Shown: positions 1 through 64,000 of the stretch, in pieces
Position numbering within the stretch: the first letter of the stretch is position 1
Layout of the letters: each line of letters starts with the position of its first letter
Source: Rhexocercosporidium sp. MPI-PUGE-AT-0058
Lineage: Eukaryota > Ascomycota > Leotiomycetes > Helotiales
DNA length: 64,000 bases
NCBI GenBank assembly: GCA_020746875.1
Contig: JAGTJL010000014.1
Span: forward strand, 1,612,001-1,676,000
Direction of reading: 5' to 3'
Program-made: the position numbers and the translations under genes
Notes under the pieces: model-generated
Told to the model about the DNA's origin: nothing
What the model saw: only the letters and a program-made list of their open reading frames with translations
Database searches by the model: none

Positions 1-1184
1 TACCAGATCTGAGTCCACAAGATCCATTTCTGTAAGTCTGGGTGCATCAATTAACAAACCTCCCAAGGATCATGTTCCGCACATCAGATGGTTCCCATCA
101 AAGGATTCCAGCGCTGTTCAGGATCTGACCCTCAGACGTGATTGGGGTACAGGCCAGCAGGTCTATCTTTACTTCACTGTAAAGGATACTGGTCGTGGGC
201 TATCTGAGCAGGAGAAGGACCGTCTCTTCCACAGATTCAGTCAAGCAAGTCCCAAGACACATGTGCGTGCCCCAAGCAATCACCTAGAAGAGGCTCTCGG
301 CTAATCATCCACAGGTTCAATACGGCGGATCGGGCCTAGGTCTTTTCATTTCTCGAGAATTGACCGAGCTGCAAGGTGGTGAGATTGGTGTTGATTCGAA
401 GGAGGGTGCAGGCAGTAAGTGTCTTCCACGTTGACGAACGATTATCCGCTGACCATGAACTAGGCACTTTTGCTTTCTATATCAAAGCTCGCAGATCGGT
501 CGATGTCCCCACCCATCCTTCGAATGGATCCACCCCCAATATTCTCCCTGTTGACACCAATCACTCTTCCCCGAGAGATACTAAAGTCAGACGAAACTAC
601 CACATTCTCTTGGTTGAGGATAATCTCATAAACCAAAAGGTTCTCAGCAAGCAATTGCGAAGCGCTGGATGCATTGTACATGTTGCCAACCATGGCGGAG
701 AGGCTATTGATTTTCTGGCGAAGAGTGCTCTGTGGCATGATTGCAAGAAGTCTGGAATTGGAATGAACCTTTCTCTTATCCTTATGGATCTCGAGGTACG
801 TCTGATGATCTTGGTCCAGGGACGATGCTAACGTTTGTCAATAGATGCCAATCATGGATGGTCTTGCTTGCACTCGGCGGATACGAGATCTCGAGAACGA
901 AGGCAAGATTGATGGCCATGTCCCGATCATTGCTGTCACTGCTAATACTAGGATGGAGCAACTGTAAGTTCTAGTCCCTGCTATGCAGGCCCTTTCCAAA
1001 GCTCACACTGATGTTACTCTAGGGACTTGGCTATTACAGCTGGCATGGCAAGTCACTCACCCTGCTGTCGATCAAAAATAAGTGCTAACAGAACCAGGAC
1101 GACATTGTTGCCAAGCCCTTCCAGATTCCCGAGTTGATGCAGAAGATGGACCGCCTGCTATCCAGCCAGGCTTCATCTCCATGA
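1..1184 (+). CDS. Hybrid histidine kinase, C-terminal part (5' truncated by window)
   Basis: This is the C-terminal end of a two-component hybrid histidine kinase. Readable exons are 2-262, 315-414, 464-795, 845-963, 1023-1047 and 1098-1184. The first exons carry the end of the HATPase_c domain: the D-x-G-x-G box (VKDTGRGL) and the G2 box ([13 protein letters not shown]). A receiver domain follows, with its acidic pair in LLVEDN, the phospho-acceptor Asp in LILMDLEMPIMDG, the conserved Thr/Ala in IIAVTA and the Lys in VAKPF. The stop follows directly after the receiver domain, which is usual for fungal hybrid kinases. The kinase would autophosphorylate on His (outside the window), pass the phosphate to this Asp and signal through an Ypd1-type phosphotransfer protein. 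Intron 5 has a GC donor (GCAAGT). The sensor part is missing, so the HHK class cannot be assigned. Confidence 0.93.
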
Positions 1185-1361
1185 TTTTCACTATCATACC
1201 ATGCATTCAGCGACTACAGTCTGCGAATTTCCTTTCCTTGACCTTACTTTGATGATTTGACATGATACGATACAAACGGCTGGTAGCCGGTGCGAATTTG
1301 CGAAAACTGGCGTTCTCAAAGCGAGCGGGTTCGACTGCCCTAGGAGAATTGGAGTTTATGT

Positions 1362-1384
1362 AGGATGGATGGATGGATGGATGG
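1362..1384. repeat. (GGAT)n microsatellite
   Basis: A short tandem GGAT tetranucleotide run lies about 180 bp downstream of the histidine kinase stop, probably in or just past its 3' UTR. Confidence 0.85.
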
Positions 1385-3158
1385 CATACCCTGATTTTAC
1401 GCGAGCCAGCGAATACTCATATTATTGCCTGTGCCGCTTGCGAGGAGTTACATTTGCACTGGCGTCTTACTGCTATGGCTGTGGAGGGTAGCTCAATGAA
1501 AGTTACTTGCTTGCATTCAGTTCTCCCTTCTCAGTAGTTTTTTACTCTGTCCTTTCCCTTCAACAGCCTGACACTGCACTTTGCGCCATAGCACCTGCGA
1601 ATTTACCTCATTGAAACGAAGAGGCGAGTATTGGCGCAAAGGATCTCAAGAGAGTCGTCACCAGCCAAGCCAAGCCAGAAGATCGCGATCGATGAAGTTA
1701 ACACCAGTGGCGCATCCGCGCCTCTTGGTCTAGATAAATAATCAAGGCTCAACACCGGAACAAGAATCCCTGTGTGTGCAGATGCTAGCAGCGGACATGA
1801 GCTTCCATTGGGCTTAGTGGCCGAAATGAAAGCACCTTTTACCTACCTTCCCAGCTTACTCCGTAGCTTGATGTCTTTACCCGAGAAGCGAGAAGAGACG
1901 AAAGTCTGGTTTTTGGTCTGCACGATACGGCACCAGTCCAGTGGCTTCTGCTTCTATGGTTGAGAAGTCGCTCGTATGTTACCAGAAGCAAGGACAAAGT
2001 AGTGTACCACGTATGCTTCAGATCCTGCTTATTCGTATGTTGCCAGAACAAGCACAATTCCCAAACAGCTGCCTCAGCTGTGCCTCATATCATTCCTTCT
2101 ATCACACACGTGTTGCGCATTAACAGCTGTCAGAGGGACGCGGCGCGCGGTCCGTAGACTTTCACTTGGCAAAAAAACCAACTGCCAAGCTGCTTATCTA
2201 TCTGAAGTTGGTTTCTGCTTCCGCACCAGGAAAACTCTCTTTCAAATACTCAAACTTAACCTAAAGCAGGGTACTGTAGGAAACTCCAAGAGAAAATATC
2301 GAATTCCAAATACCCCTCTCCTGAGTCTATCGTTCCAGAACCCTTGGAGAGTTTCCGCGCCTTGTGCAGACCGGGCTCAATCTCCGGCGCTAGAATCTTC
2401 ATTGGGCATCTAGAGCATCTAGAATACCCTCTTCACTTTTTCCAAGATCCGAAATAAGGGTCGATCGAGGACGAATTCTGTGGTGGCTGAAAGACGTTTT
2501 CTTCCCCTCCCTGTTGGATTTCCTTATCGCGCCGAAAAGGCCGTCAATAGTCCCGCGCGGTGGAACCAAGACCACGACCAAGACCAACTGCAGCTAATAC
2601 AGAACCTTCTTCGAAGTAATTCGAAGATGGATGCGAACTTGAATGCCTCAGTCCTCTACGTTACATGCCCCCCTCGCCCCTCCCCCCTTTCCCCTTGACC
2701 AAAACCAACTCGCGAAGCTCTTTTGACCCTTGCCAGTATTTCTCGCCAATCCACATTTACCCAATTGGCGCGGCCGTATCCATGTAACTCTTGGCTTCAG
2801 GACCCCGAGATGAATTTATGATTGCTTGACACCTCCCCCTTCTTCTTCTTCTTATCGACCTCTTGGTGGAGTGTGGCTGTGTGTGGTGTGAAGTCCATTC
2901 ATTACTACCCGGCCAGAATGTCCCGACTCTTCCAGAAGGACGCCTCTTCTCCTTTCCCCCTCCGCTGAGAGCTTCGAAGACCCCAGAGAGAGAGAGAGAG
3001 AGCTCTTCCTCCCCGAACGTCACTGAACAGTATACAATTGCGTCAGCGACTCGAGCGATCTCCTTTCTTTAAGTATATGTCTCTGTCGGATTGAAACTCC
3101 TCGCATGTTTGGACACGAATAACTGACCCGCGTGCCTGCTTGTTCGCTCCCTCCATCC
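1385..3158. other. Intergenic region / upstream region of the CAP10 gene
   Basis: No convincing gene is visible here. The small reading frames (60-120 codons on both strands) lack recognisable domains or splice-linked continuation. The right half presumably holds the promoter and 5' UTR of the glycosyltransferase gene. It contains pyrimidine-rich tracts and an (AG)9 run at 2985-3002. Confidence 0.6.
2985..3002. repeat. (AG)9 dinucleotide repeat
   Basis: A perfect AG repeat lies about 160 bp upstream of the CAP10-family start codon, within its likely promoter or 5' UTR. Confidence 0.9.
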
Positions 3159-4649
3159 ATGAAATTCATACCGACGCCAGCCTGGGAAAGGAAATCATTC
3201 ATCCCAGCCTTCATGAGGGGATTCCCAACCCAGACCCAGAAGTGGGAGCACCTCCCGCCCGCAGTGGCCTGGGACGAGAAGAAGGAGATGCTCATTCGCA
3301 GCACGGCATTCTCGCTCTCCATAATACGGCGCCGGCGATTCCCCCTCATAATCTTCGCGACTCTGCTCCTCACAGCAATCTTCTATAACGATCGGTACCA
3401 GCCATTCGCGCCGCCGCCGAGGAACGCGCATCCGAAGGGGAAGGGCAGTTTCGATGGGACGTGGAACTATACGCGCGATGCGAGGAATCTCATGCTGAGC
3501 GAAAGCCAGTGCTTGCTGGCTTTCCCGGACCTGTATCATGAGATTGATAGGGCAGTTGAGGATAGGAGGAGCAATCATGTTACGCTGAAGGAGACTGATG
3601 AGATGCCCGTTGACGATGGGTATATACGGGCCATGATTTACGATCAGCAGGTACATTCCCCTTTCCATTCCACACGCCCGGATAGTTCCCTCTCGGGAGG
3701 TTGAGTCTATGGGGAAGTAGCTAATGAATTGCAGTTATACATGATCAACGCCACAGACGGCATCAATTCCCGCGGGGAAGCCTCCCTCCAAGCCCTCCAC
3801 CGCGCAATCCTCACATCCCCCGAACCCCTCCCCAATATCGAATTCACCATGATGGTGGACGACACGGCCGAATCCGCGAACCCACGTTGGACATACTCGC
3901 GTCAGAAATCCATGACCAGTCTCTGGCTCATGCCGGATTTCGGATATTGGTCATGGCCGGAACCGAAGATTGGCGCGTACAGCGAGGTGCAGATGAAGGC
4001 CGAGCAGATGGACGCCAAAGTGCCGTGGATGCGCAAGATTGACAAGCTGATCTGGCGTGGCGCGAGTCTGGATCTGCTGGTGCGAGAACAGCTCGTGAAT
4101 GCCTCGAGAGGCAAGAGTTGGGCGGATGTTAAGATGATTGTTTGGAGTGACGATGCGAAGGGGAAAACACATGATGCTGTCAGCATGGACGAGCATTGCA
4201 TGTACAAATTCGTCGCGCACACCGAAGGAGTATCCTACTCCGCTCGGCTACAGAATCTGCAGAATTGCAAGAGTGTGATAGTCGCACACAAGCTGTCATG
4301 GTTACAGCATCACCACCATCTCATGGTCTCCTCAGGCCCGAACCAGAATTTCGTGGAAGTCGCAAAGGACTTTTCGGACTTGGAGAAGGTTATGGAGGGG
4401 TTACTAAGTGGCGAGGGGAAGAATCTAAAGGCGGAGAGGATCGCGGAGAATAATGTTAGGACCTTTAGAGAGAGGTATTTGACGCCTGCTGCCGAGGCGT
4501 GTTATTGGAGACAGCTGATTAGGGGCTGGGCTACTGTGAGCTTTGAGCCGCAGTTTTATAAAGAGAGTACGGGTGAGAAGACGCAGTGGAGGGGCCTCCC
4601 CATTGAGAGTTATCTGCTGATGAGGAAGATGGAGTGGAATTATCATTAG
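3159..4649 (+). CDS. CAP10-family glycosyltransferase (type II membrane protein)
   Basis: Two exons, 3159-3650 and 3735-4649, are joined in phase 0 and give 468 residues. The GT...AG intron runs from 3651 to 3734. The N-terminus is cytosolic and basic, followed by one hydrophobic segment (RRRRFPLIIFATLLLTAIFY, about residues 57-76) that acts as a signal anchor, as expected for a Golgi type II enzyme. The lumenal part matches the CAP10 / LPS-modifying glycosyltransferase family (PF05686): WRGASLDLLVREQL, the KYKF-like MYKFVAHTEGVSYSARL block, and the HLMVSSGPNQNFVEV segment. In the family, CAP10 is linked to capsule xylosylation in Cryptococcus, and related enzymes transfer xylose or glucose. 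The donor and acceptor here are unknown. The upstream in-frame GTG at 3132 is not a usable start, so the ATG at 3159 was chosen. It is convergent with the monooxygenase gene (338 bp between stops). Confidence 0.9.
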
Positions 4650-4987
4650 GCTGTGGATGGGGATCGGGCAATATGTAGATAATCTTTAATGAAGAATCGG
4701 AATGTACATGACAGATACCAGATACCATTACGAAGAAAGAATCCCCAAGAGTTACATTCTGTTTTGGTTTGGTGTTTACTTTGAGGGGAAAGGGCGCACT
4801 CACATTGGGCTGCTGTATTTACCTCTTTAAGCGAAGGGGTCAGCCATAAACGAGACGCACCACTTATCATCTCATGTACGTAATGCTACCGGTGTCCACG
4901 AAGACAAATGATACACCTAGCCAAATCCAACTCCCACAGGACTACAGGACTTTTCAATCAATCAATTTGTATTGCATATCAGTACAG

Positions 4988-6601
4988 TCAGGCGAGCGTC
5001 AACGGACCATCCAGCTCTTCAGTATAGCCAATGAAAGCGATGTACGCATCCGGTCTCACCAGAACGAACCCAGGCCTATCAAATCCGTACTCCCGATGCA
5101 AATTCCCGTCCACATCAACAAAGCCCTTCCCACTCTTCTCGGCCCCATCCAAAATCCTATGAGCCGTCACTCTATCATTCCCATCAACGAGCTTCTGTTC
5201 AGCATCACCCAACTCATTCATCCCAACAGCATTCGCACCAACCCCCGAAAACAAAAACAGATGATACCCAGGCCCTTTCAACAATCCAATTAACGTCGTC
5301 TCTTCATTACGCCCAGGACCGAGCAACTTCCCATCCGCAGCCCTATTCCCACCCCTCAGTTTCCCCTCCCAGCCCCTCGAACTCCCCACAACAGGACTCC
5401 CCAAATACCTAATCCCCAACTGCGAAAGAAACCTCATCCTCACCCTCCTCCTCTGCCTATCCCCCAGAATCCATGGCACAACCCACGGGACAAACCAATT
5501 CCTCGCCCACAACAACACCGGATTCGTCGTAGCCATGATCTCAAAAACCCGATCCGTCCCTCTCAAGATCGCAAGCCCGACTTTATGCCTCTCAAGATGA
5601 TAGCTATCCAACAACGAATCCTCACTCTCTCCACGCAACACGCTCGCGAGTTTCCACCCCAGATTAACAGAATCCTGAATCCCGGTATTCATACCCTGCC
5701 CTCCAACCGGACTATGGATATGCGCCGCATCCCCCGCAACAAACAACCTCCCCTCACTATACCTCGACGCAATGCGATGATGCAGCTTAAACCTCGTCAT
5801 CCACACCGAGTCGCTGATCTCCACCTCCCCAGGAACATGCTGCTTAAGCGCACTTCTGAAATCCTCCATCGTCGGCTCCGTTTTCGTATCCTTCTCAAAC
5901 GGCCTCGAGCACACGAGGCGGAAAATCCCTTCTGTTTTCGAGAGCGGCAAGGCGGCGAGGAGTCCGTAGTGCCCGATGAAGATGTGCAGGTTGGGGTTAC
6001 GTTCCCATTTCAGCTTGACGTCGGCGAGGATGAAATCTTGGGGGTAGACTCCTCCTTCGAAGGTTAGACCTGCTGATTTGCGCACGATGCTGTGCGCGCC
6101 GTCGCAGCCTACGACATATTTTGCTCGTACAGTCTCATTCGTTCCATCAGCGCGCTTTAACCGCACGTCAACACCCTCCTCATCCTGCTCAACTTTCATA
6201 GCTTCAACACCCCACTCCACACCCCCTCCATAGGCCCCCAACGCCTCATCCAAAACCCCCTCCGTAACTGCCTGGCTCACAAACAGCGGTCCGGGGTACA
6301 CCGTATCGCTAAACGGCGTATCACCCAACTCGATCTCGAAGATCGGTTTCTTGTTCGAGAAGAGCTTCACGGATACGTTGAATGTCCCGCGGGAGGTGAG
6401 TTGAGGGACGATATTTGGATGGCGGCTTAGAAGCTCGAGACTGCGTGCGTGGAGGGCGAAGGCCCGGCTGTAAGGGGAGCGAGAAGGGAGGATGTCGATT
6501 ATGCGGAAGGGGATTTTCTGGAGGGAGAGTTCGAGGGCGAGGGTTAGGCCCGTGGGACCGCCGCCGATTATGAGGACGTCTGTGTCGTAGTTTCTTGTCA
6601 T
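4988..6601 (-). CDS. Class A FAD-dependent aromatic monooxygenase
   Basis: A single exon encodes 537 residues from ATG at 6601. The open frame upstream of it only reaches a TTG, so that extension is ignored. The N-terminal Rossmann dinucleotide motif GGGPTG (residues 13-18) binds the FAD ADP moiety. The DG motif (VVGCDGAHSIVRKSAGL) contacts FAD and NAD(P)H, and the GD motif (GDAAHIHSPVGGQGMNTGIQ, starting near residue 290) binds the FAD ribityl chain. Together these define the PHBH/phenol-hydroxylase fold (FAD_binding_3, PF01494). The C-terminal 140 residues resemble the degenerate thioredoxin-like tail of this class and end in RPDAYIAFIGY. The enzyme should hydroxylate an aromatic or polyketide substrate using O2 and NAD(P)H in the cytosol. 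The neighbouring tannase on the same strand suggests phenolic degradation, which is inference only. Confidence 0.9.
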   Translation of the reverse strand: MTRNYDTDVLIIGGGPTGLTLALELSLQKIPFRIIDILPSRSPYSRAFALHARSLELLSRHPNIVPQLTSRGTFNVSVKLFSNKKPIFEIELGDTPFSDTVYPGPLFVSQAVTEGVLDEALGAYGGGVEWGVEAMKVEQDEEGVDVRLKRADGTNETVRAKYVVGCDGAHSIVRKSAGLTFEGGVYPQDFILADVKLKWERNPNLHIFIGHYGLLAALPLSKTEGIFRLVCSRPFEKDTKTEPTMEDFRSALKQHVPGEVEISDSVWMTRFKLHHRIASRYSEGRLFVAGDAAHIHSPVGGQGMNTGIQDSVNLGWKLASVLRGESEDSLLDSYHLERHKVGLAILRGTDRVFEIMATTNPVLLWARNWFVPWVVPWILGDRQRRRVRMRFLSQLGIRYLGSPVVGSSRGWEGKLRGGNRAADGKLLGPGRNEETTLIGLLKGPGYHLFLFSGVGANAVGMNELGDAEQKLVDGNDRVTAHRILDGAEKSGKGFVDVDGNLHREYGFDRPGFVLVRPDAYIAFIGYTEELDGPLTLA

Positions 6602-7354
6602 GATTGCGCTCTTGGATTGGAAGCCTTTGCGGCTCCAGGTCCTGGATGAGATGAGCAGCTCAGGTGCGCGATGTCGTTTAAGTACGAGTACTTGTTCTGG
6701 CAAACCTTCTCCAGTGTCATCTACCCAGGTCCTAGTACATAACTTCTCAAGGACATCCCAGGCTAGAAGAGATTGTTAGACAATAAGATTGTATCATGGA
6801 AACAGAAATCGATGTACAAACCCCATTTGCCAGCTGAGGGATATGGTAGCTTATGATGTGATGTGATGTGAGGAGCGGATGTCAGACCTGGCCAGATACC
6901 CGTTCTCGTTAGTCAAATCTCGCTTAGCTTTGTTGGTGGCGGTGGTGCATCACGAGCACCTGAATGTGGAATCATTGGACGCCCGCTTCCGAGATGGTCC
7001 AATCAGAAAATTGGTAGCATTGTTTTTTCTGCAAGGGATGGGAAGTGCTTTGTGGCTTGAATGGCTTCGAGTGCGATTTTTGTCGAATGTGAATGTGACA
7101 GGTCTTTTCTTTGCAAATGATTGGCCTATTGAAGTATTAGTGGTGGTGCGGAGAAAAGTGAAGCTTTCCGAAGAAATACGTAAATATAGAATAATCTTTC
7201 GAGATCCACGATCGACTTCCCACCGACAGCAGCCTGTAAAAGGGACAAGAAGATATAAAGAACGAATATAGGCAAGAAGTGCCTTTTGAGGGCGTATCCT
7301 AAGGCGGATCTAGATTTTCTCTCTCTGTCGTCCCCAACAACAGAAATTCAAAGT
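6602..7354. other. Intergenic region upstream of the monooxygenase
   Basis: No supported gene. An open frame on the plus strand (6879-7271) has no recognisable domain and lies in the likely promoter of the monooxygenase and the 3' flank of the tannase gene. Confidence 0.55.
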
Positions 7355-9109
7355 TTATTTACAAGTATAGGACTCGGCAACATCTGTATCACCTCCCAAA
7401 AACACTAACTTCGAAGGCCATTTACACAATTCAACAACCCTCTCCTTCTCCGCACCAACAGTCTTAGCTTTTAAATGATCTGGCACGACTTTCTTCTCGA
7501 CCCAATCCACAAGCGAGTCCATCGCATCACCAGGAAACCAACCCTTCCCACCAGAACAGTGCAGAACTCCCGGCGCGGCAAACAGTCGGTAGTAATCATC
7601 GATATCTGGATCTTGTTCTTTGACTCGCTCCCAGTATTCGACAGTATTGTTCAGCGACAGGAGCTGATCCTCAAGACCATGCCAAGACAGCAATTTTCCT
7701 CCGGACTCTTTGAAGTCAGTGAGGTCTGCATCTGATGTCCCGATAATGGAGCTGTACTGGTTGATCGACTTGCGGAACAAGGTATCGTATTGCCGCCGCG
7801 TGACGGTCTTAAAATCGAAAGTTTCGTCTTTGGCGAGATAGTACTTTACCCACTCAATTGATACTGCGAGAGGGTTGCCAACGCAAGTGGTTGAGCTGTT
7901 ATTTCCGGAAGAGGTGCAGACCGTGTCAGCTACACCTAGAAGAGGCGCTCCTCGGTTAGGACCATACCAGAGCGGCCGTCCGTTACGAAGTCTGCCATCC
8001 TCTGTGCGAACGCTCGACCAAGCTGCACTGGCAATAGTTGCACCTTCGACGGAGAGGACTCCAGCTTTCCCAGTAGAGCTACAGTTGAATGGCTGGCCAA
8101 TGACAGTCATAGGATCAAAATAACAGCTTGATGGATCCAGGATGAATCCATCTTTCACACCATCCAGCTCATCGCAGGCGGATATTGCAGCTGCAGAAAA
8201 TGCGTCAATCTCACACATCGGCGGATAGATATCTGATCAAAATCAGCAAAAACTCCTCTACCACTCTACACTTCAAAATCTCACTCTTCTGAGTCATCAC
8301 AACCTGTGGATGAAGTAGGCCAAGCATAAGCCTATCCCAATTGATCCCGGGAGCAGTTGCCAGAATCCCATCATACAGCTCGGGATACCTCTGAGCAATC
8401 ATATACCCCTGTCTCCCACCAGTCGAGCACCCATTGTAATAAGAAAACTTGGGCCGTTCCCCATAAAAAGCGGCCATTGCTGCTTTCCCGAGAGTAGCAG
8501 CATCTTCCAGAGCAATGGACGCGAAATCGTTGAGAAGAACCCAATCAACGTTACCAGGACTCTTCAAACCCCATGTGTTCGATTCGGAAAGAACGTGGCC
8601 ACCATCGGTCATTACTGCTGCATAGCCTTTGGAAGCTGGCCAGGGAAGAGCGAAGTAGTAGCCTGTCATCCAGCCTCCACCTCCGATGCCCATCATGCGG
8701 CCGTTCCACTTCAAAGGAAGCCAGATGCTGGTGGTGATTGTGTCATTCTGTCCCGGGTGAGTGTACGTGATATTGGCTATAAATCTTGGTCAGATTATCG
8801 AGACCCGAATTGATGATAATCGGAGTGCATCAACTTACCTTCACAGACATTGAGTCCGATCACCGCTGCTGGGTAGTGATTCAACGCTGGTGCTGATGCC
8901 GGAGAACTGAAGTTTGAGATGAGTGAAGTTGATATGTCAAGAATCTTACTCCCTTGAAGACTGACATCTGAAAATGTCGCGGGCGTGCAAGAGGGTGTTG
9001 AATTGACTGCATTCGCTGAGCTTGGTAGAAAGCCAATCAAGGCAGTCAAGAAGTTCTTTCCAAGCATGACTTGAACGAAAATCTCAGAATGACTGCTCAA
9101 GAACTGCAT
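7355..9109 (-). CDS. Tannase / feruloyl esterase family protein (secreted)
   Basis: Three exons on the minus strand (9109-8839, 8776-8285, 8232-7355) give 546 residues; the introns are 62 and 52 bp. The alternative start at Met15 (9067) gives a cleaner signal peptide (MLGKNFLTALIGFLPSSANA). The tannase-family (PF07519) serine esterase motif is present as GCSTGGRQG. The charge-relay Asp is in GLEDQLLS and the His in GVLHCSGG, the two being preceded and followed by Cys as in the CS-D-HC arrangement of fungal feruloyl esterase B and tannases. The family hydrolyses gallate, ferulate or related hydroxycinnamoyl esters, acting outside the cell on plant phenolics. Calcium-site residues were not checked. 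It lies 753 bp from the FAD monooxygenase start, on the same strand. Confidence 0.92.
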
Positions 9110-10350
9110 GTTGCCAAAGTCTCAAAGTAATCTTATGTACCTATTCTCCCGACGCCATGCCCATTAACGGTGGGATCGTTTCCGTGAGCTCGTTTCAAAG
9201 ATTCCCTTTCCTGCGTGTCTATATTAATTCATCATTTAGCCAATACGTCCGATTTGATTGAAAGGTGTTAAGGCATATCTTAGCTTCGTTATTGAAGAGG
9301 GGTGGGCTGACCTCGCTCCCGGATGTAGCTTTGGTGCTCCGTCAGCTCGAGATTATCCTCGGATGTACAGTAAATACCGTAGTCGAGGCGTTCAATCATA
9401 GAGAGCTGTTCGTGTATAAACTTCTCATAATCTCTCCGTGCCGTAATAATGTATCTTTGGTTCCTAGTGTATTCATGTTTCTTAACCTGCCGCTAGCAGC
9501 CAAAGTCAGGCCCGACGTCCCGCAAGGGAATTGATCTATCTTGTAGGCAGATGACGACCTGGCTGGCCTCATTGCATATAAAAGCAAACAATAGAGCAAT
9601 GTCAACTATGAGAAGCAAGCCACATTTGTATCTAATGTAGGTCCAACTTCCATTCCCCAGAATCAGCAAAGTACAGCCTGCCCTGAGTCGGTGGTACCAA
9701 TTTTGCGGCCTGGATTTTCAACGAGGTCAAGCTCCTTTTTCATTCCTAAAATACGTGTTTGCGTCCACTCCCTTCTATATCACATAGGCGCAAGAAGCTC
9801 TGGTCAGTACTTCCTAGGCGCATGATTGTAATCGTATGAATGAACAAGTGCAACATGATGAACAATAGCACCCAGAACAACAGCACATAGAATATCTAAT
9901 GCGAGGATCCACACATATCGAATTTCTTAGGGGGTGGAAGGTTATTTAATAATTCAATTCTAATAGCATCGTGTCTGCCTTCAATGGCAGTGTCAGGAGC
10001 GGCTACAATGGGGCTATCGAACCCTGCGCCTTCATCTCGTCAGTCTTTAATTCTTGTCTTTAATTCTTGCTTGAGTAGATTTTTTCTCTCTTGTTGATTA
10101 GGTACTGACCACCAAAGCTATTCTATGGGATGGTGGCTTAGCTGCGCAAAGGATTCACTACTGTTTACAAAACATATGAAGTACGATATCACCTGACTCT
10201 ATGTTCCAGACGCCGAATTCATATGTGCAAGCTACATGCATCTAACCCCCCCACTCACTCCAAAAGACAGACCCATGAGGCCGAGAAAGCACAAGACAAA
10301 ACATAAATATCCCAACTCCAATTTGGAAGTGGCCCACCAGCAAGCAGCAT
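9110..10350. other. Intergenic region between tannase and FGAM synthase genes
   Basis: This holds the promoter side of the tannase gene and the 3' flank of the FGAM synthase gene. No coding sequence, RNA gene or repeat is convincing here. Confidence 0.55.
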
Positions 10351-13300
10351 CTAACCAACCCATCTTCTGGCGCTCTTGAACATCCTGACCCAAGGACCAA
10401 ACTCTCCCCATTGATCCACCAGCTCCTTAGGGTTGTAGGAGCCAACATCAGCCATGATAGTTCGCTCCGGATGAGGCATCATAGCCAGGACCCTGCCATC
10501 CAAACTCCTAACACCGGCGATGCCCTCCGGACTGCCGTTGGCATTGTAAGGATAGCGAGTCGTGACATTGCCCAAGTTATCCGTGTATCGGATTGGGATC
10601 AAGCCATGTTCGTTCATAGCCTCGAGATTCGAGATGTGCTTGAATGATGCACGACCTTCACCGTGGGACACCACGATGGGAAGCGAGGACCCATTCATGC
10701 CGTGCAAGAAGACTGAAGGGTTCTTCTTGTTGTCTTGGATTTTGACCATAGAGACACGACCTTCAAATTGCTCACTCTCGTTTTGCAGGAACGTAGGCCA
10801 ATGTTGGGCACCAGGGATAAGTTCCGAGATACGAGAAAGCATTTGGCAACCATTGCAAACTCCCAGAGCAAATGTATCGGGGCGTGCGAAGAATTTCTGG
10901 AACTCTGGTCGTGCGTTGTCTTCATGCATCAGGATAGATTTAGCCCATCCTTGTCCAGCACCAAGTACGTCACCATATGAGAAGCCGCCGCACGCTGCAA
11001 TACCGACGAAGTCAGATAGTGTCCTTCCAGAAATGATGTCCGTCATGTGAATGTCGATCGGATCAAAACCGGCAGCTTTGAACGCGAAAGCCATCTCGGC
11101 ATGACCATTGACACCTTGCTCTCTGAGAATGGCAACACGGGGCACCTTCGCGAAGACGGAGGTAATTGACGAGGTGAGCGGCATAATATTCTCTTTGGGA
11201 TCAAACGACAGCTTGTAGTGTAGCCCTGGGTCCCGATCGTTCTTGATTGTCTCGAACTCCGATTCGGCGCAATCGACGTTATCCCTGATTCGCTGCATCT
11301 GATAAGATGTGTTGGACCACATTTGTTGCATTTCGGAACGACGCATGTGAAGGATTGACTGTTGACCATAGCGAATGGAGAGCTCCTGTTTCGTAACCGC
11401 CGGAACACGGCCGATCTTTCTGACCATACCTGAAGGTGGCCCGCAGGTTGAGAAACAGCTCCTAAATCTGGTCTCGTCTGATTTGCGGACTTGGAAGACT
11501 GCACCCAACTCCTCGTTGAAGAGAGACTTCAGTATATGAGTTAGGGAGGCGCTGTCTGTGAAACCGTCGATCATGATCTCGGCACCACACCGACCAGCAA
11601 ACATCATCTCCGCGACGGCGGTAATTAGACCACCATCGGATATGTCATGATAAGCGAGCACAACACCGATCTCGTGCATTTGAACAATCGCATCGAAGTA
11701 ATCCCGAATCAAGTCAGAATCTCTGACATCAGGAACCTCGTCGCCAAGCTGACTGAAGGTCTGGGCAAGTGCTGACCCGCCCAAAGCTTTATGTCCTTGA
11801 GCAAGATCAACGTACATGAGCACAGATTCCCCAACATCCTCAAGTCTTCGAAGCGCTGGAGTCCATGTGTTTCTAACATCTGCAACTGGAGCGAAGGCCG
11901 AGATGACAACTGTCATAGGAGCAGTAACACTCTTGGCATCACCGCTCTTCTGATCCTTCCACGATGCCTTCATCGAGGTAGAATCTTTCCCAACGGGGAT
12001 ACTTATACCCAGACTTGGACATAACTCCATCCCTATAGCATGCACTGCCTCGTATAGAGCGGCACCCTCGCCAGGATGATTTACTGCAGCCATCCAGTTG
12101 GCAGACAATTTTACTCGAGCCAAATCTCCTTCGTTGGCACGAAGAATATGTGCAGCAGCCAAGTTCATCAAGCTTTCTGCAACAGCCATTCTGGCGGATG
12201 CGGCCGGCGAGATGAGAGCGAGAGTAGGCTTCTCACCCATACTCATTGCTTCACCAGTCTTGATTTTATCTCCCATGTTCAAAGCCGTAACGGTCACAGC
12301 TACATCCGCAACTGGTGTTTGCCATGGCCCAACCATTTGATCTCTGACAGTCATTCCTCCGACTGTGCGATCTCCGATGGTGATCAGGAATGATTTGGAT
12401 CCAACAGCTGGTAAGTTGAATACCCGCTCAACAGCCTTCCTAAGCAAATCGTGTTCGGGGAATTGTGGATATGCGTCAATAAGAGATTGCCGACCGTTAA
12501 ATGGCGTCAAAACAGGCTTTCTTGAAGTAACGAATCGATCTAATTTCCTGCCCTTGGGAAATAGGAGGGACATTGGCAGGTCGATAGGTCGTGGATACAC
12601 ATTCGACTCTCTGTCGGTCAGAACAAGGTTCCCGTGTCCATTCGCATCCATAGCAACAACTGTGCCGACATCCGAGAATCCACAACGTTCCCGATTTGCG
12701 ATGCTAACGAATCGGTTCATGTTATCTTTGTTGACAATCATGACATAGCGTTCTTGAGCCTCGCAGCACCATATTTGGAGAGGGCTCATGCTTCTGTCTG
12801 CATTCTCGACCTGTCTCAACTCAAATTTTCCTCCAAACCCAGCATCTTTAACGAGCTCAGGCAGAGCATTCGAAAGACCACCAGCGCCAACGTCATGAAT
12901 GAAGGCAATGGGATTGCTATCCCCGAGAGCCACACATGCGTTGATAACCATCTGTGCGCGACGTTCCATTTCCGGGTTACCTCTCTGCACACTATCAAAG
13001 TCCAATTCAACGGAAGCTTCTCCAGATGCATTACTCGATGCAGCTCCACCTCCAAGACCTATTAGCATGGCAGGACCGCCAAGAACGATGACATGTGCCT
13101 CTTCCTTAACATCCCTGCCGTCCTTGAGAGCGTGTTGGGGTCTGACAGTACCCACTCCACCAGCGATCATGATCGGCTTGTGGTATCCTCGAACGTCGCG
13201 GCCATCAACTCCAACATCGACGTCAGCAAGGAGAGTACGGAAACAACCAGTCAAGCAAGGACGGCCGAACTCGTTATTGAATCTCGCACTACCAATTGGA

Positions 13301-14682
13301 GCTTCCAGCATGATGTCCATGCTACTGGCGTAATGTGCTGGCTTTCCAAAGTCCATTTCCCAGGGTTGTTTGTGATCAGGAATCAAGAGGTCTGAAACCC
13401 AGAATCCACAAAGTCCGGCTTTGGGAGTAGAACCACGTCCAACAGCACCTTCATCTCTGATTTCGCCACCAGAGCCGGTTGCCGCACCTGGAAATGGGGA
13501 AATTGCAGTTGGGTGGTTATGCGTCTCAACCTTAACACAGAGTCAAAATATAGCAATCTACCATATTTCTGGATTGCATACCTTGATCAGAAAGTGAACC
13601 TTCTCTTTTGTTTGTTTCCAGCTGCCGGTAGAGTAATCGGGTGCCCAAAAACTCGCAGTTTCTCCCTCCAACACGGCAGCGTTGTCGCTGTACGCCGATA
13701 CCGTATACTTTGGGTTCACCTTGTGTGTATTCTGGATCATCTCGAATAATGATTTGCCCATAGAAACCCCGTCTATAGTCCAATTTGCATTAAACTGCTT
13801 GTGTCTACAATGCTCCGAGTTGACTTGTGCAAACATGAATAATTCGATATCGTGGGGGTCTCTTCCAAGCTGTTTGTCTGTTGAAATTAGTAAGGATTCA
13901 AAGTAATGATTTCGAAATGTGCACTATTTGAAGCGAGTGGATGGGAAAGACGGACTATACGAGGGGTGCAATGTGCAAGAAGATGAAATAAGTAGCAAAG
14001 CCATCACTCACAAGCTTGAACCAGGTATTCCATCTCAGGCTGGTCCAACGCAAGACCCCGGAGCTTATTGTATCCCTTTAACACCTCTAACCTGGCGGAA
14101 TCATCCTCCCCCAACTTAATAACCTCCAGTGGAAACGGTTGGTCTTCCGCAAACATAGTATGCATGTCTGGGGCAGACAGTTCGAAGTTCTCGGTCATTC
14201 TGTCGTAAAGCTCATCCCGGAAAGATACATCCTTCGAACTTGACTTTTCTCCATCTTGTTCAACATTCAATAGAACGACCCGACCTCGTTCGATTCGATT
14301 AATTCCCGACTTCAATCCGCAGACGTATGCGATGCTTGTGGCCTTCGAGCTCCATGGTGAGATGTTGCGCGGCGTAATGTGATAGACTTGAGTCTGACTT
14401 CCGGGATTTTTAAGGACTTCGCTGGAATCGGAATCTGAGCCTGGAAGCAGTTGTCTAACTTTCTCTTCGACGTTCTGGAACATTTAAGCACTATATCTGC
14501 CATTGGAGTAGGGTGTAGCTTACTTTTGTCGCGTCCCCAGTCTTGAAATGCACATAGTGCACCCAGTATCCTCGAACCTTTGTGACGAGTGCTCCTGCAT
14601 CTGTATTATTGATTGCCTTCTTCAGCTTCTTCGCGTCCGCAGACGTGAAGCAAGACTCTCCCGGAATAGTAAGAAACTCCAT
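10351..14682 (-). CDS. ADE6: Phosphoribosylformylglycinamidine synthase (FGAM synthase)
   Basis: Four exons (14682-14524, 14474-14012, 13877-13582, 13530-10351) give 1365 residues, close to yeast Ade6. The enzyme makes FGAM from FGAR, ATP and glutamine in step 4 of de novo purine synthesis in the cytosol. Domain order is as expected. A PurS-like N-terminus is followed by the linker and AIRS-like synthetase halves, with [18 protein letters not shown] and [19 protein letters not shown] and a second set around [17 protein letters not shown]-terminal class I glutamine amidotransferase domain follows, with its nucleophile Cys in [12 protein letters not shown] near residue 1195 and the catalytic His/Glu in MMPHPERT. 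Introns are 49, 134 and 51 bp. All key motifs are intact. The gene symbol follows the yeast name. Confidence 0.97.
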
Positions 14683-15590
14683 CGTCGCAGGGTCTGTTGG
14701 GACAATGGGTTATGGCGGGGTAGAAAATTTATCTCGAATGGAGGGGCAGGAGATTTTGTTTGGATAAAGGCGGTGCGGAAAAATTTCGGTCCGAGAACCT
14801 CAATATTTGCTTGGCACCTGTCATCCAATGAGGTAAGAAGTAAATAAAAACGACTTTTACTTGGGAAGTGTCTATCTAGAAGGAGTCTTTTATGAAGATT
14901 GAAAGGCTAAAACTTGGTATTTGGCTCTACCTCTTACTAAATCTTTGCCAGCCAAGTTAAAGCATTCAAAATACTCTATCCACTTAGTTAACATGAGGAT
15001 AGGGGCTCGCTTCGGAGGGCATAATGTGCTTGAGAATGATTAGGCACAGGGTAATGAGACTCACAGTAGTTTGATACAAAAGGTCGCAGCAACCGTGGAC
15101 ATTTGATGTTGTCTCAATCATTTACATAAGCTTTTGCGCCAAATATTTTGTTAGGTTTTTTCTAGATCGTCCTCTATCACAGGCAATCATTACGACATGT
15201 TTACCAGCTCAACCATATTCTCAGGTTGAGAAAAATTGCTGACCACATTTACGCGCAGACATTGATCAAGAGGTTCAATCAAGCCTTCAAGATTTTAAGA
15301 TTCAAACAGCAGCAAAGAACACTTTTGTATTAGGGTTTAGTACCGTTTGATTGTCTAGCTGAGTAATCACGGTGTGCTTACATCGACAAGCTTGTTTCTA
15401 AAGGCTTAGTGATAGCTGTAATTTTTTGGTATCATAAGTTCAAAGAGGCAGTATGTTTGTTTACCTGCATAGCATCTTCAAGCCCTGTGACCTCCTGGTA
15501 GACATCATTCCCAGGATCGTCTCCAGGCCAGTTGAATATCCGCTTGAGCCTTACTGATGTGCAAGACTTTGAAAGAATACTGACGGTTTT
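14683..15590. other. Intergenic region upstream of FGAM synthase
   Basis: This AT-rich stretch has no supported gene. The right end may contain extra 3' coding sequence of the Sec66-like gene, because its frame stays open for 52 codons past the annotated TGA, down to 15432. Confidence 0.5.
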
Positions 15591-16320
15591 TCATGTACAA
15601 GTACCAGTACCTATCAAGATCTTCTCGTCAGCTAGCTTTGCCTGTATGTCCCCCAAACCCGTCCTCAATTTTTCATTCGCAACAATCTCATTTGCAGTCT
15701 GAAAAATAGTTTGTCCCCAATTCCGAGCAAGCCTATTTGCCTATTCCAACTTGTCAGCCTCACTCCCGTCTCTTCGAATCTCCCAACACCATCGCCACAC
15801 ACATATATAGTCAAACTCTGATTGACATACCTCCTCAACAACATTCCTCAATTCATCTTCCATCTCTGTCTCTGCGAACAATGACTTATGTAATAGCACA
15901 TTGCCAACACTCCTTCTCTCAAGAAGACTAGCACACGCGTGTTTTTTACTGCGTAACTCCCCAACTCGCTTGATATCCTCGATTGCACGTCGTAGAAGCG
16001 CTGCTATGATCATGCTCCTCGGTACATGGGATACAGAATTCGAACCATGATCAGCTGTGTGTTCCAAGTGCAGGAGAGAGAGGTAGACATCGCGTGGGAG
16101 GTGGGGATGCAACCATGGGGATGCAGTGGCTTGTTTTGCTACGAGAGGAATTAGTGGGATATTGTTTAGGCGTAATACATAGTGGGTTCTTGAGGACGAG
16201 TTGTAAGACCTTACCTGCTTTGAATTTTCGATGAAGTGAATAGATCGAGTAGACTGATGCACTGAGCACAACGATGTAAAGGAAAGGTGAGACCAAACCT
16301 GCCCAGTGGATTGCAAACAT
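15591..16320 (-). CDS. Sec66/Sec71-like ER translocation subunit, diverged
   Basis: Three exons (16320-16215, 16138-15831, 15740-15591) give 187 residues. One N-terminal membrane helix (LVSPFLYIVVLSASVYSIYS) precedes a basic RKFK stretch. The Sec66 family core follows: SPWLHPHLPRDVYLSLLHLE, SMIIAALLRRAIEDIKRV, ACASLLERRSVGNVLLHKSL, ETEMEDELRNVVEE and NWGQTIFQTANEIVANEKLR. Sec66 (Sec71) is part of the Sec63 complex in post-translational import into the ER. Typical fungal Sec66 proteins continue with a charged EWW-containing tail, which is absent here. The reading frame continues past the TGA for 52 codons, and a 57-bp GT-AG intron (15554-15610) could bypass the stop, so the 3' end is uncertain. 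The sequence is more diverged than expected for the sole essential copy, so it may be a paralogue. Confidence 0.75.
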
Positions 16321-18472
16321 AGCTGCGATAGAGTAATAGCCCTCTGGATTATCTAGGGCAATGGAAAGTTCGAGCGAGAAACCTACTCGGTTGAATAGGA
16401 ATTCTTCAATTTGATGCCGAGCACCGAGAATGGATATTTCTGACTGTGACTCATTTTTGCTGTATAGCAGCGTCCAGCACCGACCCGAGTAGTTGGATTT
16501 TCGACTTGAGATCTGTCCATTCTCCAGGGCTGCATGAGTACTGGATGGGGCCGTCACATCTCTATTGGTCGCCCTCCAGTTGCCAAGGCGAGTCTGACCT
16601 TCCAAGGAGTTCCAGGCGCAACGCCTACCAGTAGTCATAGATTTGATTCCCTTGCAGTCACATAAGACTTGCAAATGCATCAATGTATTTGATTGAAGTG
16701 TGGAAAATTCCTCTCCTGTCGCAATTGGCTCAGCCAGGGAAGAAGCTGGGTATTCTCCCACACCTTTTAGCGAGGTTCCCTGAATTTGAAAACAACACCG
16801 ACTGAAAATTACCCACAACAGTAGACGGAAATGATAGAAGACTGAAACTTCACTTAGTTGCTTCGAGCTCTTCGCGTTTGAACCGTCCCGTTCAAGAAGC
16901 AATGGCGGGGTAGAGAAATATGCCATTGATCCGACCTACACGCTTGGAGAACCCCTCCGGTGTTCGTTGAGAGAAAGCCTGTATCGAGGTCAAAGGGGCC
17001 AGTTTTGGGATTGCGTGTGACAACAAGAGAAAGTTCTTCTGAGGATGCGGACACTTCTTCTGAAGAGGATGGAGAAGTTGACTGACTAGTATGGAGAGGG
17101 AGATTTCCTCTATCAGCGCCAGGCATGGCTTAGGTCTCTTTCCACTGGAGTTTCCAGGTCGTAGGTTCATGATGCGTAGATGCATCCTGTCTGAAGAGGG
17201 CTCGTAATTGGTAACTCAAGAAATAAAACCCAGCGTTACCTTTACCACGGAGAAGCGGCCTGGTATTCTTACAATGTAATTCCTTCTCCTTTTTCTGCCT
17301 CTTCAGCATCACCAGTTTCTCTTCTGGTCCTCTTCAGGTTTCACTCAACCTTTTTTGTGGCATTTAGGTCCATCATAGGCATGCTGTGCTCATCTTTAAC
17401 CTCGTCCTCCCAGAAGTCCAGACATCTAGATTTCTCGACAAGTCAGAGGTCTAACTATCTTCTTTCAAGATCCGATGATCAATGCAGCTCATTTCCAATT
17501 TATCCGCAGGACCGAGGTGGAATACTAGCATTTGGTTGCAGTACACAGTTGCCGCTAGCCTTCTACCAAGAAACTTGGATGTCCTTTATTCCCAGATATT
17601 TTCATGGTCATTGGAATAAAAATCAAACAAGAGAGTTCATAAAACTGATCTAGATCATGGGGTTCACAAACTTGGTCTCTCTTCTCAGCCATTCGTTTTA
17701 TGTTCATGTTTATGCTCAACCAAGGTCTAGCTTCTCCAGATCCGCACAGGTGTCTATCAGTAGAATGTCGTTACGGTTGTAGAAAAGAACGCTTCCATGA
17801 TCCTTTGTGCCCTGATTAGCATCTCAATGCACTATTATTAACATCTAAATGCAAGAAAAGGGTCGTTTGGCGGTGTTCTTTCAGTTGTTCATGCAGCGAC
17901 AGGTAACGGAAGCTCAGTGAAGTCCACTTGAGACTATTCGGTCACGCAATGCACCACAACTCCAAGGGTTGCTTACCGGAGCTGTTCACAGACCTTGCTC
18001 TTTGACACGTTTGGCACAGAGCAAGTTCACGGGCAGCACTCTCCTCGATTTCGTGGCAGATACATACGGGAACGGTTGTCTCTTTCTGTCCTTGTTAGTG
18101 GACGCTAAAAGATATATGATTGTAGCGCGACGATATGAACAAACAATTCTAAGTATATTCTCTAGCATCTTCTCTTACTAGATCATATGGATGTATACCG
18201 TCATCACTGCCTGATTGTGCTTTCCCTGCGCTCACGATGTCCCGTTCGATTCCGTCCGCCGGGAAGTTCCGGGATGAATGTTTTGTTGCTAAGCGAACAA
18301 TTAATTCACTTCCTCCATTCCACTAGTGAACTAGCGTGGTAATCAATCCCTCGAGTACCTAGGTGCTTCCTCAACTTCAACGCGTCGCGGTCTTCGAACG
18401 ACAACCTTCTCGAGGCTTCATCTCCACCTGAATCTTCCCAAGAGAACTCCCCGACATCTTTGATCTCGCACA
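16321..18472. other. Region upstream of the Sec66-like gene; unresolved minus-strand open frames
   Basis: On the minus strand, the frame of Sec66 exon 1 stays open upstream to an ATG at 16926 (about 200 codons). A second frame, 17126-16854, has a Ser/Glu-rich stretch that looks mildly protein-like. I do not recognise either and could not join them with convincing splice sites. They may be a poorly resolved gene, an extended 5' exon or chance. The rest, 17130-18472, shows no gene and includes the promoter of the 2EXR gene starting at 18473. Confidence 0.35.
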
Positions 18473-19675
18473 ATGGAGTCTACTGCTCTGGAAGAGGTCT
18501 CCCGTCAGGAGCAGTAAGTCTATAGCATTCCCATGCTTGTTTAATTGCTTGTTAGCTTACTCGAAGATTACAGATCAACTCTTGTCCAAGGATGTTCTGC
18601 CAATACAATGGCGTCATTGGCAAATCGATGGGAGGAGCTCTTTAAGCTCATCGATGACACCATGAAGCTTGAGAAGGCGGTATTGAAGCAGAAACTGGTC
18701 ATAATCGAGAACCAGTTGGAGATTGAAAAACTACGCAGCCTACGCAATCGTAACCCCCTCCTAGAACACCTTGAAGGTGCATCCACCATGACCAAGCAGG
18801 AGATTGCACCATTGATGAAGTACATCCAAGGCATTCTCGACACCCGCAAGCGCTTCCGCCACCCATCGTCTGCTAAGAAACAAGTCGAGGAGTCAGGACC
18901 AGCAAGCTTCACTCTCTTCCCCACCCTCCCAATCGAATTGCAAAGATTGGTCTGGAAGCACTCTACATCTGAAGCTCGGATCTTCGAGGTCAGAGCTGGA
19001 TCCGTCAATTACCTCAGTCGTACCCTCGACGCAAAGGCAGCTCATCAATCCGTCTTGAATATTGCCCTTTCCTGCAAGGCTGCCTACGCTTTCGTTCTCG
19101 AGCATTTCGACAAAGTCAAGCTCATCAATTTATGCTGTTTCCCTGCTGTCCCCGAGACTTCAAGTGGATTTGGCAAGCAGATCTACTTGGTCAATTGGGA
19201 TCGTGATATCTTCTATGCTCCAGATGGAAACATGGAAGACTTCTTCAGCACCCAACACCAAGACCCTCTCGGAAACGACAACGAGTATCTCGTCAAAGTC
19301 AAGAACGTCGCCCTGCACTTCGAATATGTCTGCCGGTCCACCTCATCCGATCGATTCATCTCAGCCAACATGCCAAAGATCAAGCAGATCATCTACGTTG
19401 CAGACTGTGAGCGCCGTCTCGATGCCGCAAGAATTGAGCTTGAGGAAAGTAGGGGTGTCGAGTATCCTTTGAGAATGGGACTTCCGGGATACGAGGAGAT
19501 ACTGGATGGGCCATTGATCCGAACTTATGTTGGAGATGAAATGGACCACCCATACCGACAGATCTTGCAGGACGAGTTCATGGATTTGTCGATTTTGTTC
19601 GCTACACCTGAGGTCAGGCGTGCCTATAAGGGTATCAAAGTCTCGTTCGAGCTCTGGCGACGTCCTGCGAAGTAG
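18473..19675 (+). CDS. 2EXR domain protein, copy 1
   Basis: Exons 18473-18513 and 18556-19675 give 386 residues. The 42-bp intron is required to remove an in-frame TAA after 14 codons. Residues 20-90 are charged and helical (probable coiled coil around LEKAVLKQKLVIIENQLEIE). The 2EXR signature begins with FTLFPTLPIELQRLVWKHS and an ARIFEV strand. The C-terminus ends in the family-typical KGIKVSFELWRRP. 2EXR proteins are fungal, of unknown biochemical function, and strongly expanded in Leotiomycetes. It is the first of four related copies within about 8 kb, all of which share the D(H/E)PDHP-type segment and the FELWRR ending, so local duplication is likely. Confidence 0.85.
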
Positions 19676-20209
19676 ATGGGGAATACTTGCTTCGACGACT
19701 GGTGGAAAAGTACTCACATTGTTTTGTGACGTTGTCTGGAGGAACATATCTTGAGTCTGTCTGTTGAGCTTTGATTATGGAATTTGCTGCAGGAATTGCT
19801 CGGTGGTTGCTTTGTACGAGATATGGGAATTGCGCAAATGTACTGAGAGAATAAAATGACACGAACAGAAACTAGGAGATGCTGCTACGTGTCTCACTTG
19901 ACCGCAAAGTTGCGAGAAAACCGTTTCCTATTAAAATTACAATATTGAAGTAGCTTCGGAGTCTCAGCAAAATCTGCGTCTATAAACAATAGACGGTCGT
20001 CCACCAATGACTTCCACACCCGTATGCTCTGATTTCTTGGATGGCCGCATCAACAGTCGACGATGCAGCCTGCAACAACACATCTCAAAGTCTGGAAATT
20101 GGCAAGAGTGCTCTGTTTTATTGGTGCCAGTAAGTAAAATACCACTGGATTAATCAACTCAAAATCCTCCAATCCGCGTAGCAAATGAGAACGATGTGAC
20201 GTACCACGT

Positions 20210-20837
20210 TCACAAAATATACTCCCAAGACCCCCTACTACCCTCAAAACGACTCCACGGCGGTACATGCTTATCTCTCCTCCAGATCTCAAACGTAATC
20301 CTAATACCCCCACTTCACAAAAACCTCAGCCATCTTCGGCATCGCAAGCACATCTCTCAAGTTCTCAAAGTGTCCCAAGTTCTCCAGACTAATACCCTCA
20401 AGCACCGGCGGCTTCTTACGATATCATGAGACTGAGATGCCCGTGTCGCAGTGTCATGTTCTCCACATAAAACCAAAGGTGGGAAGTTCATCCAATAGAA
20501 AGGGATTCTTGCTCACGCACTTACAGATCATTGCTCGAAGCTCCATACAAAGTTGCGGGAAGAGCGTGAACTTCAATTCATCCTTTGAAAGCTTCGTAGG
20601 AGTTGGAAGTAAATATTGACGTTTGCAAGCCACAGCTTCCTAGAAGTCATCATGAGGCGCGCGTGCTGCTTCTCCGAACGAGAGAGACAAAACATCTTGA
20701 AGTTGATCTCGGACCACGGCTCTGAGAGAAGTACCTCCGCTGTCATATCCACGAGCGTAGTACCCGGAGTTGATTGGCATTATGGTGAACGCGTTCATTT
20801 CTGGGTTCGTCATTTTTGTGCTTTTGGAGTTTGGCAT
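20210..20837 (-). pseudogene. Decayed 2EXR domain gene
   Basis: This minus-strand remnant keeps both ends of a 2EXR protein but not its body. After an ATG at 20837 and an early stop, a different frame reads KFTLFPQLCMELRAMI (around 20535-20575), the 2EXR opening motif. About 250 bp further on, the tail reads GISLENLGHFENLRDVL and then, in yet another frame, IRITFEIWRR (20276-20299), the ending shared by the three intact neighbours. Roughly 200 central residues are missing, and at least one frameshift and two stops separate the pieces. It is a pseudogene of the local 2EXR family. Confidence 0.75.
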
Positions 20838-21550
20838 TAGTTGCGGGTCCGATTTTTTTGGTAGCTACTTGGGGCTTGGGACTTTCTTTGAGATCCAGCT
20901 AGATGCAGTAATAAATTGATAGAAATGACAGAATGGATGGTTGAGTACGAGATTCGAGAAAAGGTCGGTCTTGAATGTGATGAACACGGATGGATATGAG
21001 GGAGTGAGGAGTTCACATAGACTAGTTTGCCAATGACAGGGAAATCGACATGTAATTTACTTGAAGTTGGCCTGGCGCGTTCAAATTTGAATATAGATTG
21101 ATTCTAATCAATTTCTCAACCGAGCTTAAACGCTCATTGTTATCAACCTACGTGGTGGGGTTCGTCTGGCGGGCGTGGAGGGCAGCTCGCGTCAAGCGAC
21201 GCCTTGAAATCCCTGAACACTTCGCCACTTGAAGTCTGTAGTTAATTCCAAGGAAGAAAGAGAACACTTCAAATTAGATTATAGAGACTATATTACTGAA
21301 CATGACTTTACTGCTGAAGAGTATTAAAGCTGGACTTAGTATCATATGGAGAAAAGTAAGACCTCAAACGTAGCTGTTCAACGTTACGATTCGCTAAGAT
21401 CGGTCTTCGCAGATATTTAGAGTATGCAAAGCACTTTTTTGGTTAGTAAAAACGTCCTAACTAGCTACCTCTATACATAACGAGTGGGTCGGTCATCTCC
21501 ATGAAGGCATTCCACTCCAGTCTCAGATCAGATCTATGATGATCCCTCAG
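20838..21550. other. Intergenic, AT-rich
   Basis: No gene or RNA is supported between the 2EXR pseudogene and the MITE-like element. Confidence 0.5.
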
Positions 21551-21786
21551 CGAGGCTAAGCCATTTCGTGACCGATGAAGCGAGAATTCGTATTTTCAAC
21601 ACGTTCTTAATTTTGCAGTGAATAATGATTTAACACTCAAGAAAATACACTTATAGTAAAATTTGAGTTGTTGGAATTTTTCGTCTATAATTTGAAAGGC
21701 TTTTTTATAATTCTTGTTACGAAAATATGGTCTTTAATCCACGTTGTTGCAGTTCGCTTCATCAGTCACGAAATGGCTTAGCCTCG
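21551..21786. mobile_element. MITE-like element with 33-bp terminal inverted repeats
   Basis: The arms 21551-21583 and 21754-21786 are perfect inverted repeats except for one base (32/33). Each begins CGAGGCTAAGCC and runs into the element. The interior is about 170 bp, AT-rich and non-coding. The base triplet CAG lies directly outside both ends (21548-21550 and 21787-21789) in direct orientation, consistent with a 3-bp target-site duplication. Size, inverted ends and lack of coding potential fit a miniature inverted-repeat DNA transposon. The superfamily is not assignable from this copy alone. Confidence 0.8.
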
Positions 21787-21909
21787 CAGGGTGGTGCCTC
21801 GGAGTAGTTTCTAAGCAACCTAGAATGAAGGCCCGTCCACAGCTGACCTACGCCCTAGCAAAGATTTGATGCAGCAAGAGCAAAGGAACAAACGTATGCA
21901 TCGAATATT

Positions 21910-22962
21910 TCATCGCCGCCAGAGCTCGAAAGTTACCTTGATGTCCTTGTATGCTTCTTTGATTACGTGGTCCGCGAGCATATTTCGAAAGTTGGCAATG
22001 TCTCGCGCTTTCATTTCGATAAGAGGGTGATCTGGCTCTTTGTCAAAAGAGGTTCGATGTATTGGCAGTGCATCTTCAGAGTCAAGAACCTGGAGATCCC
22101 AATCAAGTAGTCGTCCGTATACGTCTTCGGCTTCTCCCGTGACATACCTGAGGTATCTCAGAACCTGTCGCTCACAGTCTCCTACAAGCACAACATTTCG
22201 TAGTCCTGTAAACGATTCCAGCCCGATTGGGCAATAATCCTCGTAATCTTCAGGCTCAAGGGAACCAATTGAGAATGCGATGTGCTTGACTTGTGAAAGT
22301 TGTGTCGCCAAACCATAATCCGGACGACCTGAAATATTGCCTAAGCCCCTGGTATGGAAGTAGAACAGATCATGCTCATAGCTCACGAAGTAATTCTGTT
22401 GCTGAAGACCTGTCCTCCATTTGAAATCGTAGGAATTCTTTACACGCTTCCATTGAAGTCGGGTGATGAGCAATTGAGCATAGTGTTTCCCTACAACCGC
22501 ATTCGCTTCAGTGCAGGCCCGTGCAATATGCAACACGGCAAGCTGCGACTTATTAGCATCAGACGATCTGTTAAAATATTCCAAGCCAACAGAAGCAACC
22601 TCCAGTATCCGAGGGCCCGGAAGTGACATCGTCCACACTATTGTCCGGAGCTCCAGTGGCAGCTTTGGGAATATCGTAAGAGCCGAGTGCTCTTGTGGCA
22701 ATTCATGTTGCATACGCTGACCGCCCACGAAAATGGGACTTCGAAACCGACGCTGGAATTTGAGTGCATTCTTGAAGTATTCCATAAGCAGTGATAGCTT
22801 ATATTTTGGCAGGTATGCAGCGGCTTCCAGAAAATCCAGCAAGTCAGTTCTACACTCTGAGCGAAGATTTGTTTGGTACTCTCCACGAAGATAGCCTCGG
22901 TCGAGGCAAATACGGTAGTAACCTGGGCTCAATGGCTGAATGAGGACGGCGGCAGCAGTCAT
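21910..22962 (-). CDS. 2EXR domain protein, copy 2
   Basis: A single exon of 350 residues starts at ATG 22962. A helical N-terminal region (LMEYFKNALKFQRRFRSP) matches the LMKYIQGILDTRKRFRHP segment of copy 1. It is followed by the 2EXR signature LTIFPKLPLELRTIVWTMS and LPGPRILEVASVGLEYFNRS. The ending, KDIKVTFELWRR, coincides with the stop codon. An internal GDCERQVL corresponds to ADCERRLD in copy 1 and GDGERVLL in copy 3. Function is unknown. It is oriented opposite to copies 1 and 3, with the MITE-like element 123 bp beyond its stop. Confidence 0.83.
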   Translation of the reverse strand: MTAAAVLIQPLSPGYYRICLDRGYLRGEYQTNLRSECRTDLLDFLEAAAYLPKYKLSLLMEYFKNALKFQRRFRSPIFVGGQRMQHELPQEHSALTIFPKLPLELRTIVWTMSLPGPRILEVASVGLEYFNRSSDANKSQLAVLHIARACTEANAVVGKHYAQLLITRLQWKRVKNSYDFKWRTGLQQQNYFVSYEHDLFYFHTRGLGNISGRPDYGLATQLSQVKHIAFSIGSLEPEDYEDYCPIGLESFTGLRNVVLVGDCERQVLRYLRYVTGEAEDVYGRLLDWDLQVLDSEDALPIHRTSFDKEPDHPLIEMKARDIANFRNMLADHVIKEAYKDIKVTFELWRR

Positions 22963-24947
22963 GTTGATCTGGAAGATTGATTTCTACAAGATTTAATTCG
23001 GAAAAACTTCTCTGTATGAACGAATAATGACAGTGGAAGCTTACGCTCAATGGTCACCTATCGCAGACCTAGAGCAGCTAGGAATGCGTGACGTAACAAA
23101 AGGTAGGGCGTTGTTGGACAGCCGGAGCGACACCCCGATCAGGTGCTCGAAAGTATTTTTGTAATACCCTATGTAAAGAGTAAAGGCCCAGGTCGTGGGA
23201 AGAAGAGACTTTTTCTTGCTGGTAGGTGCGAGGTAGGCGTCTTGAAAGCAGAATACAAGCGTGGGGTGTGTCTTGCGGCAAGAGCGCGCGTAGCTCGGAT
23301 TTATCGCAGTAAAGATGAAGATTTCGAAGCAATCTCCTAGCTCGTAGACAGATTCGAGGATTTCTTGGACCTACTGGGAGGGCAACTCGAGTGTGGTTGA
23401 GCGAATGGGTGGAGGCTTCGCCGTTAATGTGTTTTAAAGAATCAAGGACCACAATGCAAGAGGCTGGCAGTCCAAAAGGTTTTGGCTGGAAAATTGGGAG
23501 CTGTGATGTTGAAATTTTGCTCTGGTGTTGTCGAGTAGATTGAAAGAAAAGTCTGCGCGGCAGGAACGAGAAGATGTTGACCTCGGTGCCTGCCGCACGT
23601 GATCATTTGTCATTGCTTTGGCGCAACTTGAAATTCACTGGGATAATTGATTGTAGCTAACTGCTACTTTACCTTCAAGTACGCTAAATTGATTTCTTGA
23701 AACATCTATCAGCATTATTGAAGAATGCGCCCAGCCAAGTCAATCAGCTCTGTCACTCCTTCAAATCAGTCACTTGTGTCCAGCCAGCTGCTCTTGACAA
23801 ACTCACTTCACTTCCCAAGGATGTCCAAGGCATTTATCTACCATATCGATATAGAACGCGCATTAGATTCACTCCGATTCTCTGTCGTGCGGTAAAGCTT
23901 GTTTCGTTCTGACCAGACTCGCCACACCGTCAAATCAGGTACACCTACGGACATCACTTTGACGTCTCGAGGCCACCACAGTCGTAAATTCATCCATAAT
24001 TTCCGAAATACTCCAGAAGATGCCGAATCATATTTGAGTCATGTATCAGGTATGATGGGAAAATGACACCTCGTCGGAATTATTCGAGCGGAGATGTGTC
24101 ACCTCCGATCACGCAACCCACGCAGTCCCACTTTCACTTGACGAATGCGAAATATCAAGGCAGAGAAGCACTCGAAATAACACCACTCTACATGTAATTC
24201 GTTCGAATCACTTCTTCTGTATCCACAGGTAAATGACAGTTCCCATCACCTACCAGCCCCCGACCTTCTGCTGGTGCGAGGTCGATGTTGATATGCTAGT
24301 TAAGCGAGAATCCTAGGAAATAGTGCCGAACTAGAAAGGCTAGCCAACCAACCTACCACGGTACCGAATCTCTCCCAAACACTCAAGAACTAGATCTTCA
24401 TCGCATATAGCAGTCCAAGCCCAATGCGCTATATATCGCAATCTGCTCTTAGCCTTCTTCCTGAACCTCGATTTCTTTTCCTCCGGAGATCGATTTCGCC
24501 GCAAAACCCTCCCTCTTTTCCGAACTTTTTACCACTACATTTTGATTCGGAATTTGTTCGCAATGGAAGATGAAAGAGAGGAGGTAGGTCCATCTGACAT
24601 AATGACATCAGAGCCACGAGAACGTGATTGGACCCGCATCCACCGTTTTGATGGAGGAACCGTCGCGGCTATACCCAGGAAATTGCCCATCTGACGGAGT
24701 CAGCACGACTAGTAGAATATTATATATTTTCTCACACTACCGACATCTAACCTCTCCAGAAATTAACCACAAATGTTACATGGGATTTTCAATTCACTCA
24801 TCCGTCCCTAACCACCCTCACCACTACCCCAACCTACCACATACTCGTTCATTACACACAACGTGTCAATGCCTCATCACATCTTCCTCATAACATTTTC
24901 AGCTATCGTCTTGTCCGCAATCATTCCCCATCTAGCACCAGCCTGCT
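22963..24947. other. Intergenic region between divergent 2EXR copies 2 and 3
   Basis: About 2 kb separate two divergently transcribed 2EXR genes. Small frames (e.g. 23078-23452 minus, 23697-23912 plus) carry no recognisable motif. No RNA gene is seen. It presumably contains both promoters. Confidence 0.5.
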
Positions 24948-26504
24948 ATGTCGTCGCACACCAACCAAACCCCCGCACAACCCCAGCCTCACAAGCTCTA
25001 CCTAGACCGTCGGACAGGACACTACCTCCAAGTAATAGGGACCCGCATCCTACGCCGCACGTACCTCCTCGACGAAGTAGAAGCATGTTCTTCGAAAAAG
25101 AAAGAAGAGCGGGAACCGCTCATGAAGTATTTTCGTGGGATCTTGGAGACGAAGAGGAGGTTTTATCATCCCCCGCCGGCGGGATTGGAGGGAAAGTCGG
25201 AGTTGGATTCGAGTGCATCTTTGGTGAAGGGGAAGAGTCGACAAGGGAATCAAAGTCAGGTCCAGAGCGAGAACGAGAATCAAGACTCAGGTCAGGGTTC
25301 TGGCCGAGATGTTGTTCAAAAAGGAACTCGAAGTCCAACCTCAGACCCATTTCAGGATCAGTCGCAGACCTTGATTCAGGATCTGAGCCTGACCCAAACT
25401 CCAGACCAAGACTGTGCTCAAATTCAGATAGTGGGTCAGATTCACTTTCCGACTCAGATCTCGAAACAAGATCCCACTCCATCCCAAGTTTCGAAACCAA
25501 TCGAACGCCTAATTCCACCCAACCAACGCATCTCGAACCTCTCGAGCACTCTCCAAATTCCAACTAACCAACAACCCGCAACCACAGCCAGGTCTCTAAA
25601 AACCTTCCCAAAATTTCCCCTCCTCCCCACAGAACTCCAACTCCAAATCTGGACCTCCTCCCTCCCCGGCCCGCGAATCTTCGAATGCACATCCACCGGC
25701 ATAGAATTCCTCAACCGTCCCCACGACGTCCTCACCTCCCATCGACCCCTCCTCTCCCTCCTCCGCGCCTGCAAGACCTCCAACAGGCTAATCGACAAAC
25801 GCTACACCTCTATCCGGATCATCATGCTCGGCTGGGACTTCCCCATCGAGTACTGCGAGCAACCGCATTACCTTGTAGATTTTGAGAAGGATGTCTTTTA
25901 TTTCCCGAATGCGGATGTGAGGGTTCTAGGGAGGGCCGGGGGGAGGGTGAGGAATTTGGCGTTGAGCGTTGCGGAGATTGGGTTCTGTGGCGTGCCGGGG
26001 ACCGTGGGGGGTGATGTGTTGGTTCCCCGTTGGGTGGTTGGGGGTAAAGTCAGTGATGAGGAGAGTGTCCGTCAAAGAGAAGAGTTCCATGGGATGCAGA
26101 GGACGTTTAGACATTGGGATCAGGATTATGAAGATACTGAGACTCACGTAGACACCGAGCCTGCTCACGAGGAGAAATTCCTCAAGAGTCTTACTCTTGT
26201 GGGTGATGGTGAGAGGGTTCTCTTAGGCATGGAAGCGAAGTTCGGGGTTGGTGCTGAGCGGGACTTCGAACATTCTTACTGGGAGTGGGTTGGTGGTGAC
26301 TTGCCTTTGCCTGTTGAGAGGACGAGCTTGGATGAGGAGCCGGATCATCCGTATTGGAAACTTTATCGAAAGAGGTTGGATAATGTTCAGGGAGCTCTTG
26401 AGTCTGAGCCGGTTAGACAGGCGTATGAAGGTATCGGAGTCAAATTTGAGTTGTGGCGGAGACCGCGACAAGAGGGTTTCTGGAGGAAGACTGCTAGGGG
26501 GTGA
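24948..26504 (+). CDS. 2EXR domain protein, copy 3, with Gln/Ser-rich insert
   Basis: A single exon encodes 518 residues. The N-terminus has the family helix LMKYFRGILETKRRFYHPP (about residues 57-75). A low-complexity Gln/Asp/Ser-rich linker of about 130 residues follows, with no counterpart in copies 1 and 2. The 2EXR signature is FPLLPTELQLQIWTSSLPGP with RIFECTSTGIEFLNRP. The C-terminal part contains LVGDGERVLLGMEAKFG, EEPDHPYWKLYRKR and the family ending GVKFELWRRP. The linker DNA is repetitive, which leaves long open frames on both strands and in a second sense frame; these are treated as shadows. Function is unknown, as for the family. Confidence 0.82.
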   Translation: MSSHTNQTPAQPQPHKLYLDRRTGHYLQVIGTRILRRTYLLDEVEACSSKKKEEREPLMKYFRGILETKRRFYHPPPAGLEGKSELDSSASLVKGKSRQGNQSQVQSENENQDSGQGSGRDVVQKGTRSPTSDPFQDQSQTLIQDLSLTQTPDQDCAQIQIVGQIHFPTQISKQDPTPSQVSKPIERLIPPNQRISNLSSTLQIPTNQQPATTARSLKTFPKFPLLPTELQLQIWTSSLPGPRIFECTSTGIEFLNRPHDVLTSHRPLLSLLRACKTSNRLIDKRYTSIRIIMLGWDFPIEYCEQPHYLVDFEKDVFYFPNADVRVLGRAGGRVRNLALSVAEIGFCGVPGTVGGDVLVPRWVVGGKVSDEESVRQREEFHGMQRTFRHWDQDYEDTETHVDTEPAHEEKFLKSLTLVGDGERVLLGMEAKFGVGAERDFEHSYWEWVGGDLPLPVERTSLDEEPDHPYWKLYRKRLDNVQGALESEPVRQAYEGIGVKFELWRRPRQEGFWRKTARG

Positions 26505-28978
26505 ATCCTTTAGGTCGGGCGACGTGGCAATGGTCTTGTGCAGCGCTTTCCGATACGTTACCGAGACTTGATCAAAACAGAGCAGAGAATTGGCGCAAAA
26601 CTTGAAAAGAGCTCAGTTAAGTCGAAGGAGCAGTTGTTATGGGTTCTCTTTCCGGCCGGCTAACAGAGCTGTATTTTTGTTGGGTTTAGCGTTCGGGTTG
26701 GGGATCTGGAATTTGGTGGTTTCTTTTGTCTGGAGTTATTTGTACTCTGTGATTCCCCCAGTTTTTTGAATTTTGTTATTGATTATTGCAAATTTTTCTA
26801 TTCTCTTAGTTGCTGGCAGGAATAGTTACGGGGAGGTGAAATTAGGTATGTTTCCTATAGATTTTGAACATTCTAGATACACAAAATAATAAATTGAATG
26901 TATTTTCTTCAACTTGTTACCGTCGGAAAAGATTATTTTCGAAGACACGGTGAGTGTGATGAGTTGTCAAGAGACATGCAGTGATCCCACGGTCTGGTTT
27001 ATTGGGCATATTGCTGCCATACCAGTATTGAAGCGAATTAGCGCGACTAACTTGTAGCACGCGTTGACATGGCTAGTGGTCAAGATTGAGACCAAGCTAA
27101 AAGTGACTAGTGCCCCCGACTAGAGCACAGTATGGCTTGACAATGACGACTTCAGAGTAAGAATTTCCGCGCTTTCAACTGCTGCGCCATTCAATCATGA
27201 GACATGTGTGACTGTCTTCGGGCCTTCATGTGTCAAGAAGATGGGAAAGTGAGATTACGTTAAGACCAAGCCATTCTGATGAAGACTCAAGTAAAACTTA
27301 CTTCAAATCCACTGAGAAGACTGAACTCGACCCAGATCGAGGATGTTTGGTTCCGGGACTGCACTGGGCATGGTTCAATTGAGATACACTCTGTGTTTTG
27401 AATGTTGAAGTCGCGGTCGTGCAAAGCCTTCCCAGAGATCGCCACACTCCGAATTGCATGAAACATTTCCATCAACTGCAGGATCGCCGTGTAACGCACT
27501 GCACAGCAAAGAGAGCGAGAGCGAGAGAGTGTGTGTGTGTGACTCAGAAAGATTGAAGACACTGTCTGACCCAGGAATATAGTACCTACCGTGAGACTAG
27601 GACGACTGCGGGTCTCAGTTGTACACCGTAAGAAGCAGCTGAAAACCAACACACACAAGAGAGAGAGAGCAGAAATGCCTCAATCTGAATCCGAATTTGC
27701 ATCACAACACCCAATCCCCAACAAATACTCTAGGAACACCATGCGGAAGAAGTCACACATGCCGGCAATCAAACAGAACTTTCTGCACTTTTGCACTTTA
27801 CCATCCCACTTCGCGATCCCCAGGGAGAATCACCAAGTGCCTTGCCCAACTTATCTGCAGCAAGCAAAAATTGGAATGCGATGCAAGTTCTCTGTGGTTA
27901 CGAGGCGGCGCGATGCGGTGCACAGTACACCGTTCATGCACATGCTGCCTGCACACCGTACTATAGACGCAGTGACGAGATGAATCCTACGAGCCTACAG
28001 TACATATACAGCAGGCAGGGGGCCAATTGACGAACGAGCGGGCCTGCCCGCAAGCGAGATGCAGCATCTCACAGGGACACGATGCAGGGCGGGCGCTAAT
28101 CGTGTCTGGGACCTTGGAAAACCAATCAAATGGCGCGCGTGTTTGGTTTCCAGTTCGTATGTGTGGGAACGAGAGGGAACATCCGCCTTGTGGATACGCT
28201 AGTTGGGGGGTTTGGTGTGGTCGTGGTCAAGAGTGATCTGGGTTGGGGATGGGGGCCAGGGAGGGATTGAGGGTGCGTTGCGGTGAACAACCCCGAGTAC
28301 TTAGTGCAGCTTAGTAGGGCTTCACCGCCGGGGAGTAATGCGAGGGGAGGGAGTTGAAGGTTGCGGTCCGTACGGGACCACGGGTGCATGCATCTCCAAG
28401 AGCTTCCATGTTTCGGTTTGTGATGACGAAATCGGTCTGGTAAAGTAGTCACTTACAACACCTAGTCGATGCATGCAGCCATCGGACGAGTCGACTTGGG
28501 TTTAGTCGAGTAGACTGACCGACGGGACACACCTTCCAATTCCCCTCCCCTGCGGCTGATGTGCATGAGGTGAGGGTGATGGATGGATGAAATTCCCGTC
28601 CCTTGTGACCAGTGCACGAGAGTCCTGGTCATATTGATTGTAGTTAGCTTCGAGATGCTGTGTTACCCATGACCTCGGTCAGCAAGACCTCGCTCGATCT
28701 CATCACCTCTCGTGCCTCCCCAGAAATGCTCATCCGAACCTTCTTCTTCGTCTTACGACCTTTCAGAAGAGGAATTTCTATTTCCAGCCTTCTTTGCAGA
28801 GGCGCAATGAATCGATGGTCTTGCTATTGAGGAATTCGGATTGGGTTGCTTTCTGGTTGCATTGTTGACTTTTCGATCGAGATTCCCTTTTGGCACTTGA
28901 GAAACATCGAGACTCGAATCACCAATGGTATAGAGACTTCCGAGTTAAGAATGAGCGAGAGCGTCAAAGTGGAAGAAA
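26505..28978. other. Gene-poor intergenic region
   Basis: About 2.5 kb hold only short frames without motifs. A compound microsatellite, (GAGAGC)n/(GA)n followed by (GT)n, lies at about 27509-27541. The stretch 28820-28978 is the likely promoter/5' UTR of the DUF7730 gene. Confidence 0.5.
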
Positions 28979-30004
28979 ATGCCACATCAAGCCCCCCCTC
29001 AAAATTGTGGCCCGAATCCAACAAATCAACAAACTGAATGTCTCTTCACGAGACTACCCATAGAACTTCGGCGCATAGTGTTTCGATACGTAATGGACGA
29101 CTGGGGATGGACAGAGAGACGTACGTTGAATATCCCCAAGTGCATTTACTTCAATTAGGGAAACCGTCCCCGAAGAATCTCTCGCCGAACAATCAATTCG
29201 TTGTAAAACTTCAAAAGGTGGAAAACCACTGACCAAGCTGCAGTACACATTGTTCGAGATTATGAGAAGGGGGATTTCGGCAACCGACGATTCGACAGTC
29301 CAAATGCTCCCGCAAGGACCAGACGGTTGACGTATGTGCCCTGCACGGCAACTTCGGAAAGTAATCAAGCATTGTCAATGACCAAAAGTTGGCCAACACA
29401 GCATGATTCCTGTCGAGGGTGGAAGGCGTTCAATGAAAGTCCGCCGCGGTTCCAGGGGTTGTATCTGGCAATGGGCTTGACCTGTCGGCGCCTGTAAGCA
29501 AAACCATTCACCTCTTACCACCTTTCCGTCCACCACTTCCTCAATTCTGACTGGCGATCTAGCCACTCAGAAGCTATCGACTTGCTATATTCCCAGCACT
29601 CGTTCGATCTCCTAGATATCCCGACCGCGCACCGTTTCCTGACCCATGCTCCCCTCCTGCATTTAAATCAGATCAGAACCCTCTGGATCTCCGCCGTCTT
29701 CTCAGCGCAATTGGGCGTTGGCGTCGGCATTCCAGCATCCACCTACCTTGTCTCGCCCGAAATAGCCAAGGAGACCGCCGAGAAGTGGGCAGCTATCTGT
29801 GAGATTTTGACGAAGATGAAGGGCTTGCAGAACTTGACTATGAGGATTTATCGGCATGCTGATTGTGGTTCTGAAGAGATCGAGATTTTGATGCCATTGA
29901 GAGGCGTTTACGTCGAGCGGGAGGTGGTTGTGCAGTTGCATTGTAAGAAAAAGGAGGATGGACCCTGGGAGGTCGGGAGGGTGATGAATGCCATTTGTTG
30001 TTGA
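28979..30004 (+). CDS. DUF7730-type (F-box-like) fungal protein
   Basis: Three exons (28979-29120, 29244-29493, 29563-30004) give 277 residues. Introns are 123 bp (GTACGT...CTGCAG) and 69 bp (GTAAGC...TCTAG). No single reading frame shows the gene. Once spliced it has the family layout: CLFTRLPIELRRIVFRYVM near residue 25, then LHIVRDYEKGDFGNRRF, then CRGWKAFNESPPRFQGLYLA followed by LTCRRLHSEAIDLLYSQHSF, and a C-terminal WAAICEILTKMKGLQNLTMR plus ILMPLRGVYVEREVVVQL. These blocks are typical of DUF7730, an expanded family in moulds whose N-terminal LP.ELR motif resembles F-box/2EXR openings. Biochemical role unknown. Confidence 0.83.
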
Positions 30005-30665
30005 GCCCGCAGGCGGTCGGTTTGTAGGTGGTTTGAATTGCTGGGTGGTTGTATTGGGGCTAATTGATGTGAAACGCTAGAGCTTGGAGCTTGGATGCAT
30101 GTGCTATTCATCATAGCAGATGAGAAAGGTTTACTGGACTGATGTAGAGAGTCAGAGAATCGTATTGATAATGAATAACGGGTTTTGTTGAAGCTTGATA
30201 GCTTGATTGTAAACCTGCATCTAATTTGAGCAGCGGCAGGAAAGAATCGAGATTGGGACGAATTTGAGCTAGGACGTGGATCGAGTAATGGGAATATGGG
30301 ATAGGAGGATAATAACGCTTTATGAATACGTTGAAGCTTGGTATCTTGGATGGTAGGTAGAACTACATCCATAGTTAGCAATGCATCGAAAGTCTGCTAT
30401 ATAGAATCACTCGCGTGCAATCTTTCCACTTCTGGTCTTCTGTGGCGCTGAATCCTAGATCTGTGTGTTGCCGGAAACGGTCGAGTGAGGATGACAAGTT
30501 GGATGCATTCGGCGATGGACAAAGATGTTCCTCAAAATTGGTATGTCGGGAAAACTTTGCCAAAAGTTGAAGAAACAAAGCTTCAAAGCGTCGACGCAAA
30601 CAAGGAATGAATATCCTTGAAGCTCCAGCATATAAACATCTACATGCCCAACTCTTCGAACAAGC

Positions 30666-31460
30666 ATGCACACGGCAAGCATCAATCTAGCCATCATGAC
30701 TGCAACCTCCCTCATCGGAGACCTGATCGACCCGTCTGCATGGGGGGAAGAGGACAAACTCAACATGGACAACTACCACATCTGGTCCCACCGAGTCGGA
30801 CTCATGCTTCGACACCACCAACTCAACAAGTACATTCGCACCAAAGCCCTTACTGAAACGACCGACACGCCCTCAGAAGAAGACATCAAGAACCTCAGTC
30901 TAGCATCCAGCTACATCCAGCAAACGATGACCTCCGCACTCCTCGCCAAGTTCGTAAACAACGACGAGGAGGTCCTCCACGACTCTCGCAAGCTCTGGAA
31001 GAAGCTCGCAGACTCCGAGATCTTGATCCACAAAGGCAAGGCGGCATTCATCCACTTCCATATCCAGCTTGGGAATCTCCGCTTGAGAGACTTCAAGGAC
31101 CCGGCGGAGTTTGTGGCGAAGTCGATTGAGTTCCAGAAGATGCGCAAGGCGACAGAGGTGCCGCTGACGGACGACCTGGAGAATATTGCGGCGCTAGTCA
31201 AGAATCTGCCGAGAGAGTTAGAGGAGTTGGGCTTGAAGTGGAGGTTGAGTGATTTTGAGGGCTTGACAGCGATTGAGGCTGCGGCGCAGATCAAAGATGC
31301 GCAAGAGGTTTTTGATAGTCTGCCCAGGGTCGAGAGACCTAGGGATGCAACACGTCCAGATCGTGAACCTCGTCGTGATAATGGACGACGGCGACGCGGC
31401 GGGGAGGGAAGAGGTCGCCTTGGTCGAAGAATTGTTGGTCGACGAGGTGCGAGGCGATGA
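30666..31460 (+). CDS. Solo Gag-like protein (copia type, UBN2/DUF4219-like), copy 1
   Basis: 264 residues from ATG 30666; ATG 30696 is an alternative start. The N-terminal LNMDNYHIWSHRVGLMLRHH and NKYIRTKAL match the start of Ty1/copia Gag proteins (L..NY..W...M...L). The helical body also fits (SSYIQQTMTSALLAKFV, SRKLWKKLADSEI, AAFIHFHIQLGNLRLRD, DDLENIAALVKNLPREL). Instead of a CCHC zinc knuckle it ends in an Arg/Gly-rich basic tail (about residues 226-264). There is no protease, integrase or reverse transcriptase downstream and no flanking LTR. It is therefore either a Gag remnant or a domesticated Gag-like gene. The intact frame argues for retention. A similar gene follows 251 bp downstream. 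Confidence 0.7.
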   Translation: MHTASINLAIMTATSLIGDLIDPSAWGEEDKLNMDNYHIWSHRVGLMLRHHQLNKYIRTKALTETTDTPSEEDIKNLSLASSYIQQTMTSALLAKFVNNDEEVLHDSRKLWKKLADSEILIHKGKAAFIHFHIQLGNLRLRDFKDPAEFVAKSIEFQKMRKATEVPLTDDLENIAALVKNLPRELEELGLKWRLSDFEGLTAIEAAAQIKDAQEVFDSLPRVERPRDATRPDREPRRDNGRRRRGGEGRGRLGRRIVGRRGARR

Positions 31461-31711
31461 TTGTGGGAGTGACGTGACGATGGTGTCAAACCTGTGTTGG
31501 GTGTTTCCATATTTGCAGGCGAGAAGACTGTAGATTGCCTCAATTGGTGGTAACGACTACGCAATAGTATAACCACTTGGGCATCACATTTTTTCCCAGT
31601 CGAAATTCCAATCATTTCCTACATAAATCAAGAAGCAAATCCAAATCTAATTAGTGAACTAAAACACAAAAATTCAACAACAATCAAGACAACAAACGGC
31701 CATCAGCCAAA

Positions 31712-32401
31712 ATGACCGACTTCGATTTCGACACCGACGAGCTCGAAGCTGACTTCAGACGCATCAGGAAACTAAAAGGAAGCTCCAACTACTTAATCTG
31801 GAGACGCAACATAATCTCAATACTCGAATATTACCAGGTAGAAGCATGCATTCAACCCGACGAGTTCTTCGACCATGAAGAGGTCAATGATGAGGATCTT
31901 AGCTACATGTCGACACTTATCCAAAGCACATTCTCCAGCAGATTGGATTTCTGCATCTGGAGCGAGTTGGATATCAATTCTCGAAAACTATGGCAGGAAC
32001 TCGATGATCGTTTCCAGCCAAAGGGGAAATGGGCTTGCATCATGCACACGATACAGCTGAACCGTATGCGGCCCGAACACCTCGCAAATGATAATCTGTA
32101 CTGCAGTAAAGAGAGATTGATTGCGTCGCAGAGGAACGAGACGGGTGTTAAAGTGACGAGAGAAATTGAGAACATGGTGGGCATTGTGGAGAGCTTGCCG
32201 GAGTATCTGAATTATTTACAGTTGCAGTGGTGCGTGGCTAAGGAGGATGAACTTACGGCTGCGAAGATGCAGGAGAAGGTTTTGGAGGCGGATAAGTTTT
32301 ATAATTCGCCTGAAGAGAAGGAGTTGAGAGCTAGGATGTGTCTGACTCCTAGAAAGGACGAGATACAGCTGGAGATAGCAGAGGTAGTAGGCACGTTATG
32401 A
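31712..32401 (+). CDS. Solo Gag-like protein (copia type), copy 2
   Basis: 229 residues. RRIRKLKGSSNYLIWRRNII is the Gag-like opening, followed by EYYQVEACIQP, SYMSTLIQSTFSSRLDFCIW, SRKLWQELDDRF, KWACIMHTIQLNRMRPE and REIENMVGIVESLPEYLNYL. Each block aligns in order with copy 1 (SRKLWKKLAD, LENIAALVKNLPREL). The two are thus diverged tandem paralogues. This copy has an acidic N-terminus and lacks both the basic tail and any zinc knuckle. No pol or LTR is visible. The gene lies 555 bp upstream of the U4 snRNA gene, on the same strand. Function unknown. Confidence 0.65.
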   Translation: MTDFDFDTDELEADFRRIRKLKGSSNYLIWRRNIISILEYYQVEACIQPDEFFDHEEVNDEDLSYMSTLIQSTFSSRLDFCIWSELDINSRKLWQELDDRFQPKGKWACIMHTIQLNRMRPEHLANDNLYCSKERLIASQRNETGVKVTREIENMVGIVESLPEYLNYLQLQWCVAKEDELTAAKMQEKVLEADKFYNSPEEKELRARMCLTPRKDEIQLEIAEVVGTL

Positions 32402-32955
32402 TGTTGGGCTTGGTGTTTGTATAGAAATGATTTTTGTGGGATGACGTTTAGCATTCGAGGCGGCTCAAATTCGTGTTCGGGGAAGCGAGTTCTGCAACAG
32501 ATAATTCACTTTCAAAATCAAGAGCTTGACCCATTTGAATCTCTTTGTGAAGTTAATGTCCCGGAGTTATTTAGAGACTTTGAACAGACTCAGATTCAAG
32601 GATGTAGAGAGAGCGAATGTTGGAATATTGGTCCTCGCTCGCACCGCCGAAGATGAATTTTGCCCCCATCAACCTTGACCGAGGCATCAAATCAGAGTTG
32701 CGTGATTGAAGGGTACATTTTGTATGGCAAGAGAAAAAAATACTGATCTGTAGGTAATTCATAATTGGATTCACCATTGCCATCTTAATTATCGCTCACC
32801 AGAAAGTGGTGAATACCAGACAGGCATTTCTTCTCAAGAGGGCGTCCACTCCACGTGATTGGTACGCTAATCTCACTAGCTCCGCCTTAGCGGCTGCAGC
32901 CCCCATATGTTGCTCGCCCAAAATTTTGTCCCTTTCCTTTCCTCTTCTCTTCTTC
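32402..32955. other. Intergenic region / U4 snRNA promoter side
   Basis: No protein gene is supported. The last ~27 bases (32929-32955) are a nearly pure pyrimidine tract immediately upstream of the inferred U4 5' end. A conserved upstream snRNA element could not be identified without comparison. Confidence 0.45.
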
Positions 32956-33144
32956 ATCTTAGTGCATGGGTAAGCTACCACCCCCCAATATCCCCAAGTC
33001 CCTCACGTCGCTAACTGTTCCTCGCAGGTATTACGCATCGCAGTGAGGATTCGTCCGAGCGTGTGTTTTTGCTTATTGAAAACTACAATAATATTGACGC
33101 TCTCATTTGGCTTCGGCCGGGTGAGGAATTTTTGGAACCACACA
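32956..33144 (+). ncRNA. U4 spliceosomal snRNA gene containing a spliceosomal intron
   Basis: Exon 1 is 32956-32969 (ATCTTAGTGCATGG) and exon 2 is 33028 to about 33144, giving a mature RNA of about 131 nt. Joined, the first 35 nt align without gaps to yeast U4 (both ...GGG..(U/A)UACGCAU..CAGUGAGG). The 5' stem-loop follows: stem 33033-33041 with 33059-33066, the k-turn internal loop for Snu13/15.5K, and cap GGA-UUCG-UCC at 33047-33056. GAUUCGUCCGAG is identical to yeast, while the lower stem changes AUC/GAU to CGC/GCG, a compensatory exchange. Next come UUUUUGCUUAUUGAAAAC (U4/U6 stem I region), a perfect 10-bp hairpin with a UUCG loop (33102-33125) and the Sm site AATTTTTGG (33127-33135). U4 chaperones U6 in the tri-snRNP. 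The 3' end is inferred from the distance past the Sm site in yeast. Confidence 0.93.
32970..33027 (+). other. 58-bp spliceosomal-type intron inside the U4 snRNA
   Basis: The donor is GTAAGC at 32970. The branch-site match GCTAAC lies at 33010-33015, about 14 nt before the acceptor CGCAG, which ends at 33027. Length and signals equal those of the mRNA introns in this window. Its removal restores the U4 5' domain with exactly the yeast spacing. The intron sits between mature nucleotides 14 and 15, inside the segment that forms U4/U6 stem II, so an unspliced transcript could not form that helix normally. Confidence 0.88.
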
Positions 33145-34632
33145 TTCTCGATTTGAGAGAGAGATGAACTTTTTCATTGCGATGGGCTTGTTGGAGCTGT
33201 CGTGAAGAAGAGGTTGTTGGGTGCCTTGAGGAGGTGAGTGGACGGTGTGTAGCATTGGAGAAGCTGACTCTGATTTTGGCTTAACAGATCCGTGATGCAC
33301 ATATACGCCGGCCTGACAACACCTTTGGGACTTCAACGATGCGAGTGATAACTTCTTGATATGACTATGGGGGATGCGGTGATAGAAGAGAGCTCTGGGT
33401 TGGTGGATAGGCAGCACACACAATACAATGCTGGAATGGTACGCTGGGACTTCAAGCTTGAATGGGCTTGGTAGAGGGTTTATTTTAAAGTCACAGCACT
33501 GGAGGTCTGGCACAGTGGCGAGTCATGGATTTGGAGCAGAGTTCCACACCAAGATGGATTTGATGGGGCTTGAGCTATGTGAAGCAGGGCACAGATGAAG
33601 CGACGAGACAAATCAAGAACTATAGATCCCAACAAGTAAAAATCTTGATTTGATTTCATGACACTGAATGCTAGATGAACCATTCAACCCACCAGCCTCT
33701 TCCACAGGACACTTCCAGCTGAATGATTTATTATCCTGCCTAGTACCTACGCACACTTCCGAGGACGGCTTCCAAACTAATGCACGAGAGAGATGGCAAT
33801 GCAGTAGTGCCTGCAGCCCCTTTTTACTTCTCAGCCCTTGTGATATGCAAATAGCATCATCATCGTGCTATGCTTGCTTATGTCTGTCTACCTGATTGAT
33901 GCGACTGTACGTAGAGTTTCTCTGTACAACCTAATCTGCTTGGTCCCTGCACAGGATATCACAGCCCTACCACACAGAGGAGAAGCCTCAGCTCACAAGC
34001 TGGATCGGATGTCTCCGAATGGTTCATCCTCCAAAACTCTCCGCTCCGCAGGTTCAGATGCTGGAATGGACGCCGGCCCGGGAGATCGGCCGTGCCTGGA
34101 TTTTGGTTCGACGCGCCAAGAATTGCTAGGAGGAGATTAAGATTGGGCTGAAGTGGATTTGGTGTGCATTGGATGGGATTGGATTGGACTGGATGTCGAA
34201 GAAGGTAGGTAGCAACAGCACTACCGAGTTTGATTGATCCAACTGTATCACGCGTAGGAAGGATCTCCGAAATTACAAGCAAGCAGGCAAGCAAGCAAAC
34301 TGGCTGGGCAAAGCTGTCTTCTGTTCCAGGCCAGCAAAGCAGCCAGCCCAGCCTCCCGCCTCCAGTCTCAGCCCCCAGCCCGGTCTGAACTGGAACACGA
34401 GCACGACCACGACCACGACCACGACCACCAGGTTACGTTACGAAAACCCCACAGACATCCCTCCCTCAGATCTCGGTCGCTATCCCTTTTCTTACTCCCC
34501 TTGTTTCGCTCCTCTACAACTCTAACTACAATTCCGAAACCCCTACCATGACCTTGTCCACGGCGGCACCATTGCGACAACAGGACCACAGGACAGCAGC
34601 GCTGTACTCATAACACTACACGTACATCAGCA
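33145..34632. other. Intergenic region between U4 and the RA-PH gene
   Basis: No gene is convincing. The right part holds simple repeats: a CAAG-rich tract (about 34273-34302) and a (CACGAC)n hexanucleotide run (34398-34429). The latter lies about 200 bp upstream of the RA-PH start, in its likely promoter or 5' UTR. Confidence 0.5.
34398..34429. repeat. (CACGAC)n hexanucleotide repeat
   Basis: Near-perfect tandem hexamers lie upstream of the RA-PH protein gene and are likely transcribed in its 5' leader. Confidence 0.8.
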
Positions 34633-37010
34633 ATGGCCGACAAAGAGCCAGCCTCGTCGCCAGCCCCGCTTCCAAAATACTCAAGATACAGACGCCAGAC
34701 CCTCAAGCCAGAACCTGAACCCCAGCCTGTACCCGAACCAGTACAGAAACCCAACAATGACTTCTCCCGCTCGAAAAGCATGTCCAGATACCGGCGGTCA
34801 GTGGTACCTGCGAAAGCTGCGCAAATCGCCGACTACTCGAACCCTCCCGTACCAGCTCTGCCAGGGGCGCAGAATACAAATGGCACAGATGGCAGAAATA
34901 TTGCAAGAAGGGTTACGGAGCCGGTAAACAATTCGCAAGGAGAGGAGCGCCATGGAGAGACTACTGGCAGATCTCAAGGACGATACCGCGAAACTGAGGA
35001 GGAGCGCATGCGCCGCAAAGTCAAAGAATTTCGAGAGCGCGAGGAACAGCAACGAAAAGTCGAGCAGGCAAAAGCTGAGCAGGAACGCTTGAGACAACAG
35101 CGGCGCGAGGAAGAAGAGCTTCAGCGCATGGCGGAGGAAGAACCCGAGAGATTGCTGGCCGAACAAAAGCGCAAAGATTTGGAACGACTGCAGGCCGAGT
35201 TGGATGCTGCTCCACCGCCATTGCCCGTTGCGAGTCCGAAAAAAGAGAAATTTGCATTCTTCTCGAGGAAGCGAGCTGTAACGAGGACTACGCCCCCTAC
35301 AACTTCTGGAAGTGGATCGGGGACGAATACCATGTCGAAATCGAGGAGTAATGAGCCGCCGAGGAGTACAGAGGTCCCAAGGAGTACGGAAATACCTAGA
35401 GGAATTGAGCAGGGAGGTGGTGGGATTGTTCCCCAAACAGATGCGCCGATATCTGCGTCGAATGCTGGAGAACGGGTAAGTGTTTTGGTTGTTATACCAG
35501 GGGCATTGCTAACTCTTAGCAGAGGGTTCTCATTCGTTGCAAACAATCCTCGATCAATCTCCCAATTACCCCCGAAACCACACCAGTCGATATCATATAC
35601 TCTTCTGCGAATATCATGTCCCAAAGTATTATTCCATCTACAGCCATTCTACTCGAATCGTATACACAGCTGGGTCTTGAACGACGAGTACGGCGGTACG
35701 AACATATCCGAGACATCATGAACTCTTGGGACCGAGATACCCAAAACGCTCTGCTCCTTATCAATTCGGACTCTCCAAATTTCGACAAGGATCTTGAGGC
35801 GTCTTCAATCCCGAAAGAAGCCCCAGGAAATGTGACAGTTTTAATGTACCATTCCCAGAAGCCTGGGAAGTGGAACAAACGACATGTCAATATACTTTCC
35901 TCCGGCCAGATGTACACTTCTAAAAAGGCTGGAGCCAAAATGTCGGATAAAGATGTGTTGAGCATATGCCATTTATCTGATTTTGATATTTATACCCCTA
36001 CTCCCCAGCAGACACGAAAGGTTTTAAAACCACCTAAGAAGCACTGTTACGCAGTCAAGAGTCAGCAGAAGACGACCATGTTTCTCAGTACTGAAAACTT
36101 CGTTCATTTCTTCAGCTCAGACGATCTAGCCCTGGCGGAGAAATTCTATGCCGCTGTCCAGAATTGGCGAAGTTGGTATCTAGTGAACAAAATGGGCGAA
36201 GGCAAGAAAGTCGAGACCAAGAAAGTCAAAGAAATTGTTGATCGTGGGCGACCAGGCACCAGAGGCGGACACACAGTCAAGGTCTCGGTCGACGAAAATC
36301 CCTACACCATTGGATCATTCCAGCCTCTGATGGACTTAAACCGCTTCAACACTGGGGAAGACGAGTATGACTCCGAGGAGGAGAACATGCCACGCCAAAT
36401 CCCCTTCCACCTCCGCAACAGTGTTTCACTATCACCACTCCCCTCAAACCGAGAAAGCCGCCGCCACCCACCACCGGTATCCTACAAGCTCCCACCCGAA
36501 GCCGAGGACGAATTCGCATCCTCCGGCCTCCTAGGCCGCACCTACTCGCAACGCCTCAAACTCCAAAAAGAGCGTGACGAGAAAGCCGGTCCCTTCATCG
36601 AAGGGCCTTCTCTCCTCAACGGCCCAGGCCATCAACGTTCCCTCTCCACGAAGTCCATCAAGACCAGCAAACGCCCACAGACTTCAGGCGGGACAAATGG
36701 CTACAACAGTGATCTCCAGCGCGGTCCAAGCCAGAATATCCCGAAACCACTACTTGATTTCACGCCGCATTTCCAGGAGGCGCCGCAGTGGGATCGGAGG
36801 GGGAAGGGGCATGGTGTTGCGCCTCTGGAGGGCGTGCCACTTGTTGAGATTGCGACAACGCCGGAGAGCGGGATGGCGGATATTCCTAGGAGTGGGACAG
36901 TTTTTAGGAGGGATGCTAGGCCGAATACCAGCTCGGGGGCGTTTGTGAAGGGTGGGTTTGCTAATGGTGGAGGAGGGATGATGAATAGGGGGAGGGTGAA
37001 TTATGATTGA
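34633..37010 (+). CDS. RA-PH domain protein (MRL-like adaptor)
   Basis: Exons 34633-35475 and 35523-37010 give 776 residues, joined in phase 0. An upstream TAG before the second AG makes a tandem acceptor (TTAGCAG), so a one-codon Gln variant is possible. The N-terminus is disordered and Pro-rich. Residues about 115-190 form a charged coiled coil (REREEQQRKVEQAKAEQERL). A Ras-association-type segment follows the junction (RVLIRCKQSSINLPI...YTQLGLERRVRRYEHIRDIM). The PH domain runs from GNVTVLMYHSQKPGKWNKRH to EKFYAAVQNWRSWYLVNK. The tail is Pro/Ser/Gly-rich. The order RA-PH resembles the MRL (Mig10/RIAM/lamellipodin) class of adaptors that link Ras-like GTPases and phosphoinositides to the actin cortex. 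That role in this fungus is inference. Confidence 0.85.
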
Positions 37011-38193
37011 TGAGATGAGTTTGAGATTGCGGCCACGCTGGGCTGAGCTTATCCGGTTGACTTTGTTGTGTTTCTTGACTTTGCATTGCGCGGATCGCGA
37101 AATGGAATTGGTGGGAAAAGGCAGGGGTTTGCTGCATGCGTGCACCACCTTTGTTTTGTTTTGATGTCTGACTAGGCTGGCTGGGTTAGCGAGTCCGTGG
37201 ATTGGGGGGCTTTGATTTGTTTGTTTATATACCATTTAGTTGCATTGTTCATCTGATTCTTGACCACTTACACCACAAGAACTCGCTCTACATGTTCCAT
37301 TTTCGATCCATCCCTACATACACATACATGTATATGTCAAATGAGTACATCCCACACTATAATCTAAGTGGTAGCGAATGCTAGGCATTGCGAGGATCTG
37401 ATGGAGATTTGGAGGACTCAAGGTGGTGAAGAATGCATGATAATGTTCATTCCCAAAACTTCCACCCCTGAGATGGGAATCTCGCATCTTGCAGATGAAG
37501 GTGTGAGGTTTGGCAGGGAGAGGGGGGGGGGGGTTCTTTTAAGTATCGGGACCGAGATTCCCATCACTTAATTATCTCATCGCGGTGCGACGTTGTGTTC
37601 TCAAGTTCCCATGCAAGGGAGGAAGCATAGCATAGTCACCACTATCCCCAGAGGGGAAGAATATCAGTTCTGTTCTCTTTCGTCCTCAAATCGTTTCTTT
37701 CTAGACAGGGAAGCATCTTGAAATCTCGCTTGTTTTCATTGGTTGTCATATTCTTCCCAACTCGGCTTAGATACCTTTTCACCCCCCTCGCTTCTCCATG
37801 GCAGGTTGTAGGGGAGGTTGAGATGTTTCCTTGAAGAGAGTGGTAAGCATTTTAAGGTGCTGAGTTTGGCTGCAGAAACGAGAGTAGTGCCTGCAAGCAT
37901 TGGTGTAGATAGACCCTCCTGAAGGGGTTGCTTAGTCTTGTTTGGTTAGATACGCATTCTTCCCGATTCGTCTTGACGGTGATGGCGCCGCTTCACTGAT
38001 CTTTTCAAACTAGTCTCCTGCAGAAGCAGGTATACTATTTCCTACGTTCCCGACTTCGACCCCGTTATATAAAGGGTGTGACTGCCCACCAACTCAAGCC
38101 AAATGTTGTTCATCTGACAGACATATGACCTATCAACATTGACATCCCCCAGCCCCAGTCACCGAAAGAAACATTTCATTTCAGTATTACAGC
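37011..38193. other. Intergenic region with a G12 homopolymer
   Basis: This covers the 3' flanks of two convergent genes. A run of 12 G lies at 37522-37533, a likely length-variable site. No coding or RNA gene is seen. Confidence 0.55.
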
Positions 38194-39899
38194 CTATAAA
38201 TCAATCCGACACCTCCATAGATCCTGCAACGGCCCAGCACACATATCGGCCGATAGGAAATGCGCCAGCAACACATCCCTAATATCCTTCCACTGACTCC
38301 AATCCAGCGGCACGAATATTTTCATCAGCTGCTCAACATAATGCACCGTCCTCTGGGAATTCACCTTCCCACCCCCAAGCAGAAATCGTACCAGCCCCTC
38401 CACCACCGCACTCCAGCTCTGACAATCATCCAGCAACGCCCCCTTCAACTCCTCAATCGCCATTCCACTTTGAGTCTCCCAATCCCCATAACTCTGAACC
38501 CTACAGATAGCGCTGATATATATCAAGCACGCAATACGAAATGAGTCCTCGATTAGGAACCGTCTAAACGGCGTAGTTCTACTGGTATCTGGGGAGAGAA
38601 TACGAATCAAATCCGAATTGGTTTTCGCCACAAACGCCGTATATCTTTCCATCTCCCTCCCATCCATACTCTTCCCGCGGATCAAGCTAGTAGCATTCTC
38701 CAACTCCCCAAGTAAGATCATCAAATCATCATAGAGCGTATAGTTTGGAGGTAGACTGTCTCGCGGTATATTGAAAGGAGCCGTATATTCAATCGGTTTC
38801 AGCGATGAAGTTGTACTGTCAGGATCACAGCTCGTGAAAGCGAATCGCCGATGGCAGGCTAGTGCTGCTGCGCCGGCGAAGTCGTGCCATGCGAGGAGGG
38901 ATGCGAGGAGCGGGTTTGTTTGTTGGAGCTTCTCGTAGCCGCCGCGCGATTTTAGCATTTCGAGAACGCCGTCCATGTGCGTGTTGAATGTTTCGGGGGT
39001 TCCGAAGAGGAGCTGGTGGGTTTCTCGATGTCAGCGTTTGCTTTCCAAGTCCAGGAATCGAGAGGTTCATGGGGAGTTGAAATGTACCTCTGTACCAGCA
39101 AACATCGAACAAGCATTTATAGTCCCATCAGTAAAATAGGATTGGGAAACAGCCATCCGCTTGTTTACTAGCGTCATGGCTTGGGACTTATACTCGATAC
39201 TTTGCTGAGACTGGGATCTCCCCGAACGAAGCGCGATGTCATTCGCAGCACCTGAGATGATGACAAGGAATGAAGCGGCATCTTGCAGGGATACTTGGAG
39301 CATCAGCTTCTTCACAGGCGTATAATCATGATTCGATAACAGGAATGGCTTTGGTCGGAATGTCGTGTAGTCTATGTTGGCGATTTAGTCCACAGGATGA
39401 GATCGCAACACACTGGTAGACGGAGGCAGCTTACAGTGATCCACCAAGCCAAGATCTTTACCCGAAGACAACTTCACGGGAAATTGATTGAAAGGATCAA
39501 CCAATCCTTCCAAAACAGTGTTTATAGACGGCAGAAACTTGACATCTTTCGTAACCATCGCCGTCCTCTCTTGCTGAACGGGTTGGAGCACCACCTTTGT
39601 CTTGCTCACTGTAACTGCTGGTGCCAAAGACCGTTTACCACCCTCTTTCTTCTTCTGAAAACGCAACGTCTCGAGTTTCTGTCGCTGTTTTGCTTCGCGA
39701 ATGACATGTGATCTGGCCTTGCGACGTGCATCTTTATCCTCGACATCGATGAACTCGAAAGTCAATGACGTGCGCGGCTGAGGAGTCAGGGCTAAGTCCG
39801 AAGAAGAATCATGATTAGCCAATAATCGCATCAGCAAGACGAAGCCTGGATGCTACGATATGGAACAGGAAACCTACATGCGGGATTCGAGGGCGCCAT
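38194..39899 (-). CDS. Fungal transcription-factor-domain protein (PF11951 type, no zinc cluster)
   Basis: Four exons (39899-39878, 39791-39435, 39371-39088, 39012-38194) give 493 residues; introns are 86, 63 and 75 bp. The N-terminus reads TSLTFEFIDVEDKDARRKAR followed by SHVIREAKQRQK. This short basic motif is typical of a large group of mould proteins annotated as transcription-factor-like or 'tachykinin family'. No Zn2Cys6 cluster is present. The C-terminal two thirds (from YYTTFRPKPFLL through LLASLLAWHDFAGAAALACH to FVPLDWSQWKDIRDVLLAHF) look like the helical fungal-specific regulatory domain. It is probably nuclear and regulatory; the target is unknown. It shares a 794-bp divergent promoter region with the bZIP gene. 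Confidence 0.8.
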
Positions 39900-40693
39900 A
39901 ATTTAAGTTACATTGAACGGTTTCTGATGAAGCCTGATGAAGACATTCGGGAAACGTTCCTGATATGTGCGGGAAAGGGCCTTCGATGCTGATAGGCCTA
40001 TCTAAAGACCTCATTAGGCATAGTACAGTCGCCATGAGAGACATCAGTCTATTGGGTAGCTTCATACCCGTACTTCTCCTGCGCGAGAAAACATAATCCC
40101 CCAGTCAGCAAAGTTCCTGCCCCATCACTAATCAACATGCAGCTAAGCGAGAGTTGTCAATTGGAGAGCTCGAGCTCTAGTGGGGCAGATCTCCTACACT
40201 TGTACATATCTGGCAATTGAATACTACTGAGTCCATGGATTCCGCAAGTGAATGGTCTCCGTGGTCTTAAGACGGCCGCGGGTCATCTTTGATCCATCTG
40301 TTCGAGTCAGTTCGACCAATCCAAGAAGAACTCAAATAAGTGCGCTCGACTCAGATGAGAATCTAGATTGACCAATCACGGTCGCTGCTTAGTCTGCGAG
40401 AAGGCATGTCGATGTTCCTTTTCCGGAGATATCAACAATGTTAGAGATGACGATGATGTTTTGGGATGGGGTTAAGGGAGTGAGTAGGGCTGCTGGTGAG
40501 AGATAGATATATGAAGGATGCTGCTCTACAGAAGTTCGATCACTTCTTCATTCCAACAGAGTACTTTGCATCTTGGAAGCCGAAACAAAAACTATTCATC
40601 TCTCTACCCCACACATTCTCAATCGAGATATTTACTCCAAAAGTCTGCGCCAATCAACGAACCAGTTTTGTGATCAACTAGATATCCGTCAAA
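39900..40693. promoter_or_regulatory. Divergent intergenic promoter region
   Basis: 794 bp separate the start codons of two oppositely transcribed regulator genes (the TF-domain protein to the left, the bZIP to the right). No individual binding site is claimed. Confidence 0.5.
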
Positions 40694-41555
40694 ATGAATT
40701 ATTTTCGCCGCGATCACGAGGTCGGCAATTCGCAGAACGCAGAAGCACAAATCCAGCTAGTATGCACCATCGCACTCAAGAATTAAACATTGATCGATGA
40801 CCTCATCTAACAATCTGATAGGCTGATGATACATGCCACATCAAAACCGACCCCGAAAGCGGAGTCCTCTTCGACATGGAAGCAGTCTGGTGTTCATTCT
40901 GCCAAAGACCTCGCTTTGAAGACGGCGTCTGCACCGAAATCTGCATCTGCGTCTCTTTCACGACAAACACCGACACATGGATGCAACAAGCTGTCGACGG
41001 TTCGTCATTCGAGAATCTCTCGACTCGAAACTGCCACTACAATGCTATCGACACGTGGCTGCATGGGTCGGTTGACGATGATGCTATTGAAATTCCCCAG
41101 TCTAGTGTATTTGATGCGATGATTGAGATTTCTCCTGTAGCTACTACTTTGGGATTGTACGCTTTGTCGATGCCGGGTACTTCTTCGCCAGCAACCAGTG
41201 TCACGGGTATGACTAGAGGAACGAGCGTAACGAGTGGATCGGACAAATCTCCTTCCTGTGGACGCAGCAGTCTTGAGATGGATAGCACTAGTGATAGTTC
41301 AGAGTTCCGTCGCATGTTGAATGCTAAACAGGTTAGAGATCCCAGCTATCATCATTCAATCCTTCGTAGCTAACAGATGTGCAGAGACGCCGCGAGCAGA
41401 ACCGCGAGTCGCAACACCGTTTCCGCGAGCGTAAGAATCAGGTTGTCAAGGATTTGGAGCTTAAAGTCGAGAATCTTGCAAAGATCAACGAGATTCTCAA
41501 TCGCGAGATAGCTGCTTTGAGGAAGAAGCTGGGAGGGAATGGAGAGGTGGTGTAG
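40694..41555 (+). CDS. bZIP transcription factor with N-terminal Cys cluster
   Basis: Exons 40694-40759, 40822-41331 and 41385-41555 give 248 residues. Intron 1 (62 bp) ends CTAAC...GATAG and joins in phase 0; intron 2 (53 bp) starts GTTAGA. The bZIP lies at the extreme C-terminus: the basic region RRREQNRESQHRFRERK fits the N-x7-R signature and resembles AP-1-like factors, with four leucines in heptads through DLELKVENLAKINEIL and onward. The DNA-binding exon is separate from the rest. The N-terminus carries an unusual CSFCQRPRFEDGVCTEICIC cluster. The middle is Ser/Thr-rich. A shorter model starting at ATG 40876 also works but drops an in-frame exon. Expected to bind DNA as a dimer in the nucleus; its pathway is unknown. 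Confidence 0.82.
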
Positions 41556-42085
41556 CAGTTATTGATCGATACCAATGGAGAAGATTTTGAAAATCTGGAT
41601 CGTTTAATGGCTGTGCATGAAGTGTGTGAGTGAAACTGACTAGATGATGCTCAGAATGCAGTGGAATTCTTCAGGTAAGGAGCGCTTCTTCACTTTAGAA
41701 CTTTACCTAATCAACAAAGCCAAGCAGACGAGCCAATCATGAACGATTATATATTATTAGCTAATGAACAAAGGTCGCGGATGAGATAATACTGGGCGCT
41801 ACACTTTACATACGAAGCTGGATTCTATTAAAACACGATATCGATAAAAACACCGAGGACGCACTCTCGATATGGATCATTGCATTGAGAAAGCCTGCCT
41901 CCGATGATCCAGTGAGTTAGTTGATGTCACGTTATTGTACCCCTCACTGAAATTGTCAGGTCACAGCATGAGTAGAGTAGACCTTTCGAGACGCTCTTCT
42001 TCAAACGTAAACACAACATAATATCGATGTCGTAGGCGCCAGCTTCTCACCTTCAAATTTTCATCGAAATCAAACATTGGCTGTC
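41556..42085. other. Intergenic
   Basis: 530 bp separate the bZIP and hydrolase genes on the same strand. Nothing recognisable apart from AT-rich sequence and presumed promoter. Confidence 0.5.
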
Positions 42086-42985
42086 ATGAATTCCTACAAG
42101 ACCATTCTCACCCGTCTTCTGGAGATTGCATACCACGAGCATGGTCCCTCCACAGGCTGGCCCGTGATTCTCTCTCACGGCTTCCCATACTCCCCAACAG
42201 CATTCGATCAAGTCGTACCTATTCTCACCTCTCAAGGTGCTCGTGTGATAGTCCCCTACCTACGAGGCTTCGGACCCACACGTTTCATCTCGCCCAAAGG
42301 CAGCACCAGACGTTCGAATCAGCAAGCAGCACTCGGGTCAGACCTTCTGGCCCTACTCGATGCGCTGGGAATCAAGAAAGCTATCCTCGCAGGCTTCGAT
42401 TGGGGCGGCGTCTCTTCATGCGTCGTTGCTGCACTCTGGCCTGAACGAGTAGCAGGTTTGGTCAGCTATGCGGGGTATGATATTGCAGATATCGCGGCTC
42501 AAACAAGTCCATGCAGTCCACAGCTCGAATCTGTGATGTGGTACCAGCATCTCCTCCAGAGCGAGCGGGGACGTCTTTGTCTTGCACAAGACAGGAAGAA
42601 CTTCTCCAAATTGCTGTGGAAGCAATGGAGTCCGACCTGGACTTTCAGCGATGAACTATTTGAGAGGACCGCCGAGAGCTGGGAGAATAAAGATTGGATC
42701 GATGTTGTCGTCTCGATTTATCGGCATTGTTTTGGGAATGAGAAGGGTGATCCAGCGTTGGAAGAGTTGGAGAGGAGGTTGGTTGAGAAACCGAAGATTA
42801 CAGTACCGTGTGTGACATTGGATGGGATGAGGGATCCTTTGAAACCGGGTGGATCGGAAAGTCACGATGTGATGTTTACAGGCAGGCATGAGAGGAGGGT
42901 TGTTGACTGCGGACATGCGCTGCCGATGGAGAGACCCGAGGACTTTGCAAAGGCTGTGCTTGACGTGCATCAGTGGACTTCCTGA
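42086..42985 (+). CDS. Alpha/beta hydrolase, epoxide-hydrolase-like
   Basis: A single exon encodes 299 residues. The upstream in-frame TTG at 42077 is not a start, so ATG 42086 is used. The oxyanion motif is HGFP (residues 31-34). The nucleophile elbow reads GFDWGG with Asp105 as nucleophile, as in soluble epoxide hydrolases and haloalkane dehalogenases. The catalytic His is in DCGHALP (His277), and the acid is probably in the LDGMRDPL strand. PYLRGFGPT matches the RGYG.S loop. Length and order fit a small cytosolic epoxide hydrolase-like enzyme. The lid tyrosines that polarise the epoxide were not located, so substrate class is uncertain. Confidence 0.88.
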   Translation: MNSYKTILTRLLEIAYHEHGPSTGWPVILSHGFPYSPTAFDQVVPILTSQGARVIVPYLRGFGPTRFISPKGSTRRSNQQAALGSDLLALLDALGIKKAILAGFDWGGVSSCVVAALWPERVAGLVSYAGYDIADIAAQTSPCSPQLESVMWYQHLLQSERGRLCLAQDRKNFSKLLWKQWSPTWTFSDELFERTAESWENKDWIDVVVSIYRHCFGNEKGDPALEELERRLVEKPKITVPCVTLDGMRDPLKPGGSESHDVMFTGRHERRVVDCGHALPMERPEDFAKAVLDVHQWTS

Positions 42986-45579
42986 TATGTGTGTGTTGGG
43001 GTACCGTGCCGGAATGCATTGCCTGCCTCTCACGACCGCCTGCAAAGGAAATCAGTTGTGGAGGGTTCCACATGTTCAGGCGATGGCAGGAAAGTCGCAC
43101 GATATCTTGATTCTGACTAGATGTAGTCCATCATATCGTATACTTCCAATTGTAGCCAAGTACCCACTCGACAGATCAGCATTGGTACGTCATTATTTCC
43201 CAAGCATCGTCAATCTTAAAAGGCAGCCATGGGAGGATAGACTTTGGACCGTTCTTACGATAATGATCCCATCACGTGCCAAGCGCAGCCAAGCCAGGAT
43301 ACAATTGATATAAGCAGCCATCACCTTCTTATATCTCTTTGCTTCTCTCCGTTTTCATCCTTCACGAATGAGTCCACGGTCCGACGTGAATAACTACATC
43401 ACAAGAGCTAAGCCGTTCCCCATTCTATGCTCAAACAGCTGAGCTTCCCTGTTGTGGTTCTCACGTGCCACAGTCAGCAAATTTAGTCCACATCGCAGCT
43501 ACTTACGATAGGACCAGCCGACAACAGAATCCTTTTCCACCGTACTTGGATGGCCAAGAACAAGGTTGCGAGTTCTGCAAAATGTTTTGGCATACGTATC
43601 ATGTCACTCATCGACCAGCGGTTGACGCCGGGCGCGGGTGACACTCTCCGCAGCTCACAAGAAACGTCCCAAGATCGAAAGACAAACATGTTTCGTTCAA
43701 GGAGAGCTCAAGGTCGTCCTCTTGCTCAACGCCGCTGAACTCAAAAGAATGCTCCATCGTCTGATCGCAGTACCTGTTCAAAACTCAACAAAATTGCAGC
43801 ATCCTTGAACCAGACTCGATACACAAGCAAGGGAATTGACTTTCCGGTCCGTATGCGCTCACAAGCCAGCAGTTCTGCCATATTTACACGCAAGCGAGGT
43901 CAGTCGCCAAGGAGACAATTTTACGCAACAACGCTTCGAAAACCCCAATAGACTACCACATTCGCAGAGGAAGCTCTTACTTCATCGTCCTTTACATATT
44001 AGATGAGTTTTCGGGTTCGAGGTTTCATGCCACCAGATGCCGTCATACGAAGTCCAGACCTGAGCCGGCGATGTTGTTGCGGTTACTCGGATGAACTGTA
44101 CCGATGGTACCAACCAGAAGATCGATCCACTGGTACTGGATGGAACCAGAGTCTGGAGTCTGAAGGGCTCCAGAAAAACCCCCAACCCCAAGAACTTCAG
44201 GCAGCAACATTTGTGCCAGCAGATTTATTCGGTCCAACTCAAAACCTTGCCGAACAACGAAAAGAAATGCCGAACCTTCAACCTTCCGAGTTCAAAGTTC
44301 AAATTCTAAGGCAGGGAGCTTTCGATATGAAACCCAAGACACAAGCAATTAGGCAACGACATTTGTACCCAGCTGGCGCTGTTGTAATCGCTGGGCAACA
44401 TGAAGGTCTCCACTATTGGATTTTTCTCGCTCGTGACCGGATGCCAAATCTAGCCCCGAGGTCATGATTGAGATTCTCGGTAATTCCCGACCTCGCAATC
44501 TGGGGCCATCTGGAGAAGGGTTTTGTCTCCATAATCAGTTGCCCAGAACCCCAAGAGAAACTTCAGGCAACAGCATTTGTACCCTGCGCTCAAGACCGCT
44601 AATCGGACCGGAACTTAAGTCTGGAGTATTTTATCTGGAGCCGCCAGTAAAGTGATTGGATGAGTACAGAGTTTGCGGATGTTGAGTAAGTGGGTCTTTC
44701 GTCAGACGGGTGGCACAACGGGATTTGGCGGGCGCTGGTTGCAGGTCTCGGCACGCTGCTCACTCTTGGACCAAGGACTATCGATCACGATGTTGTGATC
44801 ATACCAAACTTACAGCGCTTACGCTTACAATTTCCTCCCAGTCGAAGTTTGACGGTTAGAGAAAGTTGCAGAACTGCGCCTGAAGGTTGGAAGGTCGTTC
44901 CAGTTCTTCTTGTTTCAGCTTGGCACTAAAATTACCTTTGCAAGCATCAAACCAGCTGTCAGTTCAGAATGTTCAGTGATGTCCCCGTTCACCACACCAT
45001 GTGTCAACCCCATGTTGATCTTTTTTCCTGTTTTCTCACCAGTTTTATGGACCTCAACTCCAACTTCATAGGAAACTATCTTTGTTGGGGTGTATGGCCC
45101 GCACCTCGAGATCCTTGGCCGCCGTCGCAACGCTTCGATGGGCTGGGAATGGCGTTGGGATGGCGTTCTTAGCGAGCTGCCGATCTGTTGATCTTTTCTG
45201 CATTGACCAGTTGTACGCTGTGCTAATGCATGGGGGCCCGCGGGGTCTCCTCCTGGCGGCTCTTGGCTGTACATAAGACAGGGTTACATCCCTCCTGCAA
45301 TGCATGTTGAATGACGTGAACGAGACCCGAGATGGAGATGAACTGCAAGACTGGGTCTCCGAACTATCCAGAGCAAAGTGTGAGCACTAGATTCTTATTT
45401 TTTCTTGTGTCTCCTCTTTTTCTCCTCAATTGCACTGGACTATATGTTTGGCGCCTCGTCCCTCTTGTCAAAATTGCTTCTTCACATTCTCCAAGACTTG
45501 GACACAGCTCAGGTGGAGCTGTATAATTTTTGCCCTTGAGCGACATTTCATAGCAGCAACAATAGTCGTTGGATACATC
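42986..45579. other. Gene-poor region with degenerate internal repeats
   Basis: 2.6 kb without a supported gene. A 154-codon frame at 44003-44467 (+) has no recognisable domain. Three related segments occur in the same orientation (about 44198-44218, 44353-44371 and 44558-44583), each containing a version of CAGGCARCAACATTTGT followed by G/A-CC. This suggests an old local duplication. Possibly a decayed mobile or subtelomere-like fragment; not assignable. Confidence 0.4.
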
Positions 45580-48013
45580 ATGTCTGAAAAGGCCTCCTCC
45601 ACAGAGGCTGGGGATATTGTCAACACCTCTCATTTAGAGGGGGAGAAGACCGCCTACACCCAGCCAAATGTTTCGGACGGTGCAGGACGTCGGGCGTCAG
45701 TCGCACTCAACATCGTGGAGAACCCTCTGAAGGTAAGTTTCGCAAGCAATGCCAATGTCCACCACCACACGGAACCCACATTTACTGATTCTCTACTGTG
45801 ATAGCGTTTCTCTCGAGAGCAAACTTATGCCAATGCCCAAGCTTTTGCCCAGGAGCATGGCATGCCAGAGCACAGCGACCTTTTCGGTCGCGCTGCTCTC
45901 GTTGCACGCGACGGCCAGAGATTCGAGATGGTTCACGAGCTCAAAGATGACGAGCGTGCGGCGCTAATCTACGAGAGAGATCATAAGTGGCATGGATCGA
46001 AAATGCTGTGGTACTCGATCTCGCTGTGCGCCATCGGAGCTGCAACCCAAGGATGGGATCAAACGGGTTCCAATGGTGCCAATTTGTCTTTCCCTGAAGA
46101 GTTTGGAATCGCCGGTACAGGACGCGATGAATGGATCGTGGGAATTGTCAATGCTATCATTTTCTTGACTGCTGGTCTCATGTAAGTGGAATTTAACTTA
46201 CCGATCTCGCTCGTGTGCTAATATCGTCTCAGCGGTGCCTTCATTGTTGATCCTCTCAATCATTACCTCGGTCGACGAGGTGAAATCTTCCTCACTGCTC
46301 TCTGTCTCACTGCTACCCCTATTGGCTCTGCATTCGCAAAGTCATGGCAAGGACTATTCGCAGCACGTTTCGTGATGGGCATTGGAATTGGCGCCAAGAA
46401 CGCAACTGTCCCTATCTACTCCGCCGAAATGGCACCAGCTAGAATTCGTGGAGCTTTGGTCATGTTCTGGCAACTTTGGGTTGTCGCTGGTGGGTTACTT
46501 TGTACGCTCTTCAAGCTTGTGTGCTAATCGTACCTTTAGGTATCTTCCTGGGATTTGCGGCCAACGTTATTGTCAAAGATACCGGCCGCATCGCTTGGCG
46601 TCTCCAACTTGGCTCTGCTTTTATTCCTTCATTCCTCCTTGCAGCTGGAATATTCTTCTGTCCGGAATCCCCCAGATGGCTCATGAAGCACGGCAAGATT
46701 GCTAAAGGGTTTCAATCCATGTCAAGGTTGCGTGCTCATCCCATCATTGGCGCGAGGGACTTCTATTATTCCTATATTATCTACCTAGAGGAAATGAAGG
46801 TTGCTGGAGGACTTGGATACTTCGCGCGTATGGCGGACTGCTTCCGCATTCCCAGAATCAGACGTGCAAACTATGGTGCCTCCACGGTCATGCTTGCTCA
46901 GCAGATGTGTGGTATCAACAGTGAGTAGAACACGACACCTTCTCCACGGCTGGCATTAACAAATCCTAGTCATCTCTTTCTACAGTTCAACGATCTTCAG
47001 AAATGCAGGTTACACCGAAACCGAAGCTTTGTACGCTTCTCTTGGCTACGGAGCAGTTCAAGTCGTTTTCACCATTCCCACCTTGTTCTTGATTGACACC
47101 AAGGGCCGAAGAAAGCTTTGTTTGATCGTAAGTTCATCCCTTGTTCCGAACAAGACCAAAATTGACACCTGGTATAGACATTCCCCATCATGGCTGTTTT
47201 CTTACTAGCTGCTGGTTTATCGCTCATCAACAACGATACCCGAGATGTCAGTCGTGGTGCAAAGATTGGTCCAGTTGTACTGTAAGTTGATCCCAGATCT
47301 TATTTTGGAAGTTTGCTAACCATGGACAGCTTCGTTTACCTATTCACTATTGCATACTGTAAGTTCTACTCTTCCTAAGAACATTTAAAATTAAAAACGG
47401 GCGTAACTAACTCTATCAAAGCAATGGGAGAAGGACCAGTGGCATTCCAGTACTCTGCCGAAGTATTCCCAACTATTCAGCGTGAGCAGGGCATGGCCTG
47501 GGCTGTGTGCATCAACAACACCTTTGGTATGTATCGCCCCATGCTCATCAAAATACCATGCTAATTTTTCTTTTAGCTGGGATTCTCAGTTTGACTTTCC
47601 CCCGCATGAATCACGTTATGACACCACCTGGTGCATGTAAGTAAACCACGGTCACATTCGTGAATGCATATGCTAACATCAACTACAGTCGGTTTCTATG
47701 CAGGACTAAATCTCATAGCGTGGGCTATGATTTTCTGCTTCGTCAGGGAGACGAAACAACTCACCCTAGAAGAATTAGACCGTAAGTCGCTTCTCCCCCA
47801 TTGAAACGGCTTCAACAAGCCTCTCGTCAACATTGCCATGCTAACACTTCATCTCCAGAGGTCTTCTCGGTCCCCACAAAATCCTTCCTCGGCTATGAAA
47901 TCAAAGTTCAGCTACCATACTTTATCAAGAGCAGCATTCTTCGACAGAAGATCCCCAAGCCACCGCCGATTATTGAGAAGGCTGAGAGTGATGACGATGT
48001 CCTTGAGGCATAG
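45580..48013 (+). CDS. MFS sugar porter (SP family), 11 exons
   Basis: Exons: 45580-45732, 45805-46181, 46233-46489, 46540-46920, 46970-47127, 47178-47281, 47330-47358, 47422-47526, 47577-47636, 47689-47781 and 47859-48013. They give 623 residues with all phases consistent. After a long hydrophilic N-terminus (about 130 residues), 12 membrane helices carry the sugar-porter signatures: [15 protein letters not shown] in helix 1, a GRRGE loop after helix 2, [21 protein letters not shown] after helix 6, DTKGRRK, and [12 protein letters not shown] after helix 12. The layout (GWD..GSNGAN) resembles fungal hexose/polyol/inositol-type porters. The protein should be plasma-membrane and proton-coupled, with substrate undetermined. 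All introns are 49-76 bp. The donor of intron 3 (GTGGGT) is weak. Confidence 0.9.
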
Positions 48014-50340
48014 ATTTTCCTGCTGGAATTAGAAATTGGAAGCTGTCTAATGGTATATTGGGCAGGAGAAGCGGTAAATTAATAATGGATGTATTATTGC
48101 ATTGCATTTCCACTTCGATGATTGCACGACGAGGAGGCAGGTGATTTACAAGGGGTTGAGGAGAGACGAAGCTAGAGAATCACTGTTGTCAAACCTCGGG
48201 GGGAGAGCGATTTAACTTTCTTTTCGACAATCTAGCTAGGTAGCTAGCGTAGGGCTGATAATGAGATACCCTCTTTCTTTCCTCAACATCCACATCGCAC
48301 CTCCCCCCCTCCCCCTCCCCACCGCGCTGACCCACTGGTGTTTCGGTATCATGTTTTTGCCAAGATTAAAGATGTGCCTGAAGTAACTGAAGTCGAATAT
48401 TTCTCATGACTCGTTCCTCTCCATTCATTTGACGCCAGCCGGACCTTCCCCAAGCGCCATCTTTTTCCTCCCCGTCCCAACGGAGCGGCTCGTATCATAA
48501 TGTTTCACAGGTTTCCTCGGGCCACTCGGACCAGTCGGGTTTTGTTTCCACATCACATCTCTGTTTTTGTCTAGCGCAGCCTTATCGAATGGATTTTTTT
48601 GGGGGCTCAATCGAGTTGCGAATGGAAAAGAAAAAAAAGTCTAATCCACAAGTCACTTCATTGGGAACTGCCGGTCATGTCCCACTTCTGGCATATCGAT
48701 TGGTCTGCATGGTGTCCTGTGGAAATGATTGGCGGAAGCTGTCAGATAGTATGAGCTCGCTTTCACAGCGAGTCAGAGATCTGGCATCGGAAGACTATGC
48801 GGAAGTCTTTGTTGGAACGTGCTTGTATTAATAAGTCGTTTGTTATTTGGATGCAAATGTATGTGTTGGGCATTTAGGCATGTCGAGAGACGCAAGAACA
48901 GGGTAAGTACATGACAGGACAAGAGATGGATTGAGGTGACATTACCACAGATGACAAGCTGCCAAGTCTCGATCGCAGGTATGTAGAGTCGCGATGTTTA
49001 TCGACAGGTTGCGTGTAGGGAAGCATGCATATATTTGAAGGTATTGTATAGCTGACAGAGCGAGATATGAGTTTGTCTCTATTTGCGGTCGAATGAAGTG
49101 TAATTACGGTAAGGAGATGAATGCTTGAGGCTAAACAACTCCATGTACAAACTGTTGGCCCCCTTGCCACGAATATAAGCGAGAGCAGACAAAACAATAC
49201 ACCCCCGTTGCTTTATCCATCAGCATCGTTCAGTGGCTACTTCGTGTCCAGTCATGGTTTATATATAAGCTCATATGATAATATGCAGCTACCGGCGTGG
49301 CTCTCAAAACTTTCCGCTAATTGGCTGAGCAGCTTTGAGTTTCTTCTGGGTGACTTTCTCTCCAGCCAGCAAGGCTCTGCCACATGGACTGAAATTTCCA
49401 GCCGCACCGGCAGATTCCGAGTAAGAAACTTCTAATCTGCCTTACCCGAAGCTTCAGGTGATGATTGGGAAACCTCTTTCCATGCTGACATGTCAATGTC
49501 ATCGGCCAAGGCTGTCTTCATCGTGCTCGCGAGCAATTACAGGGATGCGGCTTCCACAGACGAGCTGCAAAGACGCGCTTCTATTGGCTCCGTTTCAGGG
49601 ACCGGACTTCTTGTGCATCCACGCTATTTGAGGCCCGGACTTCATCTTAGACATCGGTACTTATGTTCGAATTTGGAAGCATGTGCATGCAGACACGTAC
49701 TTTCTGTAACACCGGCAGAAGGCAGTTCACTTCGTCTACGAGATCAGATCGTACGTCACATTTAATCGGGGTGGTCGGAGAATAGTAAGCCCAATAGCGT
49801 GTAGATCCCTCATGAAAAATAAGCATGTGTGTTTTGAGGCGTTCGCAGAGGATGTGAGACCAGGTTGTGCTCCGGGTAATACCTGCATACAAGCCCAACC
49901 ATGGTACCAGAGCTCAATTTTCCCAGTCCGATAGGCTTAAAGAGAATGCAAATTGCTTTTCATTGGAATATAAGCATCTACGGGGCTCGAAAGATGAGCA
50001 AGAGCCGTCACGTGGGAATCGAGCGGGAGGTCCAAGGGGTGTCCTGCGCTTTGGTAGTGGATGTGGGACCAGGTTACGTTTCAGGCTAGGATTTGCATAT
50101 GTTGAACCCATGGTACGGGAAATACGTTGATAGGATATGCCTGGGGTGATACTATTACACAGTGTTGGGGGTCCGATGCTTGAAGTCCGTACTGAGAGCA
50201 GTCTAGTCTTGCCATTTCGAGACTGTGAGAGCCTACATAAAGTAAAAGATCTTCGTGTTGAGGAGGAATATCGGGACACTCGGATCATCTTTTCACCTTA
50301 AATACTTATTGTTGTCCCTCCCTTGTTTCGGTAACGGTGG
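48014..50340. other. Intergenic region upstream of the P450
   Basis: 2.3 kb with only short motif-less frames. It contains a C-rich tract near 48301-48320 and an imperfect direct repeat (49850-49909 and 50059-50117) close to the P450 promoter. Confidence 0.5.
49850..50117. repeat. Imperfect direct repeat pair (~60 bp units)
   Basis: Unit A (49850-49909) and unit B (50059-50117) share GGATGTGRGACCAGGTT at one end and CCCATGGTAC-like sequence at the other. The middles are diverged, and the units start 209 bp apart. They lie 220-490 bp upstream of the P450 start codon. Probably a decayed duplication; a regulatory role is speculative. Confidence 0.5.
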
Positions 50341-52140
50341 ATGGTCATTTTCAAGAATATGGCATTCCTACTTTCTTTCAGTCCTTCAATCTTGGGTCTT
50401 GCTGCAGTAGCAGTTCTCGTGATATACTTGCTGTTCTTCCAAAAGCCTAAGCTTCCTCCTGGAACCAAGAAACTCCCAGGCCCTAAAGGTGTGCTTCTTA
50501 GTTATTATTCAACGGTGTAGTGGAGCTGACCAGAATCCAGGAATCCCACTTCTCGGCTCAGTTCCGGATCTCCCAACAAAGCATTCTTGGCTCCAATTCT
50601 ACGCCTGGACCAAGCAATATGGGCCAATCTGTCAGGTCAAGCTAGGAGCTGATACATGCGTTCTTGTGTCAGATCCAAAGATTGTCGAAGACTTACTGGT
50701 AAAACGGGCAGCGAAGTATTCTGGGAGAACACACTTTTCTGCCATCTGGGGCGATTGTGCAACCGATGGACACTATCTACCTCTCATGACAAACTGTGGT
50801 ATGTTCTCAAGATTCGAGACAGTTATTTCGATGAAGATCAACTGACCTTAATCTGCCCGTAGCCGACCACAAGCGCATCAAGGCTTTCACTCGAAAGATC
50901 ATTGCTAATATTCCGAAAGCGCGCTTGAGCAAAGTGGCCACCGATCAAACCAAAATCCTTATCTTGAACCTCCTCAAGGATCCATTGAGTTTTGGGAGCC
51001 TGCTGGAGAGGTGTTGCGGTGGTATATCATCGGCCATCGCATGGGAGCGCACAAATCCAGAGATCGCGAAAGGAGTTGTCTCCACATCGATTGGACTGCT
51101 GGAAGTCATCTCCCCAGAGGCGATTCAAAACAAATTACCGTTTCTGGAACAGATTCCATTGTGGGTGCCTGACTTTCTGCAGCCATGGCGTGTGAAGGAG
51201 ATAGCAAGGGTGACTTTTGAGCGCAATTTCTGGCTGGGGCAACGGGCGGAAACGAAGGCACGCATCGAAGATGAGAAAGAAAGCCCGGAAGTATTCTCTT
51301 GGACGAAAGAGTCGCTGAAGGATGGATCGCTGGCAGACGAGGAGAAAGCCTACGCAGTTGGCATGATGACGTTGATCGCAAGTGTGCTGGAATCCTCGCC
51401 GATCCAAGGCTGGATTGTGGCCATGTGCATGTATCCCGAATGGCAGAAAAAGGGCCAAGCAGAGGTGGATGCAGTTTGTGGAGACAGAATGCCAAACTCG
51501 GAAGATATTCAGCATTTGCCTATTGTGAGGGCTCTGATTCGAGAGGTGTTTAGATGGCGAAGTCCGGTGCCCTTTGGTTGGTCCATCTTCCGAGACATAA
51601 AAATATCTCGCTAATTGTTGCAGGGGTTCCTCACATGCTTACGGAAGATGATGTATACGAGGGCTATCATATTGCCAAGGGGAGTGTGGTATTCGCTCTC
51701 GAGTGGTATGTCTCGCATGTCACATGAAACTTGGTGCACCCCCTCTAATGTACCACAGTGCCATGTCAAGAGACGAAGCCTTGTACCCAGACCCAGAGAA
51801 CTTCAGGCCGGAGCGATGGCTCGATCCTGCATTCCCGACATATAAAGAACCACTAACCCATTACCCATCGCTCAAGAACCATTCGGCTTTTGGATGGGGG
51901 AGGAGACAATGCCTTGGACTTGATTACACCGAAATCGTACACATTACCATTGTTGCTTCGATTTTGTGGAGCTGTAACATTCAGAAGAAGGTTGATGAGA
52001 AGACAGGAAAGGAGATTGAACTGCCTTGGATGGATTATAGTCCATTTGTGATTGTGAGGCCGATGCCTATTCCGTTGGATATCAAGCCACGAGCTGAGTG
52101 GAAGATTAACATGATGTCGCCCGACTCAGTTGTGGAATAG
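50341..52140 (+). CDS. Cytochrome P450 monooxygenase (microsomal)
   Basis: Exons 50341-50488, 50541-50798, 50863-51576, 51624-51705 and 51759-52140 give 527 residues. An N-terminal membrane anchor (LGLAAVAVLVIYLLFF) precedes the Pro-rich hinge LPPGTKKLPGPKG. The I-helix region is atypical: TLIASVLESSPIQGWIVAM lacks the usual acidic-Thr pair. The K-helix ExxR is EVFR. The PERF-like motif is FRPERW, and the heme loop FGWGRRQCLG has ligand Cys near residue 452. It resembles the O-methylsterigmatocystin oxidoreductase-like group (CYP620/CYP64-like) in layout. It is anchored in the ER and needs P450 reductase; the substrate is unknown. It is convergent with the kinase gene (112 bp between ends). 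Confidence 0.9.
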
Positions 52141-52251
52141 GCTGCGTCTTCTTTCAAAGATTGTACTTCAATTGAGCACAATGCTTCATCACTTGATTCC
52201 AACAAACAAATCATTTCTTGCATGTGTATTTTATCGACTGGAGAGTAAGTT

Positions 52252-55200
52252 TCACCACCCTGAAAGCCCCGAGCTCGAGTCTGAGTGTGAGGCTCGGTCA
52301 GCATATCTCGTCACCTTTCGCAGCTTCCTAGTTGTCTTCTCTGCACGACCGCTTGCTTCGACAGTTTGGGAACGTTGAAGTGGTGGTGAAGGTACTGCTC
52401 GTGGGAGAGGAGGTAAATTAGAAGTCTCTCTATCCCTTGTTGACTCATATGTACTCCGTCGAATTTGGGGATCTTGGAAAGGCAGATTCCGCACCTTGGA
52501 CCTCCTCCTTCGTCTTGGTGGTGATTTCTTAGAAGAGGAAGATGCTTTTTTAGGCTCATCTTTCGACAGTTGCAGTGAAGGGCTGAGCGAAACTGGCCTG
52601 TCTTTTGTCTCATGGGGCTGAGGCGATGCTCGCTTCTCCGTATCGTACGATTTGACTTTGGGATTTACTCCTCTGGGTGCATCTTCATCATCGCTAGAAG
52701 TCGGTGAAAGATGGGAAGTTCGTGATAACGATTGATGTTCAAGGTATCTGCTAGTGCCCTCAGACGTCATGAGATTTGCGCGAGAAGTCGAAGAAGGTGA
52801 TTGTTTGGGCACCTTTTCATGGCCGTATTGAACATCTCGGTGCTTGCGGGGCGCAAATGGATGGTCATGGTAAGGGTATGCTGTTCCGTTACCCTCAGAT
52901 GTTTTGTTTTCCTTGCGAATAGCCGAGGGCGAAGCTCGCTGAGGAGAACTCTCATCATTGTGCAAAATCTCGGTCGGCACGTTCCGCGGGCGGGGGCACG
53001 GGTAGATGGCGCCATCCACTATTTGATCTGACCCGTAAATGACATCAGCCCCTACATAATCGACGAAATAGTGAACTTCGTCGTCTTGGGGTTGGGGATT
53101 GGAAAATCGGTATGGTGGATCCTCGGGCGGGCTGAAGTTCTCATATCTTCCCGTCATTTGACTTGCAAGAAAGGTCTCAGCCCTCCTCATGGGTGGGGTA
53201 TTCGCAAGGTCTCTGGGATCTGCAGCTATGAAAGTAGGAGGCCTCAAATAAACATCGTCGGTGTATGGTCGTGGATCGGGTTCATGTCGATACTGAACTG
53301 GCGTAGACAGCACAGGTGACATTGGATACTGGTTTTCTCTTTCCATCGCAGCTTTCCGGCGCACAGCAGCCATGTACCTTCCAGCAAAATCACGGTCACT
53401 TTCTGGACGAGCCATGGCTGCGGTAGGAACCTCTTTTACCCACAAACTTATTTCCTGTTCCATTCTACGTCTCCTTTCTCTGTTGTATTTCAACTGTGCT
53501 TCATCACCAGAAGATACATGCTCGACATAAGTTGTTTGTCTTTTGTGGCGAGATGCCTCTCTAGTTGGTTTGTCCCCCTCATAGTCCAGGTAATTGTGTT
53601 TTTCCGAGATTCTTTCATAAATTTTACGGTCCATATCGAAATCATGATGTGCTTCGAGTGATTCGGTTGAAGATAAATAAGCCTTCCGTAAGGTGATGCT
53701 GGCTGTACTTCTCTTCCGCTTCTTTTCTCCGTCCCTTGTCCCTGGACTTTTGCCGACGCGCCACATGCGGTTTTGTGGGGTCCCTTTCGGGATTTACGAG
53801 GCCCCTAGTCCTGTCTTCAACGTCGTAGCGATTAGCTTTGATGTTCTGAGAAGAGTATTTGACGCGTGCTTCTGCCCCCTGCATGGGTGCCGGTCCGCGA
53901 GATCCAGGTCTAAGACCAGAAGTTGTTTTGCTGCTAGACTGAATAGTGATATCGGGATGATCGTCCTGTTCGTCTCCAACGAGATCCCTATTTAGACCGG
54001 ACTCAGACCCTGTCTCCCCATCGCTTTCATGTGCATCTTCGACTGTTGGTGAGTGGTAATTATTCTTTGGCTGCGCAGCTGCAGTTGGCGGTTTGGCCGT
54101 AACAGCCGAATTTTGCGGTCCATAAGATTGAAGTCCAGCATGAGTGACTGTATTGTTGCTCCAAAAGAACCTGATGCAGCACTTTTGGAAGCGCCAACTG
54201 GCGCAATCAGGTGCCCAAGACTGGCATCCGAAATCAGGGGATCTAAGCGAAGAGGTCAAGTCAATAAATCTCCACCTTTCAAGTAGGACCCACTTACCAG
54301 TCTTGATCCAAGCATGTTCCAATGCCTCTTCAGCAGTGAGCCGTTTGGTAGGATGTGCAATAATAAGCTTCCGCAAAAGTTCGTTTCCAAGATCACTCAT
54401 CTCCGTCGCCTTAGAAGGAAATCTCAGCTCGTCTCCACAGAAATTCGTTAGCGACAGCCCGGGTGGAAACGGAACCGCTCCGCTGAACAATCGATATATG
54501 ATACAACCCAAAGCCCATATATCGACCGCATATGTGTATTCCGAATATCCAGGAATGTAATTGAGGATCTCTGGAGCCATGTATGCTTGAGTTCCGGTCT
54601 GCGTCCGGAGGGCAGTGTCCTCAGTCCGTCGTTTGCTCAGACCGAAATCTGCGAGTTTCACCCACCAATGTGGCGGTCCTCGACAAACCAAAACATTCTA
54701 GTCGGAGATCAGCAAAAAATTACTCGCAAACATCATAAGTACACGGGCCAACAAACCTTAGGCTTCAGATCTCGATGCAAAAAACGCTCCAAGTGCATGA
54801 TTTTCAGACCCTCAAGGATCTGCTTCGAAATCTCTTTGACACCTGCCTCCTCAATCTTGACTCCCTGCACCTTCGCATTATCCTCCAGATCCCCCATTGG
54901 CACATACTCCATCGCCAAATACACACTCTCCGTATCCTGAAACCATCCCAGAAACCCCACAAACACAGCACTCTCTTTATACTTCGGCTTCGAGAACTCC
55001 AACAAAGCCTTCAACTCCCTCTCATAGTCCACTTTGAATGTAGTTCCTGTTGCCCAGATACGCTTCACAGCCCTTTGTTCCTCGGAGTACGTTTCGAGGC
55101 GTACCTCGCCGAACCCGCCTTTGCCTAGGAGGCGCTCCACTTTCCATACCTGCGATTGAGGGACTCATCGCTGGCCAGTCGCAGAGTCGGATATGTAATG

Positions 55201-55275
55201 TGTCTGCACTACCATGCCAGGAAAGACGTGGGCTTCGAGTTTGGTGTGTTCGAAGTCAGAGAGGTAGGAAGACAT
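52252..55275 (-). CDS. Ser/Thr protein kinase with long C-terminal tail (tail frame broken)
   Basis: Exons 55275-55213, 55149-54757 and 54697-54298 encode an intact kinase domain: GKGGFGEV, AVKRI (Lys), HRDLKPKN, DFG and APE, ending EEALEHAWIKT. After the donor at 54297 two models exist. A 55-bp intron (54243-54297) leads to a stop at 53992 (368 residues). A 150-bp intron (54148-54297) keeps a polar tail open to 53642. A further 1.5-kb open frame (53766-52252) is clearly coding-like (e.g. RRRRMEQEISLWVKE, AVRRKAAMERENQ) and lies in the +1 frame. One base removed from the AAAA at about 53738-53745 would join them. The kinase looks CAMK-like. The tail is disordered, rich in Pro/Ser/Arg. Either a true frameshift, an assembly error or an unusual intron explains the break. 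Confidence 0.75.
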
Positions 55276-55878
55276 GAGGGGCAAGGCTGCGGGGTCCTGG
55301 GGGTCTTCATTGACCCTATCTTGAGATGAATGGCGTCTTCGGCGTCATAGTCATGCGCTGAAGAATGGGTGGGAGAGCATGGAATTGAATGTGTGAGTAT
55401 ACGCTAATTGGGTCTCGGTACACTTGGGTTTGAGTTGAAATGGCATTTTGAAATCGAATGCTTGAATGCTGAGGTCTAGGTCGGTCACCCACACAGCCAC
55501 AGCATGCACGAGCAGGGGCCTCCACTGCCTCCCGATCAAGCTTGAGGAATCCGACCTGAAGTTGACGAAGTTGTAATATGCTTCATGAATATGTCTCAAT
55601 TGTTCTCTCAAAATGTAGCCATGGGGTTGCATTAAAGAATTGAAGTTGTGTTGACGAAACCTCGTTGCCGAAATGCCCCAACTAGCCATTTACAAAACAT
55701 TCAGATCGAGAGAAGATTGGCTCCTGGAGGTCCTTGAATCCTCTTCAACGAAGTAACGAAAAAAATGAAGCGCTTTCATCGACTTTGCTGGGATGGATAG
55801 CGCTAAGACGGCCATAATACCCTGCAGGAATGAGGAGCATACACACGTTCAACGCCAAAATGCTCCATTAAAGTGGGT
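55276..55878. other. Intergenic / kinase promoter side
   Basis: No supported gene. A 112-codon minus-strand frame (55689-55351) upstream of the kinase has no recognisable domain and may be 5' leader. Confidence 0.4.
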
Positions 55879-56720
55879 TCAATGATTTGATGCCTGAGAT
55901 GACGAAGCTGGCATACTCGTCCCAATATAAACCACTAAAACAGCCGCATCCGCCGCCGTAAGTCCCACCACATCATTATACGGACCCCTCGGGTACTAAG
56001 CCAACAGCCCCGAAACCAACATGACAGCCACACAAGTAGTAACAAGATTCTTCGTCGTAGCTTCAGGTACAGACATCATGAACATTTGCACTAACAACGC
56101 CATTCCGCCGAGGAAAGCAGGCCCGATCCTGCTGGTGAAGCGTGATGCCCACTCGTTGCTGGAGGAGAGTGACATGTAGGCATTGTCTCATGTATGACTG
56201 CTTGTGTCTTCTGGCTTGGGAATTTCTTTGGGTCCCTCTTGAGGTCTTTCTTGAACGCTTCTGGAAGAATCGTCTTGCGGAAGGGAGTGAGTTTTCCCTC
56301 ATTTGGCATTTGCCAGAGCTTTAACACGCGTTTGTAAACTACGATAGCGGCGCCAACATCAGTCAGTGAAGCACTTCAGGCCAACATTGACATATCAAGG
56401 GTATGAAAACTCACTACATTCTTTCAAGGTGTTCTGAATCCTCAACCTCTGCTTCAGGTCCGTCGTCGTCTTCTCCATCACATCGGCCAACTCAGCCGCC
56501 AGCTCCACCTCAAAGAATTTAAGTTCATGTGATGCAACTTCCCAAAAGCAAGTACATCAGCGGTGCCGAATTTCTGCCCGAAGTTATCATCGTAGTATTA
56601 TTCCATGTATTCGTTTGCGAGGATCTTGACGAGGTTGGCCTTGGGGTCTGTCTTGCTACTGGTAACCTGCTTGTGTGTGCGGTATATTGGTGGAACGAAT
56701 CGGCGGCCTTGCTTGCGTCC
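55879..56720 (-). pseudogene. Decayed membrane protein gene, DUF6594-like C-terminus
   Basis: Protein-like pieces follow one another on the minus strand but in different frames. The first is TSSKTDPKANLVKILANEYME, then a TAA, then YYDDNFGQKFGTADVLAFGK. A frameshift leads into FFEVELAAELADVMEKTTTD with LKQRLRIQNTLKE. A plausible GTGAGT...CGTAG intron follows, then KLWQMPNEGKLTPFRK. The C-terminus reads SNEWASRFTSRIGPAFLGGM with MALLVQMFMM, a TAG, and YNDVVGLTAADAAVLVVYIG. The last part matches the two- or three-helix end of fungal DUF6594 proteins (AATAAYAAVLVVFV). At least two stops and one or two frameshifts interrupt it, so it is best read as a pseudogene. Further introns could explain some of the breaks. 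Confidence 0.55.
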
Positions 56721-57487
56721 GAACAAGTTTGCAATTCTGGTCTTTCCTTTTGGACGCTACCGACTGACACTATATTTTTGGTCGTTTTTGCTGGGTTTGT
56801 GGCAAGCGTTGTTGTAGTTGTCGCGAGATGCTTCCCTCGCTATGGGCGTGCAGTGGGCATTCTCTTCGTGCGGTACGTCTACCCAAGGGCAGCCCGTCTT
56901 TGCTGCTTGATGGGAGCAGGTAGAAATGGTTGTGAACTTCCGTTGAGGAACAGGATCTCCAACACCAGTCACGACTGTACCCTGACCGACCTGGCTTGAA
57001 AGGTCAATATCCCTTTCCTGGGTGCTTTAAAGTATCTCAGTTCCCTCCAATGAGTCACCTAATGACTTGTCATCAGATTGCGCGTTCAATGTCTGATTGT
57101 TTCAACTTAGCTGGCCCCATGACTGTGCAAAGGCAAGTTTTCGAAGGACATTAAAGTACAGTCACCGAGTAGATTCCAACCCATAAATCGTATTCCTCGA
57201 CCACCTCTCCAAAATCGGGTTGTGGTTGCACAAACCACCCATGCTGACGAGCTGAACCTTGGCACACCATCTCAAGTCACGTTCACACGCGTCTTCATGC
57301 ATGGCGTCGGAGCTGAGCGAAGTTGCGTTTGAGGGGTGCATCGCAGGGCTGATGGTAGCCTAAACAGAGCATCGAGGATATATTTGCAGTGGATTCCAGA
57401 CACACCGTGTCTAGAGCTGTATTGCTTCCGAACCAAGTCGTAAAAAGAACATCCGCATTGATTTCAAATAGGTGAAAAAAATCAACC
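56721..57487. other. Intergenic
   Basis: Some upstream remnant of the decayed gene (KTRIANLFGRKQGRRF on the minus strand, near 56730-56690) fades out here. The rest is the presumed promoter of the next gene. Confidence 0.4.
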
Positions 57488-59239
57488 ATGGCAGACCCGG
57501 TCGGAACACACGCAGAACTCATCCTTTCCACCGCCAAACTCGGTGAAGAGCTATCTGTCAACCTCCTCAAATTCGCTTCCAGGTACAATTTGAATCAGCT
57601 TGTGATGCTCAACCTCTCCACGGCCACTGGTCTCATTTCTGGTAACCTGCAAAATCTCTCCGAGACAATCGAAAAATTTGGTCCCAAAATCGATCTTGAA
57701 GATGGGACGACTAAGCCGCTGGTCGCGGGTCTCCGGGCGATCTTCGAGAAGGTGAAAAAAGCTTTGGAGGAGGGGGTTCAGGCCGAGAATGAGCATGGTG
57801 ATGATTACGACGACACAGAAGATCCTAATGGGGTCCCGCAGAGGAGGTATAACACCCGAAAGATTGCAAATAACCACGCTGGAACTTTGGCGTTCACGAG
57901 AGTGTTGGGTGGGTATACGCAAGCTGAGATGTTGGTTTGGCATTTGGAGGCGCAGAAGTGCCATGTTTTCTTTCTAGCGAAGGGAATTCGATATTTAGCG
58001 TTGAAGAAGATGGAAGAGGAGTGAGTGAGCAGAATATTTAGAGATTCGTGAAGGTGCTGATAATGTCAGGGATAACTTGGATGGTGAGCAGAAGAGTGCG
58101 CTCAAAAAGCTCGTCAGAGAGCTGCCGCAACTGATGAACGAGCTCCTGTGCCGGCAACCAATGCTCCAGGCGTTGGCAGCGAAATGGAAAGCGGGTGAAG
58201 ATTTGACATACACCCAGCGAAGAAGGAATAGCCAAGATATCTACATCATCCCTCGTGAGAGAGATGTCGATTTCGATGCCCGGAGTATCAGTTCAGTGGG
58301 CTCAGTTGTCTCGGAGTGAGTGAGCTATCAAAATTCGCGACATTTTGCTAACCGTGAACTGCAGCGTGTATATCGACACCAAGGAAATTTATGAGACGTG
58401 GCTGATCCGGAAGGGGGACGGGTATGTTCGCAGGGCGGAGCATCACTGGAGTTTCCTTGGGTTGCAAGTCCACGAGAGTTATGACAACGACAACTGGAAT
58501 GCTGATATGATACCATGCTCTCAAGATGAGTTAAAGAGCAAATACGAGCTTTCAAAGACCGGAGAAGGTTCCGATATCTTCAGGAAGAAGATCAACAGCC
58601 TCCCAGCAGGCGTCCATCGGGAAATCGAGTTCTTGCTCCAAGAGAGAATTAGAAACTCTAAGGCTCCCAAGCTAATCCGGACCTGGACGTTGATCGATGC
58701 AACACCGACTTCACCACTGATACCGAGACAGCAGCCAAGAGGTTGGTTCGGGTGGTTCAAAGGCGAGCCAGAGGTGTTGGACTGGAAAGTAGTGCTAAAA
58801 GCGGAGAGCTCTGCCGCGGACGGTATGGACTGGCCGAACGGAGGTGGTGACCCATTCAGAAAGAACCGGATTGAGACCTTCTCGAACAGAAGAAGAGTGC
58901 CCGACTATCGTGAACGGAGAGAGATGTCACCCGAACGCGAAATTGTGATTGATCAGCGACGGGACACGAGATATTCCCGTCACGTGGAGCGAGTAGAGCC
59001 AAGGCAGCCAACTCCAGAAGAAGCTCATAATAAGATCAAAGAAATCATCACCGAGATTGGGGTGTTTGCTAAAGATTCTGCTGGGGAAAATCCACTCGAG
59101 CCAGTTGCAGGAGTAAGTTCTTGACGTGGGAACATCTGTGAGATAATGAAGTTTCCTTTGTCGCCAATATTGGGGATATGTATGAGTTTAGCCGCTGGAA
59201 GGCAGTCCACTAGCACCAAGAAAGACTGGAAACAAATGA
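57488..59239 (+). CDS. Unknown fungal protein, four exons
   Basis: Exons 57488-58020, 58070-58315, 58365-59112 and 59192-59239 give 524 residues. Without the last intron (GTAAGT at 59113) the frame stops at 59124, giving 512. The fourth exon is preferred because GTAAGT is a perfect donor and the joined end (PVAG then PLEGSPLAPRKTGNK) reads smoothly. The N-terminus (MADPVGTHAELILSTAKLGE, LVMLNLSTATGLISGNLQNL) is helical and resembles the N-terminal domain that precedes various mould proteins. The middle is helical and charged. The C-terminal third has a WFGWFKGEPEVLDWKVVL strand pattern and Arg-rich disordered stretches. No catalytic motif is seen. Function not recognised. Confidence 0.75.
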
Positions 59240-59338
59240 GGGATATTTGAAATTTCACCCGACATAGTCTTGGCAATAGAAGCCGTAATGTGACCATAGT
59301 AAGAAGCCGTAAATGTTGTCGTTGACTCCAAAAAAAAA

Positions 59339-60163
59339 TTACTCTGGGATCATCTGCGGAGCAGGCACAACAGCAGCTTGCCGAAGAACACCGTCATGAC
59401 TTCTCCACATATGTGGCAACATTTTCTCCTCCTGCGATACACTCGACCAGTTCCTATATCGCTGTTCCCAAAGCATCCAAGAGATATCCTCCGCCTCCGA
59501 GTACCGAATTCTCTTGCACAAAATGAAATTCTGCACCAGTGGTCGCCGATCCCGAAATAGTCGACACACATTGACGACATCCATATCCTTGACTCCGAAG
59601 GAACCGTTGTAGATGACTCGCAAGTATTCTAAGTTGGAGAAGTACTTGAGCAGCGATATGAGGTGTTTGAGACGATCGAGATTGATGTTGTGTGACGGAA
59701 TATACAGTCTCTTAAGATAGTGGCGTGCCAGGCAGAATTTGCTCATATCAATAGCCCACTGAGAAGGACGTAAGAACCCATCTCTCCTTTGACTACCAAG
59801 GAGATTGAGAAACTCGGGGGCTGTCCATGCTGGAGTTCCTCGGATTTGGAAAGTGTTTCGTCCGTAGAGTATTTCCACTGCTTCGGCGTAGATTTGTCGA
59901 TTCGTCCTAAGCAATGCGATGTAATCCGCCATTCTAGCTCGCTCTCTGTTCGGATAAAGCGGTCCGTCGACGACGAAGATGACGCTGTAGATGGCATCTC
60001 TAAGTTCGCGGGGGAGATCCAGAAAACATGACCCCTCCAGGGGTGAGATCTCCTCGACTTTATGTGTTATCATCTTGGAAGACCCGGTAGACATATTCCT
60101 CTGTTCGAAGCTGAGGCAAGAAACAGGTCGGAGCGCAATATTGTTGATAGTTAACTCAGACAT
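59339..60163 (-). CDS. F-box-like/DUF7730-like protein
   Basis: A single exon encodes 274 residues from ATG 60163; the open frame upstream reaches only a TTG. The motif CFLDLPRELRDAIYSVIF (near residue 50) and IALLRTNRQIYAEAVEILYG followed by RNTFQIRG are the classic opening of mould F-box-like/DUF7730 proteins. The remaining part (KRLYIPSHNINLDRLKHLIS, LEYLRVIYNGSFGV) predicts leucine-rich alternating helices and strands. It is related in type, though not closely in sequence, to the DUF7730 gene at 29 kb. If F-box-like, it would recruit substrates to an SCF ligase, but that is not shown. Confidence 0.78.
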   Translation of the reverse strand: MSELTINNIALRPVSCLSFEQRNMSTGSSKMITHKVEEISPLEGSCFLDLPRELRDAIYSVIFVVDGPLYPNRERARMADYIALLRTNRQIYAEAVEILYGRNTFQIRGTPAWTAPEFLNLLGSQRRDGFLRPSQWAIDMSKFCLARHYLKRLYIPSHNINLDRLKHLISLLKYFSNLEYLRVIYNGSFGVKDMDVVNVCRLFRDRRPLVQNFILCKRIRYSEAEDISWMLWEQRYRNWSSVSQEEKMLPHMWRSHDGVLRQAAVVPAPQMIPE

Positions 60164-60563
60164 TGTGAACGGAAAGTGCAAAACTGGTGAACAGACAAAA
60201 CAAGATACAGAGTTGCCGACCTATATATAGAAGGTGGAAGAAAATAGACTTTGATAGAAGTTGGAAGTGGAGATGTCATCCAGCACGATGGAGCCCTTCG
60301 AGGCGAGCTGAGCTAAAATGTTAGCCCAGTCCGACGCCAGGCCGAAAATAAACTAGCTAAATCTAATCCCTGTTCCAAACGCAAAACTCCAAAAAATTAT
60401 CTCGAGAACTCCAACGACGAATTTCGACCATTCCAATATCGATACAGCAGTCCACACGGTACGCAGCCGCTCACTCCGCCTCAATCCAGTTCGATCAATC
60501 GACCTGCGCTACCAAACAATCGCAAACCACGCACCTCACGACTTCAATCCACGAACCGTAACC

Positions 60564-60850
60564 ATGCATCTCATGTACACCGTTGATAGCACCGGCAAGC
60601 GTGTCTATACCCTTAAGAAGGTCGTTTCGGGCGAAGTCACCAAGTCAGCACACCCTGCGCGATTCTCGCCAGATGACAAGTACTCCAGACATCGGGTTAC
60701 GCTGAAGAAGAGATATGGATTGCTTTTGACGCAGCAGAGTGAGTTTTTTTTCTCTTTTTGGACATGGCATCTTTGCGGTGTGAGGAATATTGTAATGATG
60801 TACCTATGCTAACTGGTTCTGCAGAGGATCTCAAGGTCTTGGGCCAATAG
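60564..60850 (+). CDS. NOP10: H/ACA snoRNP subunit Nop10
   Basis: Exons 60564-60738 and 60825-60850 give 66 residues. The 86-bp intron (GTGAGT...CTAAC...GCAG) splits a Lys codon near the end. [39 protein letters not shown] and [13 protein letters not shown] are near-identical to Nop10 of other eukaryotes. Nop10 is a core protein of H/ACA snoRNPs with Cbf5, Gar1 and Nhp2, required for rRNA pseudouridylation and 18S processing in the nucleolus. Full length and all conserved positions are present. It is tail to tail with NOB1 (258 bp). Confidence 0.97.
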
Positions 60851-61108
60851 AGGGGCTGGCTGAATCGAGTATGAGGGGAAATTTTGGGTGATTGTCACAA
60901 CGGGAGATTGAATGTGAGCAGGCATTGCAGGCGCATACAAGGAGTTTAGGTGGAAAATATCTGTTCGTGGTCATTGGCGTCCTACGTACGACTTGTAGGA
61001 AATCAAAAAATAACCGTCGCTATGCAAGTCTGTCTATATCCAGCAAGCCAATCCTCGCGACGCCATAACTCCGAGTAACATCATTTTTGGACTCCATACC
61101 AACGTTCC

Positions 61109-62518
61109 CTAGTTTCGTTTCTTCGAATTGACGTTCCTGCCAGCTCCAACCTTTGCTCTCCCCCCTGCGCGCCCTCTGTCACCAGATAGAAGTCCCGGTA
61201 GGAAGTCCTCGTCCATCAAGTCTTTCTCCTTTTTCCTCCGAGCTCCGGTCATAGCTTGGACATACTCCTTCTGATCCTCGGCCAGAATTAATCCTTGACC
61301 CCACCCACCCTTGCCCCCTCCCTGAACAAGTTTCCCGTTCGATGCCCCAGCAACAGGTTTGGGAATACTATAAACATCCCCTCTCTTGTTCCATTGCATG
61401 TTCTTCTTCAGGTGAACCTTGACTTTGCCATCTTTATCTGTAGTGCATGATGTCCGCATGAGGGTTGGCTTTCCACATCGCCCACAGAATTGCTTGGTCA
61501 TATCTTTGGTAATGGCGAAACAGGCGTGGCATCTCAGCACCCAGGTTTTCAATTGCTTGATTCTTTGAAGGGTTGGAGAGAGTAAATTGAGGTTCATTCG
61601 GAGAAGGACATTTTGCATAGCGAAATCGGATGTGATGAGTGCAACTTGCATAATTGCGGCTTCGGTCTTCTTGCTGGCGGTGCTGTTTTCGGACTTTGCC
61701 ATGTGCTTCTTCAGGTTTGAAGGTGTGATCCAACCTTCGCCACCTGATCCTTCTGAATCTGATTCCTCGACTTCTTCAATTGGGCCATCGGGGGGAGAAG
61801 TCTCGGTGGTCGACTCAGGCGCTTGAACTTCTGGAGCAGAAGATTCTGTGATTTGTGTGACTTCGACAGTGGCATCTAGTTGTGGGATCGGTCGTATCTC
61901 CTCAGAGCTCAAAGCAACCGCCGCAGATGTGTCTACTGGTGCTTCGACTTCTGGAGCAGAGATATGTGTGCTCTCCAAAACCTCATCTATCGACTTGAGC
62001 TCTCCATCCTCTACAGTATCCTTAGGCACAGTAGTTCCCCACGCGCCTCGAGTTTCCAAAATAGGAGCAGGTGGTTTTGTAGCCTCGACCACTTCCTCCG
62101 TGACCTCTGCCTTCGCATTTACCTCAACGGGTTTCGGTGGTTCTCCATTAATCTTCTTTTGATTTGGATCACTTCGCAGCCTCCAATCACCATTATTCCT
62201 CTCACACTCCAACTCATAAGCCAGCGCCATAAGATGAATATCCGGCCTACTCAGAACTTCCAAATCGCCCGTTTTGCGCGCAAAGTCGGTAATGACCTTC
62301 ACGCTCGCGGGTCTCGGTGATCGTAGCTTGAGGAAGGGGAGCAGAGTGCTCTCGATTCGGGCGCGGGTGACTGCATCGCGGATTTCGTCGATGACGGCTG
62401 GGATGGTGTAGATGTTTTCGGCTTGGCCGAGGATTGTAGAGACGTGAGGGTCGTTCTTGATTATTGGACCCGAGTCGAGGATTAGACTGTGTATGGGCTT
62501 TGGGTTCTCGGTCGTCAT
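61109..62518 (-). CDS. NOB1: 20S pre-rRNA D-site endonuclease Nob1
   Basis: A single exon encodes 469 residues. The N-terminal PIN domain has the acidic active-site residues in HSLILDSGPII (Asp15), PAVIDEIRD and RPDIHLMALAYELE. A Glu/Pro/Thr-rich disordered insert of about 130 residues follows. The DSEGSGGEGWITPSNLKKHM block then marks the conserved Nob1 middle. A zinc ribbon (LRCHACF...KQFCGRCGKPTL) and the conserved YSIPKPVAG/GWGQGLILAEDQKEY C-terminal part complete the protein. Nob1 cleaves 20S pre-rRNA at site D to finish 18S rRNA maturation in cytoplasmic pre-40S particles. All motifs are intact. Confidence 0.97.
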   Translation of the reverse strand: MTTENPKPIHSLILDSGPIIKNDPHVSTILGQAENIYTIPAVIDEIRDAVTRARIESTLLPFLKLRSPRPASVKVITDFARKTGDLEVLSRPDIHLMALAYELECERNNGDWRLRSDPNQKKINGEPPKPVEVNAKAEVTEEVVEATKPPAPILETRGAWGTTVPKDTVEDGELKSIDEVLESTHISAPEVEAPVDTSAAVALSSEEIRPIPQLDATVEVTQITESSAPEVQAPESTTETSPPDGPIEEVEESDSEGSGGEGWITPSNLKKHMAKSENSTASKKTEAAIMQVALITSDFAMQNVLLRMNLNLLSPTLQRIKQLKTWVLRCHACFAITKDMTKQFCGRCGKPTLMRTSCTTDKDGKVKVHLKKNMQWNKRGDVYSIPKPVAGASNGKLVQGGGKGGWGQGLILAEDQKEYVQAMTGARRKKEKDLMDEDFLPGLLSGDRGRAGGRAKVGAGRNVNSKKRN

Positions 62519-62800
62519 GTTGGCGGCTGGGGTGTTGTCTTTGTCTGTTCAGCCTTGGTGGGGTAATTCGAGGTTCAAATGGAAAATATTTTGGATTCTG
62601 CCGAGTGCGGGTGCGGCACCAGGCGGTGAGGTCACTCCGTTGCTAGGGCCTTGTCAGGTTCTGGAAAAGCTTGCAAATATCCCACAATTTTTCACTGCTA
62701 TACAGTACCAAATAAGGGCTTCCATTCAATTCATATTCAAATCATGTGATGGGACAGATGGTTCGTTTAATCACCTTCATCATCTTATTGGATAACCGTT

Positions 62801-62916
62801 AACATTACTCAGGCCGAGTGGTTATGGCGTGTGACTCAAGATATTATCTTGTCAGCTTGACGCTGAAACAATTCTCATGGGCTTCGCCCGCAGGGGTTCG
62901 AATCCCCTTCTGTTCA
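62801..62916 (+). tRNA. tRNA-Leu(CAA) with intron; acceptor stem irregular
   Basis: The D arm is GCC/GGC around GAGTGGTTAT (62813-62828) and the anticodon CAA is at 62837-62839. A 31-nt intron (62841-62871) contains TATCTTG, complementary to the anticodon side CAAGATA, as usual in eukaryotic tRNA-Leu(CAA) precursors. The long variable arm is GGGC-TTCG-CCCG and the T arm is AGGGG-TTCGAAT-CCCCT (62892-62908), i.e. box B. The 3' acceptor strand TCTGTTC (62909-62915) would need GAACAGA at the 5' end, but the bases there (ATTACTC or nearby) do not pair. The anticodon stem has one T-T mismatch. It could be a tRNA pseudogene or have a rearranged 5' end. Confidence 0.65.
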
Positions 62917-63644
62917 ATGCAACTTTTGCTTTTTGAAGCTATGATTTCTACTTGAATGCTCCGGATTGTGTTGTAGTGTGGATTCGCGTGGACAAAGATA
63001 AGCGAAGCGAATTATAGTATTGGCCCCTTGTTGTCTTTACTAGGGTCCTCTTCTGAGCCGTTGTTGCTCTGCCTACCCTATTTTTTATCAATCAGCTGAA
63101 GCCTCCGTCACTAGAATTGCATATTTGAGAAACATCTCATGATATACACGAACATAATGTACAGCTTACCAAGTAATGAAAACCACGCCCGAAAAGTTAA
63201 AGCATCATCATTCCTTGGAACGCTCTACACTGATAACATCTCCCCCTTTTTGACTTTCAAATCAATCATCATCTACCTGACTCTCTTAATTCTTGACGGT
63301 TATGCGTGTTCTAAGAAACTCAAGAGTTGCAGCACTTCGCAGAATTAGGTATCAGACTCTGGATGTTGAAACGTGGTAGGTAAATATCAGACCTTGCCTA
63401 GCAAAATAAGCGAATGTTGATATGGCGTCCTCAAAATGAGGTCAGTAATCAGCATCTTACGAGTTGCGCTTTACTATGTATTCATGTGTGGTAGAAGATC
63501 AAGCCTGTTCGATAGTGTGGGACACCGTCAGTCAGATATCCTGGAACGGTGCTTAGTAAAATAATCAACAAGTCGCAGTATGTTTGCAATCTAATACTAA
63601 GCATGCATACACAAGAATTGTTTTTTGGGAAAATCAATTGGATT
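62917..63644. other. Intergenic
   Basis: No gene is supported downstream of the tRNA. Short AT-rich frames only. Confidence 0.5.
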
Positions 63645-64000
63645 TTACATGCGATACAAGTACAAGTGCCTATCTCCCCTCCTTCTCATCGTGCTCAGAG
63701 CCATTAATACAGCAGGCGCCAAAGCCACAGCAGCCAAGATCCACCACAACCTCCCATACGCCCACTTCACAACCGCAGCATCCCAACCATGCCACGAATT
63801 CCCCTCTCGATGTTCAAAGAACGTATACGGGGTCCTATCATAAAACATAGGCGGCAGAATCCTCACGCCGTCCTCTCCTTCCACATTCCCCACAACTTCG
63901 AACCACTTCCCCAAAATCCCATTGACGAACATCGGCCCCGTTGCCCAGAAGACGGTCGTATATCCCGTCCCGAACCACCCATTATGGTCTTGGAGACTGA
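63645..64000 (-). CDS. Unidentified membrane protein, C-terminal part (5' truncated by window)
   Basis: The frame is open from the window edge to the stop at 63645. It reads DHNGWFGTGYTTVFWATGPM, then FVNGILGKWFEVVGNVEGED, PPMFYDRTPYTFFEHREGNS, WHGWDAAVVKWAYGRLWWIL and the hydrophobic AAVALAPAVLMALSTM, ending in a short basic tail. The composition suggests a lumenal/extracellular domain followed by one C-terminal membrane helix. It looks like a conserved fungal protein, but I do not recognise the family from this fragment. Confidence 0.65.
   Translation of the reverse strand, partial: SLQDHNGWFGTGYTTVFWATGPMFVNGILGKWFEVVGNVEGEDGVRILPPMFYDRTPYTFFEHREGNSWHGWDAAVVKWAYGRLWWILAAVALAPAVLMALSTMRRRGDRHLYLYRM

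Follow-up and report, generated by a model that had tools for sequence, protein, structure and literature searches.

U6 is a Pol III RNA found in the catalytic core of the spliceosome, whereas U4 belongs to the Sm type and departs before catalysis. When snRNA genes contain introns, these are interpreted as traces left by reverse splicing close to the catalytic core. To our knowledge, U4 is the sole spliceosomal RNA without a reported intron, and since it leaves before catalysis, this absence suited the reverse-splicing view. In the basidiomycete Rhodotorula hasegawae, mRNA-type introns reportedly interrupt the U1, U2, U5, and U6 genes, and we know of no report that adds U4 to them. Spliceosomal introns are also said to occur in the rDNA of ascomycetes, where the host is again a non-coding RNA, but rRNA instead of U4. 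Small introns are likewise present in the U6 genes of S. pombe and other fungi. One paper describes their removal by the spliceosome (PMC8917221), and another presents them as thought to derive from reverse splicing (PMC10484740). A third reports that intron-bearing and intronless copies of the fungal U3 snoRNA gene coexist in eight of the surveyed genomes, and states that, among small structured RNAs, frequent interruption by an intron had until then been known for U3 and U6 alone (PMC5832005). The U3 introns involve no self-splicing loop because U3 acts in ribosome production.

Here we describe a split U4 snRNA gene in Rhexocercosporidium sp. MPI-PUGE-AT-0058 (Helotiales, Leotiomycetes). It lies at positions 32956-33157 on the plus strand of the window, which is the whole 64-kb stretch of DNA that was analysed. 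The gene resembles the fungal U6 genes in having a small intron within a spliceosomal RNA gene, and the same genome contains a U6 case as well; it differs from them in that the host RNA is of the Sm type and is gone before catalysis. It shares with the Rhodotorula genes an mRNA-type intron in a Pol II snRNA gene, and with the fungal U3 genes a spliceosomal intron in a small RNA gene of which mixed copies exist. A search of the open-licence literature gave no report of a U4 intron, and it is plausible that the U4 intron is new.

The covariance search proposed in the earlier note gave a cmscan match to the U4 family (RF00015) at 33018-33157, with a score of 76.4 bits against a cut-off of 46 (E 1.2e-16). 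A U4atac identity was considered and rejected, as U4 is the best-scoring family in the clan; one overlapping match of lower score was dropped from the output. The RF00015 model is blind to the intron, and it places its first 14 positions on the final 10 bases of the intron by means of a 4-nt deletion. All parts of the gene lie on the plus strand. Exon 1 (ATCTTAGTGCATGG, 32956-32969) has 14 nt and is the 5' part of the strand that pairs with U6 in stem II. It is followed by a 58-nt GT-AG intron (32970-33027) with a GTAAGC donor, a CTAAC branch motif (33011-33015), and a CAG acceptor; the branch A is at 33014, with 13 nt from there to the intron end. Exon 2 (33028-33157) is delimited by the RF00015 match, its 3' end being approximate. 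It contains the U4 5' stem-loop (33034-33065) with the internal element GUGAGG...CCGAG, for which the cmscan alignment marks no non-standard pairs, and the stem I segment TTTTGCT (33067-33073), which is placed by the same alignment and, on the model of known U4/U6, should pair with U6. The 3' stem-loop (33102-33125) has a UUCG loop and is paired in the predicted fold, and the Sm site AATTTTTGG lies at 33127-33135. Within the 5' stem-loop there is an apparent AUC/GAU to CGC/GCG change relative to yeast U4. The three intron signals, the UUCG hairpin, and the Sm site are all present, as the earlier note had observed. That note had ended the RNA at 33144; the Rfam match moves the end to near 33157, and removal of the intron in silico leaves a spliced RNA of about 144 nt. 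In the lowest-energy fold of this spliced RNA alone, the U4 5' stem-loop is not formed.

Rfam and a subsequent DNA search found three U4 genes in the genome. Aside from the window copy, there are L001 on contig C9, an intact intronless U4 that scores higher in Rfam (91.5 bits) than the window copy does, and L003, a copy on contig C60 that is split at the same position by an intron of 51 nt. The claim that splicing restores the U4 5' domain is borne out by the intronless gene: with the intron removed, the first 36 nt of the window U4 align to it without gaps, and 31 of the 36 are identical. Exon 1 is identical to that of L003 in 14/14 positions and to the intronless U4 in 12/14. We then asked how often a 14-mer this close to the 5' end of the intronless U4 and followed by GT arises by chance when the 200 nt that terminate at the acceptor are shuffled with dinucleotides preserved. 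This happened in 1/20,000 shuffles for the window copy and in 0/20,000 for L003; with the Rfam consensus as the reference, the counts were 14/20,000 and 5/20,000, respectively. An exact match to exon 1 plus the adjoining five bases of the donor exists in two places, the window copy and L003, and the six further matches have 3 mismatches.

The spliced forms of the window copy and L003 are identical at 119 of 121 positions. Their intron interiors, trimmed by 6 bases at the donor end and 3 at the acceptor end, give a comparison score of -4.0, where shuffles average -3.6 (1179 of 2000 shuffles are as good), and the upstream DNA from -300 to -26 scores -12.5 against -9.9 in shuffles (200 of 300 as good). 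The last 25 bases upstream, excluded from this comparison, hold a pyrimidine tract that is similar in both copies. The donor GTAAGC is identical, the branch motif of L003 is CTGAC with 11 nt after its A, and the bases preceding exon 2 differ except for the final CAG. By inspection, both exon differences leave the helix of the 3' stem-loop paired. Directly after its Sm run, L003 has a U in place of the G of the window copy. As intron interiors and upstream DNA are at shuffle level, the exons and splice signals look selected; their preservation in saturated surroundings is the trace expected of a working spliced gene. Gene conversion could be a partial contributor to the exon identity. The next protein gene has a 47-nt intron with GTAAGT and CTAAC, signals like those of the U4 introns. 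Neither U4 intron markedly resembles the other or any of the four remaining small-RNA introns: their best pairing is equalled by 15/500 shuffles, with 15 pairs tried. As regards an introner-type mobile intron with near-identical copies, this comparison covered the six small-RNA introns of the genome. Relatives of the U4 gene were also sought in virus and in bacterial and archaeal contig collections, with 0 matches, a result that is uninformative on fungi. Chiefly because a second copy is split at the identical position by an intron that has diverged, the identification of the window gene as a U4 interrupted by a spliceosomal intron, which the earlier note had put forward, is well supported.

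We regard the window gene as a genuine Pol II-type U4 gene whose precursor has a small mRNA-type intron removed by the spliceosome, and assign this reading a probability of about 0.87. What the DNA itself displays are the parts and their spacing, the conservation between two copies, the promoter motifs, the 3' element, and, as a prediction, stem II; from these we infer that the window U4 is transcribed, spliced, cleaved at its 3' end, and used in spliceosomes. The precursor would carry the intron inside the sequence that pairs with U6 in stem II. The spliceosome would excise the 58 nt in the normal two steps, joining nucleotide 14 to nucleotide 15. The product of ~144 nt would have the stem II strand, the 5' stem-loop, the stem I segment, the 3' stem-loop, and the Sm site at normal spacing, and would be able to pair with U6. 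Formation of its 3' end would probably be aided by an RNase III-type cut in a hairpin downstream of the gene. The earlier note had supposed that the spliceosome would need U4 to mature its own U4, a claim that the intact and better-scoring intronless U4 on contig C9 leaves unsupported in that form. This paralogue could supply the U4 that starts the process, and its presence renders the loop in which U4 is needed to make U4 possible, not obligatory.

The pairing of U4 with U6 was inspected in predicted folds. Spliced window U4 and the spliced intron-bearing U6 (L005) are predicted to form stem II through U4 nucleotides 3-11 and 13-16 (9 + 4 pairs) with an energy of -22.1 kcal/mol. In this model the partner of U4 G14 is the base that opens U6 exon 2, and the partner of U4 G15 is the base that closes U6 exon 1, so that the exon junctions of the two RNAs are exactly opposite each other. 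For a random U4 position, the chance of such an arrangement is roughly 1 in 140, an estimate made post hoc. For exon 2 extended upstream by 10 nt, the predicted energy with U6 is -13.4 kcal/mol, and the unspliced window precursor is predicted to form nearly the same stem II at -22.3 kcal/mol. The precursor and the spliced RNA share their first 17 nt because the GTA of the donor repeats the GTA that opens exon 2; the precursor would thus equal the product in its pairing with U6, and the pairing would cover the donor. The joint lowest-energy fold of spliced window U4 and L005 lacks both the 5' stem-loop and stem I. Folded jointly with L004, the second U6, the window U4 does show the 5' stem-loop, as does the intronless U4 with both L005 and L004. 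The stem II energies with L005 and L004 are -25.3 and -24.5 kcal/mol for the intronless U4, and -22.1 and -19.3 kcal/mol for the intron-bearing U4, respectively. Two separate U4/U6 sets, with intronless U4 paired to intronless U6, were considered but are not proposed here, as these energies fail to separate them.

Upstream of the window gene we found CACGTG at 32852-32857 (at -104, recorded without strand), TAGCTCC, a variant of TAGCGCC, at 32877-32883 on the plus strand (at -79), and a weak TATA-like CATATG at 32904-32909 on the plus strand (at -52). These motifs were selected post hoc: CACGTG was chosen after inspecting the sequences, and CATATG is a by-eye addition to the search. Of 13 sn/snoRNA genes of the genome, 7 have CACGTG in the 200 nt upstream, among them both intron-bearing U4 genes; the background, from 8 sites in the 64-kb window, is 0.025 expected per 200 nt. 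TAGCKCC or TAGCGC is located at -67 to -88 in 7/13 genes, namely the two intron-bearing U4, the two intron-bearing U2, two U1, and one U3. A TATATA, TATAAA, or ATAAAT box is located at -39 to -49 in 11 of the 12 non-window genes, the exception being U5, and the TATA-like box of the window copy is displaced and the weakest. CACGTG and TAGCKCC occur together in all of the split U4 and U2 genes (window copy, L003, L015, and L016), and neither is found in the intronless L001 (U4) or L017 (U2). It is possible, on these small numbers of genes, that regulation differs between intron-bearing and intronless U4 and U2 genes.

Downstream of the gene, a hairpin TTTCATTG...TGAAGAAG occupies 33170-33213 on the plus strand and shows covariation over 10 U1/U2/U4 genes. 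Common to four U1, three U2, and three U4 genes, it comprises 18 pairs with 92.8% of cells paired, and 11 pairs are changed on both sides. Its covariation score is 0.520 against 0.176 in shuffles and is reached by 0/500 of them, although relatedness inflates such counts. A model built from these ten genes and run over 35 sources matched both U3 genes (49.8 and 46.6 bits), which were absent from its training set, and had no match at the sole U5 gene found (L018). RNase III takes part in snRNA 3'-end formation in yeast, and by analogy the hairpin is probably a 3'-end processing element that serves as an RNase III entry site. The U5 gene, on contig C1, has neither the 3' hairpin nor either of the two promoter motifs, and no TATA-like box stands in its customary position. 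A further snRNA-type 3' hairpin (36 bits) was seen on contig C11 (L042:1498-1541), in a locus with no Rfam match at E 0.5.

The intact intronless U4 raises the question of whether the two split copies have become pseudogenes or fallen silent, with the contig C9 gene making all working U4. The earlier note had named a separate intact intronless U4, together with a silent locus at 32956-33144, as grounds against its reading; such an intronless gene was found, and the conservation between the copies speaks against a silent locus. An intact intronless gene of higher score (91.5 bits) could make the intron-bearing copies dispensable, and the weak TATA-like box of the window copy and the changed Sm context in L003 are also in keeping with decay. 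Relics would not be expected to keep exons identical at 119 of 121 positions next to introns and -300 to -26 DNA at shuffle level, nor to preserve the 3' stem pairing at both exon differences and retain the promoter motifs and the 3' hairpin. We therefore consider silent copies very unlikely.

Extremely unlikely, in our judgement, is an unspliced RNA transcribed from near 33018, that is, a U4-like RNA with a different 5' end. The Rfam model does align at full length from 33018, but the bases preceding exon 2 are unlike between the two copies save the final CAG, and the U6 duplex would be poorer (-13.4 vs -22.1 kcal/mol). Such a start would also leave the identity of exon 1 unexplained, and it is the sequence just before 32956 that has a pyrimidine tract resembling the tract of the U2 genes. 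Compatible with our reading of a genuine spliced U4 gene is a regulatory role of the intron: pairing of pre-U4 with U6 would cover the first two intron bases and delay splicing, and the supply of U4 would answer to free U6. The GTA repeat at the donor and the precursor duplex of -22.3 kcal/mol point in this direction; the duplex is a prediction only and a three-base repeat may be due to chance, so we regard such regulation as unlikely.

The window U4 is not the only small RNA gene with an intron in this genome, in which the counts of sn/snoRNA genes are lower bounds. Introns were found in two of three U2 genes, one of two full-length U6 genes, and one of two U3 genes, and in none of four U1 genes or the single U5 gene found; all four U1 genes score under the Rfam cut-off (44.2 to 46.4 bits vs 69.5). 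The two split U2 genes, L015 and L016 on contig C34, are ~20 kb apart, and each is unsplit where the other is interrupted. The L015 intron has 50 nt (1557-1606) with the junction CAGTTT|AATC, and the L016 intron has 52 nt (1471-1522) with the junction GTAGT|ATCTG. The latter split (GUAGU|AUCUG in the RNA) falls within what we take to be the branch-site recognition sequence of U2. The U6 gene L005 has a 49-nt intron (1558-1606), because of which it scores 39.8 bits, below the Rfam cut-off of 44. The other full-length U6-like gene (L004:1501-1609, contig C12) is divergent and intronless, scores 66.1 bits, and has CACAAGG replacing CACUAAGG. The third U6 match is only a 3' piece: L006:1501-1560, on contig C1 and ~100 kb away from the split U6 gene, comprises the 3' half of a U6, lacks exon 1, and is possibly a truncated copy. 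Another locus on contig C1 (L026, about 1380-1541) has an Sm-like site, a segment resembling U2 stem IV (TTATTACACTGCCTC), and the snRNA 3' hairpin (33.7 bits), with no Rfam match at E 0.5; judged from these elements, it is possibly an undescribed or U2-derived snRNA.

The introns of U6 L005 and U2 L015 are identical at 38 of 50 positions and align with a score of 25. The best score among 2457 pairs of 71 candidate introns, from which rows overlapping the L005 and L015 introns were dropped, is 13. Over the whole intron the L005/L015 likeness is strong, its score being equalled by 53/20,000 shuffles of the interior with the end motifs fixed; the likeness between the donor and the branch motif alone is weak (547/20,000). 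This resemblance suggests a shared origin of the two introns and hints at intron movement between spliceosomal RNAs. A tentative scenario, which we hold to be doubtful, is that reverse splicing repeatedly inserted introns into spliceosomal RNAs. The one in U6, or an intron closely related to it, would have entered U2, a second U2 copy would have been hit within its branch-site recognition sequence, and U4 would have been hit at the very base-pair step that faces the U6 junction in the U4/U6 duplex; the intronless U2 and U4 and the divergent U6 copies would have made such insertions survivable.

A U4 intron that faces a U6 intron across stem II would mean either that reverse splicing has a wider reach or that introns were gained by another route. 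With paralogues that have and lack introns in a single fungus, both the mechanism of intron gain and the dependence of the spliceosome on itself may be testable in one organism.
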